From positions 37,322 to 101,321 of the forward strand of contig CALSOU010000007.1 in NCBI GenBank assembly GCA_943788055.1: DNA of 64,000 bases, written 5' to 3'. This document shows positions 1 to 64,000 of this stretch, in pieces. The notes under the pieces are model-generated. The model was not told where the DNA came from. It worked only from the letters and a program-made list of their open reading frames with translations, and made no database searches. The stretch is from an uncultured Saprospiraceae bacterium (GTDB lineage: Bacteria > Bacteroidota > Bacteroidia > Chitinophagales > Saprospiraceae). Numbering within the stretch: the stretch's first letter is position 1; the number at the start of each line of letters is the position of its first letter. The translations under genes and the position numbers were made by a program.

Positions 1-996
1 CGATTATCGGATAAAGTGCATTGGCTAGTCTGACCAAATTCCATAGACTGATAGACGGCTGACTACCGAAACGGTATCTACGATTCTGCCGATCGGTGGT
101 ATTTGGTGTCCACTCCGGATTATAATCATCAATCCAACCATAAGGTCCATAATCAATCGTCAGTCCAAGTATCGACATATTATCCGTGTTCATCACACCA
201 TGCACAAAGCCTACTCGCTGCCAATGAACAATCATATCTAGCGTTTTCTCACATACAATATTGAAAAAATCTAAATAATCATATTGCCCTTTTGGGCCCC
301 GACCCACTTGAGGAAAAAAATGCTCAATGGTATAGTCCGTTAATTTCCTTAAAATTTCATGATCTTGTCTAGCAGCCCACAACTCGTAACTCCCAAAACG
401 CAGAAAACTAGGAGCCAATCTACAGACTATCGCGCCTTGCTCCATCTCAGTGTTTCCATCGTACATCATATCTCTCAGAACTGAATCACCAGTCTTGACA
501 AGACTCAATCCTCGTGAAGTAGGAACACCCAAATGTACATCGCTTCACTGCATAGATATTCCCTGATAGATGACCTCAAGACTGCAAAACCATCTGCTGA
601 TCTCGAATAAGGAGTAGGACCAGAACCTTTCAATTGCACAGTCCACAATTCATTATCTCTTTCGATCTCAAATAAATTGATCGCTCTACCATCGCCAAGT
701 TGGCCTGCCCAGTGACCAAATTGATGCCCCGCATAGTTCATAGCATAGGGCTTGGATTCTGGGGGCTTGGATTGACCACTAAATATCTGAAGAAATTCCT
801 CAGACTTTGCTTCATCTTTAGTTATTTCTAGCACCTCAAGCATCTCCGAGGAAACAGCTATCAATTCAGGTGCAGAAGGGGTAACTGGTTTCACAAATGA
901 AAAACAACCGTCGGTAACTTGTCTTGTGAAATTCTCTTGCACTGGATCAGCGGGTAAGTGATCCACAAAATGATTTTGTACTCTCTTAATCTTCAT
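1..996 (-). pseudogene. selO: SelO/YdiU-family protein adenylyltransferase, 5' part; frameshifted and running off the left edge
   Basis: N-terminal translation (YAMNYAGHQFGHWAGQLGDGRAINLFE, WTVQLKGSGPTPYSRSADGFAVLRSSIREYLCSEAM) is typical SelO. After ~545 the reading continues in another frame (HLGVPTSRGLSLVKTGDSVLRDMMYDGNTEMEQGAIVCRLAPSFLRFG...), consistent with a 1-nt deletion. Confidence 0.85.
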
Positions 997-1133
997 ATAC
1001 AGTGAACAAGATATTCTTTGAAATGATTACTTATTCCTTACAAAGAATTGAATTTTCTGTGGAATCACATTGAAAATTCATGTATATTACTTATCTATAT
1101 ACCAACTATTTATCAAACCTAACCTATCGCCTT

Positions 1134-3539
1134 ATGAAAAAAAATCTACTACTATTTATGCTTTTCTCATTCTTTGTTGTTTCCATGGTAAACGCACAAG
1201 TCTATGTAAATCAGAGTGCTACAGGATCCAATGACGGCTCTAGTTGGGACAACGCATATACAGATCTTAACACTGCGATTGACAATACGGAGTCAGGAGA
1301 TCTATGGATTGCTGCTGGCAACTATACTCCTGGAGGAGCGACAAATTCGTATCAGATTACCAAAAACCTAAATCTTTACGGTGGATTTGATGGGACAGAA
1401 ATATCACTTGAAGATAGAAACCTTACAGCAAATGTGACGGTTTTGGATGGTGATCAACTAGGCAATGATCTGGATTTTGATTTTGATACGCTTCTGAAAG
1501 AAGATAATTCTAGACATATTATCTGGATTGATTCACTTCTTGACAATGTAACAATCGATGGATTTGTGATCAAAAATGGTTTCACATTAGATGACGGTGA
1601 TCTAGATCTTGAAGAACGTGCAGGAGCTGGAATCTTTGCATATAGTGGAATTGACGTCATGAACGTGTCGTTCGAAAACAATTTTGCTAGAGCTGGTGCT
1701 GCTGCGTACGTTGCAGGTAATGTTACACCAATAGAGGCATCGAGTTTCGACTTTATTTCCGTAACAAAGAGTTCAGCGTCTAGTCAGTCAGCTGGAATAT
1801 TCACGGGAAATCTCAATGACGTGTATATAGCGAATTCACAATTCGTAGGAAATCTTACATCTAGAGGTGCTTTCTATCCGCTAAGATGCAATGGAGTATT
1901 GGTTACAAATTGTAGCTTCCGAGAAAATTTATCAGGAGGTTTCGGGGGTGCATTTTTTATCTGGAACAATAATAACGTGATCATCGAAAATAGTGAATTT
2001 ATTGATAATGCAGGATCCAATGGTGGTGTTTGCTACATCGATGGTCGAGAAGCCATTACCGATGCTGACAATGTAATTATCAGAAATTGCACATTCGAAG
2101 GAAACTCCGCTACTTCTGGTTCAGGTGGAGCAGTCAATACTTGGGAAATGTCTATTACTGTTGAAAACTGTTCTTTCGACGCTAATACAGCACCAGGTGG
2201 ATCTTCTGGAGCTCTTGCCTTGAATGGTAACTCTGGAGATGATGCTACGATCAATGTTACTAATAATACTTTCACGGACAATTTCGCTGGATTTGGAGGT
2301 GCGCTCGGTTGTTACAACGCGAATGGAATCATAACAATCGACAACAATGACTTCACCGAAAATGGTGCCGCCACAAGTGGAGGTGCAGCGATAAATGCAT
2401 TTGGACCAAATGTCACTTATACGAACAATACCTTTTCTCAGGACTCCGCTAGATTCGGAGGTGCGCTTGCGACTCAAAACAATACGACCACAGTATCTCT
2501 CATAAGTAATGATTTCATCGGGAATCTTACAGATGTAAATGCTGGTGTTTTAAACTTGATTGATGGAGTAGATTTCCTTATTGACGATTGCTTTTTTGAC
2601 TTAAACTCTGCAAATGAATTTGGAGGAGTAATGAATGCTTCAAGAAATAATGATACAATTGCAGGTTCTCTAACAATCAGAAATTCAATCTTTGCAAATA
2701 ATGCCACAGGACTTCAAGCAGGTGCGTTAAACATTAACAATTTCAATACTACAATTACTAGTTGTGTTTTCGCATTCAATAGCAATATAGGAGACGGTTA
2801 TGGAGGAGCAATTTCAATGAACGGATTCGGATATGAATCAACAGTTGACATCATCAATTGTACTTTTGCAGATAACTTTGCAAATCTTGCAGCAGGTATC
2901 GCGACATATACAGACGGAGATCCAACAAGTATTCTAAATGTGAATTTAGGTAATAATATTTTCTCAAATGTAGATGGTGAAAACTACCTACTTGAAGAAG
3001 GAACCCCGGTAGTTACTTCTTTGGGAGGTAACTATTCATCGGATGATTCCACTGATGAATTATTAACTAGTACCAATGATGTATCCGATGGAGATGAAAT
3101 TGATTTCGTTGATCCCGATTTACTTGATTACAGACTTGAAGATGATACAAGTCCAGCAATCAATATTGGTATTGCAGCGATTGCTCCTGAAACAGATATT
3201 TTAGGAGTAGCGAGATTCATGGAACCAGAAGCAGGAGCTTTTGAATTTGATCCAACCAGTTTATTCGAAGAAGAGCTTTTAGAAAATGAGTCGTATTTGA
3301 CAATCAAGCCTAATCCAGTTGCAGAAGAAATGACCTTCCAATTGGAGAATGATTGGTCTGGCAATTTTACTGCCCAAGTAATCTCTCTTCACGGAAAGAT
3401 CATTAGAAGCGAATCATTCGTCAAGTCTTCAGAATCACAAGTATTTGCGCAACAGGTGAATGATTTACCAACAGGATCGTATATTCTTGCTGTAAGAAAT
3501 GGCCAATACGCGGTTGTGACAAAAATGATCAAACTATAA
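1134..3539 (+). CDS. Secreted right-handed beta-helix protein with T9SS type A sorting domain
   Basis: Signal peptide MKKNLLLFMLFSFFVVSMVNAQ at the internal Met; repeated GGA/N-T-F beta-helix repeats; C-terminal KPNPVAEEMTFQL...GSYILAVRNGQ..VTKMIKL sorting domain. ORF open from 1080. Confidence 0.85.
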   Translation: MKKNLLLFMLFSFFVVSMVNAQVYVNQSATGSNDGSSWDNAYTDLNTAIDNTESGDLWIAAGNYTPGGATNSYQITKNLNLYGGFDGTEISLEDRNLTANVTVLDGDQLGNDLDFDFDTLLKEDNSRHIIWIDSLLDNVTIDGFVIKNGFTLDDGDLDLEERAGAGIFAYSGIDVMNVSFENNFARAGAAAYVAGNVTPIEASSFDFISVTKSSASSQSAGIFTGNLNDVYIANSQFVGNLTSRGAFYPLRCNGVLVTNCSFRENLSGGFGGAFFIWNNNNVIIENSEFIDNAGSNGGVCYIDGREAITDADNVIIRNCTFEGNSATSGSGGAVNTWEMSITVENCSFDANTAPGGSSGALALNGNSGDDATINVTNNTFTDNFAGFGGALGCYNANGIITIDNNDFTENGAATSGGAAINAFGPNVTYTNNTFSQDSARFGGALATQNNTTTVSLISNDFIGNLTDVNAGVLNLIDGVDFLIDDCFFDLNSANEFGGVMNASRNNDTIAGSLTIRNSIFANNATGLQAGALNINNFNTTITSCVFAFNSNIGDGYGGAISMNGFGYESTVDIINCTFADNFANLAAGIATYTDGDPTSILNVNLGNNIFSNVDGENYLLEEGTPVVTSLGGNYSSDDSTDELLTSTNDVSDGDEIDFVDPDLLDYRLEDDTSPAINIGIAAIAPETDILGVARFMEPEAGAFEFDPTSLFEEELLENESYLTIKPNPVAEEMTFQLENDWSGNFTAQVISLHGKIIRSESFVKSSESQVFAQQVNDLPTGSYILAVRNGQYAVVTKMIKL

Positions 3540-3572
3540 GAAATCACAATTCAATCAATATTTAACTAAAGC

Positions 3573-3609
3573 AAAGAAGGCGCTCATTTTTGTAATGAAC
3601 GCCTTCTTT
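3573..3609. terminator. Bidirectional Rho-independent terminator
   Basis: AAAGAAGGCGCTCATTTTTGTAATGAACGCCTTCTTT hairpin between convergent genes. Confidence 0.7.
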
Positions 3610-3629
3610 CTATTTGCAGCAGTCTTGTG

Positions 3630-4136
3630 CTATCTCCGAGCTCTTTTCTTAAGCATCTTAACTAGCTCTGAAGAAGGCGTTTTTATCGTTTTGGGATCGA
3701 TTACTATGACTGATCCAGTATCCCTAAATTGTTGGTCAACCATCTTCTTTCTTACATAAGGTAAATTCTCAATTATAGATTGAGCATCTGAAACCTCAAT
3801 AAGTATATGCTCTCGATTAAGATACTTTTCCGCTTTAACTGACTTGATCGATTTCCAAGGAATTAAGCCTACACGAGCTAGGGATATGTGATCAATTAAT
3901 CCTTCCTTCGTTAAAACTAGTGCGGGTTTTTGAATGATTAGATTTCTTGCTGCGTGCACAAATAGCGCTAGCATCAGAACTGCAGAAAGTGTCAATAGGA
4001 TCATCCAAATTAGAGAAGGATCTTCCAATTGGCTCAAATAGTTGTAGGCAGTCAATGCCAAACCAATCAATGCTACAAACAAAATACGCACTTGCAGGCC
4101 TAAATTTCGCTTAACGATACCTTGTTCAATCTTCAT
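3630..4136 (-). CDS. STM3941-like small membrane protein with PH-like domain
   Basis: Two TM segments followed by LTKEGLIDHISLARVGLIPWKSIKSVK... typical of the STM3941 family; start overlaps the upstream stop by 1 nt. Confidence 0.6.
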   Translation of the reverse strand: MKIEQGIVKRNLGLQVRILFVALIGLALTAYNYLSQLEDPSLIWMILLTLSAVLMLALFVHAARNLIIQKPALVLTKEGLIDHISLARVGLIPWKSIKSVKAEKYLNREHILIEVSDAQSIIENLPYVRKKMVDQQFRDTGSVIVIDPKTIKTPSSELVKMLKKRARR

Positions 4137-4849
4137 TAATCCAGCGAGTAATTTGGTGAAAGTTCTTCTTCGTGATCTTGATAAAAATCACGAATTATTC
4201 GCACAACTTCTTCTGGATCATCAGTCAGAGGTATCAAATTCAAATCTGCGGCACTTATATTGTTCTCCTTATGAAGCATTGTATTGACTATCCAATCAAT
4301 CAGTCCTTGCCAGTATTCTTTACCAACTAGAACAATGGGTACTCGCGTGATTTTTTTGGTTTGCACCAGTGTCAAAACCTCAAACAGTTCATCAAGCGTT
4401 CCAAAACCACCTGGAAGAGCAACGAAGGCCTGAGCGTACTTTACAAACATCACTTTACGAACAAAGAAATAGCGATGTCCTAGCTTCTTATCTGTGTCTA
4501 CATAACGGTTTATGAATTGCTCAAATGGCAAGTCAATATCAAGACCTACTGAAATACCTTCAGCTTCAAAGGCTCCTTTGTTTCCAGCTTCCATGATACC
4601 TGGGCCACCTCCAGTTATTATTCCAAAACCTTCTTCGCAAAGTCGACCGGCTACTTCTTCTGCGAGCTTATAGTACTTATGATCAGGTTCTGTCCTTGCT
4701 GATCCAAAAATTGAAATACAAGGACCTATCTTATTCAATGTCTCGAAGCCATCGACAAATTCCGAAATCACTTTGAACATTGTCCAAGCATTCTCACCTT
4801 TTATTTTTTCCCAATTCTTTGGCGCTTTAGCATGGAAATTTCCTGACAT
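4136..4849 (-). CDS. LOG-family / TIGR00730 Rossmann-fold protein
   Basis: GGGPGIMEAGNKGAFEAEG and ALPGGFGTLDELFEVLTLVQTKK motifs. Confidence 0.9.
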   Translation of the reverse strand: MSGNFHAKAPKNWEKIKGENAWTMFKVISEFVDGFETLNKIGPCISIFGSARTEPDHKYYKLAEEVAGRLCEEGFGIITGGGPGIMEAGNKGAFEAEGISVGLDIDLPFEQFINRYVDTDKKLGHRYFFVRKVMFVKYAQAFVALPGGFGTLDELFEVLTLVQTKKITRVPIVLVGKEYWQGLIDWIVNTMLHKENNISAADLNLIPLTDDPEEVVRIIRDFYQDHEEELSPNYSLD

Positions 4850-4984
4850 ACGTTTTTATTTTATTCAATTTATTAAGATGCTCCAAGATATAACGATTAA
4901 TTATATTGATTGTTATAAAATCGACTCAAGCCTCAATATCCTCTAGCAAAAATGATCAGCCCTTTTTTAACTCACAACAAAAAA

Positions 4985-5012
4985 AGAGACCTGAACAATG
5001 TTCAAATCTCTA
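4985..5012 (-). terminator. Rho-independent terminator of the NtrC-type gene
   Basis: On the minus strand AGAGATTTGAACATTGTTCAGGTCTCT followed by a T run. Confidence 0.65.
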
Positions 5013-5042
5013 ATTTATCGTGTTAAGATCTAAGATGCGTAA

Positions 5043-6326
5043 TTATATCACCTCTTTGAACTTATAAGAATCATATTTTTCTTGCATGTAAGATGCCAAT
5101 TGATCAAAATTATCAAACTTGTCAAACAAGGCCTGCATAGCAGTTCCTTCTTTTGGAGATTGTACATAAGTATTGACGTCGGTTTTGGAGATGGCCTCTT
5201 TACTTAGTATGATCAATCGTTCAACCACATTGCGCAGTTCACGTATATTTCCTGTCCAGTTTATCTTCTGCAACTCTTTCAAAGCTGAAGCGTCGATTTT
5301 CTTTTTTGGACAACCATATTCTTTACAAATAGCATCAATAAAATGCTGAACAAGAAGTGGGATATCCTCCTTGCGATCATTCAATGCCGGAACCTGAATA
5401 ATAATTACCGCAAGCCTATGATATAGATCTTCTCTGAAATTACCTTTTCTTATCTCTGCACGAAGATCCTTATTCGTTGCAGCGACGACGCGCACATCTA
5501 CTTTGATCTCTTTATCCCCTCCTACTCTAGTTATTTTGTTTTCTTGAAGTGCTCTTAAAACTTTTGCTTGTGCAGAAAGGCTCATATCGCCTATTTCATC
5601 GAGGAATAAAGTTCCACCATGCGCCAACTCAAATTTTCCTATTCTCTGTTTGACAGCAGATGTAAACGCACCTTTTTCATGACCAAAGAGTTCGCTTTCA
5701 ATCAATTCACTAGGAATGGCGGCACAATTAACTTCTATGATCTGATTTTTGTTGCGATTGGACTTTTCATGAATCCATCTAGCCACTAGTTCTTTTCCAG
5801 TACCATTGGGGCCATTGACAAGAACACGTGCATCAGTAGGTGCAACCATGTCGATCGTATTCATGATATGTTTGATCGAAGTACTTTCACCTATCATTGG
5901 TATAATGGCTCCAGACTTTACCTTCTTTTTTAAGACCTTCGTTTCAGTGATAAGCGTACTCTTATCCATCGCATTACGAATCGTAATAAGCAATCTGTTA
6001 AGATCCGGCGGTTTCTGGATAAAGTCAAATGCTCCTTTCTTGACAGCTTCGACAGCAGTGTCAATATTTCCATGACCAGATATCATGATTATAGGCGTGT
6101 CGGGAGAAAGAGCTTGGATACGTTCCATGGCATCCATTCCATCCATTTTTGGCATCTTGATGTCCATTACAATGACATCATATCTTTGCCTTTTGATTTT
6201 CACAATTGCCTCCACTCCATCGCTCGCTTCGTCAACTTCATATTGTTCAAATTGGAGAATGTCAGTCAATGTGCGCCGAATACTGCTGTCGTCATCAACG
6301 ACTAGAATCTTAGCTTTTACTTTCAT
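5043..6326 (-). CDS. Sigma-54-dependent response regulator, NtrC family
   Basis: Receiver domain (ILVVDDDSSIRRTL), AAA+ motifs GPNGTGKELVARWIH, ESELFGHEKGAFTSA, GTLFLDEIGD. Confidence 0.95.
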   Translation of the reverse strand: MKVKAKILVVDDDSSIRRTLTDILQFEQYEVDEASDGVEAIVKIKRQRYDVIVMDIKMPKMDGMDAMERIQALSPDTPIIMISGHGNIDTAVEAVKKGAFDFIQKPPDLNRLLITIRNAMDKSTLITETKVLKKKVKSGAIIPMIGESTSIKHIMNTIDMVAPTDARVLVNGPNGTGKELVARWIHEKSNRNKNQIIEVNCAAIPSELIESELFGHEKGAFTSAVKQRIGKFELAHGGTLFLDEIGDMSLSAQAKVLRALQENKITRVGGDKEIKVDVRVVAATNKDLRAEIRKGNFREDLYHRLAVIIIQVPALNDRKEDIPLLVQHFIDAICKEYGCPKKKIDASALKELQKINWTGNIRELRNVVERLIILSKEAISKTDVNTYVQSPKEGTAMQALFDKFDNFDQLASYMQEKYDSYKFKEVI

Positions 6327-6947
6327 ATTTCTTATTTTTCAGACGTAAAACTACCCAAATATATATTATATTTTTTTATAATATGTTAAACATAAAAAAT
6401 TAATTTGCAGTTTATTGTGTCAAATTACATAATCTGTTAAATGAGGTGAAAACTAGGCTAAGTAAAATAGAAGGCGTTTTGAAGTGAACTAATTCTTGAT
6501 TGGACTCGTGGGTCCAAAAAGCATAAATGTTTAGAAGCACTTAGCAAACTCATCAAGAAATATAGACAACACACCCTATGTATATGCGAACTTAATATCT
6601 TGATTATGCTTAATCTACTTCGGTTTAAAGATGGGTCAACTGTATCCTTTATTTATCTACCCACTTCCGAGGAAAGTCATCGCGTAAAGCTATTCTTGAC
6701 ATAAAATATCGGTCAGAAGACCGAAGTGTAATTCCGCATACGAGCTAAAGCTCGTATGCGAACAATTCTCGCTTGGACTCAGGGGGTCCAAAAAGCGTTA
6801 CTTTCTAAAAACACTACAAAGTACGGAAATCGCAGAACTCCGGATCTTCGATATAAAATTGAGGCTGTAAAACAGAAAATAATTTTAGATAACTCGATTA
6901 GCCGCAGTAGATCCATCTTCGTCATATTGATGAACATGTATTTAAAG

Positions 6948-7557
6948 CTACAAGCTAAAATCTTCGACGAGCGTTTCTTTATCGAGTTCACTGTAAAGAT
7001 TTTGATGAAAATCAACTAGCTTGGCCAAAGGAGCAATTGCATATAATTTTCTTCATCACTTATTTCACCAGTAACAACATCTCCTAAGGATTTCATTTTC
7101 TCATCTAGGGTTCCACACATTGCGAATCCTGATTTAGTTAACTGGACCCTCCACACTCGTCTATCGTGAGTATCTTTTGATTGTTCCACCAAATCTTCTC
7201 CGATAAGTCGCTTGATCGATTCCATACATGTCGAACGCTCCATTATCACTTGTTCAGCAACATCAGTTTATGAGGATTTTGCATGAAACGTCTGCTCATC
7301 AAAATACCAAAATCTCCTAACGAACGGAGAGGAATATCTCTGAAACTCAATTTAACCCACGCACCAAGAAATGAAGACAACTTACTCAATGTGTAAGCGA
7401 ACTTTATATTTAGCTTTTGATTATTTAGTTCGGGTTGATCAAGCTGAACCTCCTCCGGATTTCGCTGAAGCCAAGCATCAAATTCTTGAATTGATCCTGC
7501 GGGTTTGACCTGCAAGAAATTTTGGTAATTCTCAAGAATTTCGATCACTTTTTCCAT
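6948..7557 (-). pseudogene. MarR-family transcriptional regulator, two frameshifts
   Basis: Pieces in successive frames read MEKVIEILENYQNFLQ...NPHKLML / EQVIMERSTCMESIKRLIGEDLVEQSKDTHDRRVWRVQLTKSG...DEENYMQLL / APLAKLVDFHQNLYSELDKETLVEDFSL*. Frameshifts near 7247 and 7032. Confidence 0.75.
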
Positions 7558-7680
7558 CTGTAAAAAATAAATTAATCCAAACCCGTTCTTTTTTTTAAAC
7601 AATCTTATCACATATCCATTTATACATTGTTGAACTTTTCAACTCCAAAGATTAAACAACTTACAATCATTCAATTACAA

Positions 7681-10059
7681 ATGGCTGCCTTCAATAATCA
7701 CACTTCACGCTTTCTATTTTTGCTATTATGCCTGATTGGCTTCTCTCCGATTTCTGATGCACAAGTGAAAGCAACGATATATGGTAAAATCACTGATCGA
7801 CAGACACAAGAGCCTTTAATCGGAGCAACAATTGTAGTAGAAAACACAATGATTGGTTCAACAACAGATGTTGACGGAAACTACCAGTTGGAAATTGAGC
7901 CCGGCACGTATAACATTGTCACAAGTTACTTAGGATATGAAGCCTACCTAAGGAACAATGTCATTGTCCAGTCGAAAGGTAACGCCGATCTAAATTTCGA
8001 ACTAATACCTGCAGGTAAAGCACTGGCAGAAATTGAGGTAACTGCTAGTCCTTTCGCAAGGTCTTTGGAGGCACCACTCTCATTGCAAAGACTTTCTCCT
8101 GAAGAGCTCAAGACATATCCCGGAGGAAATAATGACATTGCAAAAGTCGTACAGTCTCTACCTGGTATTTCTGGATCAATAGGAGGTTTTCGAAATGACA
8201 TCATCATACGAGGAGGTGCCCCAAATGAAAACGTCTACTACCTTGACGGAATAGAAATTCCAAATATTAATCACTTTAGCACACAAGGTAGTGCAGGAGG
8301 ACCAGTAGGTCTTCTCAATGTTGCATTCATCGAAGGTGTGGAACTTTCTGCGTCATCATTTGGTGCGCGGTACGATAATCCTCTATCTGGGGTTTTGCAG
8401 TTTGACCAAAGATCTGGAAACAAGCGTGAATTTGCAACCAATGTTCGAGTATCAGCAAGTGAAGCGGCGGTTACACTCGAAGGACCATTATTTAAAGGAG
8501 ACAAGGAGGAATCTAATACTAGTTTCATTTTCAGTATCCGTCGATCATACCTTCAATTACTTTTTGAATTACTGAATCTACCCATCAGGCCATCATTTTG
8601 GGATTACCAATACAAATTAGATCATAAAATAGATGACTACAATTCGATCATCTTTACTGGAATCGGTGCAATTGACGACTTTAGTCTAAAGGTTCCCGAT
8701 GAATTTAGTCCTGAACAGCAAGCAACACTTGAGCAAGTACCTCTGATCGAACAGTACTCAGCATCTACAGGAATTGTATGGAAATCAAGAAGAAAGGATG
8801 GTAAAGGAATTTTCAATACAGCATTGAGTTACAATAGATTGAGGAATAAGTTCAGTGGTTATCAAGACAACGAAAATGAGGAGGGTCTAATATTCCAAAC
8901 ATTCTCTCGGGAAACCGAATATAAACTCCGACCAAATTATACGCATTTCATAAACAATTGGTCTATTTCAGGTGGATTCAACATCATCGGAGCTAGGTAT
9001 ACAAACGAGACGCAAAACTTTATTCTTGGTGAAAATTACGAATCCGCAATCGGATTTGTAAAGTATGGTCTTTATGCACAAGTGTCTAAAGCAAATATCA
9101 AAGATCGGGTGGACATTACTTTTGGAATTAGAAGTGATGCGAATACGTTTACCGAAGAAAGTAATCAGTTACTAAAAACACTTTCTCCACGTGGTGGAAT
9201 ATCTGTTAGACTAGATAAGAAGGACAAATGGAGATGGAATGCAACGGCAGGCTCGTACTACAAAATTGCACCATATACTGTCTTAGGTTTTGAGGATTCT
9301 GATGGTAATTTACTCAATAAAGACGCTAAATACATCAATAGCATACACTACGTAACTGGATTTTCCTATAACCCCCTTCCTTCTAGTAAGGTTTCTGTAG
9401 AGGGATTTTATAAGCGATATAATAATTATCCAATCTCCGTAGGAGAAGGTATTTCTTTAGCCAACCAAGGTGGTGACTTTTCAATTCTAGGAGATGAAGA
9501 TATCATCAGTGAAGGAGTAGGAAAAACATATGGATTAGAATTACTACTTCAACAAAAATTATACAAAGGATTCTATGCGATACTTTCTTACACGTATTTC
9601 TTTTCAGAGTTCTCTGACATTGATGGAAACTTTAGACCAAGTGCCTGGGATAGTCGGAACTTATTCTCCTTTACAGGAGGTTATAAATTTGGAAAAAATT
9701 ACGAATTGAGCCTTCGAACGAGAGTTGTAGATCGCACCCCATATGCACCAGTAGACGAAGATCGCACGTTGGAAAACTATCCGTTAGTATTCGTGGATTA
9801 TGATCAGCTAGGAGAAGTATTTTTAAAACCATTTTATCAAACTGACATAAGATTTGACAAGAAGTGGAACACAAAATATTTTGCATTGAATCTATACTTT
9901 GAAGTCCAGAATGCATTTGCTCAAGCAGTCCCGACTCCTCCTCAGTTTGCCTTAGCTAGAGACGAAAGCGGACAGCTTTCCGAGCCATTCTCTTTAACTC
10001 AGTTACCTGACGCTGCAGGGGTCGCTTTGCCTACAATTGGCATTGTGTTTGACTTCTAG
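7681..10059 (+). CDS. TonB-dependent outer-membrane receptor with carboxypeptidase-like regulatory domain
   Basis: ATIYGKITDRQTQEPLIGATIVVENTMIGSTTDVDGNYQL; plug domain (PGGNNDIAKVVQSLPGISG...DIIIRGGAPNENVYYLDGIEIP). ORF open from 7627. Confidence 0.9.
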   Translation: MAAFNNHTSRFLFLLLCLIGFSPISDAQVKATIYGKITDRQTQEPLIGATIVVENTMIGSTTDVDGNYQLEIEPGTYNIVTSYLGYEAYLRNNVIVQSKGNADLNFELIPAGKALAEIEVTASPFARSLEAPLSLQRLSPEELKTYPGGNNDIAKVVQSLPGISGSIGGFRNDIIIRGGAPNENVYYLDGIEIPNINHFSTQGSAGGPVGLLNVAFIEGVELSASSFGARYDNPLSGVLQFDQRSGNKREFATNVRVSASEAAVTLEGPLFKGDKEESNTSFIFSIRRSYLQLLFELLNLPIRPSFWDYQYKLDHKIDDYNSIIFTGIGAIDDFSLKVPDEFSPEQQATLEQVPLIEQYSASTGIVWKSRRKDGKGIFNTALSYNRLRNKFSGYQDNENEEGLIFQTFSRETEYKLRPNYTHFINNWSISGGFNIIGARYTNETQNFILGENYESAIGFVKYGLYAQVSKANIKDRVDITFGIRSDANTFTEESNQLLKTLSPRGGISVRLDKKDKWRWNATAGSYYKIAPYTVLGFEDSDGNLLNKDAKYINSIHYVTGFSYNPLPSSKVSVEGFYKRYNNYPISVGEGISLANQGGDFSILGDEDIISEGVGKTYGLELLLQQKLYKGFYAILSYTYFFSEFSDIDGNFRPSAWDSRNLFSFTGGYKFGKNYELSLRTRVVDRTPYAPVDEDRTLENYPLVFVDYDQLGEVFLKPFYQTDIRFDKKWNTKYFALNLYFEVQNAFAQAVPTPPQFALARDESGQLSEPFSLTQLPDAAGVALPTIGIVFDF

Positions 10060-10106
10060 AACAATTGCGAATATACTTTGCGTACATTTGCCGAAAATGT
10101 GCATCT

Positions 10107-11297
10107 ATGTCAGACTATAAACAACTTACTGAGTTTGTACGATTATTCAAGAAATCCCTGAATAAAACGACCTTTGTTTCTCTAAAACTTGCCAATTGTC
10201 GAGATGTAGAGAGCGAGTTGAAGCAAGTACGAGGTAAACTTGTTGAACTGAAAAAGGGTGTGCATTTATCCTTAATATATCGCTACAAAACAAAGGATGT
10301 AACTAAGAATTACACCTTTGATGAAGCAACTGACATTGTTTTTGATCTGATGAAGACTAGCTTCTATCAGGGTACTTGTGCTACCGCACAATACGACTAC
10401 TTCCTAACGATGTATAAGGTTGCCAAATCAAAACTAAGACACAAGGCAAGTCAAGCAAAAGATGTTGTGGTACATCAACACGATCACATTAAAAATCGCA
10501 TAATACCATATGAGGGTAATAGATATCTGCAAAAACTGGGCATTACTTCTCAAGACGGTCAGATTAAGAGCAAAATGCACGACAAGTATAAGCAGATCAA
10601 TAAATACGTGGAGATTATCGATGATATTTTGAAGAAAACCGTCCTTCCAGAGAATCCTGTAATTGTTGATATGGGCTCAGGAAAGGGATACTTGACTTTT
10701 GCTCTTTATGACTACTACCAGCGTCTTCGAAAAGAAAATGTCGAAATTCATGGTGTTGAAATGCGAAGTGAATTAGTTGATTTGTGTAATGAGATTGCCA
10801 AAGATTCGGAATTTGAAAACCTAAAGTTTCAAGAAGGTACAATTCAACAAAGTAATTTTGAAAGAATCGACTTTCTAATTGCTTTACATGCCTGCGACAC
10901 AGCTACAGATGATGCGATTCTTAAAGGAATCAAAGGAGGATCGCAATTAATCGTGTGTGCTCCTTGCTGTCATAAACAAGTTCGTAAACACATGTATACG
11001 ACTGGAATTTTTGAGGAAATCACAAAGCATGGCAGCATGCAAGAACGTCAAGCTGAGTTGTTAACCGACACAATTCGCGCCATGATGCTTGAAGCCTATG
11101 GCTACAAGACACGTATTTTCGAATTTATCAGTACCAGTCACACACCAAAGAATCTAATGATAGTTGCATCCCTAGATGAAAGAAGAACTGAGGCAGAACC
11201 AGAAAAGCTTAAGCAGGTAGAATTACTGATGAAGGAATTTGGTATTGCTCATCAGTTTTTACATCGAAATTTAACTTCTGGCACATACCGATCTTAG
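10107..11297 (+). CDS. Class I SAM-dependent methyltransferase
   Basis: VIVDMGSGKGYLTFALYDYY SAM motif, ALHACDTATDDAILKG, CAPCCHKQ. Internal Met at 10107 preferred. Confidence 0.8.
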   Translation: MSDYKQLTEFVRLFKKSLNKTTFVSLKLANCRDVESELKQVRGKLVELKKGVHLSLIYRYKTKDVTKNYTFDEATDIVFDLMKTSFYQGTCATAQYDYFLTMYKVAKSKLRHKASQAKDVVVHQHDHIKNRIIPYEGNRYLQKLGITSQDGQIKSKMHDKYKQINKYVEIIDDILKKTVLPENPVIVDMGSGKGYLTFALYDYYQRLRKENVEIHGVEMRSELVDLCNEIAKDSEFENLKFQEGTIQQSNFERIDFLIALHACDTATDDAILKGIKGGSQLIVCAPCCHKQVRKHMYTTGIFEEITKHGSMQERQAELLTDTIRAMMLEAYGYKTRIFEFISTSHTPKNLMIVASLDERRTEAEPEKLKQVELLMKEFGIAHQFLHRNLTSGTYRS

Positions 11298-11326
11298 TTA
11301 ATCGTACAACTATTAAATAAGATCGT

Positions 11327-11518
11327 GACAACCAAGCAAAGAGTCTACTTATTGGCTTACAATATGAATTGAATGAGAAGTTATATGTAGGAGGCGAGTT
11401 AAGACCATCAATCACTACATCATATCGCTTTACCAATATGACGGTAAATCCTCCTGATTTTGGAATCCGGTTTGACTTTGGCTCGAGAGTAAGACTACAT
11501 CTTATCTATACTTTATAG
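11327..11518 (+). pseudogene. C-terminal remnant of an outer-membrane beta-barrel protein
   Basis: Frame reads DNQAKSLLIGLQYELNEKLYVGGELRPSITTSYRFTNMTVNPPDFGIRFDFGSRVRLHLIYTL*; no start codon or N-terminus. Confidence 0.5.
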
Positions 11519-11605
11519 TCGATGGTTTTAAGTATTATAAATGTCAAGAAACCTTCTTGCAAAACATAATATTTTTCGTATTCTTGACCATCTCAATCAA
11601 ATACA

Positions 11606-13294
11606 ATGAATACGAAAAACACGTCATTATCGGACATCGAAATTGCTCAAAATTCAGAGATCCAGCATATCCGAAATATTGCATCAAAGCTTAATATAGG
11701 TGAAGATGATTTAGAATTATATGGAAAGTACAAAGCGAAGCTTCCACTTTCATTGATCGATCAAGAAAGTATTTCCAAGAATAAGTTAGTACTTGTTACT
11801 GCGATGACTCCAACGCCAGCAGGAGAAGGAAAAACCACGACATCGATAGGATTAACAGAAGGGCTCAATCTGATTGGAAAGAGAACTTGCGTTGTACTGA
11901 GGGAGCCATCATTGGGCCCTGTCTTTGGCATAAAAGGTGGAGCAGCAGGCGGTGGGTACTCCCAAGTCATACCGATGGAAGACATCAACTTGCACTTCAC
12001 TGGAGATTTCAGCGCTATTGAAAAAGCAAACAACTTATTAGCAGCCTTGATAGACAATAATCTACAAAGTAAAGTCAATAATCTCAACATTGATCCACGT
12101 ACCATCGTGTGGAAACGTGTGATGGATATGAATGATCGTGCATTACGGCAAATTACAATCGGGCTCGGTGGAACTGCTAATGGTATCCCTAGAGAGGATG
12201 GCTTCAATATAACACCCGCTTCTGAAGTGATGGCAATCCTATGTATGAGCGAAAGCTTTTCTGATCTTAAGAAACGATGTGGAAATATATTTATCGGCTA
12301 TACTTTTGAAAGAAAGCCAATTTTTGCTCGAGATCTTAACGCTGAAAATGCAATGGCAATATTGTTGAAAGACGCAATCAAGCCAAATCTTGTTCAAACA
12401 ATGGAAGGAAACCCAGCAATTATTCATGGGGGACCCTTTGCCAACATAGCTCAGGGAACAAATACAATCTTAGCAACTAAAATGGGCTTGTCTTTAGCAG
12501 ACTATGTTGTTACAGAAGCTGGCTTCGGAGCTGACTTGGGTGCAGAAAAGTTCTTGAATATAAAATGTGTATCAGGTGGGCTTTCGCCCAAAAGCATTGT
12601 ACTAGTAGCTACAATCCGAGCTTTAAGACATCACGGTGGCGCTCCAAAAGAAGAATACAACACAGCTAGCCTAGATCGAGTACAAGCAGGATTTGCGAAC
12701 CTTGAAAAGCACATTGAAAACTGTCTAAAATTCAAAGTGACGCCAGTGGTGGCAATCAACGCATTCCCTTCTGACTCAGAAGAAGAAACGACATGGATAA
12801 TAGAGGCTTGTGCCAAAATGGGTGTTAAAGCAGTTATAGCAGATGGATGGGCTAAAGGAGGGGAAGGTATGACTAAACTAGCTGAAGCGGTTGTTGAAGC
12901 AGTCGAAAAAGGTAACTCCAACTTTACACCTCTCTACGATTGGAATGATTCCATAGAATCAAAAATAGAAACCATAGCAAAAGAGATATATGGGGCAGCC
13001 CATGTCGAATACACCTCCACTGCCAAAAGAGACCTTCGACGTATTAAGAAACTAGGTCTAGAACATCTTCCGGTCTGTATGGCTAAAACTCAAAAGTCTT
13101 TCTCTGACAATGATAAGCTTCTAGGAAGACCAAGAGGATTTGACATTACTATTCGAGAATTTGAATACGCCGTGGGAGCAGGTTTCATAATTCCTATACT
13201 TGGAAATATGATGAGAATGCCTGGACTACCTTCAGTACCAGCAAGTTCAAACATGTATATTGATGACGATGGTGTTATATCTGGTCTCTCTTAG
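11606..13294 (+). CDS. fhs: Formate--tetrahydrofolate ligase
   Basis: VTAMTPTPAGEGKTTTSIGLTEGLN, REPSLGPVFGIKGGAAGGGYSQVIPMEDINLHFTGDF. Confidence 0.97.
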   Translation: MNTKNTSLSDIEIAQNSEIQHIRNIASKLNIGEDDLELYGKYKAKLPLSLIDQESISKNKLVLVTAMTPTPAGEGKTTTSIGLTEGLNLIGKRTCVVLREPSLGPVFGIKGGAAGGGYSQVIPMEDINLHFTGDFSAIEKANNLLAALIDNNLQSKVNNLNIDPRTIVWKRVMDMNDRALRQITIGLGGTANGIPREDGFNITPASEVMAILCMSESFSDLKKRCGNIFIGYTFERKPIFARDLNAENAMAILLKDAIKPNLVQTMEGNPAIIHGGPFANIAQGTNTILATKMGLSLADYVVTEAGFGADLGAEKFLNIKCVSGGLSPKSIVLVATIRALRHHGGAPKEEYNTASLDRVQAGFANLEKHIENCLKFKVTPVVAINAFPSDSEEETTWIIEACAKMGVKAVIADGWAKGGEGMTKLAEAVVEAVEKGNSNFTPLYDWNDSIESKIETIAKEIYGAAHVEYTSTAKRDLRRIKKLGLEHLPVCMAKTQKSFSDNDKLLGRPRGFDITIREFEYAVGAGFIIPILGNMMRMPGLPSVPASSNMYIDDDGVISGLS

Positions 13295-13349
13295 AACATA
13301 TTCATAGTTTGGAGTATTATACTTGGTACATCGGACAAGATTGTAACAT

Positions 13350-14135
13350 ATGATAATTCAAACGGAAGAGGATTGGAAGGGATTGCGAGCAGCTTCACAT
13401 GCCGTAGCAATTACTTTACAAGAGATGAAGGCCATTACCAAAGTGGGAATGACCACGAAAGCAATTGACGAATTTGGTGGTAAAGTTCTCAAGAAATTTG
13501 GTGCGAATTCGGCTCCTTACAAAGACTATAAATTTCCTGGTTATGCCTGTATTTCTTTAAACCAAGAGGCATGCCATGGAATACCCTCTGATAGAATCAT
13601 TAAAGAGGGTGACCTCATCAATATTGATGTATCAGCTGAATTAAGCGGTTATTATGGAGATAATGGTTGCTCTTTTATTATAGGAAAAGACTTACAAAAT
13701 GTCCAAAGTCTGGTAGATGCTTCTGAAGCCATTCTGATGGAAGCCATATCTCAAATAAAAACTGATGTAAAAATCAATGAAATAGGTGGTTTGATTAACA
13801 TGCTCGCTAAATCCAGAGGTTACAATGTGATTAAAAACATTTGCGGTCATGGAATTGGTCGGAAATTACACGAAGAACCAACTGAAATCGCTTGTTGGAA
13901 GGATCGAGCTAATCGACAAAGATTCAAGAAGAACTCGGTCATAGCAGTTGAAACTTTCATCTCGACAGGTGCCAAGTTTGTGCATGAAGATGATGATGGT
14001 TGGACCTTAAAAACTGATGACGGTAGCCTTGTAGCTCAACATGAACACACTATGGTAGTTACCGATGATTATCCAGTAATTCTAACGTGGGAAAATGAAA
14101 TTGGTAAAGAAGAACTAGCCAAAAGAATAATCTAA
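13350..14135 (+). CDS. map: Type I methionyl aminopeptidase
   Basis: CISLNQEACHGIPSDRIIKEGDLINIDVSAELSGYYGDNG; CGHGIGRKLHEEP. Convergent with the next gene, stop codons overlapping. Confidence 0.95.
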   Translation: MIIQTEEDWKGLRAASHAVAITLQEMKAITKVGMTTKAIDEFGGKVLKKFGANSAPYKDYKFPGYACISLNQEACHGIPSDRIIKEGDLINIDVSAELSGYYGDNGCSFIIGKDLQNVQSLVDASEAILMEAISQIKTDVKINEIGGLINMLAKSRGYNVIKNICGHGIGRKLHEEPTEIACWKDRANRQRFKKNSVIAVETFISTGAKFVHEDDDGWTLKTDDGSLVAQHEHTMVVTDDYPVILTWENEIGKEELAKRII

Positions 14136-15427
14136 ATCAGCTGCGTCAACGCAGACTTTAAAGAAAGATTACTTATCTCAATATCGAGATTTACAGCCTC
14201 CAGTCCTTGAGAAATGTCAGATATTAAATCCTCTGCATGCTCAACACCTACTGAAAGTCTTATCAAACTCTGATTAATACCAATTTCAGCTTTAAGCTCA
14301 TCTGTTAGTCCAACGTGCGTCATTGTCGCCGGATGTTGTACTAGACTTTCTGTACTTCCAAGACTTACTGCTAGCTTAATCAATTTAAGCGAATTTAGAA
14401 ATTTAAAAGCTTCTTTCTGCCCACCTTTAATTTCAAACGCTATCATAGCTCCTGGTGAACTATATTGCTTTTTGTACAATTGATAGTTTTTGGAGTTCTT
14501 GTCTATACAACCTAAGTAATGAATTTTATCAATTTTGGAATGCTCTTCCAAAAATTCAACCACTTGCTGAGCATTTCTTGCCTGCTGCTCCATACGAACT
14601 TTAAGTGTTTCCAATGATCGAAGCAAAAGCCAGCACGTATGCGGGCTTGCCATATTTCCGAGAAAAGTCCTCAGGACTTTCACTCGCGACATGATTTCAG
14701 AATTTCCTAGAACTGCACCGGCGATTAGATCACTATGCCCACCAATATACTTTGTTGCTGAGTAGACTACAATGTCAGCGCCGTGAGCTAAAGGACTTGA
14801 CCACAACGGCCCCATGTATGTATTGTCCACAGCTAAATATGCTTTTTTGTCTTCATTGGAAAACAAATCCGCAATAGACCTACACATTTCAATATCTATT
14901 AGATCATTGGTTGGATTGGCAGGGGTCTCAATATAAACGAGCGCTAAACGAGATCCATGACCGCTTTTCTCAACCATTTCGATAATCTCGTCTTTAGATT
15001 GACTAGGTGTAAAACCAATCGTATAAACACCAATCTCATTCAAAAAATAGTTTATAAAATGATCAGTTCCTCCATACACTGGTTGACTATAAAGCAATAA
15101 ATCTCCTGGCTTCAAGAATTCTAGAAGCACAGTACTAATCGCTGACATACCACTCTCAAACACAGCACATTCATCAGCTTTGTCCCACAAACACAATCTC
15201 TCTTCGAGAATCTGTAAATTTGGATTATTAATCCTACTGTAAATTAGGCCCAGTTCTTCAGTCTGATCTTTCTTTCGCAATCCATATGCAAGTTCAAAAT
15301 ATGCCTTACCTTCTTCAGCAGTTCGAAATGCGAACGTTGAAGTCTGAAATATTGGCGGTTTGACAGCTCCCTCTGACAATTCGGGCTTATAACCATGGGA
15401 CATCATTAAACTTTCTGGATGTTTCAT
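14132..15427 (-). CDS. Cystathionine gamma-synthase / methionine gamma-lyase family PLP enzyme
   Basis: YSRINNPNLQILEERLCLWDKADECAVFESGMSAISTVLLEFLKPGD, VVYSATKYIGGHSDLIAGAVLG. Confidence 0.9.
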   Translation of the reverse strand: MKHPESLMMSHGYKPELSEGAVKPPIFQTSTFAFRTAEEGKAYFELAYGLRKKDQTEELGLIYSRINNPNLQILEERLCLWDKADECAVFESGMSAISTVLLEFLKPGDLLLYSQPVYGGTDHFINYFLNEIGVYTIGFTPSQSKDEIIEMVEKSGHGSRLALVYIETPANPTNDLIDIEMCRSIADLFSNEDKKAYLAVDNTYMGPLWSSPLAHGADIVVYSATKYIGGHSDLIAGAVLGNSEIMSRVKVLRTFLGNMASPHTCWLLLRSLETLKVRMEQQARNAQQVVEFLEEHSKIDKIHYLGCIDKNSKNYQLYKKQYSSPGAMIAFEIKGGQKEAFKFLNSLKLIKLAVSLGSTESLVQHPATMTHVGLTDELKAEIGINQSLIRLSVGVEHAEDLISDISQGLEAVNLDIEISNLSLKSALTQLI

Positions 15428-15598
15428 GTTACTGAATTTTAGGAATTTAGCAAATTCTATTGTCCTACAAATTTAAATAATATAGGAATCATTATCTATC
15501 AAATTTTTAAACTCAGTAAATTTTCCTGTAATTTATATAATAAAAGGATTTTGGACTATTTTTGTATTAAAACAACTAAACAGAAAGGAATTATTACA

Positions 15599-16063
15599 AT
15601 GACAAACCTAGATACGATCGACAAAAGTCTTTTGGAAATCTTACAAAATGACTCAAATACAAACATTAAGGAGATTTCCGCAAGACTAAATCTCACAAAA
15701 TCACCACTTTATGATAGGATTCGACGATTGGAAAAGGAAGGGCTTATTTCAAAATATGTCGCTGTTCTTGACACCAACAAGCTCAATGCTTCTATGGTAG
15801 TATATTGCTCTGTTTCTCTTGAAAATCAAAAATTGGATGCTATCGAAGCTTTTAGTAGATCGGTAGATACTATACCGGAAGTTGTTGAATGCTATCTCAT
15901 GGGCGGAGCCAATGACTTTCTTCTAAAAGTAATAGTAAAAGACCTTCAGGCGTATCACAAATTCTCAACAGGGAAACTTGCAGCTCTTCCAAACGTTGCA
16001 CAGATAAAGAGCACATTTGTTCTTAACGAAACTAAAAGATCTACCGTTCTCCCAATCTTTTAG
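15599..16063 (+). CDS. Lrp/AsnC-family transcriptional regulator, divergent to the trans-sulfuration gene
   Basis: LDTIDKSLLEILQNDSNTNIKEISARLNLTKSPLYDRIRRLEKEGLISKYVAVLD. Confidence 0.92.
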   Translation: MTNLDTIDKSLLEILQNDSNTNIKEISARLNLTKSPLYDRIRRLEKEGLISKYVAVLDTNKLNASMVVYCSVSLENQKLDAIEAFSRSVDTIPEVVECYLMGGANDFLLKVIVKDLQAYHKFSTGKLAALPNVAQIKSTFVLNETKRSTVLPIF

Positions 16064-16077
16064 AACGATTCAAACTT

Positions 16078-16434
16078 TTAGGATTTATTGTCAAAACCAT
16101 AAACACAATGTCTGCAACCATTACCACAACATTGCCCACGAAGAGCATGATACCTTTCAGTAAAAACCCACTTACCTCCCTCTAAATAGTAATGTATATC
16201 TTCTTCAAGCATGCTAGGTTTAGTAGGAAAAGATTCACTTTTGATCTCAGCAATTAATGAATCAAAATATATTAAACAAGCATTACAAAGGCAATCAAAG
16301 TAGGTTTTATGCAAAAACTCTAGGGTTTCCGTATCTAAGGAGATATTGCATTGACACGCATCAATATTATCTGGCACACATAAATGTTGTGCATTGCACC
16401 TTGGACATTTTTTCAGCTTATCATCCGGCTTCAT
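16078..16434 (-). CDS. Small cysteine-rich protein: CWC-like N-terminus plus DUF5522-like C-terminus
   Basis: N-terminus CPRCNAQHLCVPDNIDACQC; C-terminus EDIHYYLEGGKWVFTERYHALRGQCCGNGCRHCVYGF. Confidence 0.75.
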   Translation of the reverse strand: MKPDDKLKKCPRCNAQHLCVPDNIDACQCNISLDTETLEFLHKTYFDCLCNACLIYFDSLIAEIKSESFPTKPSMLEEDIHYYLEGGKWVFTERYHALRGQCCGNGCRHCVYGFDNKS

Positions 16435-16448
16435 CTTACTCCAACTTA

Positions 16449-17009
16449 CTAACTGTAAACACGCCCCTTAGTTTCACTTAAGAGGATATCACCGAGATAG
16501 TCGCCTGGAATTGAGATATGGTCCAACACCTGCGTTGCCCCGACCTCACTTGTAAAAAACGCCATATTAACAGCAGATCTCATTCTATAGAACACGCTTG
16601 AAGGACTCATTTTCCCTTCAGTAGGGTCATCAATCATCGCTTGTAGAACTTCATGACGTTGTTCTAACTCACAATCAGTGAAAGGCTTCTGATGTCGTGT
16701 GGTAGAAATAGTGTCAAATATAGCTAGTCCAGCTAGATACATTTCTTGCTGTTCTGGCTTAAGAAATCGTGAAGCATATTCATCTATATATCTGCTAACA
16801 AAGGCATCTTTAGCTCCAGGCGTTTCTGTTCTAGGGATAATTGTTTCAGCAATTTCACTTAGTAAACTAGCTTGCGTCTTGTCAAAAAAGACGGGCTCCC
16901 ATGAATCTTCTAATGAAGGTTGACAGCTCTGCATTAAAGCAGTCGCAGACCCCATGCTGACCGCTCCCAATAATAGCGCTGTGTTCTTTAAAGCGTCTCT
17001 CCTTTTCAT
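16449..17009 (-). CDS. Gluconate 2-dehydrogenase subunit 3 family protein
   Basis: Tat-like/lipoprotein N-terminus; LSEIAETIIPRTETPGAKDAFVSRYIDEYA; pairs with the GMC oxidoreductase. Confidence 0.85.
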   Translation of the reverse strand: MKRRDALKNTALLLGAVSMGSATALMQSCQPSLEDSWEPVFFDKTQASLLSEIAETIIPRTETPGAKDAFVSRYIDEYASRFLKPEQQEMYLAGLAIFDTISTTRHQKPFTDCELEQRHEVLQAMIDDPTEGKMSPSSVFYRMRSAVNMAFFTSEVGATQVLDHISIPGDYLGDILLSETKGRVYS

Positions 17010-17018
17010 GGTCTATGA

Positions 17019-18740
17019 TTATAGTTCATTTTTACTTAATTGATCAGCTGCATAATTGGCCGCTCTTGCTGAAAAAGCCATATATGTCAGAGATGGATTC
17101 TGACATGCTGAGGATGTCATCATAGCACCATCAGTGATAAAAACATTCTTAACAGCATGTATCTGATTCCATTCATTTAGTACCGAGGTCTTTGGATCTC
17201 TTCCCATTCTGGCAGTCCCCATTTCGTGAATACCATTTCCGGGATTACAAGGATTGTCATATTCTCTTACGTTCTTTAATCCTGAAGTCTCAAGCATCTC
17301 CGCAGCAGCAGATGCCATATCTTTCCGCATTGCTTTTTCGTTGGCTTTATAATCGACATCCAACACCAGAGTAGGCTGACCGTACATATCTGTCTTCTCA
17401 TAGTTCAAGGTTATTCTATTATCTTCATAAGGTAAGCATTCACCAAACCCGGTCATCCCAAAACGCCATTTTCCAGGCCTACTAGTGGCATCCTTATACT
17501 CAGCTCCAAACTGCGCTTCAGCAACATGATGTCCATAACCAGATCGTGACGCTCCACCTTGATAACCATAACCACGAATGAATTCCTTCATCCTACTTGA
17601 CTTGTCGAGGTTTCTAAATCTCGGAACATAGATACCGTTTGGTCTTTTTCCTCGATAATACCTATCTTCAAAACCTTCAACATCACCACTTGCACCAACT
17701 TTGAAGTGATGATCCATAACATTTCGACCCACTTGGTCACTATCATTCCCCAAGCCATTGGGGAACCGCTCAGAAGTAGACTGAAGCAGAATCTGAGCTG
17801 AAGCCAGGGCTGACGCATTCAAGAAAATAACTTTAGCAAAAAATTCGTGAGTAGTTTTGGTTTCAGCATCTAAAACTCTGACACCCGTTGCTTTTTGAGT
17901 TTTGTCATCATAGACGACTTCGGTCACGATTGAATTTGGTCTTAGTGTCAGATTTCTAGTTGCCCGAGCAGCTGGCAGTGTAGAAGCTTGTGTACTAAAA
18001 TAACCGCCATATGGACATCCTCTCATACACCTATTTCTAAATTGACATTTACCACGTCCATTATGCGCTTTGGTGAGATGTGCTGCTCGACCAATCGTCA
18101 TAACTCGACCATCAAAATTCTCCGCTATTCGATCCTTGATCATTTTTTCAACAGCATTCATCTCCATCGGTGGAAGAAAAACTCCATCAGGCAATTGCGA
18201 CAATCCAAGATTCTGACCGCTCACTCCGATGAAAGACTCAACCTTATCATACCATGGCTTAATATCAGCATATCTAACTGGCCAATCAACAGCAATCCCG
18301 TCTTTTGCATTTGCTTCAAAATCCATTTCACTCAAGCGATAAGATTGGCGTCCCCATGACAATGAACGACCTCCAACATGATACCCTCTAATCCAGTCAA
18401 ATGGTTTCTTCTCAGTGTATGGATGATCTGTGTCCTTCTGCCAAAAATGCTTTTGCGCAGGAGTAATCGTGTAACCAGTTCGCCTTTGAACATAGTAATC
18501 AACCAATTCTTCCTCAGTCATTCTATTACGATTTGGCAACTCCCATTTTTCAAGATTTGCTGTCGTATAATCTGTGACGTGATTGATCATATGTCCTCTT
18601 TCAAGCATCAATACTTTAAGACCTCTCTCAGTCAATTCTTTTGATGACCATCCTCCACTTATTCCTGAACCTACCACAATGGCATCATAAGTATTCTCCG
18701 CTTCTCCTTTTGTATTTAAATTCATAAACAGTCTATTCAA
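17019..18740 (-). CDS. GMC-family oxidoreductase
   Basis: DAIVVGSGISGGWSSKELTERGLKVLMLERG; VGGRSLSWGRQ; GNGIHEMGTARMGRDPKTSVLNEWNQIHAVKNVFITDGAMMTSSACQNPSLTYMA. Confidence 0.95.
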   Translation of the reverse strand: MNRLFMNLNTKGEAENTYDAIVVGSGISGGWSSKELTERGLKVLMLERGHMINHVTDYTTANLEKWELPNRNRMTEEELVDYYVQRRTGYTITPAQKHFWQKDTDHPYTEKKPFDWIRGYHVGGRSLSWGRQSYRLSEMDFEANAKDGIAVDWPVRYADIKPWYDKVESFIGVSGQNLGLSQLPDGVFLPPMEMNAVEKMIKDRIAENFDGRVMTIGRAAHLTKAHNGRGKCQFRNRCMRGCPYGGYFSTQASTLPAARATRNLTLRPNSIVTEVVYDDKTQKATGVRVLDAETKTTHEFFAKVIFLNASALASAQILLQSTSERFPNGLGNDSDQVGRNVMDHHFKVGASGDVEGFEDRYYRGKRPNGIYVPRFRNLDKSSRMKEFIRGYGYQGGASRSGYGHHVAEAQFGAEYKDATSRPGKWRFGMTGFGECLPYEDNRITLNYEKTDMYGQPTLVLDVDYKANEKAMRKDMASAAAEMLETSGLKNVREYDNPCNPGNGIHEMGTARMGRDPKTSVLNEWNQIHAVKNVFITDGAMMTSSACQNPSLTYMAFSARAANYAADQLSKNEL

Positions 18741-18841
18741 TTTAGCTTGTTCAATATATGACTACCAAACAAAGATGCCAATTTATTAATTATTATAGAA
18801 CAATGAATGTGTCCTATAAGAAAACACAGAATTAATATTGT

Positions 18842-18857
18842 AATGATCGTGATCATT
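18842..18857. promoter_or_regulatory. FNR/DNR-like palindrome TGAT-N4-ATCA
   Basis: AATGATCGTGATCATT about 100 nt upstream of the GMC oxidoreductase start. Confidence 0.35.
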
Positions 18858-18955
18858 TTGATTGATTAAGCGTTAAAAACAGTACTATTAGTTGAATAGT
18901 TTTTGCTCCTAAAATATTAAAGACGGACATTTCAAATAAAATCTGGTAATAGCAA

Positions 18956-20059
18956 GAACTGCCACACTTCCTTGACAGCACAACCACTGTGGGAGCAGAC
19001 GCTATTCAAGGTACGGCCCCATTAGTTTCCAACAGCACCTCAATGACACAGTACCAAATCAATAACAGTGCGGATGGCTGCAATAACATCGCAACTAGTA
19101 CAACTTATAATTACACCGTTCCGATTCAACCTCAAATTAAATTCACGAACAGCTTCGGAGCAATTGGAGTTACCACCTTAAGTTCAGCAACTTCTAACAT
19201 TCGTAATGGAGAAACGGCTAATCTTTACAATTCTGACCAAGAGATTATTGTTTCAGTCGACAATATAGGTTATAATGACGTCTACTGTCTTTCTTCGGAG
19301 GTATTCACTAGCGGTAGTAATAAATTGAATGCAAATTTCGAAAGTGGAAGTTACTCCGAAAAAACATACTATATCGAAGGAGATAACACAGTAATTGCGA
19401 GGTCTCACTTACTATACGGACGCGGAATTAGCTACATGGGGCGGAAACGTCACCAACCTAAGCCTAGTCCGTACCAATGTTCCACTAACCTCTGCATCAT
19501 CGACTGATGTCGAAATAATATCACAAAATTCAATAACTACAAATCACCTTGGTTATACACAGGTAATGTTCAAAGGTAACTTTTCAGATTTTGGCTATTT
19601 CAGTCTTACTGACATTAGCCCAGAAGTTCCTACCGGCGACATTGAAAATACTGACTTAGTGATAGGAGCAAGTAATCGAGGACTCTTTACTTAAAGCACC
19701 AAATGGAACAAAATATCGTATCTACTCAAATGGATCAAGCCTAAGTGTACTAGCAATATCAGTTGAACCAAAGGTATCTATGGAAACGGGAGATTTGTTT
19801 ATTACAAACTCTTCAAATTCCATACTATTTAAAAAGCCCTCTTCTGGATATACGCAATTGAATGTCAGTAATTCTGGTATGATAAGCTACTCTAGTGTTT
19901 CTTCATTACCTACTCAACATACTACTTGAATCAGGTGATCTTGAAATTGGACAAATTGGGAAAGGACTACTTCTAAAAATTTCAAATGGAACTTGCTGGA
20001 AGATATCCGTGACTAATGGAGGAACAATAGAGACTTCATCACTTGGTTCATGTCCGTAG
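18956..20059 (+). pseudogene. Frameshifted secreted repeat protein (5' truncated)
   Basis: Successive frames: TTVGADAIQGTAPLVSN...; RGLTYYTDAELATWGGNVTNLS...TDLVIGASNRGL / LLKAPNGTKYRIYSNG...TGDLFITNSSNSILFKKPSSGYTQLNVSNSG... / LESGDLEIGQIGKGLLLKISNGTCWKISVTNGGTIETSSLGSCP*. At least three frameshifts. Confidence 0.65.
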
Positions 20060-20086
20060 AGTTCATCAATTAGCGTCGGGCAAAAA

Positions 20087-20120
20087 AAAAGTTAGTTAAC
20101 ACTTGAGCTAACTAACTTTG
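20087..20120 (+). terminator. Rho-independent-like hairpin
   Basis: AAAGTTAGTTAACACTTGAGCTAACTAACTTT stem-loop 3' of the repeat-protein pseudogene. Confidence 0.55.
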
Positions 20121-20678
20121 CAAATTATAATCCCATGAACATATCCAAAATCAGTATTAGTTTTTCATTGGTGTACTGAATTCTATGTTAAAATATATTT
20201 ATCTTATATCATAAAAAAACTTATAAGAAGGAAAGTATTTTGATTCATAAACTTTCTTAGGTTGGTAAATGAGTAAAAAAACAAGTCTAATTCTGTGAAA
20301 ATTTTTTCTTGTTATTCCTCCTTATAAGCTATAATCCCATGAACATATCCGTATTTAGTTGATCATTCAAGATCAAGTACTTTCTTTAGGCACACTACAA
20401 ATATACTACCCGAAATAGCTTTACAACTAATACAAAAATGCAAAATTGTAGAGGAAAAATATATAACATGATTTATCTAAAATATTGATAACCAATTTTT
20501 TAAATTAATTTAAAAATTAAAATAGTATAAAATAAATAAATCCATTAAGAAATAAAATATATGTATTCTATTGATAACAAGAAGAGCAGAAAAACATGAA
20601 TTTCCTCACGTTTTTTTTCAAAAACGTACTGCACTTCAAAAACTACTGAGTTAAAAAGGGAAAACTAGTATTAGAAAA

Positions 20679-21749
20679 CTACTTAAATGGATTCCTCACA
20701 TAAGGATTATCGAGGTAACTTGTATCAGTCAAGGCCTTCATAAATGCAACTAGGCCAGTTTTCTGTTCCTCCGAAAACCCAAGCTCACGAATAAGCGGAT
20801 CTCTATTTGGTGTAGCATGTCCGCCTTTGCTATAATGCTCGACAACCTCCTCGAGGGTTTGAAATCTACCATCATGCATGTAAGGAGCTGTAAGCTCAAT
20901 ATTTCTAAGTGTAGGAGCTCGCATTTTCCCATAGTCGAGATTTCGATTAGTAACATTAGCAAGACCAATATCAGTGTATTCTGTGAGCGTCTTTGCGTCT
21001 TGAATACCGTTGTCGAAATATTGATTTGTAGTAAATAATGGATCATTATGACAGTGTCCACATTCGCCGTCTGCAATAAGAGGATTGACATCAAAAAATG
21101 TTTCTAAACCTACGAATTGCTCTTCGTTGAAAGCGCCAATGCCATTATTTACTCTATCAAATTTACTATTACCACTTATAATTATCCTCTGAAATTGTGC
21201 CAATGCTTTTGCCGCCAATTCCTTTCTTATCTCTTCTTTATCTTCAATTCCGAAAGCTTCTCGAAACATCTGAGGATACGTTGGATGCTCTTTAAACTCC
21301 TCGATCACATCTCCCCAATTATGGTGCAATTCTATTTCATCCTCTACTGGAAGCAAGGCTTGTTCTTCGAGATTATCTGATCGACCATCCCAAAATAAAC
21401 CTTTGGTAAAATACGCCGCATTGACTAAACTCATTGCAGAACGAATTCCCGCTATACCATCAATTCCTACACTGACTGCATTTCCATCCGTAAAAGCTTT
21501 CTCAGGAAGATGACAGCTAGCACATGACATTGAATTATTCGCAGAAAGTATCGGGTCATAAAAAAGATGCTGACCGAGTTTGATTCCTTCGTGAGTGAGT
21601 TGGTTGTCGGGCGGCACCGGAAAAGGTCCAAGATATTCCGTACCCTCTACAATATATGGAGTGGGATTATATTCTGTGTCTACTAAATCGCCTTCTCTAC
21701 ATGAAAATGCAACGAATAATATAACGATAAAATATAATCCCTTCTTCAT
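20679..21749 (-). CDS. Di-heme cytochrome c peroxidase / MauG-MbnH superfamily protein
   Basis: Two CxxCH motifs (SMSCASCHLPEKAF, DGECGHCHNDPLF); APYMHDGRFQTLEEVVEHY. Confidence 0.92.
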   Translation of the reverse strand: MKKGLYFIVILFVAFSCREGDLVDTEYNPTPYIVEGTEYLGPFPVPPDNQLTHEGIKLGQHLFYDPILSANNSMSCASCHLPEKAFTDGNAVSVGIDGIAGIRSAMSLVNAAYFTKGLFWDGRSDNLEEQALLPVEDEIELHHNWGDVIEEFKEHPTYPQMFREAFGIEDKEEIRKELAAKALAQFQRIIISGNSKFDRVNNGIGAFNEEQFVGLETFFDVNPLIADGECGHCHNDPLFTTNQYFDNGIQDAKTLTEYTDIGLANVTNRNLDYGKMRAPTLRNIELTAPYMHDGRFQTLEEVVEHYSKGGHATPNRDPLIRELGFSEEQKTGLVAFMKALTDTSYLDNPYVRNPFK

Positions 21750-21790
21750 AGTGCTATTTTCCTTGTTAAATGTAACAAATATAAATTATA

Positions 21791-22513
21791 TTACTTTGAT
21801 ACAGCCGTAAAGCTGTCAGCTATACGATCAATAAATGAAGCAAGTTTACCGATGTTAGATGGATCGTGATTAATTCCAAGTTCTACAGCTTCGCCGTTTT
21901 CCTCAAACAAACCCTTATGATCCATCACAATACGGAATTCATTTAATTCATCTCCTTTTACACTTCTATCAACGTTTATAATTACATCGGTTAGCAACTC
22001 ATCTTTTCCCGTATGAAAAATCCACCCAGTAGTAATCGAGCCAGTACCATCATCAACTCTACCTTCAGTTTTTGTGAATATGTAAGAATCCCATGCACTC
22101 CAATAGTAACCCGCATTAGCTAGCGATGAAGCTGCATCATAATCACTTGGCTGAGTAGCATTGACATCTGGAAGCAACCCAATACTAAACTGAATTGATT
22201 CGTAGTTAGCGGCATCTACGTCTTCAAACGACACTTTAATTCCACCAGTCGAGCTATCGAAATCGATCTGCTCTAAATCAGACAAAAACTCTTCTGTACC
22301 GTCATCTTTAATCATTCGAACATCACTCATAAAAAAGTCACTTCTTAAGATAGTAAATGCTGTTCCATCAAGTTGGTTATACGTTTTACCAAACTCTAAA
22401 ACTTCGTCTCCATAATTTGCTTGAAAAACGATATTTAAATCCCCAGTTTTTGCATTGTTGCAACTTGAAAAAAAGAGAACTGAAGTTAGCAAGATAAATA
22501 ATAATTTGCTCAT
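21791..22513 (-). CDS. MbnP-like lipoprotein
   Basis: Lipobox SSCNN; FGKTYNQLDGTAFTILRSDFFMSDVRMIKDDG; ANAGYYWSAWDSYIFTKTEG; partner of the di-heme peroxidase. Confidence 0.75.
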   Translation of the reverse strand: MSKLLFILLTSVLFFSSCNNAKTGDLNIVFQANYGDEVLEFGKTYNQLDGTAFTILRSDFFMSDVRMIKDDGTEEFLSDLEQIDFDSSTGGIKVSFEDVDAANYESIQFSIGLLPDVNATQPSDYDAASSLANAGYYWSAWDSYIFTKTEGRVDDGTGSITTGWIFHTGKDELLTDVIINVDRSVKGDELNEFRIVMDHKGLFEENGEAVELGINHDPSNIGKLASFIDRIADSFTAVSK

Positions 22514-23304
22514 CTGTAAAAATTTATAAAATTGAAAGGTAATTGAATATCATTCAAAATTTCACCTTCTGTAATTGTTGATATATCTAAGATTTCCAAC
22601 AAGGACAAATAATTAATGTTCAGTTTAACGGAAAAATTTTCTCTAGGAAACTTCGCCACACTTAAAACGGTATCTTGAAAGGAGATATTAGCTTCATTAA
22701 ATCGAATTCCGACCGAAATGTCTTGTTGCAAACTATCTCCGATTTTCATGAATAATTTCATATCTAGATATGAACTATTGAGATAAAGCGAATCGTAATC
22801 AAATAGAAGGCTTTCGGCTTCCAGCGGTATATCACTATGAGCAATTCCAACATGTCCGGAAACTGATTCTACTTCGCCATTTTCTCTGATTGTCCCGAGT
22901 GTTGTAAAACTACTAGTCGTTGTTATAAATACGTCATCTTCCTTCCTAGTAAGCTCCACTCCATCTAGTGCCTCATATACAGCTTCTTCCTGAACTTCCA
23001 ATTTACCATTGCCTATAACATCAAAACTCAGATCATCAATGAAAAGTATTGCTCTATTCAATTTCAAAGAATCTCCTGTAAGTGTGTAGACAATCGTGTC
23101 TTGTCCATAAGAAACATCTCCTAGTTTATGTAACACTTGAAAAGTAACAGTAGGGTAAGAGCAGCAATCTTCACAAGCCGTGTCGCCTGCTATATCGAAA
23201 TTTGTTGCCAATTCATCTAGACATACGTCTTGAATCTCGTAGCACGAATTTAGGCTTGCACCCAAAAGTATTACCATCAGAAATATTCCTGTGCTCTTAA
23301 TCAT
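22510..23304 (-). CDS. Divergent MbnP-like lipoprotein with Cys-rich N-terminus
   Basis: Lipobox LNSC; CLDELATNFDIAGDTACEDCCSYPTVTFQVLHKLGD; TGDSLKLNRAILFIDDLSF resembles the MbnP core. Confidence 0.5.
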   Translation of the reverse strand: MIKSTGIFLMVILLGASLNSCYEIQDVCLDELATNFDIAGDTACEDCCSYPTVTFQVLHKLGDVSYGQDTIVYTLTGDSLKLNRAILFIDDLSFDVIGNGKLEVQEEAVYEALDGVELTRKEDDVFITTTSSFTTLGTIRENGEVESVSGHVGIAHSDIPLEAESLLFDYDSLYLNSSYLDMKLFMKIGDSLQQDISVGIRFNEANISFQDTVLSVAKFPRENFSVKLNINYLSLLEILDISTITEGEILNDIQLPFNFINFYR

Positions 23305-23405
23305 ATTTCATTTAACGTATTTCATCTATTGATTAACACTTTATCTCGACAAAAACTTATAAAAAGTTACTTTCTCTTCTGATCAACAAGACTCCAAGAT
23401 ACTGC

Positions 23406-24218
23406 CTACTTCTTAGTCGCTTTTTCGTAAGCTTCCCTTACTATCTTCTTAACCTGATGGCTAAATTCCTTATTCAAAATCCATTGATAATACTGCTTGT
23501 CTTTTACAAGTACTTTACCAAGCTCTTGATTTATATACTTTCCAAAATTAAAAACGATTATGCCTTCATCATTCAGTTTAAGACGCTGAGTCACATCGAC
23601 GACCATCAAGTCATTTGAAAAATCGTGAAGAGCTTGTATGTCATTTTTAACTGGTTCAGGTGTTACATTACCATCTCCATCAACATGGTCGACACCTTTG
23701 TAAGCTTCAATTTGTCCTTTCAAGACCTCGACTGTTGCTCTCACGTCAGCAAGAGCATCGTGTGCATCTTCAAGGTCGCCATTGCAAAACTTCTTATATG
23801 CGGCCTTAAGAGTCCGAGGTTCCATTTTGTAAAAAATTCGCTGAGCATCAATCAATCTCCGATTTTTTAAATCAAAATCTAAACCAGCTCTAGCAAATTC
23901 TTCCATCAACATCGGAATATCAAACCGATTACTATTATACCCTCCTAGATCAGAATCTCCGATCCAATCGTACATGCGTTTTGCTATCTGCGGAAAAGTG
24001 TGTTTATCAGCAACGTCTTCATGTGTAATCCCATGAATTGCCGTTGACTCTTTACTAATCGGTATCTCTGGATTAAGCAACATTTCAACTTCTTGAGGCT
24101 CTCGACCATCTGCAAAATACTTAATCAATGCAATCTGGACAATTCGATCTCGAATCACATTTAATCCAGTGGATTCAATATCGAAAAATACAATGTCGCG
24201 AGTAAGATGAAACTTCAT
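23406..24218 (-). CDS. 3'-5' exonuclease (DnaQ/DEDD family)
   Basis: DIVFFDIESTGLNVIRDRIVQIALIKY; GYNSNRFDIPML; HDALADVRATVEVL. Confidence 0.92.
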   Translation of the reverse strand: MKFHLTRDIVFFDIESTGLNVIRDRIVQIALIKYFADGREPQEVEMLLNPEIPISKESTAIHGITHEDVADKHTFPQIAKRMYDWIGDSDLGGYNSNRFDIPMLMEEFARAGLDFDLKNRRLIDAQRIFYKMEPRTLKAAYKKFCNGDLEDAHDALADVRATVEVLKGQIEAYKGVDHVDGDGNVTPEPVKNDIQALHDFSNDLMVVDVTQRLKLNDEGIIVFNFGKYINQELGKVLVKDKQYYQWILNKEFSHQVKKIVREAYEKATKK

Positions 24219-24400
24219 AGGAAATATGGTTTTATTTGTTTGTTAACCTCATACAAAGGTAGGATAATGTATTCTTAAAGAGCGTAACTTGTATCACTTA
24301 AGAAAGTAAAACATGAGACTAACAATGGCTTAAACAAGGTCTAATTAAAATAAACTAATTTAGGGTAAAAAATCTTAATTATACCAGAACAATCTATTTC

Positions 24401-25435
24401 TTAATTAAGAATAAAATCAAAACCAGTTGATTTCCATGTTTCCATTTCTCCTTCTTGATTTCTAAAGATGAAAAACGCTTCAAAGTCTGAAAGGGAATCA
24501 ATCCATGCTTTTGATTTTTCTAAGCCCATTACCATGCAAGTAGTTGCTGCTGCATCCGCTCTTGAACAAGTCTTATGCACTACACTAGCAGATAGCAAAT
24601 TGGATCGTTCAGTCATTCCAGTAAATGGATTAATTGTATGGCTGAAGGTTATTCCGTTTTCCGTGTAGTAGTTCCTGTAGTTTCCAGAAGTCGCTACTGC
24701 TCGATCTGATATATTTAAGAAATAATCAGCTTCTTTTAAACTAGCTTTTTCACTTGGCTGATTCACTCCGATTACCCAAGGTTTATTAGCAGGTTTTGAA
24801 CCCAAAGACCGTACTTCTCCTCCTATGTCAACAAACCAATTCACAATCCCTTTCGAGCTTAAATACTCGCCTACAAGATCGACACCGTAACCTTTGGCAA
24901 TAGCTGAAAAGTCCAAACTAGCCTTCGGAGGCTTAGTTATTCTAGAGAGGCCATCTGAACTCTCAGAATGATTCCATTTTTTAAATGACACCAATTGAAG
25001 AAGTTCAGCAATAAGACTGGTGTCTTTTTGGGCGGAAGCCCGCTCCTCGTAACCAAATCCCCAAAAGTTTACTAATGGATTTAATGTAGGGTCAAAGTAT
25101 TGATCGCTTAAATCATACATTTCTTCTGACAACAAATAGTTATTAATGAAATGCAAAGCGGTGTCTCTATTTAACGAGAGTCTTTCTTGATGTTGAGAAT
25201 TGATCAACGAAATAGTCGACGTAGGAATATAAGTCGAAACCTCTTGATTTAAATCAATGAGAAGTGAGTCTATTTCTACTTTGGATACAGTCGGTTCCCG
25301 ACTTGAGTAACGCACATTGAAGTAGGTTCCCATCGTTTCTCCCTGCAGAATAAAAACTTGAGTTAACTCCTGCTTTTTTGTCTTACAAGCTGAAAGCAAC
25401 AAAAATACTGCAAGCAAGGTCCAAGAATGATACAT
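24401..25435 (-). CDS. apbE: FAD:protein FMN transferase
   Basis: GETMGTYFNVRYSS; LDFSAIAKGYGVDLVGEYLSSKGIVNWFVDIGGEVRSLG; HTINPFTG. Confidence 0.92.
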   Translation of the reverse strand: MYHSWTLLAVFLLLSACKTKKQELTQVFILQGETMGTYFNVRYSSREPTVSKVEIDSLLIDLNQEVSTYIPTSTISLINSQHQERLSLNRDTALHFINNYLLSEEMYDLSDQYFDPTLNPLVNFWGFGYEERASAQKDTSLIAELLQLVSFKKWNHSESSDGLSRITKPPKASLDFSAIAKGYGVDLVGEYLSSKGIVNWFVDIGGEVRSLGSKPANKPWVIGVNQPSEKASLKEADYFLNISDRAVATSGNYRNYYTENGITFSHTINPFTGMTERSNLLSASVVHKTCSRADAAATTCMVMGLEKSKAWIDSLSDFEAFFIFRNQEGEMETWKSTGFDFILN

Positions 25436-25436
25436 T

Positions 25437-25799
25437 CTAGACTTCTTTCTTCCCTACTATATTATTGTCTTCATCTGTCAAGATAATAAGAGGCTTGTAA
25501 GTTTTAGCTTCCTCACGATCGATGTGACAGTACGATAAAATATGAATTTTGTCTCCGACATTTGCGTGGACGGAAGCTCCCCCATTCATACATATTTCGC
25601 GCGATCCACGCTTTCCTTTCAAAATATACGTTATGATTCTTGTTCCATTTGTGGCATTATTGATATGAACCAACTCCCACTCATGTAAATCAGCAGCGTC
25701 CATCAAGTCTTCATCAATTGTGATTGATCCTCTGTAAGCCAGATTGGACTCCGTGACATAAACTTGTTGCAACTTTGATTTCAATACTTCTACTTGCAT
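25437..25799 (-). CDS. panD: Aspartate 1-decarboxylase
   Basis: LAYRGSITIDEDLMDAADL (G-S self-cleavage site), NGTRIITYILKGKRGSREICMNGGA. Confidence 0.95.
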   Translation of the reverse strand: MQVEVLKSKLQQVYVTESNLAYRGSITIDEDLMDAADLHEWELVHINNATNGTRIITYILKGKRGSREICMNGGASVHANVGDKIHILSYCHIDREEAKTYKPLIILTDEDNNIVGKKEV

Positions 25800-26170
25800 G
25801 CTATTAACTTTTTAGAGTACAAAGATGATAAAAAATCAAGGATTAGGCAATGTTCATTGATAGGTCTTACATGTAGAAGTTGACAGTTTGAGAAATCGGT
25901 AAGTAAATAAATTGAACTAAATAGACTATGGACTCACCTGTGTAAATGATCGCATAGCAGTAATATAATAAATTCAATTCTCAAAGTAAAAAATATCTGT
26001 AAACCACTAATTTACAGTCGTTTTCTCTTAGCTAATTTTTCATTACTTGAAAACTTAAGTCCTTTAGAATAATATAGTGATATCCTAGTTGGTTGATCAT
26101 TTGTTTGAAATACATTGTTATTATATATTCGCAGAGTCTTTTACATCAACCCAAAGGACGACTTATAAAT

Positions 26171-26245
26171 GAGGCATTAGCTCAGTTGGTTTAGAGCGCT
26201 ACCTTGACAGGGTAGAGGTCACTGGTTCGAATCCAGTATGCCTCA
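26171..26245 (+). tRNA. tRNA-Val (GAC)
   Basis: Cloverleaf: acceptor GAGGCAT/ATGCCTC, D-arm GCTCAGTTGGTTTAGAGC, anticodon stem-loop CTACCTTGACAGGGTAG, T-arm ACTGGTTCGAATCCAGT. Confidence 0.95.
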
Positions 26246-26300
26246 CATTCTTTTTTGACTTTTAGTCACTCCTCTACCTACTTATTCGAAAAATATCAGT

Positions 26301-27191
26301 TTAAGCTTGAACGCTAGGATTCTTAATCAAACTCAATAATTTCTTTACAAGCTTTACAAGAATCAAAGCTGCTATACCAGTGATTAATCCAACTAGCAAC
26401 TCACCCAGAATAGATGGTATGCCGTGAAAAACATGCTCAAACAACTCTATTTTATGGATTACTATACCTCCCGCAACTAAAAGCAGGGCTATTGTTCCTA
26501 TAACAGCCAAACTTCTTAGCACTTTGGGCAAGGCCTGGACAAGAAAATTGCCAATCGATTTAGAAAAACTCTTTCCTTCGCCACCCATTTTAATCAGTTT
26601 ATACCCCATATCGTCCATTCGTACAATCAGAGCCACAATACCATAAACACCAACAGTAGCGATGATGGCTACAATAGTAACTACGATAATCTGTGTGAGT
26701 ATAGGCTGACTTTGCACAGTACTAAGTGCAATAATTACGATCTCAACAGACAGGATAAAATCTGTTACGATAGCTGATTTAATTTTCTCTTTCTCAATGC
26801 TAAGAATTTCTTCCTCTGTGATATCTGTTGCTAGAGACTCATCCTCTTGGTGATCATGAGGAACAAAATACTCATAGATCTTTTCTGCACCCTCGTAAGC
26901 TAGGTAGACCGCTCCTCCCAAGAGTATCAATGTTACCAACCAAGGCGCGAATGCGCTCATAATAAAAGCTAGAGGAAGTATTATCAGTTTGTTGAGAAAG
27001 GACCCCTTTGTGATGGCCCATAAAACAGGAATTTCTCTTGAAGCAACAAATCCCGAAGCCTTTTCAGCATTGACGGCCAAATCGTCTCCTAAGATTCCAG
27101 CAGTCTTTTTGGTTGCTATTTGACTCATTGCTACAACGTCATCCATTAATGTCGCAATGTCATCTAGCAAAGCAAAAAAACCTGAGGCCAT
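26301..27191 (-). CDS. DUF808 (YedI-like) membrane protein
   Basis: MASGFFALLDDIATLMDDVVAMSQIATKKTAGILGDDLAVNAEKASGF. Confidence 0.93.
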   Translation of the reverse strand: MASGFFALLDDIATLMDDVVAMSQIATKKTAGILGDDLAVNAEKASGFVASREIPVLWAITKGSFLNKLIILPLAFIMSAFAPWLVTLILLGGAVYLAYEGAEKIYEYFVPHDHQEDESLATDITEEEILSIEKEKIKSAIVTDFILSVEIVIIALSTVQSQPILTQIIVVTIVAIIATVGVYGIVALIVRMDDMGYKLIKMGGEGKSFSKSIGNFLVQALPKVLRSLAVIGTIALLLVAGGIVIHKIELFEHVFHGIPSILGELLVGLITGIAALILVKLVKKLLSLIKNPSVQA

Positions 27192-27413
27192 AAATATTTC
27201 GTTTGTTGTGACTTTGTGGTAAGTCGAATTTCTGTCTATCGAAAATAAATATACGGGAATAAGTTAGAAGAACAGTAACACTATATTGTCATTTGATTAC
27301 TCAGAGGTCAATAACCTAATGCGGATTGTGTCAATAAGATATCGGTAGCCTTACCCAACTCTGAAACAATACAATGAAATTAAATGTCAAGTGTTACTAA
27401 GCGCAAAGTACAA

Positions 27414-29885
27414 TTAGAATTCGCCGCCATCAAAGTCACCGCCGCCACCGCCTCGGTTTCCTCCTCGTTGTTTCTTTTGATTGATTCGATAGTTAGCAGC
27501 CAGAGTAAAAGTTCTGATTCTCCATTGGAATTCACCTTGCGTGTAGAAATCCTCGCCGAAAGTCTCGTATCTTCTCACCCTATCGTTAAGCAAATCTCGA
27601 ACTGAAAGCGTCAAGGTTAAATTCTTCTTCGGTAGAAAGTCTCTACTCCATCCTACGTCAATGGAAGTGATACTCTTTCTATTTCCTTGAGGTGTTTGAC
27701 GTCCTGACCTGTAATTAACTGATGCCTGCAAGTCACCCTGCTGCTTCATAGAAGCTCGTGCCATCAATCGGCCCGTTACAGCATAGGTATCTGCATCCAA
27801 ATTGGTATCAGAACGTCCAGAAGTTGTAATTGACCTAAAGAAATTTATGTTTCCGTTTACTCTGAGCCATTCGACGGTATTTAAACTACCGTTCACTTCA
27901 ACACCGAAGTCATCTTGAACCCCCAAGTTCTGTGGCCTTGTCAGAAAGGTATTATCGTCAAGAATTGTTCTAATCCGACTTATCTTATTTGATGTCTGAC
28001 GATAAAAAACGCCGGATGTCAAGGTTGCCTTTTCCCATATTTTCAAATAGTTGATCTCATAGGAATTTGTATACTCAGGATTGACCAATGGATTTCCAGA
28101 GAAGAAATTTCGGTTATCACTGTAAGAAAAGAAGGGATTTAGATCCCAAAATCTTGGCCTTCGTATACGTCTAGAGTAAGATGCTTGAATAGCACTTCCT
28201 TTACTAAACTCATAATTCAAAAATAAGCTTGGGAAGAAATTAAGCGTATCTCGGTTGTTTTCAATATTATCATTAACGAGCAAAGTTCTGATGTTTAAAT
28301 ACTCTCCACGTAGTCCAACCTGAAATCCAAATTTTCCAATTGTGTTTCCATATTGCAAATAGACTGCTTGTACATTCTCTAAATAGTCAAAATCATTTGT
28401 TAGACCTTCGAGGGAATTCCAACCAGTGCTATCGCGCTCTTCGACGATGAAATCATTATCAATGTTTCTAATCGAGGAAAATGTACCAACTTCAAATTTA
28501 TGATCTTTTCTTCCTCCAATTGGTTGTGTATAATCAACTCTAAAGATCATATTACGTTGACCTTCGTCATTTTCTGACCGCTGAAGTAAGGATGGAACAG
28601 AAGTGCCGACCACAATTTCATCAAAATCACTTGACTCTACTTCTAGTTCATCTTCATATTGAAATGAGACCCTCAAATTATGATCTCTTGAACTAAACTG
28701 TTTATTAAAGTCAATATTATACTGTAGACCATTCTCATTTTCTTGTTCATTATCAGTCCTCTTAACCGTTTGAAGGAGGTTGTCAAGATTATTTAAGTAG
28801 TCAGCATAAGTCAATGTTGTCAAGTTATTATCATCTGATATTTGGTACTGAATTGCTCCAGTTAGGACCGATTTTTCTGAAAAGAAATATTCTAAACCTC
28901 CCCTTACAGTATTTGAAAGCCCCCCTCTCTGCATATCTCGATCTTGTTCAGAAATAAATATGTCTTCATCCTGATAAATCTCTTGATACAACTTTCCGTA
29001 TCCAGGAGAGCTTCGGTAGTTAACATTGTAATTGGCAAACCAATTAATCTTATTTCTTCGATAATTTAGATTCGCCCCAATACCTGCTCCAAATGGATAA
29101 TTAACAGTTGAATTCAGAGATCCATTGAAACCTGATCTTCTTTCTTTTTTTAAAACAATGTTGATAATTCCAGCCATTCCTTCTGCTTCGTATCTCGCAG
29201 ATGGATTTGTTATCACTTCGACTGATTCGATCATATCTGCTGGGATACTTCTCAAGCCATTAGCATCGCTAACCATATTTGAAGGTTGCCCATTAACTAG
29301 AATTCGCACCCCTGAACTTCCTCTCAAACTAACTGTTCCATCGATGTCTACCGTTACACTTGGAACATTATCCAGTAATTCTTGAGCAGATCCACCTTGG
29401 GTTGACAAATCTTGTCCCACATTAAAAACGCGCTTATCAAGTGTAAACTGATTTGTACTCTTCTCTGCCTGAATAGTTACCTCTTCAAGATCTAATGCAC
29501 TCGAACTCAAAGCAATTTCTCCCAATTGTACTGTCCTATTTCCCTTTCTAATTTCGTCTCTATCTACGGAAATCGATGTTACTATTGTTTTTTCAAAACC
29601 GATAAATTCAACCTCAGCATACATCCTTCCCATAGGAACAGATAGTTCGAAAACACCTTCAAGTCCTGACAATCCACCTCCTACTAGACTTGAGTCTCTT
29701 AAGTTAAAAACTGAAATGGTAGCAAACTCTAGTCCTTGTTTGGTATTTGCATCGACAACCTTTCCAACTAGCTTGATTTTTGGCTTATCTGCACCACTAG
29801 GTCTACCTTGTCCTCTATTTCCTTGTGCATTGACCGAAGAGACGAATAGAAGTGTTAGTAATAATAAAATAAACTTGTAATTCAT
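27414..29885 (-). CDS. TonB-dependent receptor / outer-membrane beta-barrel family protein
   Basis: KLVGKVVDANTKQGLEFATISVFNLRDSSLVGGG; LSTQGGSAQELLDNVPSVTVDIDGTVSLRGSSGVRILVNGQPS; C-terminal Gly-rich tail. Confidence 0.92.
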   Translation of the reverse strand: MNYKFILLLLTLLFVSSVNAQGNRGQGRPSGADKPKIKLVGKVVDANTKQGLEFATISVFNLRDSSLVGGGLSGLEGVFELSVPMGRMYAEVEFIGFEKTIVTSISVDRDEIRKGNRTVQLGEIALSSSALDLEEVTIQAEKSTNQFTLDKRVFNVGQDLSTQGGSAQELLDNVPSVTVDIDGTVSLRGSSGVRILVNGQPSNMVSDANGLRSIPADMIESVEVITNPSARYEAEGMAGIINIVLKKERRSGFNGSLNSTVNYPFGAGIGANLNYRRNKINWFANYNVNYRSSPGYGKLYQEIYQDEDIFISEQDRDMQRGGLSNTVRGGLEYFFSEKSVLTGAIQYQISDDNNLTTLTYADYLNNLDNLLQTVKRTDNEQENENGLQYNIDFNKQFSSRDHNLRVSFQYEDELEVESSDFDEIVVGTSVPSLLQRSENDEGQRNMIFRVDYTQPIGGRKDHKFEVGTFSSIRNIDNDFIVEERDSTGWNSLEGLTNDFDYLENVQAVYLQYGNTIGKFGFQVGLRGEYLNIRTLLVNDNIENNRDTLNFFPSLFLNYEFSKGSAIQASYSRRIRRPRFWDLNPFFSYSDNRNFFSGNPLVNPEYTNSYEINYLKIWEKATLTSGVFYRQTSNKISRIRTILDDNTFLTRPQNLGVQDDFGVEVNGSLNTVEWLRVNGNINFFRSITTSGRSDTNLDADTYAVTGRLMARASMKQQGDLQASVNYRSGRQTPQGNRKSITSIDVGWSRDFLPKKNLTLTLSVRDLLNDRVRRYETFGEDFYTQGEFQWRIRTFTLAANYRINQKKQRGGNRGGGGGDFDGGEF

Positions 29886-30053
29886 TGAGAGAATTTGAGT
29901 TGTAATTCGGCACGAAAAATATCTAACAAAGCTAATTCGTCTATTGTTCTATTTGTTGTATTTTTCGCCCTATTAGCATATAGATAACAAAAAACCGAAA
30001 TGGTTTAATCTACAATAGCTAAATCGATCTTTTAATTTAAAATTTAACAGCCT

Positions 30054-30671
30054 ATGAAATACATTAAATTAGAAGAATATAATACACTTCAATTCCAAGA
30101 TTTACAGTCAATAGTTAAAATCCTAAAAGACGGAGGCATTTTTATTTTTCCTACAGATTCTGTTTACTCAATGGGGTGCCTAATGAACAATAAGCAAGGA
30201 ATCCAAAGAATACTGAAGCTTACAGGTAAAGTTGAAAAGAAGAGTTCGATGTCTTTAATTTTTCCTGATCTGAAGTCATTATCTAATTATACTCTAAATT
30301 ACAATAACACCATATATCGGTCGGTCAAATCATTGACACCTGGACCATTCACATTTATTTTCAGAGCAAGTAAACTCGTGACAAAAAGCTTTGCAAATAG
30401 TAAAAAAGAAGTTGGTGTTAGAATTCCAGATCATGATACGCTCATGCAGATTCTAAAGGAACTTAATGAACCTATAATCTCTACTTCGCTGAATACAGGT
30501 GAACTTGAACAAGATTACAATGATCCATATGTTTTATCTCAGAAATACGAGCGTGATCTCGAATTAGTCATTGATCAAGGTCCTTCTGAAAGTGCTGTTA
30601 CGACGATTCTTGATTGCACTGGAGAGGACATCGAATTAATAAGAGAAGGAAAAGGGCAATTGATAGAATAG
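30054..30671 (+). CDS. Sua5/YciO/YrdC-family L-threonylcarbamoyladenylate synthase
   Basis: GGIFIFPTDSVYSMGCLMNNKQGIQRILKLTGK; GPFTFIFRAS; VGVRIPDH. Confidence 0.92.
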   Translation: MKYIKLEEYNTLQFQDLQSIVKILKDGGIFIFPTDSVYSMGCLMNNKQGIQRILKLTGKVEKKSSMSLIFPDLKSLSNYTLNYNNTIYRSVKSLTPGPFTFIFRASKLVTKSFANSKKEVGVRIPDHDTLMQILKELNEPIISTSLNTGELEQDYNDPYVLSQKYERDLELVIDQGPSESAVTTILDCTGEDIELIREGKGQLIE

Positions 30672-30906
30672 CACTAGTCGGGCATAGGCCCAAAAGCTTT
30701 TGTTCATTAAACCCACAATATTCATCAGATAGTCTATTGCGACCTACAACATCTCCAAAATAAAGCGCAAGCTCTATTTCCTTGACATTTTGGTTCCTAC
30801 AACAAAGACCTAATGAATAATGCGCGTTAAAGAAATCAAAATAATAAAGAAGATAAGAACATCTATACTCTTTACGTAGTTATGTACGTGTACAAAAACA
30901 TTCATT

Positions 30907-31584
30907 ATGATACGTTCCGTTTTGCCTTTACTAGTTTTAGTATTCCTATTCACTTCTTCTCAGTGCAGCAATGCTCAAAAAATGTCTGAGGATTCATCAA
31001 CAAAAGAGCTGAAAACTACTAAAGAAAAGAAAATGTCTTTGGACGACTATGAACGAGCATATTTTGCTTCAGGTTGTTTTTGGTGCGTTGAGGCAGTTTT
31101 CGAATCTGTTATAGGTGTTGAAGAAGCGATCTCAGGCTATAGCGGTGGTTCACCAGCTAATGCTAATTATTCTGATGTGAGTGCAGGAAGAACAGATCAT
31201 GCAGAAGCTGTAGAAGTAAATTATGATCCAGAGCTCGTTTCATACGAGACACTTTTAGAAGTATTCTTTGGAAGTCATGATCCGTCAACTTTGAATCGTC
31301 AAGGACCGGATTCAGGGCGTCAGTACCGTTCTGCTATATTCTATCAAAACAATGAAGAAAAGCAAGCAGCAGACAAGTATATCAAAGAAATGCTTGATGA
31401 AGGAGTCTTTTCAAAAGTTACTACTCAGGTTGTGCCCTTTGAGGCATTTTATGATGCAGAAGAGTACCATCAAGACTACGAACAGAAAAATCCTAATCAA
31501 CCATATGTTCGCGCAGTGTCAATTCCTCGTTTGAAGAAATTTCAGAAGAAATATCCTCAACTTTTGAAAAAGAATGTACATTAA
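30907..31584 (+). CDS. msrA: Peptide-methionine (S)-S-oxide reductase with lipoprotein signal
   Basis: AYFASGCFWCVEAVFESVIGVEEAISGYSGG; FFGSHDPSTLNRQGPDSGRQYRSAIFY; EYHQDY. Confidence 0.97.
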   Translation: MIRSVLPLLVLVFLFTSSQCSNAQKMSEDSSTKELKTTKEKKMSLDDYERAYFASGCFWCVEAVFESVIGVEEAISGYSGGSPANANYSDVSAGRTDHAEAVEVNYDPELVSYETLLEVFFGSHDPSTLNRQGPDSGRQYRSAIFYQNNEEKQAADKYIKEMLDEGVFSKVTTQVVPFEAFYDAEEYHQDYEQKNPNQPYVRAVSIPRLKKFQKKYPQLLKKNVH

Positions 31585-31618
31585 TAGGTGTCAACCTATA
31601 TGTGGTAATTGATAATTG

Positions 31619-32300
31619 CTAACCAAGCACATTATCCGAACTCAGATTTGAAGCGAAGGGCTGACTATATATCCTTTTACCAATAGATTGACACAAGGCA
31701 TTGGCAACTTTGCCTCCAGCTGGAGGCAAAGTCGGCTCTCCTAAACCCGTAGGTGAGTTATTTGATTTAATGAAGCGTATTTCTACCACAGGTACTTCTG
31801 GTATCCGAATCATTCGATATTGATGAAAGTTGGATTGGTCAAGAACTCCGTTGGTTAAGGTCAACTCACTATACATTGCGTGACCCATTCCATCTATCAC
31901 ACCATCTTGGGCTTATTTCTTTGCAGCATCTGGATTAATTACGATTCCACAATCTATTGAGTAATATATCTTCGCTATTTTTTCTGCTTCTTTTTCATCA
32001 ATTTCGGCTATTTCAGCAACATAAGAATTATGAGAATAGTAGGCACTTAAGCCTTGCTGCTTCGAACTGTCACCAAAAGACGCAGCGGACGCTAATCTTC
32101 TATGACGCCGATCATTTTTAGTGGTTCATAATCCAGTTCAAAAGCTGGATCATTGTCTAATTATGATTGTGCATGCTTTAATAAAGTTCATCTAAAATCG
32201 ACTGGATTTTGATTGAGCCTTTCTGCTATTTCGTCAAGGAAGCTCTGTTCGGTAAAAGCCAAGAAATTGGTAACTGGTGCTCTCCATGCTCCTGTTGTAA
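31619..32300 (-). pseudogene. Xanthine-dehydrogenase/aldehyde-oxidoreductase large-subunit (molybdopterin) remnant
   Basis: Fragments ITTGAWRAPVTNFLAFTEQSFLDEIAERLNQNPVDFR*TLLKHAQS*LDNDPAFELDYEPLKMIGVIED / ASAASFGDSSKQQGLSAYYSHNSYVAEIAEID...YYSIDCGIVINPDAAKK*AQDGVIDGMGHAMYSELTLTNG...GLGEPTLPP; several in-frame stops and at least one frameshift. Confidence 0.85.
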
Positions 32301-32596
32301 TCGGACTTTGTTCGAAACGAGTAGCTTGGTTCAAAATCCTCTCGAATATTTTGATGATTGTAGATTTCTCCATTAACAGCTAAAACGATATCGCCAGAAG
32401 GACTAAAGAGAGGTTGTCTACCCGAGGTAGGATCTACAATAGACAATCGCTCGTGAGCAAGAATAGCATTTCTATGTACATGTATGCCCGACCAATCCGG
32501 ACTTCTGTGTCTAAGTTTCTTTGACATATTCAATATGTCAGATCATTGCTGTTAAGCTGGCTTCTTCAAGTCAAATAAGGCAATTATTCCACACAT
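32296..32596 (-). pseudogene. asnB (glutamine-hydrolysing asparagine synthetase) N-terminal remnant
   Basis: MCGIIALFDLKKPA*QQ*SDILNMSKKLRHRSPDWSGIHVHRNAILAHERLSIVDPTSGRQPLFSPSGDIVLAVNGEIYNHQNIREDFEPSYSFRTKSD, with in-frame TAA and TGA, then joins xanthine-dehydrogenase sequence. Confidence 0.88.
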
Positions 32597-32730
32597 AATT
32601 CTATTTTTTGTAGTTTCGCGCACGCTTAAAAAATTTAAGTTATAAGCTTCGCATAGTTAATTTTCTTAATTAATAACAGATTTAAAATACATTTATTTAA
32701 TATATTTACAAATAAATATTCATTTTATTA

Positions 32731-33177
32731 ATGATTGACGCAATTGATCTTAAGATTATTAACCTTCTACTTGAAAATAGTCGTTCGAGTACCACTGAGA
32801 TATCGAAGCACCTCAAAATATCAAATGTTGCCACGCAACAGAGGATTACTAAACTTGAGAAGCAAGGAATCATAAAAGCTTACACTGCTCTTCTTGATTA
32901 TCGCAAGTTAGATTATCGCACGGTTGCTTATTTGGGTATATTTCTTGAAAAGGCTAAAGACTATCAGCAGGTAATTAAAGAACTCAATGAAATACCTCAA
33001 ATAGCAGAAGCCCATTTCACAACCGGTAACTACTCGATATTTGCAAAAATATATGCTCAAGACAACCTACATTTAATGGAAATATTAAATGAGCAAGTTC
33101 AAAAGATTGAAGGAGTAGCTAGAACTGAGACCTTCATTTCTTTGCAAGAAGGGATTTACAAGGTCGTCAAACCCTAG
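32731..33177 (+). CDS. Lrp/AsnC-family transcriptional regulator
   Basis: IDAIDLKIINLLLENSRSSTTEISKHLKISNVATQQRITKLEKQGIIKAYTALLDY. Confidence 0.92.
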   Translation: MIDAIDLKIINLLLENSRSSTTEISKHLKISNVATQQRITKLEKQGIIKAYTALLDYRKLDYRTVAYLGIFLEKAKDYQQVIKELNEIPQIAEAHFTTGNYSIFAKIYAQDNLHLMEILNEQVQKIEGVARTETFISLQEGIYKVVKP

Positions 33178-33201
33178 CATATCCTTCAGAGCATAAAACT
33201 T

Positions 33202-33822
33202 ATGGTAAATCAAGAGATAGAAATAGAACACCAACATTTCAAGACCTATAAACCAATAGGATATCTATCTCAGTTTGTCTACTCTGGCAAAAGAGCAAGT
33301 CGAAAGTCACTTCTTGGAGCCTTACATGACTTTCCAGATGGCACTATGTCTATCGGCAGATTAGATGAAGATTCTGAAGGTCTGCTTCTACTGACAACAG
33401 ATGGGAAGGTTAGTCAAGCTGTTCGTTCCAAAAAAGTTGAAAAAGAATACTATGTACAAGTCGATGGTTTGATTACGGAAGAAGCGATCAAACTTATGTG
33501 CGAAGGTGTATTAATAGGAATCAAAGGCGAAAAATACTTGACCAAGCCTTGCACAGCGTTTGCTCTTTCCGAAATTCCTAACTTTCCTGCCCGTGGCAAA
33601 CGCATACGTGATGACCGACATGGACCAACATGTTGGGTTTCAATAACGATTACTGAAGGTAAATTCAGACAAGTTCGAAAAATGACAGCGGCTGTGGGAT
33701 ATCCTACTTTGCGATTAGTTCGAGTTAGAATTAGTAACATCCACCTCGATGAGATGACGTGCGGGGAGGTAAGAGCTCTGACGGAGGCTGAAGTTATACC
33801 GTATAATTCTCATCAGCTATAA
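33202..33822 (+). CDS. rRNA large-subunit pseudouridine synthase E-like
   Basis: SIGRLDEDSEGLLLLTTDGKVSQAVRSKKVEKEYYVQVDG; WVSITITEGKFRQVRKMTAAVGYPTLRLVRVRI. Confidence 0.92.
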   Translation: MVNQEIEIEHQHFKTYKPIGYLSQFVYSGKRASRKSLLGALHDFPDGTMSIGRLDEDSEGLLLLTTDGKVSQAVRSKKVEKEYYVQVDGLITEEAIKLMCEGVLIGIKGEKYLTKPCTAFALSEIPNFPARGKRIRDDRHGPTCWVSITITEGKFRQVRKMTAAVGYPTLRLVRVRISNIHLDEMTCGEVRALTEAEVIPYNSHQL

Positions 33823-33836
33823 ACTTTAGTATTGGC

Positions 33837-34719
33837 TTATAGGTATGAAAATCCGACAAGCTTTTGGGATTCAATCCATAATCTTGAAGCAATAACTGGA
33901 TCTTTTGAAAGCTCGCTAGAATCTACGACTCCAGCTTTACCCTTCATTTCACGACTTCTCGTTGGACCATAGTAGAAACCTCCTTTTGCATTCTTTTCAC
34001 AAGAAGCCAAAACGGTTGGCATTGCAGCATTTTCGGGTGAGTTAAACATAAACGTAAATAATGGTGCAATCCATTGCACAAACTAAGGTAAGTAAACTCC
34101 CAAATTAGTGAGAGAAACGCCGGGATGCGCTGCAAGTGACTTGATATTCTTGCAAGAAGGATCTTTTCGCAGTCTTCGTTCAAGTTCATAGGTCAACATT
34201 AAACATGCTAGCTTGCTCTGACCATATGCACCCCCTTTAGAATAGTCTTTTTCGGCATTGAGATTATCAAAATCAATCACTCCATTCTTGTGAGCTAAAC
34301 TTGAAACCGTCACCACTCTCGCCTCATCAGATTCCCTAAGTTGAGGTAGAAGTAAACCTGCTAACAGAAAATGACCTAGATAGTTAACTCCAAATTGCAG
34401 TTCAAATCCATCTTTTGTTCTAGATAAGGGAGGCATCATAACCCCCGCATTGTTTATCAGCAAGTCTAATTTTGAATATATACCTTGATATTGAGCTACA
34501 AACTTTCTTATCGAATCCATGCTCGAAAGATCGAGCTCCATCACATCGAGAAGTGCATCGGGATACTCACGAAGAATCTCTGCTCGAGCTTTTTTTGCCG
34601 TTTTCTTAATTGCGGCAAGCCATGATTACGCGTATTCCGTTTTGAGCAAAAGCTCGACTAGTTTCAAAGCCAACTCCAATATTTGCACCTGTTACGATTG
34701 CATTCGTGCGATTAATCAT
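33837..34719 (-). pseudogene. SDR-family (retinol-dehydrogenase-like) oxidoreductase, one frameshift and one in-frame TAG
   Basis: [37 protein letters not shown] / KKTAKKARAEILREYPDALLDVMELDLSS...LLINNAGVM...GAYGQSKLA...AAHPGVSLTNLGVYLP*FVQWIAPLFTF. Confidence 0.85.
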
Positions 34720-34776
34720 ATGATAGACTATTTGATTATAAAAACTCTAATGGCTTTATATCATTAATCTTCCCAG

Positions 34777-37700
34777 TTATTGAACTGTAGTAAACATCTG
34801 TAGTTGCTCGTTATTATTGGCAATAATATACGATGATTTACCATTTCCTTGCTGAATTTCAACGACCTTTCGAGCATCAAGCTTAGCCATCAGTCCAGAC
34901 TCGGAATATGATTGCGGAACCAGCTTTCTAGAACCATCATTTATAAGGACTAACCCAATACCTGCATCTGCCCTTGGAGTTTCAACTTCAGCCATGTGCC
35001 AATTCCCAACAAGTACAAAATCTAGATCCTCATCTCCATCAACATCTTTAACAACTACATCCTGAATTGGAAACAATTGCGCTTCCACACTTAATTTTTC
35101 GAATTCAAAAGTGTTGTCTTGCTGTCCCCACAAGACTCCCGAACTAAAACAATTCGCCTTATAGTGAAGTGCGTTGGTCAGTGACTCCCCATAAACCTTG
35201 TATAAGTCAGAGCTGCCAAACTCATCATAAGTTGGAAACTTCTTTTTTAATGAGGGAATCTGCTCTGATGAACACTGCAATCCTCTAACTGGATAGAGCG
35301 TACCATCATTGTTATAACCTAAAACTATATCATATTTACCGTCCTTATCTAAATCATCACTATACACCTCAAACGGAGCTTCATCCGAAGCTCTGTATTT
35401 ATAATTTTCTCCTAAATTACCTGCAAAAATATCTAATTTGCCGTCGTTGTCGAAATCTGCAACCTTCAGAACATTCCACCAACCGATCTTGGGTTTCTTC
35501 AGCAGATATTCAAGTCTAAAAGTACCGCTATCGTTTCTTAATACCATTAAATCTGTCCATTCTCCGGCAAGTATGATATCCATATCAGAATCTCCGTCTA
35601 TGTCAATCCATTCTGAAGCATTAATAAGTCCAATATTATTCAAGTCGTCAGCGTTCTCGAGCGAGAGCTTCTTATAAACACCGTTATCGTTCTCTAGAAT
35701 ATAAGATGTTGCTGGTTTCGGATACTCCCCGGGCAAAAGTCGGCAACCAACAAACAAGTCTAGATCTCCATCGTTATCCATGTCGCCAGAAGATACTGTT
35801 CCTGTTACAAAACTAAGATTTGGAAGAGCTTGACTACTCTTGAACATGCCGTTACCGTCATTGATATAGAGTCGATCTAATAACTTGCTTTTATCATTAA
35901 TAAATTCGCTACTTCCACTGCCTACATAGATATCAACGTAACCATCTCCGTTGTAGTCAAAAAAATGAGCAACGACATCTTCATATTTACTATCTGTAGA
36001 TATACTTGGTTGATTTGACTCAAAAAAAGTGCCGTCATCTTTCTGCAAAAAAATAGCACTTGCCTGGTTGGCAGCTCCTCCTATAAAAAAATCATCTAGT
36101 CCATCGCTGTTTACATCAGCTTTCGCTAATGCTGGACCAAGCTGCGACAACTTGTGTGGTAAAAGAACTTGGTCATCATAGTCATTGTAGCTTGTTTCCT
36201 TATGGGTAAAACTAATAGCCTCTTTATCCTCTTCCAGCCATTGCTTGACGGGACTTTGTTGCCATTTTGCCGAAGGATCATACGTTACTGAGTGTCGCTT
36301 ACCCAATCGAGGATTCTTGATATACTGAATTGTACGATCTGACCATACTACTTTAATCTCTTCAGGTGATTCCTTCTCGGAAAAACCGAATACCAGAACT
36401 GGATCAACAGAAGACTGAAATCCTCTAACATTATGAAATTCTTTGAATTGAGTCCTTTTATTAGACGTCACGTAAACCTTGCTATTTAGACCTTGGACAT
36501 TACCTTTCGGACCTCGTAATTGAAGGCTTACGAAACGTTCTGAATTAGAATTATTTCGATAAAGACTTGCGAGATCGTTATTGTTATTTACTACAACATC
36601 TAAATCTCCATCGTTATCAAGATCTCCACTTGCCATACCATGAGAAAATCCCTTGAAATCAAATCCCCACTCTTTGGAGACCTTTTTGAATTTATAATCA
36701 CCTAGATACTCATACGCGTAGTTCTCAAGCCTAGTGGTTGTAAGAAGATTTGATACAACATCAAAAGTTAATTGGTTATTGGATTCAGCTGCCAACTTAT
36801 TTGATTTCTTATTAAAATCTTTATCCTGAGTATCTTTCAACCATCCATTAGCAATAATAAGGTCATCATCTCCATCTAAGTCATAGTCTCCGAAAAGGCA
36901 ACTCCAGCTCCAATCACTTTTATCAATTCCAGCATAAGGAGCAACATCTGAAAAATGACCGTTTCCACTGTTGACGAAAAATGAATTCCTCATGTATTGA
37001 AAGTGCATACCATTCTCAGACAAAATATTGAAACGCTCCATGTCCATAGGAGCCATATTCGTCTTTTGACGTTTATTATCTTCAGCTAGCATTTCATCGA
37101 CAAAAATGTCAAGGCTTTGATCTTGATTAATATCCACCATATCTATGCCCATTGCAAAATATGAGCAATGCGGAAAATATGCTTCTAATGCCTCTTTGAA
37201 AGTCCCATTTTTCTGATTGATATAATAATGATCTCTTGGCGCAAAATCACTCGTTACATACAAATCCGTCCATCCATCATTATTGAAATCTGCAGACAAA
37301 ATTCCAAGACCATAAGTATAGCTCTCGAGACCAGCTTCATATGTAACATCAGTGAAATGATCATTCCCATCATTTCGATAAAGATGACTGCTGGATTCTT
37401 CTGGTGGATTCTTTGTCTTTGCGAGCAGATCAAGCATCCTTTCATTGAAAATCTGCGGATGATTTGATACAAAAAGATCTAAATCACCGTCACCATCGTA
37501 GTCAAATGATGTCGACTGAATCGAACAGTTTGGATCAGCTAAACCAAATCGATCTGCCGATTCGATAAAAGAGTTGTCTTTCTGGTTTATGAAAAGTAAG
37601 TTCTTTCTATCAGACTGATTCTTCGACCAACCTGCACGACAAACATAAATATCCATCCAACCATCTTGATTGATGTCTAGGAAATTAACGCCTGTTTTAA

Positions 37701-38034
37701 CACCAATATGGTTGTCAATTCCTGCCTTTGAAGAAATATCCTCAAACTCGAAATCCCCCTTGTTCAGAAATAATTTGTCATTTCCTTGAGTTGACGTCAG
37801 ATAAATATCACTTAATCCATCATTGTTAATATCTCCTATTCCTACACCTCCACCATTATATAGGTATTGGTGTCTGTAGAAGTTTATACTTTCAGTTTCT
37901 GTAATCTGATTCAAAAAATCCAATCCAGAATCATCAACCGAAATTTCACTAAATAGATTTGGATAGATAACCTGCTCTGGCTGACATGAAACCAACAAGG
38001 CTGTGATAGCAAATAAATATAGCGATCTTCTCAT
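34777..38034 (-). CDS. FG-GAP/VCBS-repeat lipoprotein, CRTAC1/ASPIC-UnbV type
   Basis: Lipobox LLVSCQP at the Met at 38034; many DxDxDGxxD repeats; VSLQLRGPKGNVQGLNSKVYV...GFQSSVDPVLVFGF (ASPIC/UnbV). Confidence 0.9.
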   Translation of the reverse strand: MRRSLYLFAITALLVSCQPEQVIYPNLFSEISVDDSGLDFLNQITETESINFYRHQYLYNGGGVGIGDINNDGLSDIYLTSTQGNDKLFLNKGDFEFEDISSKAGIDNHIGVKTGVNFLDINQDGWMDIYVCRAGWSKNQSDRKNLLFINQKDNSFIESADRFGLADPNCSIQSTSFDYDGDGDLDLFVSNHPQIFNERMLDLLAKTKNPPEESSSHLYRNDGNDHFTDVTYEAGLESYTYGLGILSADFNNDGWTDLYVTSDFAPRDHYYINQKNGTFKEALEAYFPHCSYFAMGIDMVDINQDQSLDIFVDEMLAEDNKRQKTNMAPMDMERFNILSENGMHFQYMRNSFFVNSGNGHFSDVAPYAGIDKSDWSWSCLFGDYDLDGDDDLIIANGWLKDTQDKDFNKKSNKLAAESNNQLTFDVVSNLLTTTRLENYAYEYLGDYKFKKVSKEWGFDFKGFSHGMASGDLDNDGDLDVVVNNNNDLASLYRNNSNSERFVSLQLRGPKGNVQGLNSKVYVTSNKRTQFKEFHNVRGFQSSVDPVLVFGFSEKESPEEIKVVWSDRTIQYIKNPRLGKRHSVTYDPSAKWQQSPVKQWLEEDKEAISFTHKETSYNDYDDQVLLPHKLSQLGPALAKADVNSDGLDDFFIGGAANQASAIFLQKDDGTFFESNQPSISTDSKYEDVVAHFFDYNGDGYVDIYVGSGSSEFINDKSKLLDRLYINDGNGMFKSSQALPNLSFVTGTVSSGDMDNDGDLDLFVGCRLLPGEYPKPATSYILENDNGVYKKLSLENADDLNNIGLINASEWIDIDGDSDMDIILAGEWTDLMVLRNDSGTFRLEYLLKKPKIGWWNVLKVADFDNDGKLDIFAGNLGENYKYRASDEAPFEVYSDDLDKDGKYDIVLGYNNDGTLYPVRGLQCSSEQIPSLKKKFPTYDEFGSSDLYKVYGESLTNALHYKANCFSSGVLWGQQDNTFEFEKLSVEAQLFPIQDVVVKDVDGDEDLDFVLVGNWHMAEVETPRADAGIGLVLINDGSRKLVPQSYSESGLMAKLDARKVVEIQQGNGKSSYIIANNNEQLQMFTTVQ

Positions 38035-38157
38035 ACGCTTTGTCCGGATAGGATTTAGATTACAAAGGAAATAAAAAACAAATCTAAAAAAACTCAGAGA
38101 TCTTAGATCCATCCCTAGATTTCTATAATCAACCAAAACAACTCGTGTACTTAGTCT

Positions 38158-39138
38158 CTACTGAACTGAAATTGCTTTTGACGCTATGACTTGTTGCTTA
38201 CCATCTAAAATTTGTAAAAAGTAAACTTGAGATTGCCTAGTTAATTCGACTCTAAAGATATTATCTTCGATCGCTCTTGAAGCTACAATCTTGCCTGCTC
38301 CATCAAAAAGGTGGTAATTCAGTCCTGAGACTACATTCTCGGCTATTTCAACGGTGACGAAATTATCAATAACAGGATTTGGGTAAACTTCAATATTAAC
38401 ATCTATATCGATTTCTTTGCTAGAAACTACTGTATTGGCATCTGTAAATACATGCTCTCCAAAATTGGCCATCATCACTGCTGCTTCATTTAATGCCCCA
38501 TGTTGGATAAACCCCTTACTTGCGTCAATTCCGTCTAATGTTCTGATGTAATCCGCTTTTAAATCTACTGTAATTAAACCATCCGTCGCTTGCTCGTCAA
38601 CATCAACCTGAACCAATGTATAAATGTCATTTCCTACGGAATGCATCTGAAATGTTTCATTCATCCCTGCACCACATAGCCCTTCCATTGCTACAAATCG
38701 ATAACCACCTACCCAGCCCCAATGCATTGATGGGTTTTTTGGTGCCAACGGATGATCTTCTGGCCAAAGAGCTGGATCATCATGATTCACTTCTTCTTCT
38801 ACGCCAACATGGAATATGATTTTATCAACTTGTGTCATATCATATTCTCCAAGTTCGATCGTACTTTCCTCTTTATTTCCTGTGGTAACTAATGCCCATG
38901 TGTCTTTTATCTTGGTTTGTTTCCCATTGTCGTGAAATACGGATATCTGTGAAATATAGTATTGCAATCTACTAATTTCAAAAGGGTGCCCTTCGGTTGA
39001 GTTGACTTGTTGATCAAATGCAAAAGTCTCTGAACCCAACAAATGTTGGACGTTCAAATTCAAGTTTACTTGCGTGTTACCAACAAAAAAACTTGCAGAA
39101 AAAAGGATTACTAAAAATAGAGTACGATATAATTTCAT
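38158..39138 (-). CDS. MbnP-like protein with T9SS type A sorting domain
   Basis: NSTEGHPFEISRLQYYISQISVFHDNGK; NPSMHWGWVGGYRFVAMEGLCG; C-terminal VYPNPVIDNFVTVEI...ILDGKQQVIASKAISVQ. Confidence 0.85.
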   Translation of the reverse strand: MKLYRTLFLVILFSASFFVGNTQVNLNLNVQHLLGSETFAFDQQVNSTEGHPFEISRLQYYISQISVFHDNGKQTKIKDTWALVTTGNKEESTIELGEYDMTQVDKIIFHVGVEEEVNHDDPALWPEDHPLAPKNPSMHWGWVGGYRFVAMEGLCGAGMNETFQMHSVGNDIYTLVQVDVDEQATDGLITVDLKADYIRTLDGIDASKGFIQHGALNEAAVMMANFGEHVFTDANTVVSSKEIDIDVNIEVYPNPVIDNFVTVEIAENVVSGLNYHLFDGAGKIVASRAIEDNIFRVELTRQSQVYFLQILDGKQQVIASKAISVQ

Positions 39139-39167
39139 TTCACTTTTGTTTTAAGTATTGCTATCTA

Positions 39168-40190
39168 CTATGGTTTAAACAGAGGATTATCCTTAAAGTT
39201 ACGATCTGTAAGACTATAAAGGAAATCTTCTAGTTGATTTAGTTCTTGAGGGCTCAGGCCCAAAGGACGTATGAGCTCACTTTTGTGCATATGTGAAAAC
39301 CCACCAGTATTGTAATGTTCTAGAACCTGGTCAAGGCTTTGTTGCGATCCATTATGCATGTATGGAGCAGTAAATTCAATGTTTCTCAATGTAGGAACCT
39401 TAAATCTCGCTATATCCGAAGGGTCATTTGTAACTCTGAATCGACCAGGATCATCGTAAACTTCATATAGTCCATTGTTCTCAAAAGCATATGTCGTAAA
39501 ATTAGGCCCACCGTGACATTCTGAACATGAAAGCGCATCGCTAAAGAACAAGTCCATACCAGCTCTAGCAGATTCACTCAATGCCTCTTCATCTCCTTGA
39601 ATAAATTGATCATAAGGGCTCTGAGCACTAATCAATGAGCGTTCAAACGTGGCAATCGACCGCGTTATCACATACGAATCAGGTTTTCTGTCGAACACAT
39701 CTTCTATCCAATCATTGTAGTAAGAGCTATTCCTTAGACGCTCAGCAATAAGGACTATATTAAAGTCAAACTCCGCATGTTCTTGAATTGGCACCAATAC
39801 CTGCATTTCTAGAGTAGGCAAGCCACCCTCTGTAAGATAATAAGGTTGGAATCCAACATTGGCAAGTGTAGGAGCATTTCTGGTTCCCAGCAAGCCATCA
39901 ACACCAGGAGTAACAGCGACATTATCACTAAAAGCTAATTCCTGTTTATGACAATCTGCACAAGATATACTGCTATCTCGTGAAAGGATCGGGTCATAGA
40001 ACAGTGCCTTACCAATCTCCCATCGCTCATAAGAATACGGATTATCCTCGGGAACATTCATTGCATCAAAATAGGTGGGAAAATCCATCAAATCAGGATA
40101 TGGTAAGCGGTCGATATTCTTGTCATCCCCGCAAGCAATCAAGCTTAACAAGATTAGGACAAACACAATACACCCCTCAGCTTTATACAT
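39168..40190 (-). CDS. Di-heme cytochrome c peroxidase / MauG-MbnH superfamily protein
   Basis: CxxCH x2 (SISCADCHKQELAF, ALSCSECHGGPNF); APYMHNGSQQSLDQVLEHYNTGG. Confidence 0.92.
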   Translation of the reverse strand: MYKAEGCIVFVLILLSLIACGDDKNIDRLPYPDLMDFPTYFDAMNVPEDNPYSYERWEIGKALFYDPILSRDSSISCADCHKQELAFSDNVAVTPGVDGLLGTRNAPTLANVGFQPYYLTEGGLPTLEMQVLVPIQEHAEFDFNIVLIAERLRNSSYYNDWIEDVFDRKPDSYVITRSIATFERSLISAQSPYDQFIQGDEEALSESARAGMDLFFSDALSCSECHGGPNFTTYAFENNGLYEVYDDPGRFRVTNDPSDIARFKVPTLRNIEFTAPYMHNGSQQSLDQVLEHYNTGGFSHMHKSELIRPLGLSPQELNQLEDFLYSLTDRNFKDNPLFKP

Positions 40191-40357
40191 ACCTAAAAAT
40201 CTACTTCTAAAGTTAAATCAAATGCGACGTAATTCAATATAATATCTGTAAAAGAGCTCATTTCGGACAAATAATATCAAGGATGACAAATATTGAAACA
40301 GAAACTGTGCGATCAAAAAGTGACATCGTGTAAATCCGCACCTAAATTGAAGGTATA

Positions 40358-41473
40358 TTATTTGCTTTTGAGATCCTTCAAAGCCAAATCAAAATCTTGT
40401 GGTGTATTTACATTTCTCAACCAATCTAGTTTCGATGGAACAATTTTTTTGATATCACTATTAATTAAGACTTTACGTGGACAGGCATATCCTAGACTAA
40501 GAAATCGCAATAATCTTTGGTAGATGTAGGGTTCATAAATACTTAGTAGCGGTTCAGGAAAAGCTTCTTTTGAAGTTGAAAATGACGTCGCTAACTTTCC
40601 AATTGCACGCTCTTGCTTCAGTGTTTCAATGGCTTCTGAATCAATGAATGGCAAATCACAGGCGAGGACAAACCACGCTGCTGACGGATCCAAGAGAAAT
40701 GCTGAACATATTGCACCAAGTGGTCCAAGGCCGAAAAATCGATCCTCTATAATGGGAAAAGAACCAAACATTTCATGGTAGTTTTCCGCAACTGAAATAT
40801 GCGCTTGAACTCCATTTTCCTCGAGTAACTCTGCCACATATTGCACCTGAGGCTTACCATGATAACTGATCGTAGCTTTGTTGCGTTTCATTCTCACACT
40901 TTTTCCACCTGCAAGCACAAGTCCTTTTAAAATGGGAGCATTTTCAACAGCGCGATCAATAATTTGCTGGTATAATATATTGACTTCCGAAAGATCAACT
41001 ATAGCAAAATTCCTTGATGTAAAATCCCCCTCTATTTGGGACTTCATCTCCGAGGTTTCTGTTATTACTGCATGCAAATCACCGCTCTTCATTATGGTCT
41101 CCAAAATCGATGATTGACCTTGACCTAAATAAAGAATAACCTGCTCTCCCCCGCCCTCATTATTTTGTTTGAAGATCACTTGGCTTCTTACAGCAGCAAG
41201 GTGCTGATCAAAAACCGAATTTCCATCACGTTGACCAAACTGCGTAACATATTCTTCGTAAAAAGTCCTATTATTAGATGAGACGGACTTACTATCTGTG
41301 ATCAATAAACTACGTACTTGACATTTCGAAAACCCTACAAAGGATTCATACCATAATGAAACTTGCTCATCTGTCTGAAAGCCTTTCAATACATAAGTAG
41401 ATACACCGTCTTTTAGTGGTAGATGTCTTGCGATTTTTGGGTGCTTTAAATGTACATTCTGATCTTCTGCCAT
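40358..41473 (-). CDS. Molybdenum cofactor guanylyltransferase (MobA-like) with an extra ~180-aa N-terminal domain
   Basis: LKGLVLAGGKSVRMKRNKATISYHGKPQVQYVAELL; RFFGLGPLGAICSAFLLDPSAAWFVLACDLPFI; overlaps moeA by 1 nt. Confidence 0.85.
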   Translation of the reverse strand: MAEDQNVHLKHPKIARHLPLKDGVSTYVLKGFQTDEQVSLWYESFVGFSKCQVRSLLITDSKSVSSNNRTFYEEYVTQFGQRDGNSVFDQHLAAVRSQVIFKQNNEGGGEQVILYLGQGQSSILETIMKSGDLHAVITETSEMKSQIEGDFTSRNFAIVDLSEVNILYQQIIDRAVENAPILKGLVLAGGKSVRMKRNKATISYHGKPQVQYVAELLEENGVQAHISVAENYHEMFGSFPIIEDRFFGLGPLGAICSAFLLDPSAAWFVLACDLPFIDSEAIETLKQERAIGKLATSFSTSKEAFPEPLLSIYEPYIYQRLLRFLSLGYACPRKVLINSDIKKIVPSKLDWLRNVNTPQDFDLALKDLKSK

Positions 41474-42687
41474 TACTTGATGCTTTGAATATCAATATTC
41501 TGAAATGGATAGAAATCGAAAAAATCTCCGGCTGAATAATCATCTCGACCAAAAGGCAACTCTATAAATCCATCTACTTGAGTTGGTGAGACCATATCTC
41601 CTGATCCGTTTCCCCGTTCAACACAAGCTAGTAATTGGCCATCTGCGGTTTGACGCAGAGTTGCTTGCGCAAAATTAGTCAACGGTGCTTTAAAATGCGT
41701 ATTTTCTTCCAGTTTGACACGCAATGATGAATCATGCTTGAGTCCTAGAGAAGCTCTATGCCAAGGCACAAAATACTTCAACAGGCAAACCAAGCCTGAT
41801 ACAGGATTACCCGGGAAGGCAAATGCTCTTTTGGTATCATTTGATCCAAAAAAGAACGGCTTACCCGGACGCTGTCGTACTTTGTGAAAAACCTTAGTTA
41901 GGCCGAGTTCTTCCAAAGCTTGTGGAATCAAATCGTATTTACCAGCAGAAACACCTCCCGATAAGATCAGTACGTCGTAGTCATTTAAGATCTGGCGTAG
42001 TTCAGTTTCAATTGAATACTTAGAATCCAGTACGTGAAAAATCGTCGCTTTGAGCCCAAGTAAACCCAGATGAGCTTTGATCATAGGTGCATTTGACATT
42101 CTGATCTGGTGTGGTTCAGGCTTAGTGTCGATTGGTACCAGTTCTTCTCCTGACGCAACGATTGCAATATTAGGATTCTTGAATACTTGCACTTGAGACT
42201 TCCCACAGGTCGCTAAGACATTAATGTCAATTGGTTTGATCATTTGTCCTTTTTCGATTAGAATCGAACCTTTCTTTTGATCTCTTCCCTGCACATGAAT
42301 ATTCTCACCTTCTTGTGGTTCAACTTCAACTTGAAATGAATCTTCAAGTCGATTTAGATCTTCATATCTTATAACTGTATCGGTCCCTATAGGTCGTGGT
42401 GCTCCGGTCATAACTTCAATACAGTTATTTGCATCTTTCAAAGTTTTTTGGGCTTGACCCGCAGCACCTTCACTTTCTATCTTGAAATATCTACAACCTT
42501 GCTCAAATGAATCATATGAGATCGCAATACCATCCATGCAAACGCGATCGAAAGGTGGAAAATCGCGATCAGCATAAATTGGCTCCGCAAGGATTCTCCC
42601 AAGTGCAGCTTCCAATGGAATTGCTTCCATTGAAAATACCAGTTTATGCTTTACAACTAAATCTAATGCCTCTTCTACAGAAATCAT
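41473..42687 (-). CDS. moeA: Molybdopterin molybdotransferase
   Basis: FPPFDRVCMDGIAISYDSF; VLILSGGVSAGKYDLIPQALEELG; FAFPGNPVSGLVCL. Confidence 0.95.
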   Translation of the reverse strand: MISVEEALDLVVKHKLVFSMEAIPLEAALGRILAEPIYADRDFPPFDRVCMDGIAISYDSFEQGCRYFKIESEGAAGQAQKTLKDANNCIEVMTGAPRPIGTDTVIRYEDLNRLEDSFQVEVEPQEGENIHVQGRDQKKGSILIEKGQMIKPIDINVLATCGKSQVQVFKNPNIAIVASGEELVPIDTKPEPHQIRMSNAPMIKAHLGLLGLKATIFHVLDSKYSIETELRQILNDYDVLILSGGVSAGKYDLIPQALEELGLTKVFHKVRQRPGKPFFFGSNDTKRAFAFPGNPVSGLVCLLKYFVPWHRASLGLKHDSSLRVKLEENTHFKAPLTNFAQATLRQTADGQLLACVERGNGSGDMVSPTQVDGFIELPFGRDDYSAGDFFDFYPFQNIDIQSIK

Positions 42688-42763
42688 ATACCAATTTTTG
42701 TTTCTTATTTTCTATTAGTGGAAAGATACATAGATTGACTAGAATTAATCGAATTGGGTAAAA

Positions 42764-43513
42764 ATAACTGCATTTGACTCATATAATCCTGATTTATTTG
42801 AACAATTCGTTGATGCGTTCACACCTATTCCAAATAGTAGCAATGGTACAGGACCAGATACGCAAATCTATTTTCACGGAGTTAAGCTATATCCCGCTCT
42901 TGGTTACCTACCTTAGCATCCAGCTTTAATGAAGGTTTTTAAAGTTTGCGAGGAGAAGCAGATACCAGTCACTTCACATTGTGGCGGCGTCAGGACGCAC
43001 CCCTCGAAAGACGTCATCAAGGTTGATTATCTCGACAGTAGTTTCAAATTAAAATCCAAAACGATTCACTTAAAGAACAGTCGCAAAAGCGGTAATGATT
43101 TTTCCAAGTACTTCATCAGACCCGAGCATTGGGAAAGAGTGCTGCAGAAATATCCTAATTTAAAAATAAATATCGCCCATCTAGGAGACAACAATGAATG
43201 GAGAAATTATCGAAAAGGGGACACGAACGGCACAGTGGAGCGAACTTTTCAACTGATCAAGAATCAGAAGCATGTTTTTGCCGATCTATCCTACTTCTTC
43301 TACACTAAAGCCAATGTTAAAGCAATCTATAGAGAATTAAAATCAGATCTCGAACTACAATCGAAAATCATGTATGGTTCAGACTTTTACATGTGTCAAA
43401 TCGAAAAAGGGGAAATGAATGAGTACTACGAGTATATTGTCGATACCTTCCAAAAGAAAATGAACTTGTACGATCAGGTTTTCATCAAAAATGCGATTGA
43501 TTTTTTGAGTTGA
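42764..43513 (+). pseudogene. Amidohydrolase-family protein, 5' truncated with in-frame TAG
   Basis: ITAFDSYNPDLFEQFVDAFTPIPNSSNGTGPDTQIYFHGVKLYPALGYLP*HPALMKVFKVCEEKQIPVTSHCGGVRTHPS...NIAHLGDNNEW...HVFADLSYFFY...IMYGSDFYMC; TAG at 42914. Confidence 0.8.
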
Positions 43514-43527
43514 CGGGTATTTTTAAA

Positions 43528-43562
43528 CAAAAAAAGCGTACCGAAATGAATCGATACGCTTT
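43528..43562 (-). terminator. Rho-independent terminator of the tRNA operon
   Basis: On the minus strand AAAGCGTATCGATTCATTTCGGTACGCTTTTTTTG. Confidence 0.7.
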
Positions 43563-43570
43563 GTAGTATG

Positions 43571-43645
43571 TAGGGGTGAAAGGATTCGAACCTTCGACCC
43601 CTTGGTCCCAAACCAAGTGCGCTAACCGGACTGCGCTACACCCCT
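43571..43645 (-). tRNA. tRNA-Pro (TGG)
   Basis: AGGGGTGTAGCGCAGTCCGGTTAGCGCACTTGGTTTGGGACCAAGGGGTCGAAGGTTCGAATCCTTTCACCCCTA. Confidence 0.95.
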
Positions 43646-43668
43646 ATACTTTTTTTATACTTTAAGGC

Positions 43669-43758
43669 TGGCGGTGAGAGGGGGATTCGAACCCCCGGTA
43701 CCGTTTCCAGTACGCCAGTTTAGCAAACTGGTGGTTTAAGCCACTCACCCACCTCACC
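43669..43758 (-). tRNA. tRNA-Ser (GCT), CCA encoded
   Basis: GGTGAGGTGGGTGAGTGGCTTAAACCACCAGTTTGCTAAACTGGCGTACTGGAAACGGTACCGGGGGTTCGAATCCCCCTCTCACCGCCA; long variable arm. Confidence 0.95.
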
Positions 43759-44046
43759 GTAATTTCTCTTCCGTCAAAAGCACCTTCGTACTTTGCGGGG
43801 GCAAATATAAATTATTTTAATCTAAAGAAGAATATTTCGAGTCAAATAACACAAGCTTTATTACTTATTTTTTACGTCATAATCTAACAATTTGATTCTT
43901 AGATATTTACTATTTTTCGAAACTATAGTCATTGCGATGCTAAAGTCAAAATAAGTAATTTAACTCATGCATACACAACTTCCAAAGTGCTAGGAAAGTC
44001 ACACACCATTTGATCAATTGCCGAAAATAGAAGTAATAATATTCAC

Positions 44047-44601
44047 CTACTGCAAACTCGATTCTTCCTCCAGATCTAGGATATACCATTCGATTTCGGC
44101 TATTTCTAAACTTTTCCTGCGACCAGTCTCTTTTGGAGCATAGTACTTAGCTAAATAGTCTAAAACGATCGGCTCGTTGGTGCCGAGATCGCCGAGACCC
44201 TGAGTTTCTTGCATCCACTTGATCATACTATGCCATCCTTCTCGGGTTGCCCTATTCTGGGTGATTAGTTTGGCACTGTGACATGCAGTACATGTTCCGA
44301 TGATTAGTTGTAAGTCCTTGTCGTCATGCAAACCAGTACGAATGTGGACACCATCAACCACCTTATCCCATTTTTCCTCTTCCAATTGTGCCATGCGTCT
44401 AGCGTCTGCTCGCTTATTGAGAGCGATAAGCTCTTCTTCCGAATAAACTTTTCGATCGAGGAATTCATGTATATCTTCTTTTAGGGCTACGTACCCGAAA
44501 AGCAAGAGGATTATTACAAAAACTGCATATATTAATCGAAGTAGCGTTTTGAATAAATCAGCCTCAGCGTACTCAATCGTGTCTTTTTTCTTTCTTCCCA
44601 A
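44047..44601 (-). CDS. Membrane-anchored monoheme c-type cytochrome (SorB-like position)
   Basis: TM segment then GTCTACHSAKLITQNRATREGWHSMIKWMQ; directly downstream of the sulfite-oxidase-like gene. Confidence 0.8.
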   Translation of the reverse strand: MGRKKKDTIEYAEADLFKTLLRLIYAVFVIILLLFGYVALKEDIHEFLDRKVYSEEELIALNKRADARRMAQLEEEKWDKVVDGVHIRTGLHDDKDLQLIIGTCTACHSAKLITQNRATREGWHSMIKWMQETQGLGDLGTNEPIVLDYLAKYYAPKETGRRKSLEIAEIEWYILDLEEESSLQ

Positions 44602-44603
44602 AA

Positions 44604-45857
44604 TTATTGCACTTTAAGCGCGATTCTATGACATGCATTATTTAAATAACCTTTTGGGTTCCAACCCGGTAAAATCATCGGTTGTTTCTTACCATCAGCA
44701 TCAGTGGCTCTAGCCCAAACCTCATAATATCCTTGTTGTGGAAATTCAATCTCCGCAGAAAATGGCTGCCAAGCAAATTTATTAGTAGATTCTTCAAGAT
44801 CACAATCGATCCAAGTTTCTCCAAAATCAATAGACAGCTCAACTTTTTCGATCCTATCCGCAGAAGTCCAAGATTTCCCTCTAACAGGCAATTTATCTCC
44901 ATACTTAATCATTGCTCCTGTCTTAGGATAAGAAATCAATGACTTGACAGGCATATTTTCAATGATACACATATCTTCGTCCTTCACCTTCATTCCCGGA
45001 GCAACAGGTTTACATGGTACTCTGTATGCTGGAGCTTTCATCTTCTGACCATCGTGTACCCTATCTCTTATGACAATCTTACTTAGCCACTTTCCTGATA
45101 CTGAAGCCGGGAAACCTCCTACTACTAATCTCAATGGATAACCATTAAGCATTGGAATGTCTGTTCCATTCATACTCCACGCTATCAAACTCTCATCTTC
45201 AAGAGCCTTTTCAATCGGAATACCACGTGATATTGGCACTTTCTTTGGGTCACCAGTCAAGTGCGTATCCTTTCCGTAGTAACCGATGTAAACCGCATTG
45301 GATTTCATTCCAACATCTTTTAAAACATCTGCAAGTCTTACCCCAGTCCAAGATGCACAACCTACAGCACCTGTGCTCCATTGGTTTCCTTTGGCAGGAG
45401 GGTAAAACTCACTTCTTCCATTTCCACCGCACTCCAATGTCAAATTATATGTATGTTGCTTAAATTTAGTCTTCAACTCCTTTAGAGTATATGTCTTCTT
45501 TTGCTTTGCTGACTCTCCTTCAATTGTTAATGTCCAAGAATTTACATCAACATCTACCGGTGGTATACCATTATTCCTAACAAAGAACAAATCATTCGGC
45601 GTCAAAGCCTCATCTAGTAAATGAGCTGGTGTCTCAGCGTTTATAGGTTTGTCATTTAGGATAATTAGTTGATCGCTTTTGCCTTCCAATCCAGGAGGTA
45701 AGCTTCCATCAAGAATACCTGCGGGAACAAGTCCTTCTGGAAAATTTTTGGCGAAAACTACTGGCATTCCAACAAATGTTGCGACACTCGCCATAATCGA
45801 CTTCTTCATGAAGTCTCGTCTATTCTTTATTTGCTTATTGTTTGGTTTACTCACCAT
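44604..45857 (-). CDS. Sulfite-oxidase-like molybdopterin-dependent oxidoreductase
   Basis: Tat motif RRDFMKKS; LTLECGGNGRSEFYPPAKGNQWSTGAVGCASWTGVRLADVL; C-terminal Mo-co dimerisation domain (KVELSIDFGETWIDCDL). Confidence 0.9.
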   Translation of the reverse strand: MVSKPNNKQIKNRRDFMKKSIMASVATFVGMPVVFAKNFPEGLVPAGILDGSLPPGLEGKSDQLIILNDKPINAETPAHLLDEALTPNDLFFVRNNGIPPVDVDVNSWTLTIEGESAKQKKTYTLKELKTKFKQHTYNLTLECGGNGRSEFYPPAKGNQWSTGAVGCASWTGVRLADVLKDVGMKSNAVYIGYYGKDTHLTGDPKKVPISRGIPIEKALEDESLIAWSMNGTDIPMLNGYPLRLVVGGFPASVSGKWLSKIVIRDRVHDGQKMKAPAYRVPCKPVAPGMKVKDEDMCIIENMPVKSLISYPKTGAMIKYGDKLPVRGKSWTSADRIEKVELSIDFGETWIDCDLEESTNKFAWQPFSAEIEFPQQGYYEVWARATDADGKKQPMILPGWNPKGYLNNACHRIALKVQ

Positions 45858-45995
45858 GCATATTTTTTATTCCGAAAACATGAACCCTCATAGTTCATTG
45901 TTTCAATCGATATTCGTTCTATAAGCTCTATCTTTTAAATATACAGCAAAAACTTTATTCATAAACGTTAAGTTATGAAAAACTACTTTTCATTG

Positions 45996-46011
45996 TGTAT
46001 CGTATGTTACA
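45996..46011 (-). promoter_or_regulatory. Crp/Fnr-type operator, imperfect (TGTAACATACGATACA)
   Basis: 139-154 nt upstream of the sulfite-oxidase-like start; matches TGTA-N8-TACA. Confidence 0.45.
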
Positions 46012-46035
46012 CACTTACGTAATATACTAGCAGCG

Positions 46036-46719
46036 TCAAGCTTCGTGCTTCTCTTCCTCTAGGACCGCTATTCTATTTCGTTGTTGTTCAATTAGCTTAT
46101 TTGCTTCCAATTTGCGCATTAATCGTGAAATCGAAACTCTAGTAGTATACAAATCGTCTGCAATATCTTGATGTGATATTACGAGTACCGAATTCTTCTT
46201 TAAGGCAACTTTCTCTCTTAAATATCTGATGAGTCTCTTCTCCAAGCTATGAAAAACAATATTATCAATGGCGGAAACCATCTCATTTAATCGCTGATTA
46301 TAACTTCCAAGAATGTAACGACGCCAAGATTGGTACTTGATCATCCACTCTTCAATCTTTTCGACAGGCACAAGCAGGATTTCCGATTCTGTTTCTGTTA
46401 GTGCTCTAACGGTTGACTTTTTCTCAACAGTACAACAATTCAGTGTCACAGCACAAGTTTCTCCTGATTCCAAGTAATACAATAAAAGCTCGTTACCATT
46501 TCCATCCTCTGTCATTACTTTTATCGATCCCGAAAGAACAACAGGCATGTACTTGATGGAGCTACCTATATCCACTAATATTTTGTCAGCAACATAGGTC
46601 TTGAGATGGCCATGTCTGCAAATCTCGTCTATTGTTTTGGGTTCAAACACTGCTGAAAACTTGGCTTCAAGTTTTTCAAAACAGGCTTTGTCAGCTGGTA
46701 TAAAATCCCTTTCGATCAT
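46036..46719 (-). CDS. Crp/Fnr-family transcriptional regulator with a Cys cluster in the sensor domain
   Basis: cNMP-like domain; GETCAVTLNCCTVEKKSTVRALTETE; HTH HQDIADDLYTTRVSISRLMRKLEANKLI. Confidence 0.93.
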   Translation of the reverse strand: MIERDFIPADKACFEKLEAKFSAVFEPKTIDEICRHGHLKTYVADKILVDIGSSIKYMPVVLSGSIKVMTEDGNGNELLLYYLESGETCAVTLNCCTVEKKSTVRALTETESEILLVPVEKIEEWMIKYQSWRRYILGSYNQRLNEMVSAIDNIVFHSLEKRLIRYLREKVALKKNSVLVISHQDIADDLYTTRVSISRLMRKLEANKLIEQQRNRIAVLEEEKHEA

Positions 46720-46846
46720 AATTGTGCTAAATTGACTTAATCACTGTGAAACGATAATTAAGAAGTATATGCTAATCGTTACAAATGTGTAAATCAGTAC
46801 GACCACATACCGAGATACAAAATTAGTCTTTAAGAGTATTGACTTG

Positions 46847-46862
46847 TGTAACATAGGTAACA
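46847..46862 (-). promoter_or_regulatory. Crp/Fnr-type operator upstream of the crp/fnr gene
   Basis: TGTTACCTATGTTACA on the minus strand; 37 nt downstream (5'-to-5') is TAATTTTG, a perfect TAnnTTTG. Confidence 0.6.
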
Positions 46863-47174
46863 TTCACTGCTATTACATGATTTCTAAATCACAAAATACA
46901 CTTCCTCAGGAATCTTTTTACTAGATCTAAGTGGATGTCTTAAGTTTTTCTGCGTGATTTTTCTTTTCACTGCTTTTTGAATTGAGTCAAAAACAAAATT
47001 TGATTAATTGAAAATACTACTTACTGGATCTGTTGGTTCTATTGGAATTCAAGCCTTAAAGTCTTTGCTAAATCAATATATTGAAGCTGCAATAGTGCTT
47101 TTCAATTGCTATTGCTGAATCATCAATTAAATAATATCTTGCAGAATCTTAAATTATCACGATTAATCTAGCTC

Positions 47175-47645
47175 ATGAACTACAACGACATCCTAAAACG
47201 TATCAGGTATACTTTCGATTACAACGATGAAACTATGATGCAAATATTTCTTAAAGGTGGAGAGTCCGTTGATAGATCAACTCTTAGCAATTGGATGAAA
47301 CATGAAGAAGACGAAGCTTTTGAAAAGATGGTGGCAAAGCGTTTGACTGTTTTCCTAAATGGATTGATCGCACATAAGCGTGGTGAAAGGGAGGGAGGCT
47401 CTCCCAAACCGGAGAAATACTTAACGAATAATCTCATTTTCAAAAAGCTGAAAATAGCTCTTAGTTTGACGACTGAAGATATTTTAGAGATGTTCATTCT
47501 GTCTGGGAAAGTAATCGGTATGCATGAAATTACTTCTTTTCTTCGTAATCCTGAAAAAAAACAATTTCAACCGATGAAGGACCAGTATCTGCGTCAATTC
47601 ATTTATGCGATTCAAGACAAGTACCGCCCTAGTGAAAATAAGTAG
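47175..47645 (+). CDS. DUF1456 (YehS-like) protein
   Basis: MNYNDILKRIRYTFDYNDETMMQIFLKGG...SNWMKHEEDEAFEKM; two-repeat architecture. Confidence 0.9.
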   Translation: MNYNDILKRIRYTFDYNDETMMQIFLKGGESVDRSTLSNWMKHEEDEAFEKMVAKRLTVFLNGLIAHKRGEREGGSPKPEKYLTNNLIFKKLKIALSLTTEDILEMFILSGKVIGMHEITSFLRNPEKKQFQPMKDQYLRQFIYAIQDKYRPSENK

Positions 47646-47941
47646 CCTTTAACGTATCTAGAGAATTAGAATCACGAAGTCAATTTCGTGCTGTGTGCCA
47701 TCGAGCGGCATATGGAAGGTGACGAACGAAGAGAGTCGTCCCGAAAGAACGATAGCGATTAAGGGATGAGCGAATAGCGAAACATGTAATACGCCGAAAA
47801 ATCGCCCAATTATTCAAAGCAATCCCATGAGAAAACGATGGATTTAGGAATACACTTCGAATAATTATCAGTGAGCAGTAATGCTATTCATGTAAAAAGT
47901 AGTTGCACTTTATGAGGAATGGCTAATTTTGCAATAAAAAG

Positions 47942-48526
47942 ATGATCAAACGCATTATAGGGTATTTGTTGGCTGGACTCGTTACCACGCTACCCATCAT
48001 TTTGACGCTTTCATTATTCTACTACTTGATCAGCAAGCTTCAAGAGTACTTCTACTTGCAGTCAGCATTTCTAGGGTTGATCGTTATTGTATTGGTCTTA
48101 ATCCTGATCGGTTATTTTACTTCTTCTTACATCGGAACAAATCTGTGGCTCCAGCTTGAAGGAGTATTGATGAAAGTTCCTTTGTTCCGACAATTTTATA
48201 AAGGAATCAAAGATGTAACTACCGCTTTTGTAGGTACTGAGAATAAATTTTCTGAGCCTGTTCTTGTGAAGATGACTGATCAAGGTGTATATAAAATGGG
48301 CTTTATTACAAACCGTGATATTGGTGACATTATCGAAAAGGATTCTGCAGCTACCGAAGGTGAGACAAACACACTTATTTCTGTATACTTCCCGCTTTCG
48401 CTTAGTTTATCAGGTGACTTATTTCTCGTACCGTTGCAGAATGTACAAATGATAAATCGCAAATCGAGTGACGTTATGCAATCAATTGTCAGTGGTGGAT
48501 TAGTAAAAATTCCAAATCTAAAATAG
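47942..48526 (+). CDS. DUF502 membrane protein
   Basis: GYLLAGLVTTLPIILTLSLFYYLI; VPLFRQFYKGIKDVTTAF; TNTLISVYFP. Confidence 0.9.
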   Translation: MIKRIIGYLLAGLVTTLPIILTLSLFYYLISKLQEYFYLQSAFLGLIVIVLVLILIGYFTSSYIGTNLWLQLEGVLMKVPLFRQFYKGIKDVTTAFVGTENKFSEPVLVKMTDQGVYKMGFITNRDIGDIIEKDSAATEGETNTLISVYFPLSLSLSGDLFLVPLQNVQMINRKSSDVMQSIVSGGLVKIPNLK

Positions 48527-48547
48527 TAAATCGTACAAATTTACCAA

Positions 48548-48715
48548 CTATATTATTGTAGATTGATTTATAGCCTTCAGAAGATCCTTAGTGGTAACAA
48601 TACCTACAACTTTGTTATTTTTTGCAGACAGTAAGCGCATGAAAACCAATCTCTAGAAGTGTTTTTATGGCATCGTCTAATAATGTCAGCATTGAGATAG
48701 ATCAAGAGCTTTATG
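48548..48715 (-). pseudogene. CBS-domain protein remnant
   Basis: ISMLTLLDDAIKTLLEIGFHAL / LSAKNNKVVGIVTTKDLLKAINQSTII*, joined by a frameshift; no start. Confidence 0.6.
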
Positions 48716-48769
48716 TATTTCTGATCTGAGGGTGTCCGACCTTTCAGCAAAATAAGTAAAACTATATTT

Positions 48770-48785
48770 TGTAACCTAAGTTACA
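48770..48785 (+). promoter_or_regulatory. Crp/Fnr-type operator (TGTAACCTAAGTTACA)
   Basis: Perfect arms TGTAAC/GTTACA; TATCTTTG (TAnnTTTG) begins exactly 37 nt downstream at 48807. Confidence 0.65.
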
Positions 48786-48818
48786 TGCTTAAGAAATCGA
48801 CGCTACTATCTTTGCCTT

Positions 48819-49064
48819 ATGGAAACGCAGAACACGATACGAAATCCTTATACTCAGCAGATTTTCTTTGCACTATTACTTTGTGCAACTCTAGGTCTTG
48901 CACCATTTGCTCCAGAACCACATCTCTTTGGAAAACTAAGGTGGATAATGGGCGGAGGCAATGGCATGCAATTAATTGATTACTGGGATTTATTTATGCA
49001 TGGTGCTCCGTTTCTCTTTTTATTTTATACAATTTTTAAGTTTATAACATTTAAGAAAAAATAA
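48819..49064 (+). CDS. Small membrane protein, first gene of the rhodanese operon
   Basis: 81 aa with two hydrophobic segments, 5 nt before the rhodanese ORF. Confidence 0.7.
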   Translation: METQNTIRNPYTQQIFFALLLCATLGLAPFAPEPHLFGKLRWIMGGGNGMQLIDYWDLFMHGAPFLFLFYTIFKFITFKKK

Positions 49065-49069
49065 CAATT

Positions 49070-49336
49070 ATGACAGAAGGACAATTACATTTAATCGACG
49101 TACGAGAAGATCACGAATATGCTCAGGTAAATATACCTGGATCGAAGCACATGCCTCTTTCAAATTTTACAGCCTATGTGGATGAGATTCGTGATCTTGA
49201 AGGTAAAAAAATTATCTATTGTAGATCTGGAAACAGAAGCGGTCAAGCAATTGACTTTTTGCGTCCACTAGGAGTTTCCAATATGGAAAACGGCGGCGGA
49301 ATTTCTGATGTAAAAAATTGGTTAGCTAGCAAATAA
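49070..49336 (+). CDS. Single-domain rhodanese
   Basis: LIDVREDHEYAQVNIPGSKHMPLSNF; KKIIYCRSGNRSGQAIDFL. Confidence 0.92.
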   Translation: MTEGQLHLIDVREDHEYAQVNIPGSKHMPLSNFTAYVDEIRDLEGKKIIYCRSGNRSGQAIDFLRPLGVSNMENGGGISDVKNWLASK

Positions 49337-49352
49337 GAATTAAGTCTATTCT

Positions 49353-49730
49353 ATGAATAAAATTCAAAGCATTTTCAAAATGACTTGCCCTCGATGTAGA
49401 GAGGGCAATTTGTTTGTAAAACCTTTTAATATCTCGAAACCACTTGACATGCATAAGGCATGTCAAGTATGTGGACAAAAGACTGAGCCAGAGCCGGGCT
49501 ACTACTTTGGAGCCATGTTCATTTCTTATATTTGGACAGGATGGTTGTGCCTTTTTATCGTAGGAACGACGATGATATTTTTAGACTGGACGATAACTCA
49601 GTCTTTTATCCTATTGATTAGTGCGATGGTTCTCAGTTTCTTTTGGGTCATGCGAATTTCAAGAAGTATTTATATACACGTTGATGTTTCTTACGATCCG
49701 AAGGCAAAAGAAAATCCTATCGAGCATTAA
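49353..49730 (+). CDS. DUF983 membrane protein
   Basis: MTCPRCREGNLFVKPFNISKPLDMHKACQVCGQKTEPEPGYYFGAMFISY. Confidence 0.92.
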   Translation: MNKIQSIFKMTCPRCREGNLFVKPFNISKPLDMHKACQVCGQKTEPEPGYYFGAMFISYIWTGWLCLFIVGTTMIFLDWTITQSFILLISAMVLSFFWVMRISRSIYIHVDVSYDPKAKENPIEH

Positions 49731-49839
49731 TAGTATTCTATACAAAAAAAGTGAACAGCTTGATCAATTTACCGCATTAATATCATAGGATCAAATCGGC
49801 ATATCTTTTGCGCTTCATTACCAATAATTAAAAAAAGTC

Positions 49840-49863
49840 TAGAACTATATTGATCTAGTTCTA
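49840..49863. promoter_or_regulatory. Inverted repeat TAGAACTA-N8-TAGTTCTA upstream of the second rhodanese
   Basis: 8-bp perfect arms about 90 nt before the 49954 start; an operator or hairpin. Confidence 0.3.
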
Positions 49864-49953
49864 CCAGATTACAAACCTTTACAGAAGTGCGGTCATTGTG
49901 AAACACATTCGTTTCAAATAACAGTCTTCTTTACAAATTAAAATCAATATAAC

Positions 49954-50274
49954 ATGTTTAGTTTTTTAAAGAGTCTCTTCGGTGGTGGAAATAAAACTGC
50001 TGAAATTCATGAAATGCTTGCCAATGGAGCAATCATCCTAGATGCACGCACACCCGCAGAATTCAAGGATGGACATATTCCAAAAGCCACAAATTTTCCA
50101 GTACAAACGATCGGTGCTAACATTAGCAAGATCAAGAAAATGAATAAGCCAGTTGTGGCCTACTGCCAATCAGGTATACGCAGCGGTGCAGCTGTTGCTA
50201 CTTTAAAGTCAGCAGGTATTCAAGCAATCAATGCAGGTAGTATGTACAAATTGGACGCGATTATGCACGAATAA
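49954..50274 (+). CDS. Rhodanese-like domain protein
   Basis: GAIILDARTPAEFKDGHIPKATNFPVQTIG; KPVVAYCQSGIRSGAAVATLKSAG. Confidence 0.93.
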   Translation: MFSFLKSLFGGGNKTAEIHEMLANGAIILDARTPAEFKDGHIPKATNFPVQTIGANISKIKKMNKPVVAYCQSGIRSGAAVATLKSAGIQAINAGSMYKLDAIMHE

Positions 50275-50300
50275 AAAAGTCCAAAAACAGTAAACAAAGC

Positions 50301-50341
50301 AAAAGAGGATAACTTGCGAAAGCGAGTTAACCCCTTTTTTT
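50301..50341 (+). terminator. Rho-independent terminator
   Basis: AAGAGGATAACTTGCGAAAGCGAGTTAACCCCTTTTTTTT after the second rhodanese. Confidence 0.7.
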
Positions 50342-51021
50342 TGTGTCAACCAATAAGCGTTTTTATTTTAATAAAAGTCCAAACTATACTGAGAGCTAAG
50401 AAGCTATTCTCCCTTCAGTGATAGAGATTATGTATAAAATTTCGGTAGCGTTTTTAGTTGATTTTATGGCTTGTGGAAGCACAAAACGCAAGCGTCGTGC
50501 TAGCTCCGAAGGATAAACAACAGCTTCCCAAATGTTGAAATTTTGACATTGAAGTCGAAATAGGCCATGAACCACAACATAATATTTCAATGTTAGGCTG
50601 TGAATTACAAATGAAAATCTGTCAAAAGCGATGTAGTTTATAAGTTTAATCTGCATTAATTAAAACTATACTTTGAGAGTGTCTCGTTTCCTCAAGTGTT
50701 ATTATCTTGCCTACAAGAGCCTGAGCCAAAGTCCCAAGCAGTTTGTTAACACCAAAAGCAAAACAACCATTACTTTACCTATCTTGAAAAATAGCAAATA
50801 GCAATTATTCAATAGCGCCAAGAATATCGTGTGTGGGAAACTCAACTTGAAGATTAAGGAAAGCAATTATAAACGACTAAGAAAGAAAGTAGCTATATTG
50901 CTCAAAGGAATACAGAGATGGTAATCCCAGAGAAGTATCAATCATCAAGAATATTATCCCAAGTAGAATTAAATTAGAAAAGGGAAACTCGTGTTTACAA
51001 ATTTCCCTCTTTAGATCTTTC

Positions 51022-51044
51022 CACTTCAGAGATTCTCTGAAGTG
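51022..51044. repeat. 23-nt perfect palindrome CACTTCAGAGATTCTCTGAAGTG
   Basis: 11-bp arms, 1-nt centre, just 3' of the sterol desaturase gene. Confidence 0.6.
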
Positions 51045-51079
51045 ATATAGTATCTTTTTAATCTAAAGATCAATAACTA

Positions 51080-51955
51080 CTAAGTTTGACCTTTTCTGAA
51101 CCCATAAAGATTCTGATGGATGAAATCCTTCGGAAATTTATCATCTCCTTCAAAGCCAATTTCAATCTTTCCACTATCTTCTGGAATATAGTCCGTCTTG
51201 AATATGTAGTCCCATAAACTTAGACTTATACCGTAGTTCACACCAGATTTACCTTCTGGTAAAACAGAAGCGTGATGGTACAAGTGCATCACAGGATTGT
51301 TGAATATATACTTCAGTGGTCCCCAAGTAATCTTCATATTTGAATGATTCAAGTGTCCGATAGCAATTGTAATAAAGTGTACTATGTATGCTTGTTCTGG
51401 CTCGAAACCACCAATAATCATTACTCCAAAGGTTTTAAGAGGCTTATATAGAATATTTTCCATCCAATGGTATCTTAGGTGGGCAGCAAAACCCATTTCC
51501 TTTACACTGTGGTGTACCTTATGGAATTTCCATAGGAATGGATACTTGTGCAGAAGTACATGCGTAAACCACTGTACAAAATCAAGTATAATGAAAAACA
51601 CAAACAATTGAACAAATGGATTCCATTGTGAAATATCAAAAAGTGCGAAAGTTTTTGCAGTGACATTAAACTCTGCAAATAGCAAACCTAAAATCTGATA
51701 AACTCCACTTATCACAATTGCAAAAATGAAAAAGTTGAAAAACATGTAAAAAGTGTCCAACCAAAAATCTTTCCTGAAAATTGCTTGCTCTTTTCTCCAT
51801 GGGAATGCAATTTCCAGCAGCCAAACGACTAGTGAAATAGCAATTAACCCCCAGAAATAATTTGTGTACCATGGCACGTCAAATATGATTGACTTCCATG
51901 TCCAATTCAAGGTGCCTTGAAATGAATTAATAAAGGACTCTAAGTATTTTTGCAT
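51080..51955 (-). CDS. Sterol desaturase / fatty acid hydroxylase family protein
   Basis: His motifs HVLLHKYPFLWKFHKVHHS and LNHSN...HLYHHA. Confidence 0.92.
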   Translation of the reverse strand: MQKYLESFINSFQGTLNWTWKSIIFDVPWYTNYFWGLIAISLVVWLLEIAFPWRKEQAIFRKDFWLDTFYMFFNFFIFAIVISGVYQILGLLFAEFNVTAKTFALFDISQWNPFVQLFVFFIILDFVQWFTHVLLHKYPFLWKFHKVHHSVKEMGFAAHLRYHWMENILYKPLKTFGVMIIGGFEPEQAYIVHFITIAIGHLNHSNMKITWGPLKYIFNNPVMHLYHHASVLPEGKSGVNYGISLSLWDYIFKTDYIPEDSGKIEIGFEGDDKFPKDFIHQNLYGFRKGQT

Positions 51956-52104
51956 ATTAATTTATTTTATTTATTAGCAGTCAACGCCCTAGATCTTAAA
52001 CACTAAGAATCATCTTAGGTTGTGTTTAAGATCTTCGCATTTCAGATTTTTATTAGCAAAAATCCCGCCACAGCACTAAATTAAGCGTTTTAACAATCTT
52101 TTTA

Positions 52105-52120
52105 TGTAACACCTGTTACG
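52105..52120. promoter_or_regulatory. Crp/Fnr-type operator between divergent genes (TGTAACACCTGTTACG)
   Basis: TATCTTGC begins 37 nt downstream on +; TAATTTAG begins 37 nt downstream on -. Confidence 0.55.
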
Positions 52121-52195
52121 TTGAGATCTTCCGAATAATAGTATCTTGCTACATTATTGGAAAATTTACACTAGAGTGACAAAACAATAGGTACT

Positions 52196-52873
52196 ATGAC
52201 AAAGAATTTTGAGACTAAATTTACAGGAGCAGCATTTATCGTAGCTGCCTTATTACTTTGGATTGGCTGGGCATTATCTCCTCATCATATTGGCGAATAT
52301 GTCGCAGCTGCCGATTTTGAGGCAATTGGCGAAAATGTATGGTATTGGATTTGGATGTATCGTATCCATATTTTTGGTTGGGTTGCAATGGGTGTAGCTA
52401 TATTTTCGCTTGTCTCATTTACAGCAAAAAGGACATCTCGTGTACTTATTTTACCTGGAGCAGGGGTACTTATCATTGGTACTTTCACCTTAGCTATTGC
52501 TAATGCCTTCTATTACAATTTTGGAGCATGGGGTGTTGGTAAAACGGCTGGTCTTTCAGCCTCGGAAATCGAAGATTTTGTAAATGGAATATTGTATACG
52601 AATCAATACGTAACTTGTTTTGTGCGGTTCGGTCGTGTATTCTCAGGAGTAGGTTTGGTTTTGCTCGGTTTGGGTTTTATAAAATGGAACATAGTGAGCA
52701 AGTCGCTTGGATGGTTTACTGTCGTATTGGGTTTTGTTGCTATGGGAATCATTATGGGAATTCCTGACAATTTCGAAATCTACAAGCCCGTATTTCATGT
52801 CAAGGTTATTTGGTTATTGATTATGGGAGGTACGCTATTGTGGAAAGGGGTAAATGTCTCCAAGTCCGAGTAG
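52196..52873 (+). CDS. Multi-pass membrane protein, function unknown
   Basis: 225 aa, about six hydrophobic segments (FIVAALLLWIGWALS, IHIFGWVAMGVAIFSLVSF, VIWLLIMGGTLLW). Confidence 0.8.
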   Translation: MTKNFETKFTGAAFIVAALLLWIGWALSPHHIGEYVAAADFEAIGENVWYWIWMYRIHIFGWVAMGVAIFSLVSFTAKRTSRVLILPGAGVLIIGTFTLAIANAFYYNFGAWGVGKTAGLSASEIEDFVNGILYTNQYVTCFVRFGRVFSGVGLVLLGLGFIKWNIVSKSLGWFTVVLGFVAMGIIMGIPDNFEIYKPVFHVKVIWLLIMGGTLLWKGVNVSKSE

Positions 52874-52940
52874 AGTGATCCAAGAATTTAGGTAGTTTTA
52901 TTTCAAGAGTTTTTTTTGGGCTTACGCCCAAAAGAACTCT

Positions 52941-53102
52941 CTACAATTGAGAAATATTAAATGTAGATATTAAGGTGCTAATCCTAGAAGATTCAGTGTC
53001 TTCTACCAAACACTCCCTAACAATGACGAGATTCCCATCAATAGACTTAGGAAACTGCTCAAATAACGCATCTCTATTCAATACATGATACTGCTTTTTC
53101 AT
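52941..53102 (-). pseudogene. DUF1835-like N-terminal remnant
   Basis: MKKQYHVLNRDALFEQFPKSIDGNLVIVRECLVEDTESSRISTLISTFNISQL*; only the first ~40 aa resemble DUF1835. Confidence 0.55.
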
Positions 53103-53130
53103 TATTTACACTATTTATTCCTGCAAGTAA

Positions 53131-54330
53131 CTATCTATGTGACCAAACAAACTTAAGGAATACCTTCCATGGACTTAGCTTCGGATTTGGCTTTCTGCCT
53201 TCTCCGATAATTTTCATATTTGCTGCATGCCAGGCTATATTCATAATACCTAAGCGGTCTATCAATCGAATACCCGTATCAACCTTACCAGCCTTGATAG
53301 TCTTAACCGATCCATCCAATAGTCCTTTTGCCAGGAAGGGATCGACTGCAAATGGTCGCGCTATTCCAACAAAATCTAATTCGTCATTTTCAATAGCTTC
53401 CGCCATAAGCTCAGCGGTTCTAAAACCTCCTGTAAGAAGTAATGGCGCCTTTGTTATTCTGCGAGCCTTGACAATGAAATCCGCAAAATATGCTTCACGC
53501 TTTTTTGTACTTACCTTTTGCTTATTGCCCATCATAGCTGCTCGTTCATACGTACCACCAGATACTTCTATAATATCAATACCCACTTCTGTTAAGAGCT
53601 GAATAACTCGCAAGGATTCCTCTTCAGTAAATGCACCACGTTGAAAGTCCGCCGAATTTATCTTGATACCGATAGGATACTTCGGTCCTACTTTCGATCT
53701 AATGTTTCTATATATTTCCAAGACAAATCGAGCTCGATTTTCTAAACTCCCACCCCATTTGTCATTCCGTAGATTCGTTTTAGCTGATAGAAATTGACTG
53801 ACTAGGTAACCATGAGCTCCATGAATCTGGACCCCTTTAAATCCTGATTTCTTAGCAACGTGAGCTGTTGTTCCAAAACCCTCTATAATTTCCCATATTT
53901 CCTCGTCGTGCAAAGGTCTTGGTGCTTTAAACATACCTTTAATAACATCCAATTCAACATTTGAAGGGCTGACTACTTCTTTATTTAGTTTTGGAGCCTG
54001 TCGACCAGGATGATTGATCTGCATCCAAAGATGACTACCATTACGTTGCGCTTTATTCGCCCACTCTGTTAGCTCTGGCAAGAATTCCTCATTTTCAACT
54101 ACAACATTGTGTGCTTCCCCTAGTGCCTTCGAATCCATCATAACATTTCCAGACACTAGAATTCCTGCTCCTCCTTCACCCCAAGTCTCGTATAATTTGA
54201 TGATTCTATCCGAAGGTCTACCTCCAGCATCTGCATTATTCTCGCTCATGGCTGATTTGACAATTCGATTTCGAATTGTCACTCCGCAAGGGAGTGTAAA
54301 TGATTGACTTAGTATCTTAGAAGGAGTCAT
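53131..54330 (-). CDS. NADH:flavin oxidoreductase (Old Yellow Enzyme family)
   Basis: NRIVKSAMSENNADAGG; GFKGVQIHGAHGYLVSQFLS; DFVGIARPFAVDP. Confidence 0.93.
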   Translation of the reverse strand: MTPSKILSQSFTLPCGVTIRNRIVKSAMSENNADAGGRPSDRIIKLYETWGEGGAGILVSGNVMMDSKALGEAHNVVVENEEFLPELTEWANKAQRNGSHLWMQINHPGRQAPKLNKEVVSPSNVELDVIKGMFKAPRPLHDEEIWEIIEGFGTTAHVAKKSGFKGVQIHGAHGYLVSQFLSAKTNLRNDKWGGSLENRARFVLEIYRNIRSKVGPKYPIGIKINSADFQRGAFTEEESLRVIQLLTEVGIDIIEVSGGTYERAAMMGNKQKVSTKKREAYFADFIVKARRITKAPLLLTGGFRTAELMAEAIENDELDFVGIARPFAVDPFLAKGLLDGSVKTIKAGKVDTGIRLIDRLGIMNIAWHAANMKIIGEGRKPNPKLSPWKVFLKFVWSHR

Positions 54331-54421
54331 ATAATTCAGATTTTACACAATCAGATGGAAATCGAAAGGTCGTGATTATCGAAATTAACCAACAGAAATG
54401 GATTGTAACGATAACTTGAAA

Positions 54422-54540
54422 CAAAGATCGGCTCCTTTCGGTAATCCGCCAAGAGGTCAGCTCCCACAATTGCTCCGAGATACCTCGGGTTACCTAATTC
54501 TTCCGAGAGGAAGGTGTCCCAACCTCTCCTCGCAAAGATC
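54422..54540. repeat. GC-richer intergenic element with small hairpins, bounded by 8-bp direct repeats CAAAGATC
   Basis: CAAAGATC at 54422-54429 and 54533-54540; internal CCGAG-ATAC-CTCGG and CTTCC-GAGA-GGAAG stems. Confidence 0.4.
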
Positions 54541-54559
54541 TATCTTTTGGAATCGTTCT

Positions 54560-56503
54560 CTATTTCTTAATCATAGGCAACTTGATATTGGAAGGATATT
54601 CTGCCGAATGATGTACTTTATTGTTTGCTACGACACCCAGACTCTCATCATAGTTATTTCCTCCGGTGTTCAGGTTTCTAGCAAACCTTGGAAAATTACT
54701 ACTTGATATTTCAATTCTGATACTATGGCCTTTTTCAAAATAGTTACTTGTCGATATAGGAGTCAAGTCAACCTTATATACCATCCCTTCTTCCATAAAG
54801 ACTTCTTTGTCATAACCTTCACGATATCGCACACGCTGAATTGTCTCATCTAGATTATAAGCTGTTCCATCGGGATAAACGTCAATTAACTTAATCGTAA
54901 AATCAGTATCCTTAACATCAGAAGATATGTACAATGTAGATTCTATGAAGCCAGAAACTTCAACTCCTTCTTCTAAAGCATCAGTAGTATAAACCAAGAT
55001 ATCATTTCGTGTTTCCATTTGTCTTTGATCAAAAGCACCACCTTTAATGGCATTTCCAGTACAACAGACATTACCTCCGTAAGAAGGTACGGGGTTCATA
55101 GGATCATAAACAAAACCATCTGGATTATCTGAAGCTGGTTTTGAGGTAGAAAGTTTTCCATCCCCAAAAAGGCTATTTGCTTGCCCATCACTATTCAGGT
55201 AGAAGGTAGTAGATACAGCAGCTTCTGGAGGCCAAGAATCAGCGGCTTGCCATTTATTGCTACCCATCGTATAATACTGTACCCTTGGCGTTTTTTCTTT
55301 AAAATCATTCGCTTCTCCTTTTAACCACAAATCAAACCAAGCATAAATCTGCTCTCCATAGTTCAACCGAGCATCTCCGACACTGCGTTCTCCAACAATT
55401 GTATTCTCTTTTGCACGTGTGTATCCGCAATGCAAAGTTGGTGCAATAACAAGGTATTGATTATCTCTAATTTCGGCATCTTTCGCATTATTTCTGACGT
55501 GATTAAACAGCGCAATATTGGGAGTGATCGATACATCATACCAAGACGCAAACCAGAAACTAGGCACAGCCAATTCCATATCATCGTGATAAATACCACC
55601 TTCATACCATGCAGGGTCATTGGGTTTTCTGGTAATCATTTTATCAAAAATCTCATGCTTACCATTGATATTCTTGAGAATATCTTGAATGGGTAAATGA
55701 TTCAAAGCTTCGGACATGTCAACTTTTGGATTCTCAGGTGCTAAATCATAGAATCTAGATATTCTGATTAAATCTTCTTGTGTTGCTCCAGCAGGAATTC
55801 TTGGCTTGAATTTATCATGCTCAACTCCGTACAACCAAGAGAAAAACAACATCTGTTCTGCACCTCCACGATACCAATTTCCCTGCTCATTAATATCTCC
55901 TACTCGACCTACTCCAGCTCCATAACCTTGAGGAACCATTGCTGCATGAGATGGATGGTCCAAAGCAGCTACGGCCATTTGCCACTCAGCAGTTGAAGAG
56001 CATCCCAATGTTCCTATCTTTCCATTTGACCAAGACTGATCTTTCATCCATGTAAAAGCATCATAACCATCGGTTAACGGCACGCCTAAAATATCCCATT
56101 CTCCCTCCGAGTAGTATCGCCCGCGCTCATTCTGTACTACATAAGCATATCCTCTATTTACTGCTTCTAATGCTCGTTGAGCAGTTCTTGTTCTCTGCTT
56201 TCCATCTCCCCAAGAATTAAAATTATAGGGTGTACGAGAGAATATAATTGGTACTTTCTCATCAGTTTTTGGACGGTAAATATCAGTTGCAAGTCTGATA
56301 CCATCTCGCATAGGCATCATGACTTTCTGATCTACAATTGCAATTTCTTCAAGTTCTTGAAGAACGCTACTTTGAGCCTGTAAATCGCAGGCACTTAGAA
56401 AAAAATATGTAATTACTAAAAATGTAAAAACTAGGTGTTTTGTCATGTTATCAGGAATAGATGTTTTGATCATATTTACTTCAATTATTATTAATGTGTC
56501 CAA
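54560..56503 (-). CDS. CocE/NonD-family hydrolase (X-Pro dipeptidyl-peptidase-like)
   Basis: [68 protein letters not shown]. Confidence 0.93.
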
Positions 56504-56616
56504 AGGGTTGATTCTGGAAATAAGCAGGATATTAATTGCTTTCTATGACCAAAATAAGGAAAATGTAGAATAGGGAGAATGTCTACTATTGATTTATCTT
56601 TCCTTTTTCAAAACAT

Positions 56617-56960
56617 CTACTTGAATATGTTGGACTCCTTGAATCCCGTTCCTTTCCAGTAAACCTGTGAGTAACTTAAAGCAACCTCTTTCGTACCTTT
56701 AAAGCCTTGTATCAAATCTAGACGATATCCAACGGCAAGTCTTTTATAAAGTATCTGCCTTATCAAATGCATTAACATTGGTTATTCTATCGAGACTTAC
56801 AGGATATCTTCCAGTCTGTAACTTAAAAACTTGTATATAACCGACTGCCCTTTTTACTATTTGGTCTTCTAATACCTGATTAGCTTCTTATATAGATGCT
56901 TTCACTTCCTTAGATTCTAAATTGAGACATGCTACAAAGAACGTAGACATCAGAATTAGT
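56617..56960 (-). pseudogene. Small lipoprotein gene remnant (unknown family)
   Basis: FVLILMSTFFVACLNLESKEVKASI*EANQVLEDQIVKRAVGYIQVFKLQTGRYPVSLDRITNVNAFDKAD / TYKRLAVGYRLDLIQGFKGTKEVALSYSQVYWKGTGFKESNIFK*; in-frame stop plus frameshift. Confidence 0.55.
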
Positions 56961-57163
56961 ACGAAAAATGTAAAAAAATGATCGATTCAATGCATATGAA
57001 AGTATTCTTTTACTTTCTAAAACTAATAAAGATTATAATTTATTTAAATCGAAATATCGTTTAGTAATAAATTAAATGACTGTTGGAGGCCATTCGATCG
57101 TCAGAAGTCTGGCATGTTTTACCTACTATAGAGCCAGTAATAAGATGTAATCGCGAAAATCCC

Positions 57164-57874
57164 ATGATTAAAAACATGATCAGCTACATCCTTGGATTAA
57201 GTGTTATCAACCTACTTTCTTGTGTGCAGATCTCGGAGTCAAAATCAAAAATAAAGATCCAATCAGACTCTGCTTCTATTGAGCATGTAGATTTAGTTGA
57301 AACGAAAAAGCTCGAAAATGAACAATATCCGCTGAGCTTCAGCTATTCAGATAGCATTAAAGCTCTAGAGTTGGAATACATAGATATATTAAAACCAATC
57401 TTGGACTTGAAGGGATCTGATTCGGCAGTGTACTCGTTCATCGTCTCTTCGCTTAAAACGAACTCCGGGACACCAAGTTGGAAAGGTTATGGAGAAACGG
57501 GTTTGAACAAAAAAGCAATACAAAGAGGTATTGATTGTAGCGGTTTCGCTCGTATAATGCAAGATCAGATCTTTCATTATCAGATAAGAGGTAGCTCTAG
57601 GGGTATTCCCAATAAGTACTGTGACAAAATCAATTTTGAAAATCGAGCAATGGGAGATCTTTTATTCTTCAAAGCCCCAAATGCTAACAACGAGCGCATT
57701 GTTCATGTGGGTGTATTTCTAAAGAACAAGTTTTTTGTTCACGCCACGTCTACTCGATCAGCAGCTCAAGGATTTGGATTGAGAATTGACTCTCTTGATA
57801 ACAAAAGATGGGATGGTGAAATGGTGGCTATTGGAAGAGTAAAGAATAAATACCGAATACTTGACAGCAAATAA
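57164..57874 (+). CDS. NlpC/P60-family lipoprotein peptidase
   Basis: Lipobox VINLLSC; GYGETGLNKKAIQRGIDCSGFARIMQ; RIVHVGVFLKNKFFVHATS. ORF open from 57083. Confidence 0.75.
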   Translation: MIKNMISYILGLSVINLLSCVQISESKSKIKIQSDSASIEHVDLVETKKLENEQYPLSFSYSDSIKALELEYIDILKPILDLKGSDSAVYSFIVSSLKTNSGTPSWKGYGETGLNKKAIQRGIDCSGFARIMQDQIFHYQIRGSSRGIPNKYCDKINFENRAMGDLLFFKAPNANNERIVHVGVFLKNKFFVHATSTRSAAQGFGLRIDSLDNKRWDGEMVAIGRVKNKYRILDSK

Positions 57875-58040
57875 GACATCACTATTATCTGTTTTTTTAA
57901 ATTTTACAAATACCCTAACATACAATAATAACCACTGATGGCATACTGCACGGCTTGAAAAAATCCAACCCTATTCAAGAATCACATGGTTGAAGCCTCA
58001 TAATCTACGTTAAAGAAACCCATCAGAAAGACAGAAAATT

Positions 58041-58424
58041 CTACTTACTTCTAACAAGTATCACGTTTTCCAATTCTCCTCCACGGTTCATTTGAAAGGA
58101 TAAAGTGTCTTGGCTTAGGCCCAAAATTTTAACTTTTTTCTCGGCTTGATCGGTTTCCGTTGTATGAAGAAAGTCATTAGCAATCCAATACTCACCCACT
58201 TCTTTTTCAGAACCATAATCAACGGTGTATGATCCATTTTCTTCAAAGGACATATCCATTTGATTGTTTCGTTCTTGACCAGAAGATGTGATCTCCCAAT
58301 TAACAACCTTCCAACTACCGTGCAAATCAGTTTCTTGATAGTTATTACTCTTACAGGATACAAAAAGAATCAGTATAAGTAATGCAAACTTAGCAACTGA
58401 AAACTCTATTCTATGCATGTTCAT
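58041..58424 (-). CDS. Small lipocalin-like lipoprotein
   Basis: ILFVSCKS lipobox; LHGSWKVVNWEITSSG...MDMSFEENGSYTVDYGSEKEVGEYWIANDFLHT. Confidence 0.6.
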   Translation of the reverse strand: MNMHRIEFSVAKFALLILILFVSCKSNNYQETDLHGSWKVVNWEITSSGQERNNQMDMSFEENGSYTVDYGSEKEVGEYWIANDFLHTTETDQAEKKVKILGLSQDTLSFQMNRGGELENVILVRSK

Positions 58425-58619
58425 ATTCTTTGATAGATTTAAAATCTAAAGTTAATAAACTCCAGTACTCAGTTTTGACTTACTAGACTTCAAAGCAATA
58501 ATCAAGATCCCTATTCCACGAAATTTTACAGGTATTTTTATCTACATGGATCCTTCTTATAAAATCTGATGTGTATTCTTGGTCAGAAATCTAAGATCGC
58601 AAACTGGCAAGATTCATGA

Positions 58620-61319
58620 CTAGATACGTGTAATTTGTTTACTTATTGTCTCACCATTCACTTGGAACAAGATTATGTATTGCCCAGGTGAAAAGGGACT
58701 TACGTCCAAAGAATATGATTGTGGAATCTCATCAACATTCCACGTTTTTTTCCCACACAAGTGCTCCTTTCATATCAACAATACGAATGGATAGCGGTTC
58801 CCAAAAACTAGCTCTCCAACTTAGTTCAACCTTATCAATCGAAAGTGAAGGAAATACCTGACATACTGGTTTGTATGGAAAATAGACTGATTTCATTGAA
58901 GAGTAGTCATAACGACCATCATTCCGTACATTCCTGATTCTATAGGTATTGATACCTACCAAGGGGTCATTATCTATGTATTCAAAACCTGTTTGACCAG
59001 TTTCTACGTCTAATGAGTTCAAAAGTGTATAGTTACCAACGTAATCAAACCGCTCTATTACGCATACTCCTTCGGCATTTGGAATACTCCAATTTAGCTG
59101 CACTTTATTATCGTCCAAATATTCAGGAAGCCAGGATATTTCAATGTCTGAAGGCTGGCAATCTGGGTATATATTGATTTCCTTGACATCGGATAAGCCG
59201 TATGAATCTTCAACCGTCAGACGTACCCTATACCAATAGTCTTCATCTTTACACCCTAATGGTTCAGTGACGGCTGTAAACACAGAGTCCAGTACCGGAT
59301 TTTCAGGATGAAAATGGAAATTATGATGTAAGAATTGTTCCCAAGTAAATGTCAGACTCTCGTTGGACTCCTCATTATCTACTGCCGAACCCACAAGAGA
59401 AATATAGTTCCTCCCTGAAATGGTATAAAAATCACCGTCCTTAGCACCAGCAATATCAACTACAGGTGGCGTATTATTCACCGATACAGTAATTTTCTGC
59501 ACTGCAAGTTGTCCAACCTCATCTGATACTTTAAGACTAACTTCAAATGCTTTGGATGCTTGGGCATTGACAAATACGTGTGACGAGTTCATGGAAGTAC
59601 TTTTGGACCCATCCCCAAAATCCCATTCAAATACTAAATTTTCACCTCTTGGATCATAGGAACCTGAACCATCAAAACTCACCGTAAGAGGAGACGCACC
59701 ATAGTTTTTATCAACTTCGATAAGAGCGATAGGTCGAGGGTTACCGTCATAGATCAGACGGTGCAAAGTGTTCTCCTCGATATCCACGTAATAAATTGCT
59801 TGCTCTTCTTCGTGAAAAGCCATCCTTACGATTCCTTTCACGTCTTCCTTAATAGTACTTACTTTGATCAACTGATAATCTTCGTCAAAACTAAAAGCTC
59901 TGATCCAACCAGAAAAATCTGCCACAAACAGTGAATTATTCATTGAGTCTGGCAAGCTTCCTGAACTATACCAGAAACCCGGCATGCTCGAATATCCTCC
60001 GAAATCCTTATCAACAATTCCCAATGGAAAAGCCAACTGATCGCGTATGACTAAATCACTTGACACCAGAGATTTTACTATCGTTCTTTCGGGTAAATTC
60101 CATTTAGAATTACTCCAAGCGATTACTGGTGGTCTCTGAATAAAGGTTGGTGTGCTATTTGAAATATCAAGCTCAGGCACACAGGGGTTTGGGTAGAAAG
60201 GAAGTCCACCATCTTTCAATTCATTGGATATTAAATCTTGAAAATGAAAGTAAGGTCGATCACAGAATGCACCCTCAGGATTGGGGGCATCCTTGTTTTC
60301 CTTGATTAGCTGAAAGTGATAAGGCCATTGGTTTAGATAAGCTTCGAAATTTGGCCATCCAAAATTGAGTCCCGCCGTATCGATGAAGTTCAATTCCTCC
60401 CAGGCTCCTCCTCCTACATCGCCACTAAACAAAATGCCGGGATTACCCTCTTCGGCTAACACATCTCCTGTGTTTGGCACTTTAACAAAGGCGAAAGGAT
60501 TTCTATGACCAAGGGAATAAACTTTTGATCTATCACTTGAAGGATTATCTTGTTCGTAAAATGGATTACTTGGATATGCCTCTCCCGTAATTGGATGTAT
60601 TCTGAGAATTTTACCATTCATATTATCTAGAAGTTGAGAGCGATAGGGCCCGACAATTTCCTTTTCTGTGATAATCCCATCCTCTAGAGCTTGGTCTGCG
60701 TAGAAGTGATTTTGATCGGGCTCATCCTCTTCATCGTTACCTCCATCACCAACTGAGAAAAGTAAAGAACCATCATCACCAAATACGATTGATCCAAGTC
60801 CATGAAAGTCTGCTGAGATGGAAACCCCATCCTCGAAGGACTTTCCAATTATTACGTGTTCAGAATCGGGGATAACTTGGTCAAAAGATTCATTAATCGT
60901 ATATCTAGCAATACGACCAATTGTAGCTTGCTTAGTAACAGTAGAATCTGGCTTATAGTTGGACTCTTGATGATGCTCTAGATAGTATCGATCCATCGCA
61001 TAGGCTACGTACAGATAGCGATTAAATGCGTAGTCTGGATCTAGAGCAACACACATCAAGCCTTGATCTGCCCAACTAGCAACTTTTTCAGAAATATCTA
61101 GAAGGGTAACTGGTTCAACCCCGACTTCTGTAGAAACCCATTTAACTTTACCCTCCTTTTTCCCACACTAGCACTCTACCCTTCTGGATCAACTAATACC
61201 CCTACAGGTAAGTCAAGGTCATCTGAGATAAATTCATCGTCGAATTTCTCACTGATCTGTGAAAAAATCGGAGACGTAAAAACAACAAGTAAAATGCCTA
61301 GAAAAAAGGTAAATCTCAT
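58620..61319 (-). pseudogene. PQQ-type sugar/sorbosone dehydrogenase with PKD domain and T9SS C-terminus; three apparent +1 frameshifts
   Basis: MRFTFFLGILLVVFTSPIFSQ...DLPVGVLVDPEG / RVLVWEKGG / KVKWVSTEVGVEPVTLLDISEKVASWADQGLMCVALDPDYAFNRYLYVAY...; PKD motif FEWDFGDGSKST; tail VWEKTWNVDEIPQSYSLDVSPFSPGQYIILFQVNGETISKQITRI* restored by removing one A. Confidence 0.8.
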
Positions 61320-61411
61320 ATCGTAAAGATAAAAATTTATTGAAAACTAGACCTTCTGAATACTACTTATTGACCGAAGGAAAAGTCGGAGACTATGTTG
61401 TAGAAGAAGGC

Positions 61412-61444
61412 AAAAAAAAAAGCTCACCTAGGTAAGTGAGCTTT
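61412..61444 (-). terminator. Rho-independent terminator
   Basis: On the minus strand AAAGCTCACTTACCTAGGTGAGCTTTTTTTTTTG. Confidence 0.75.
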
Positions 61445-61472
61445 AATTAATTTATCGTTTCTGTCGTGTTGA

Positions 61473-61721
61473 TTATGCAATAGAAGGTTTTAATTCATCT
61501 TTTACCAACTTTTGGAAATTGGTTTCAACGAATTTACTTCCGTCCCATTTCCCCAGCCATTCTGGTTCTCCAGCATTAGTATTTAAGTAATACTTAAATG
61601 CTTGAACGGCTTTCAAAAGTGATAATCGCTTGATAACAATCTCCGAGCGAAAACCTTTTTTTAAGATGAAGTAATAAATACCTTCCCCGTAATCAAACTT
61701 TTTGGCACTTCTCCTTGACAT
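61473..61721 (-). CDS. Hypothetical 82-aa basic protein
   Basis: Intact ORF followed by a strong terminator. Confidence 0.55.
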   Translation of the reverse strand: MSRRSAKKFDYGEGIYYFILKKGFRSEIVIKRLSLLKAVQAFKYYLNTNAGEPEWLGKWDGSKFVETNFQKLVKDELKPSIA

Positions 61722-62218
61722 ATTCTGTATTTATTTGGTTCCAAATTTCTCTGCTCTGTAGGCTGCGTCATTAATCATATTTCGACGGACTACAGATTTC
61801 TTAGTAAAAAAATTTTCTTTGTCTCAATTGATCACCCAATTTCACATTTCTATGCTTTCTTTTTGTATCTTTTAAGGGCTCTGTCAATTGATTCTTCATC
61901 TTTTACTTCAATAATAATCATATACGTATATTTTTTTATTTAATTTATAATTACATTAGACCACAAAGAACTAGCCTCGAAACCTGCAATGAAGCTTCGC
62001 AAACTAACCCTTACTGATACAAGATAACACTTTTTATTCGAATAATCAATTTAAAACCACTAGTATTCAGCAAATTGTAGTCAAGCCTCACCCGAAAGCA
62101 ACAAAAAATGGAAATCGTCATATTTTGCGACAATCTCTATTTGTAAAATATAATTTGGTAATTAACCTAATACTCGTTATGGCACCTTTGTCATTTGCTA
62201 GGTGTTTAATCACATCAA

Positions 62219-62668
62219 GAAGGCCTGCACGCGAACTTCAAACTTTCCGCTAATGGAGACACCATTGTACTATCAAACACAAATTTCGAGATAATTGATC
62301 AATTAACATACCCAGGGCAGCTGACTGACATTTCCTATGGACGTTATCCGAACGGAACGGGCGACTTTACGGAGATGCTGGCAACTTTCAACCGTGAAAA
62401 TCTACTGACAACGGCTATTCAAGAAAATCAAAACACATTTAAACTTTCAGCAGCTCCAAATCCAACAAATGGCTATGTCTATATTTCTACTGATCGAATT
62501 ATTAGGCTGAGTGCCATTTATAATCCTAATGGACAACTTCTGCAGTCTGGCACACACAATTTGAATAAAATAAGCTTGGATCTGAGTACGTTGGTAAAGG
62601 GTATGTATATGCTGCGTTGCACCGATGCACATGGCATACAAGAATTTGTTAAAATCGCTGTGCAGTAA
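62219..62668 (+). pseudogene. C-terminal fragment of a lamin-tail-domain secreted protein with T9SS sorting domain
   Basis: EGLHANFKLSANGDTIVLSNTNFEIIDQLTYPGQLTDISYGRYPNGTGDFTEMLATFNREN...APNPTNGYVYISTDR...LVKGMYMLRCTDAHGIQEFVKIAVQ*; no N-terminus. Confidence 0.7.
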
Positions 62669-62849
62669 CTTGAGTAGAGAGTTTAATAATCAATTCAAAC
62701 GAAAGTCTTAATGCGTAGACTTTGAATCTGAATTTCGCTCTTTTTCTGCTGCCTCGATTTTGGAAGCAACGTTTGCGGTTTTTAGAAGATTTAACTCATG
62801 TCTAAGCTCAACGATTTTAGGCCTCCCATTTTTTGTTGGTATTATCTGA

Positions 62850-63275
62850 TGCTTTCAAATCAGACTTTGTGGTCTCTAGGTCTTTCTTCGCTATTTCTGC
62901 AATATCGTGAGATTTCTGGACTATCTTCTTCATCTCTTTTACTTTCGCTTTGAGATTTTCTAGCTCTTCATCACCTCCCCCCTGTATTGGTCTGAATACT
63001 AGTACGCTCTTTACTCTCTTTTACAACTGCTTCCATTTCTCTTACCCGTCCATTGGCAATAGCTATATCGCCCTCGAGCATAGCAATTTGGTGCTGACTT
63101 TGCTGCAACTGCCCTTCAAGCTTGGATAATTTGTTACTTAGTGCAGGGCTCTCGTCTCGAAGTTCATTATACTTTGATTTCCAACGAGCCCAAATAATAT
63201 AGCCAATCAATAAACCTAAGAGTCCAGAAATTAGCCACCAAAGCCAGGGCCAAACCGTATAAAATCAAAACTTAA
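62850..63275 (-). pseudogene. Membrane-anchored coiled-coil protein with frameshifts
   Basis: PWLWWLISGLLGLLIGYIIWARWKSKYNELRDESPALSNKLSKLEGQL...ERTSIQTNTGG / DEELENLKAKVKEMKKIVQKSHDIAEIAKKDLETTKSDLKASDNTNKKWEA*; shift in the GGGGGG run near 62985. Confidence 0.55.
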
Positions 63276-63327
63276 AACGTATATCATTGTATATCTTTTT
63301 TGTACTGTCAGCAAAAATCTTTTAGGA

Positions 63328-64000
63328 TCAATCAATGATCTCCAATTCCGTTCTGCGGTTCTTGAGCCTTGCCTTCTTCCGTTTCATTACGTTGCAATCG
63401 GGCTTCCCTCCCCTTCTGACAGTGTAACTAACTCTACTAGTCTCGTCGACGCCCTTCGAGACTAAATAGTCTCTTGATTACATCTGCCCGTGCGTTGCCC
63501 CAACGAAAGATTATCCTCTTCAGAACCGTCCGAATCCGAAAACCCAGTCAATTTTGCATGCTTCCCTGATTTAATAATTCGACGGATTAACTTGTCAAGG
63601 TACTCTTCCACTACTTCGTCATTCAGCTTATTTGTTGAGTTGGAAGGAAAACGAATAATTGTCCTATTTTCAATTGACTCATCAATCGAATTATTGACGA
63701 TAATATTTCTAAAACTGATGACCTCAGAAACAGTTTCGTTGTCTACTGTGTCCGTATCGAGAATACCCCTCAATTGGACTTTTTCCGAAGCTAAACCTAA
63801 ATTTTGTCGAATCTCCTCTGCTCTTGCCATTCCTAGATTCTCTAGCGTACCATTATATTCATCATCTTCCGTGTATTTGCCTGTAATTTGCAAGATTTCA
63901 TCTTCTTTCAAACTTTCGATCAGTTCTTCTTTGTATTCAAGCCATTCTTCCGTCAATTGGATTTGTTTTTGACGTATCCAGACGTATTGGTATCCTAAGC
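63328..64000 (-). pseudogene. OmpA-family protein, C-terminal part frameshifted; runs off the right edge
   Basis: IRFPSNSTNKLNDEVVEEYLDKLIRRIIKSGKHAKLTGFSDSDGSEEDNLSLGQR / RADVIKRLFSLEG / VDETSRVSYTVRRGGKPDCNVMKRKKARLKNRRTELEIID*. Confidence 0.7.

Follow-up and report, generated by a model that had tools for sequence, protein, structure and literature searches.

Genes and candidate operators at the locus

The window, that is, the whole 64,000-nucleotide stretch of contig CALSOU010000007.1 (uncultured Saprospiraceae bacterium) that was analysed, contains a Crp/Fnr-family regulator gene, with the following genes around it:

44047..44601, minus strand: haem c protein, downstream of the sulfite oxidase (Pfam Dehyd-heme_bind, 8.6e-07; weak SorB match)
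44604..45857, minus strand: molybdopterin sulfite oxidase/dehydrogenase (Pfam Oxidored_molyb, 3.4e-49)
46036..46719, minus strand: Crp/Fnr-family regulator, 227 aa, recognition helix TTRVSISR, effector-domain C89/C95/C96 (Pfam HTH_Crp_2 and cNMP_binding; family alignment)
48819..49064, plus strand: membrane protein, 81 aa, first gene of the rhodanese operon (no Pfam family)
49070..49336, plus strand: single-domain rhodanese, a sulfurtransferase (Pfam Rhodanese, 8.6e-12)
49353..49730, plus strand: DUF983 protein (Pfam DUF983)
49954..50274, plus strand: second rhodanese, 223 nt downstream, transcript membership uncertain (Pfam Rhodanese, 6.3e-16)
51080..51955, minus strand: sterol desaturase/fatty-acid hydroxylase family protein (Pfam FA_hydroxylase, 1.3e-25)
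52196..52873, plus strand: membrane protein without family, a possible target (no Pfam or NCBIfam match)

The sulfite oxidase scored 254 bits against the SorA profile, under the cut-off of 600. Palindromic sites of the type TGTAAC-N4-GTTACA and octamers resembling the -7 element TAnnTTTG lie between these genes; the offset is counted from the first base of the site to the first base of the octamer:

48770..48785, plus strand: perfect site TGTAACCTAAGTTACA, ahead of the rhodanese operon
48807..48814, plus strand: -7 octamer TATCTTTG for the rhodanese operon, offset 37
46847..46862, minus strand (read 46862 to 46847): site TGTTACCTATGTTACA, ahead of the regulator gene (putative autoregulation)
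46818..46825, minus strand (read 46825 to 46818): -7 octamer TAATTTTG for the regulator gene, offset 37
52105..52120, both directions (given as read on plus): site TGTAACACCTGTTACG, common to the divergent promoters of the sterol desaturase and membrane-protein genes
52076..52083, minus strand (read 52083 to 52076): -7 octamer TAATTTAG for the sterol desaturase, offset 37
52142..52149, plus strand: octamer TATCTTGC toward the gene at 52196, offset 37; poor against TAnnTTTG, exact to TAnnTTGY
45996..46011, minus strand (read 46011 to 45996): weaker site TGTAACATACGATACA, ahead of the sulfite oxidase and just past the regulator stop codon
45968..45975, minus strand: weak -7 candidate TAACTTAA for the sulfite oxidase, offset 36

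The initial annotation had proposed these four sites, four promoter directions in each of which an octamer starts precisely 37 nt downstream of the first base of the site, and one exception, the sulfite oxidase, which has only TAACTTAA at offset 36. All of the positions and letters were confirmed, as were the spacing and the exception. Its score of 4/6 for TATCTTGC holds against TAnnTTTG and is refined here: the octamer fits TAnnTTGY fully, a second -7-type box that has been reported from that position in Flavobacterium psychrophilum (PMC9723704). No homologue of the gene at 52196 was found in the regulator-flanking loci examined, and its membership of the regulon therefore rests on the one shared site. 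Sites just 3' of the regulator gene, like that of the sulfite oxidase, also occur in loci L019, L020, L021, L022, L023, L036 and L043.

Promoter geometry

In a mapped flavobacterial transcriptome, TAnnTTTG spans -12 to -5 (PMC9723704). Once this published position is applied, the site centre falls at -41.5, the position of a class II activator, in agreement with the earlier estimate of about -41 and the class II CRP geometry proposed with it. By the same placement, transcription of the rhodanese operon is predicted to start at 48819, the ATG itself. An operator near -41.5 at a fixed distance from the -10/-7 element defines a class II activator site, and the published box position together with the peak at offset 37 in relatives (below) fits this. 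Class II activation is thus the likely mode, although only the geometry is observed; activation upon binding is inferred, without expression data.

Rarity of the sites in the genome

The genome (2,995,115 bp, ~3.0 Mb) was scanned for the bare palindrome and for the composite of site and promoter. Exact TGTWACN4GTWACA occurs in only two places genome-wide, both within one 2-kb part of this locus, but a backwards-motif control is about as frequent, and the bare motif alone is therefore not rare enough. At up to one mismatch, TGTAACN4GTTACA occurs in 14 places, which equals the control count, so that there is no genome-wide excess, and the bare palindrome was rejected as evidence. Four of these 14 lie within 6.1 kb, where 0.02 are expected (P ~ 7e-9); eight of the remaining ten are inside ORFs and two outside. 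The composite GTAAC-N4-GTTAC-N22-TAnnTTTG at up to one mismatch is present in three places in the genome, all in the window, against 0.18 expected from base composition (P ~ 8e-4). At up to three mismatches there was no excess of the composite in the whole genome (33 matches versus 71 for the control), which indicates that the regulon in this genome is small.

These figures bear on the possibility that an AT-rich genome yields palindromes and TAnnTTTG-like octamers by chance, and that the matches were hand-picked. In its favour, neither the one-mismatch palindrome nor the three-mismatch composite is commoner than its control. Against it stand the clustering, the location of the top three composites in the window, and the massive offset-37 peak in 80 regulator loci of relatives, which we count as a refutation; chance is all but excluded.

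Conservation in relatives

Two comparison sets were used: the loci around the regulator gene in 80 relatives, and 396 Bacteroidia genomes. The 80 loci contain 62 exact composites at offset 37, seven at 36 and one at 38, compared to a mean of ~0.13 at each of the other, unrelated offsets; the reversed-motif control gave none at offset 37. Class-wide, 121 composites were found in 81 of the 396 genomes (13 for the control), again with offset 37 dominant. The composite is present in 73/237 genomes with the regulator family and 8/159 without it (Fisher 5e-11). Sites precede sterol desaturase homologues in 11/32 loci, a same-genus relative among these, sulfite oxidase homologues in 4/8 and DUF983 homologues in 7/26, and eight stand before the regulator itself. 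The arrangement of site plus promoter thus recurs across many Bacteroidota genomes. Of the outcomes that the initial annotation had named as refuting it, two can be checked by computation, a lack of spacing constraint and a lack of conservation in orthologous promoters, and neither was borne out.

The same spacing speaks to whether the regulator is instead a repressor, with sites at -41.5 blocking the polymerase. The site does cover the -33 region, and there are no expression data. However, the 37-nt offset is rigid, with little tolerance for 36 or 38, which argues against repression because a repressor would tolerate other positions, and there is no conserved -33 element, as expected under class II activation. 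Repression is considered very unlikely.

Predicted targets

The tally of targets in relatives covers 162 sites. The commonest are persulfide dioxygenase-rhodanese (53), TauE/SafE (24) and YeeE/YedE (14), followed by sterol desaturase (11), the regulator, a Tll0287-like haem protein and SulP (8 each), SQR (5), DUF983 and YgaP-TM (4 each), and sulfite oxidase (2). The sites thus stand before sulfide and persulfide oxidation genes, with control inferred by operator position only. In sediment to which NaHS was added, transcripts of pdo and sqr rose, and Bacteroidota were among those that responded (PMC12345210). Elsewhere in the present genome, a TauE/SafE operon is a further proposed target; the persulfide dioxygenase gene shows no more than a degenerate site, at offset 36, and no SQR was found with one query.

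Some targets are not specific to sulfur, namely peroxiredoxin, thioredoxin reductase, bd oxidase, cytochrome c peroxidase and TolC. It is possible that the operators and regulon are real and the signal is a different one (NO, haem, stress from peroxide or disulfide, or a Cys-held Fe-S or metal centre), with the sulfur genes sharing that stress. These non-sulfur targets support such a reading, as do three clustered cysteines that may bind metal and the occurrence of the same half-site ahead of hcp genes that have a divergent HcpR-like neighbour. Against it, the commonest targets are persulfide dioxygenase, TauE, YeeE, SulP, SQR, DUF983 and YgaP-TM, and the hcp cases come from genomes without this regulator family. 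We consider this reading fairly unlikely.

Recognition residue and half-site covary

In the alignment, Val195 of the regulator stands opposite Glu181 of CRP and a Val of NtcA. When 1024 half-sites were enumerated without bias, offset 37 emerged for both types of regulator, with GTAAC near those of Val type and GTGAT/GTGAC near those of Glu type. For the latter, a search for exact 5+5 halves around the regulators had found nothing, and it was the relaxed enumeration that gave GTGAT/GTGAC. In further loci the ratio of GTAAC to GTGA-type half-sites was 25:1 for Val and 1:8 for Glu (P 3e-6). In whole genomes, GTAAC was found in 27/40 Val versus 7/40 Glu cases (P 1e-5), and GTGAY in 12/40 versus 27/40 (P 0.0016). 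The GTGAY sites have the same offset and stand before the same kinds of gene as the GTAAC sites. The exceptions are four Val rows with GTGA sites only and two Glu rows with GTAAC only. The tree offers only three independent residue/site contrasts, of which at most all three agree and none disagree (P 0.25). As the recognition-helix residue covaries with the half-site, the regulator family probably reads these sites, a link made through the specificity switch; binding itself is inferred from sequence alone.

Regulator family, cysteines and a paralogue

The regulator belongs to the Crp/Fnr superfamily (Pfam PF00027, PF13545 and PF00325 above cut-offs), and its AlphaFold model (pLDDT 88.7) is predicted to share the fold of CRP-type proteins, which a fold search matched. 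Family members occur in 237 of the 396 sampled Bacteroidia genomes. In the family alignment C89 is nearly invariant (185/186) and located where CRP binds cAMP; C95 (166/186) and C96 (147/186) usually accompany it in that region, a tenth of members being without C95 and about a fifth without C96. There is no conserved Cys before C89 in this alignment, so that an FNR-type N-terminal Cys cluster is absent. Haem ligation at C89, as in CooA, was an option considered.

A second paralogue (C12:215299) is 54% identical and has the same RVxxSR type of recognition helix, so that it may use the same sites, and which protein acts at those of the window is undecided. The sites could then be bound mainly by this paralogue, or by another Crp/Fnr protein of the genome, rather than by the 46036 protein. 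Besides the shared helix, the paralogue adjoins persulfide dioxygenase and SulP, and HcpR-like proteins seem to share the half-site. However, the sites surround the 46036 gene, with one inside its own promoter, the locus of the paralogue itself shows no more than a degenerate site, and most relatives with sites carry a single family member. We regard this alternative as unlikely.

Proposed mechanism and significance

In the model we favour, the 46036 protein, or its paralogue, would be an activator of the Crp/Fnr type that binds as a homodimer to TGTAAC-N4-GTTACA, with the site centre at -41.5. There it would replace a -33 element and recruit RNA polymerase to TAnnTTTG promoters. It would switch on the rhodanese/DUF983 operon, the genes for sterol desaturase and sulfite oxidase, the TauE/SafE operon elsewhere in the genome, and its own gene. 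The signal would most likely be a sulfide-derived persulfide or polysulfide, sensed via C89 and usually C95/C96. The sequences themselves show the fixed spacing, the conserved sites, the set of targets and the way in which recognition residue and site covary. An activator with a sulfide/persulfide/sulfite regulon is the likely reading of them, with binding and activation inferred from sequence alone; to this extent the original inference, that the regulator autoregulates and activates these genes, is supported. We lean only slightly towards reactive sulfur as the signal, both the signal and the cysteine chemistry being inferred.

A bolder reading makes this subfamily the reactive-sulfur activator of the phylum, with cysteines in what was once the cyclic-nucleotide pocket detecting persulfide. 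Its operator would also have switched several times between GTAAC and GTGAY, together with a single residue of the recognition helix, and the gene set and the promoter geometry would have stayed as they were. The evidence does not exclude this joint claim, which could as well prove wrong as right.

For Bacteroidota, which abound in sediments and oceans, no description of how sulfide and persulfide oxidation is controlled was found in the literature searched. Nor was a published account of this regulon found there, which is weak evidence, given that the slash in 'Crp/Fnr' defeats searching. A regulator family, operator, promoter geometry and target list are supplied here and can be tested in culturable Flavobacteriaceae. 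The family further provides a natural series for studying how transcription-factor specificity evolves, since the operators of an entire regulon seem to have changed along with one recognition residue. DUF983, the sterol-desaturase-like hydroxylase and the Tll0287-like haem protein, from unknown or loosely named families, become tied to putative sulfur stress.

Comparison with known systems

Sulfane sulfur is sensed by the ArsR-type SoxR/sHdrR, OxyR, MarR and PerR, which control genes of sulfur oxidation or sulfane-sulfur removal (PMC10451225, PMC12423496, PMC6831875, PMC11211675, PMC9952342). Unlike the 46036 family, for which sulfur sensing is only inferred, these belong to other protein families and are mostly repressors. 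The best PDB sequence match (104 bits) is 3dv8, a Crp/Fnr protein of unknown function from Eubacterium rectale with Cys at the C89 and C95 positions, but it is from Firmicutes and has a Glu-type helix and no known regulon.

HcpR of Bacteroidota, a haem-binding nitrosative-stress regulator of hcp (PMC13370916), is likewise a Crp/Fnr activator, and Bacteroidia hcp promoters have TGTAAC-N4-GTTACA at offset 37/38. These were in genomes without the 46036 family, and the motif is therefore not exclusive to it. E. coli CRP shares the fold, a helix-turn-helix with conserved R180/R185 equivalents, and the class II geometry, whereas its Glu181 is Val in the 46036 regulator, which scores 52.6 bits versus the NCBIfam equivalog cut-off of 266. 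CRP Arg82, of the cAMP phosphate pocket, is not kept (K in 111 and R in 20 of 186 family members, otherwise Q/P/T/A).

Cyanobacterial NtcA is also a Crp/Fnr activator, and has Val at the CRP Glu181 position in the alignment. NtcA differs in sensing 2-oxoglutarate and controlling nitrogen genes, the 46036 regulator scores 37.1 bits versus the NCBIfam equivalog cut-off of 245, and the two have no common Cys motif. NtcA recognises GTA-N8-TAC, centred at about -41.5 in the class II promoters that it activates. GTAAC-N4-GTTAC contains this NtcA-type sequence at -41.5, and the 46036 regulator would work like NtcA without being a member of its family.

Sites and downstream genes in the window

The initial annotation had described four palindromes of the TGTAAC-N4-GTTACA type, one of them weaker, and TAnnTTTG-like octamers downstream of them; these held when their positions were checked in the sequence. 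The regulator and the genes downstream of sites are:

44047, haem c protein, accompanying the sulfite oxidase behind the same site
44604, molybdopterin sulfite oxidase
46036-46719, minus strand, Crp/Fnr-family regulator with Crp-type HTH and cNMP-binding domains
48819-49730, operon (small membrane protein, rhodanese, DUF983 protein)
51080, sterol-desaturase-like hydroxylase
52196, membrane protein without family

Inclusion of the 52196 gene rests on a single site and is only possible. If the -7 box occupies -12 to -5, the transcript of the rhodanese operon would be leaderless and start at the ATG of the operon's 81-aa protein (48807-48819); a relative's locus (L073) has a similar appearance. 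MobA-like and MoeA genes (40358-42687) lie near the sulfite oxidase, which fits molybdenum-cofactor supply; no site was found upstream of them.

Spacing and chance

In a scan of 396 Bacteroidia genomes, TGTAACN4GTTACA with TAnnTTTG downstream (29 gaps allowed) had 34 matches vs 4 for the control, and offsets (site first base to octamer start) of 37 and 38 predominated in the 30 loci fetched from it. The 80 loci taken around the regulator gene in named genomes contained 62 exact composites at offset 37, 7 at 36 and 1 at 38, with a mean of 0.13 at each other offset; the reversed-motif control gave none at offset 37 in these loci. A mapped transcriptome of Flavobacterium psychrophilum puts TAnnTTTG at -12 to -5 (PMC9723704), and offset 37 therefore places the site centre at -41.5. 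No conserved -33 element was found in the spacer. A second palindrome, ATGAT-N4-ATCAT, is enriched exactly at offset 37 in fetched loci L086-L105, and might mark another Crp/Fnr-type regulon.

In the 3.0 Mb source genome, the bare palindrome with one mismatch occurs at 14 places, as often as the motif read backwards, and is therefore insufficient evidence by itself. Four of the 14 fall within a single 6.1 kb part of the window (0.02 expected), and 8 of the other ten lie inside ORFs. Composites with at most one mismatch occur at only three places genome-wide, all within the window (0.18 expected). At three mismatches the genome scan showed no excess (33 vs 71 in the control), so the regulon here is small. 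A likely fifth member, inferred from its sequence, lies on contig C8 (51423-51466, minus strand, L172), where TGTAAACAATGTTACA, then TATATTCG at offset 37, precede genes for a LysR-type HTH protein and for TauE/SafE. At C8:32648 (L171), a DUF2202 protein gene is preceded by GTGACTTAGGTTAC and, at that same offset, TATTTTTA, and is a possible further target.

Regulator family and half-site

Of the 237 genomes carrying the regulator family, 73 contain composites, vs 8 of the 159 that lack it (Fisher 5e-11, uncorrected for descent). The recognition-helix position that aligns with CRP Glu181 is Val in 129 family members and Glu in 57. Near Val-type regulators, motif-blind enumeration (all 1024 half-sites, three gaps, 24 offsets) recovered GTAAC, and near Glu-type ones GTGAT/GTGAC, in both cases at offset 37. 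In 80 further loci, Val-type regulators had 25 GTAAC and 1 GTGA, and Glu-type 1 and 8, respectively (P 3e-6); in whole genomes, GTAAC was found in 27/40 Val-type vs 7/40 Glu-type, and GTGAY in 12/40 vs 27/40. The GTGAY sites lead the same kinds of gene (persulfide dioxygenase, TauE, SulP, DUF983, YgaP-type, peroxiredoxin, thioredoxin reductase). The residue changed at least 7 times on the tree; none of three independent contrasts of residue and half-site disagrees, a number too low for significance.

It is possible that the sites are bound instead, or also, by a paralogue (C12:215299), which has the same recognition-helix type and adjoins genes for a persulfide dioxygenase fused to rhodanese and for a SulP permease (L045, C12:210000-221000). 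However, the only site in its locus is degenerate (AGTGACCGCGGTTACC, offset 36). The initial interpretation, a Crp/Fnr regulon with class II activation and autoregulation by the 46036 protein, is supported by sequence evidence, none of it experimental.

Inferred target genes in relatives

The 162 sites in relatives' regulator loci, with gene names from Pfam, precede persulfide dioxygenase-rhodanese fusions (53), TauE/SafE (24), YeeE/YedE (14), sterol desaturase (11), the regulator itself, a Tll0287-like haem protein and SulP (8 each), SQR and TolC (5 each), DUF983 and a YgaP-type membrane protein (4 each), sulfite oxidase and peroxiredoxin (2 each), and singletons. What we take to be persulfide dioxygenase and SQR were read from the sequences; Pfam gives only Lactamase_B + rhodanese and Pyr_redox_2. 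These frequencies are biased toward the regulator neighbourhood, because the loci were picked for holding the regulator; the class-wide scan, free of this bias, gave the same genes plus hcp genes. Among homologues of the window's genes, sites occur in 11/32 sterol desaturase loci (including L016, from the same genus), 4/8 sulfite oxidase loci and 7/26 DUF983 loci; many rhodanese homologues also have one, some being domains of longer fusions. The regulon of the window is likely, on inference without experiment, to be one member of a widespread Bacteroidota sulfur regulon. No description of it was found in the literature searched, with limited coverage of subscription papers and of Crp/Fnr names.

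Putative signal and comparison with known regulators

Three cysteines, C89 (185/186 family members), C95 (166/186) and C96 (147/186), sit at the start and end of a helix that belongs to the cAMP pocket in CRP, as judged from a structure model and alignment; unlike in CRP, Arg82 is not conserved. Given these features and the target set, we suggest that the regulator may be a thiol sensor of reactive sulfur. In sediment given NaHS, pdo and sqr transcripts rose, with Bacteroidota among the responders (PMC12345210). Cysteines at the positions of C89 and C95 also occur in PDB 3dv8, a Firmicutes Crp/Fnr structure of unknown function; the cysteine family may thus extend beyond Bacteroidota.

HcpR-type regulons appear to have a half-site in common with the regulator's sites. 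TGTAAC-N4-GTTACA at offset 37/38 precedes hybrid-cluster-protein or linked ferredoxin genes at four loci (L062, L063, L064, L066) in genomes without the window's regulator family, and a divergent HcpR-like gene (helix TRPSLSR) lies beside the L066 site. NtcA, in the alignment, has Val at the CRP Glu181 position, as Val-type regulators do; it binds GTA-N8-TAC, the same pattern as the regulator's site.
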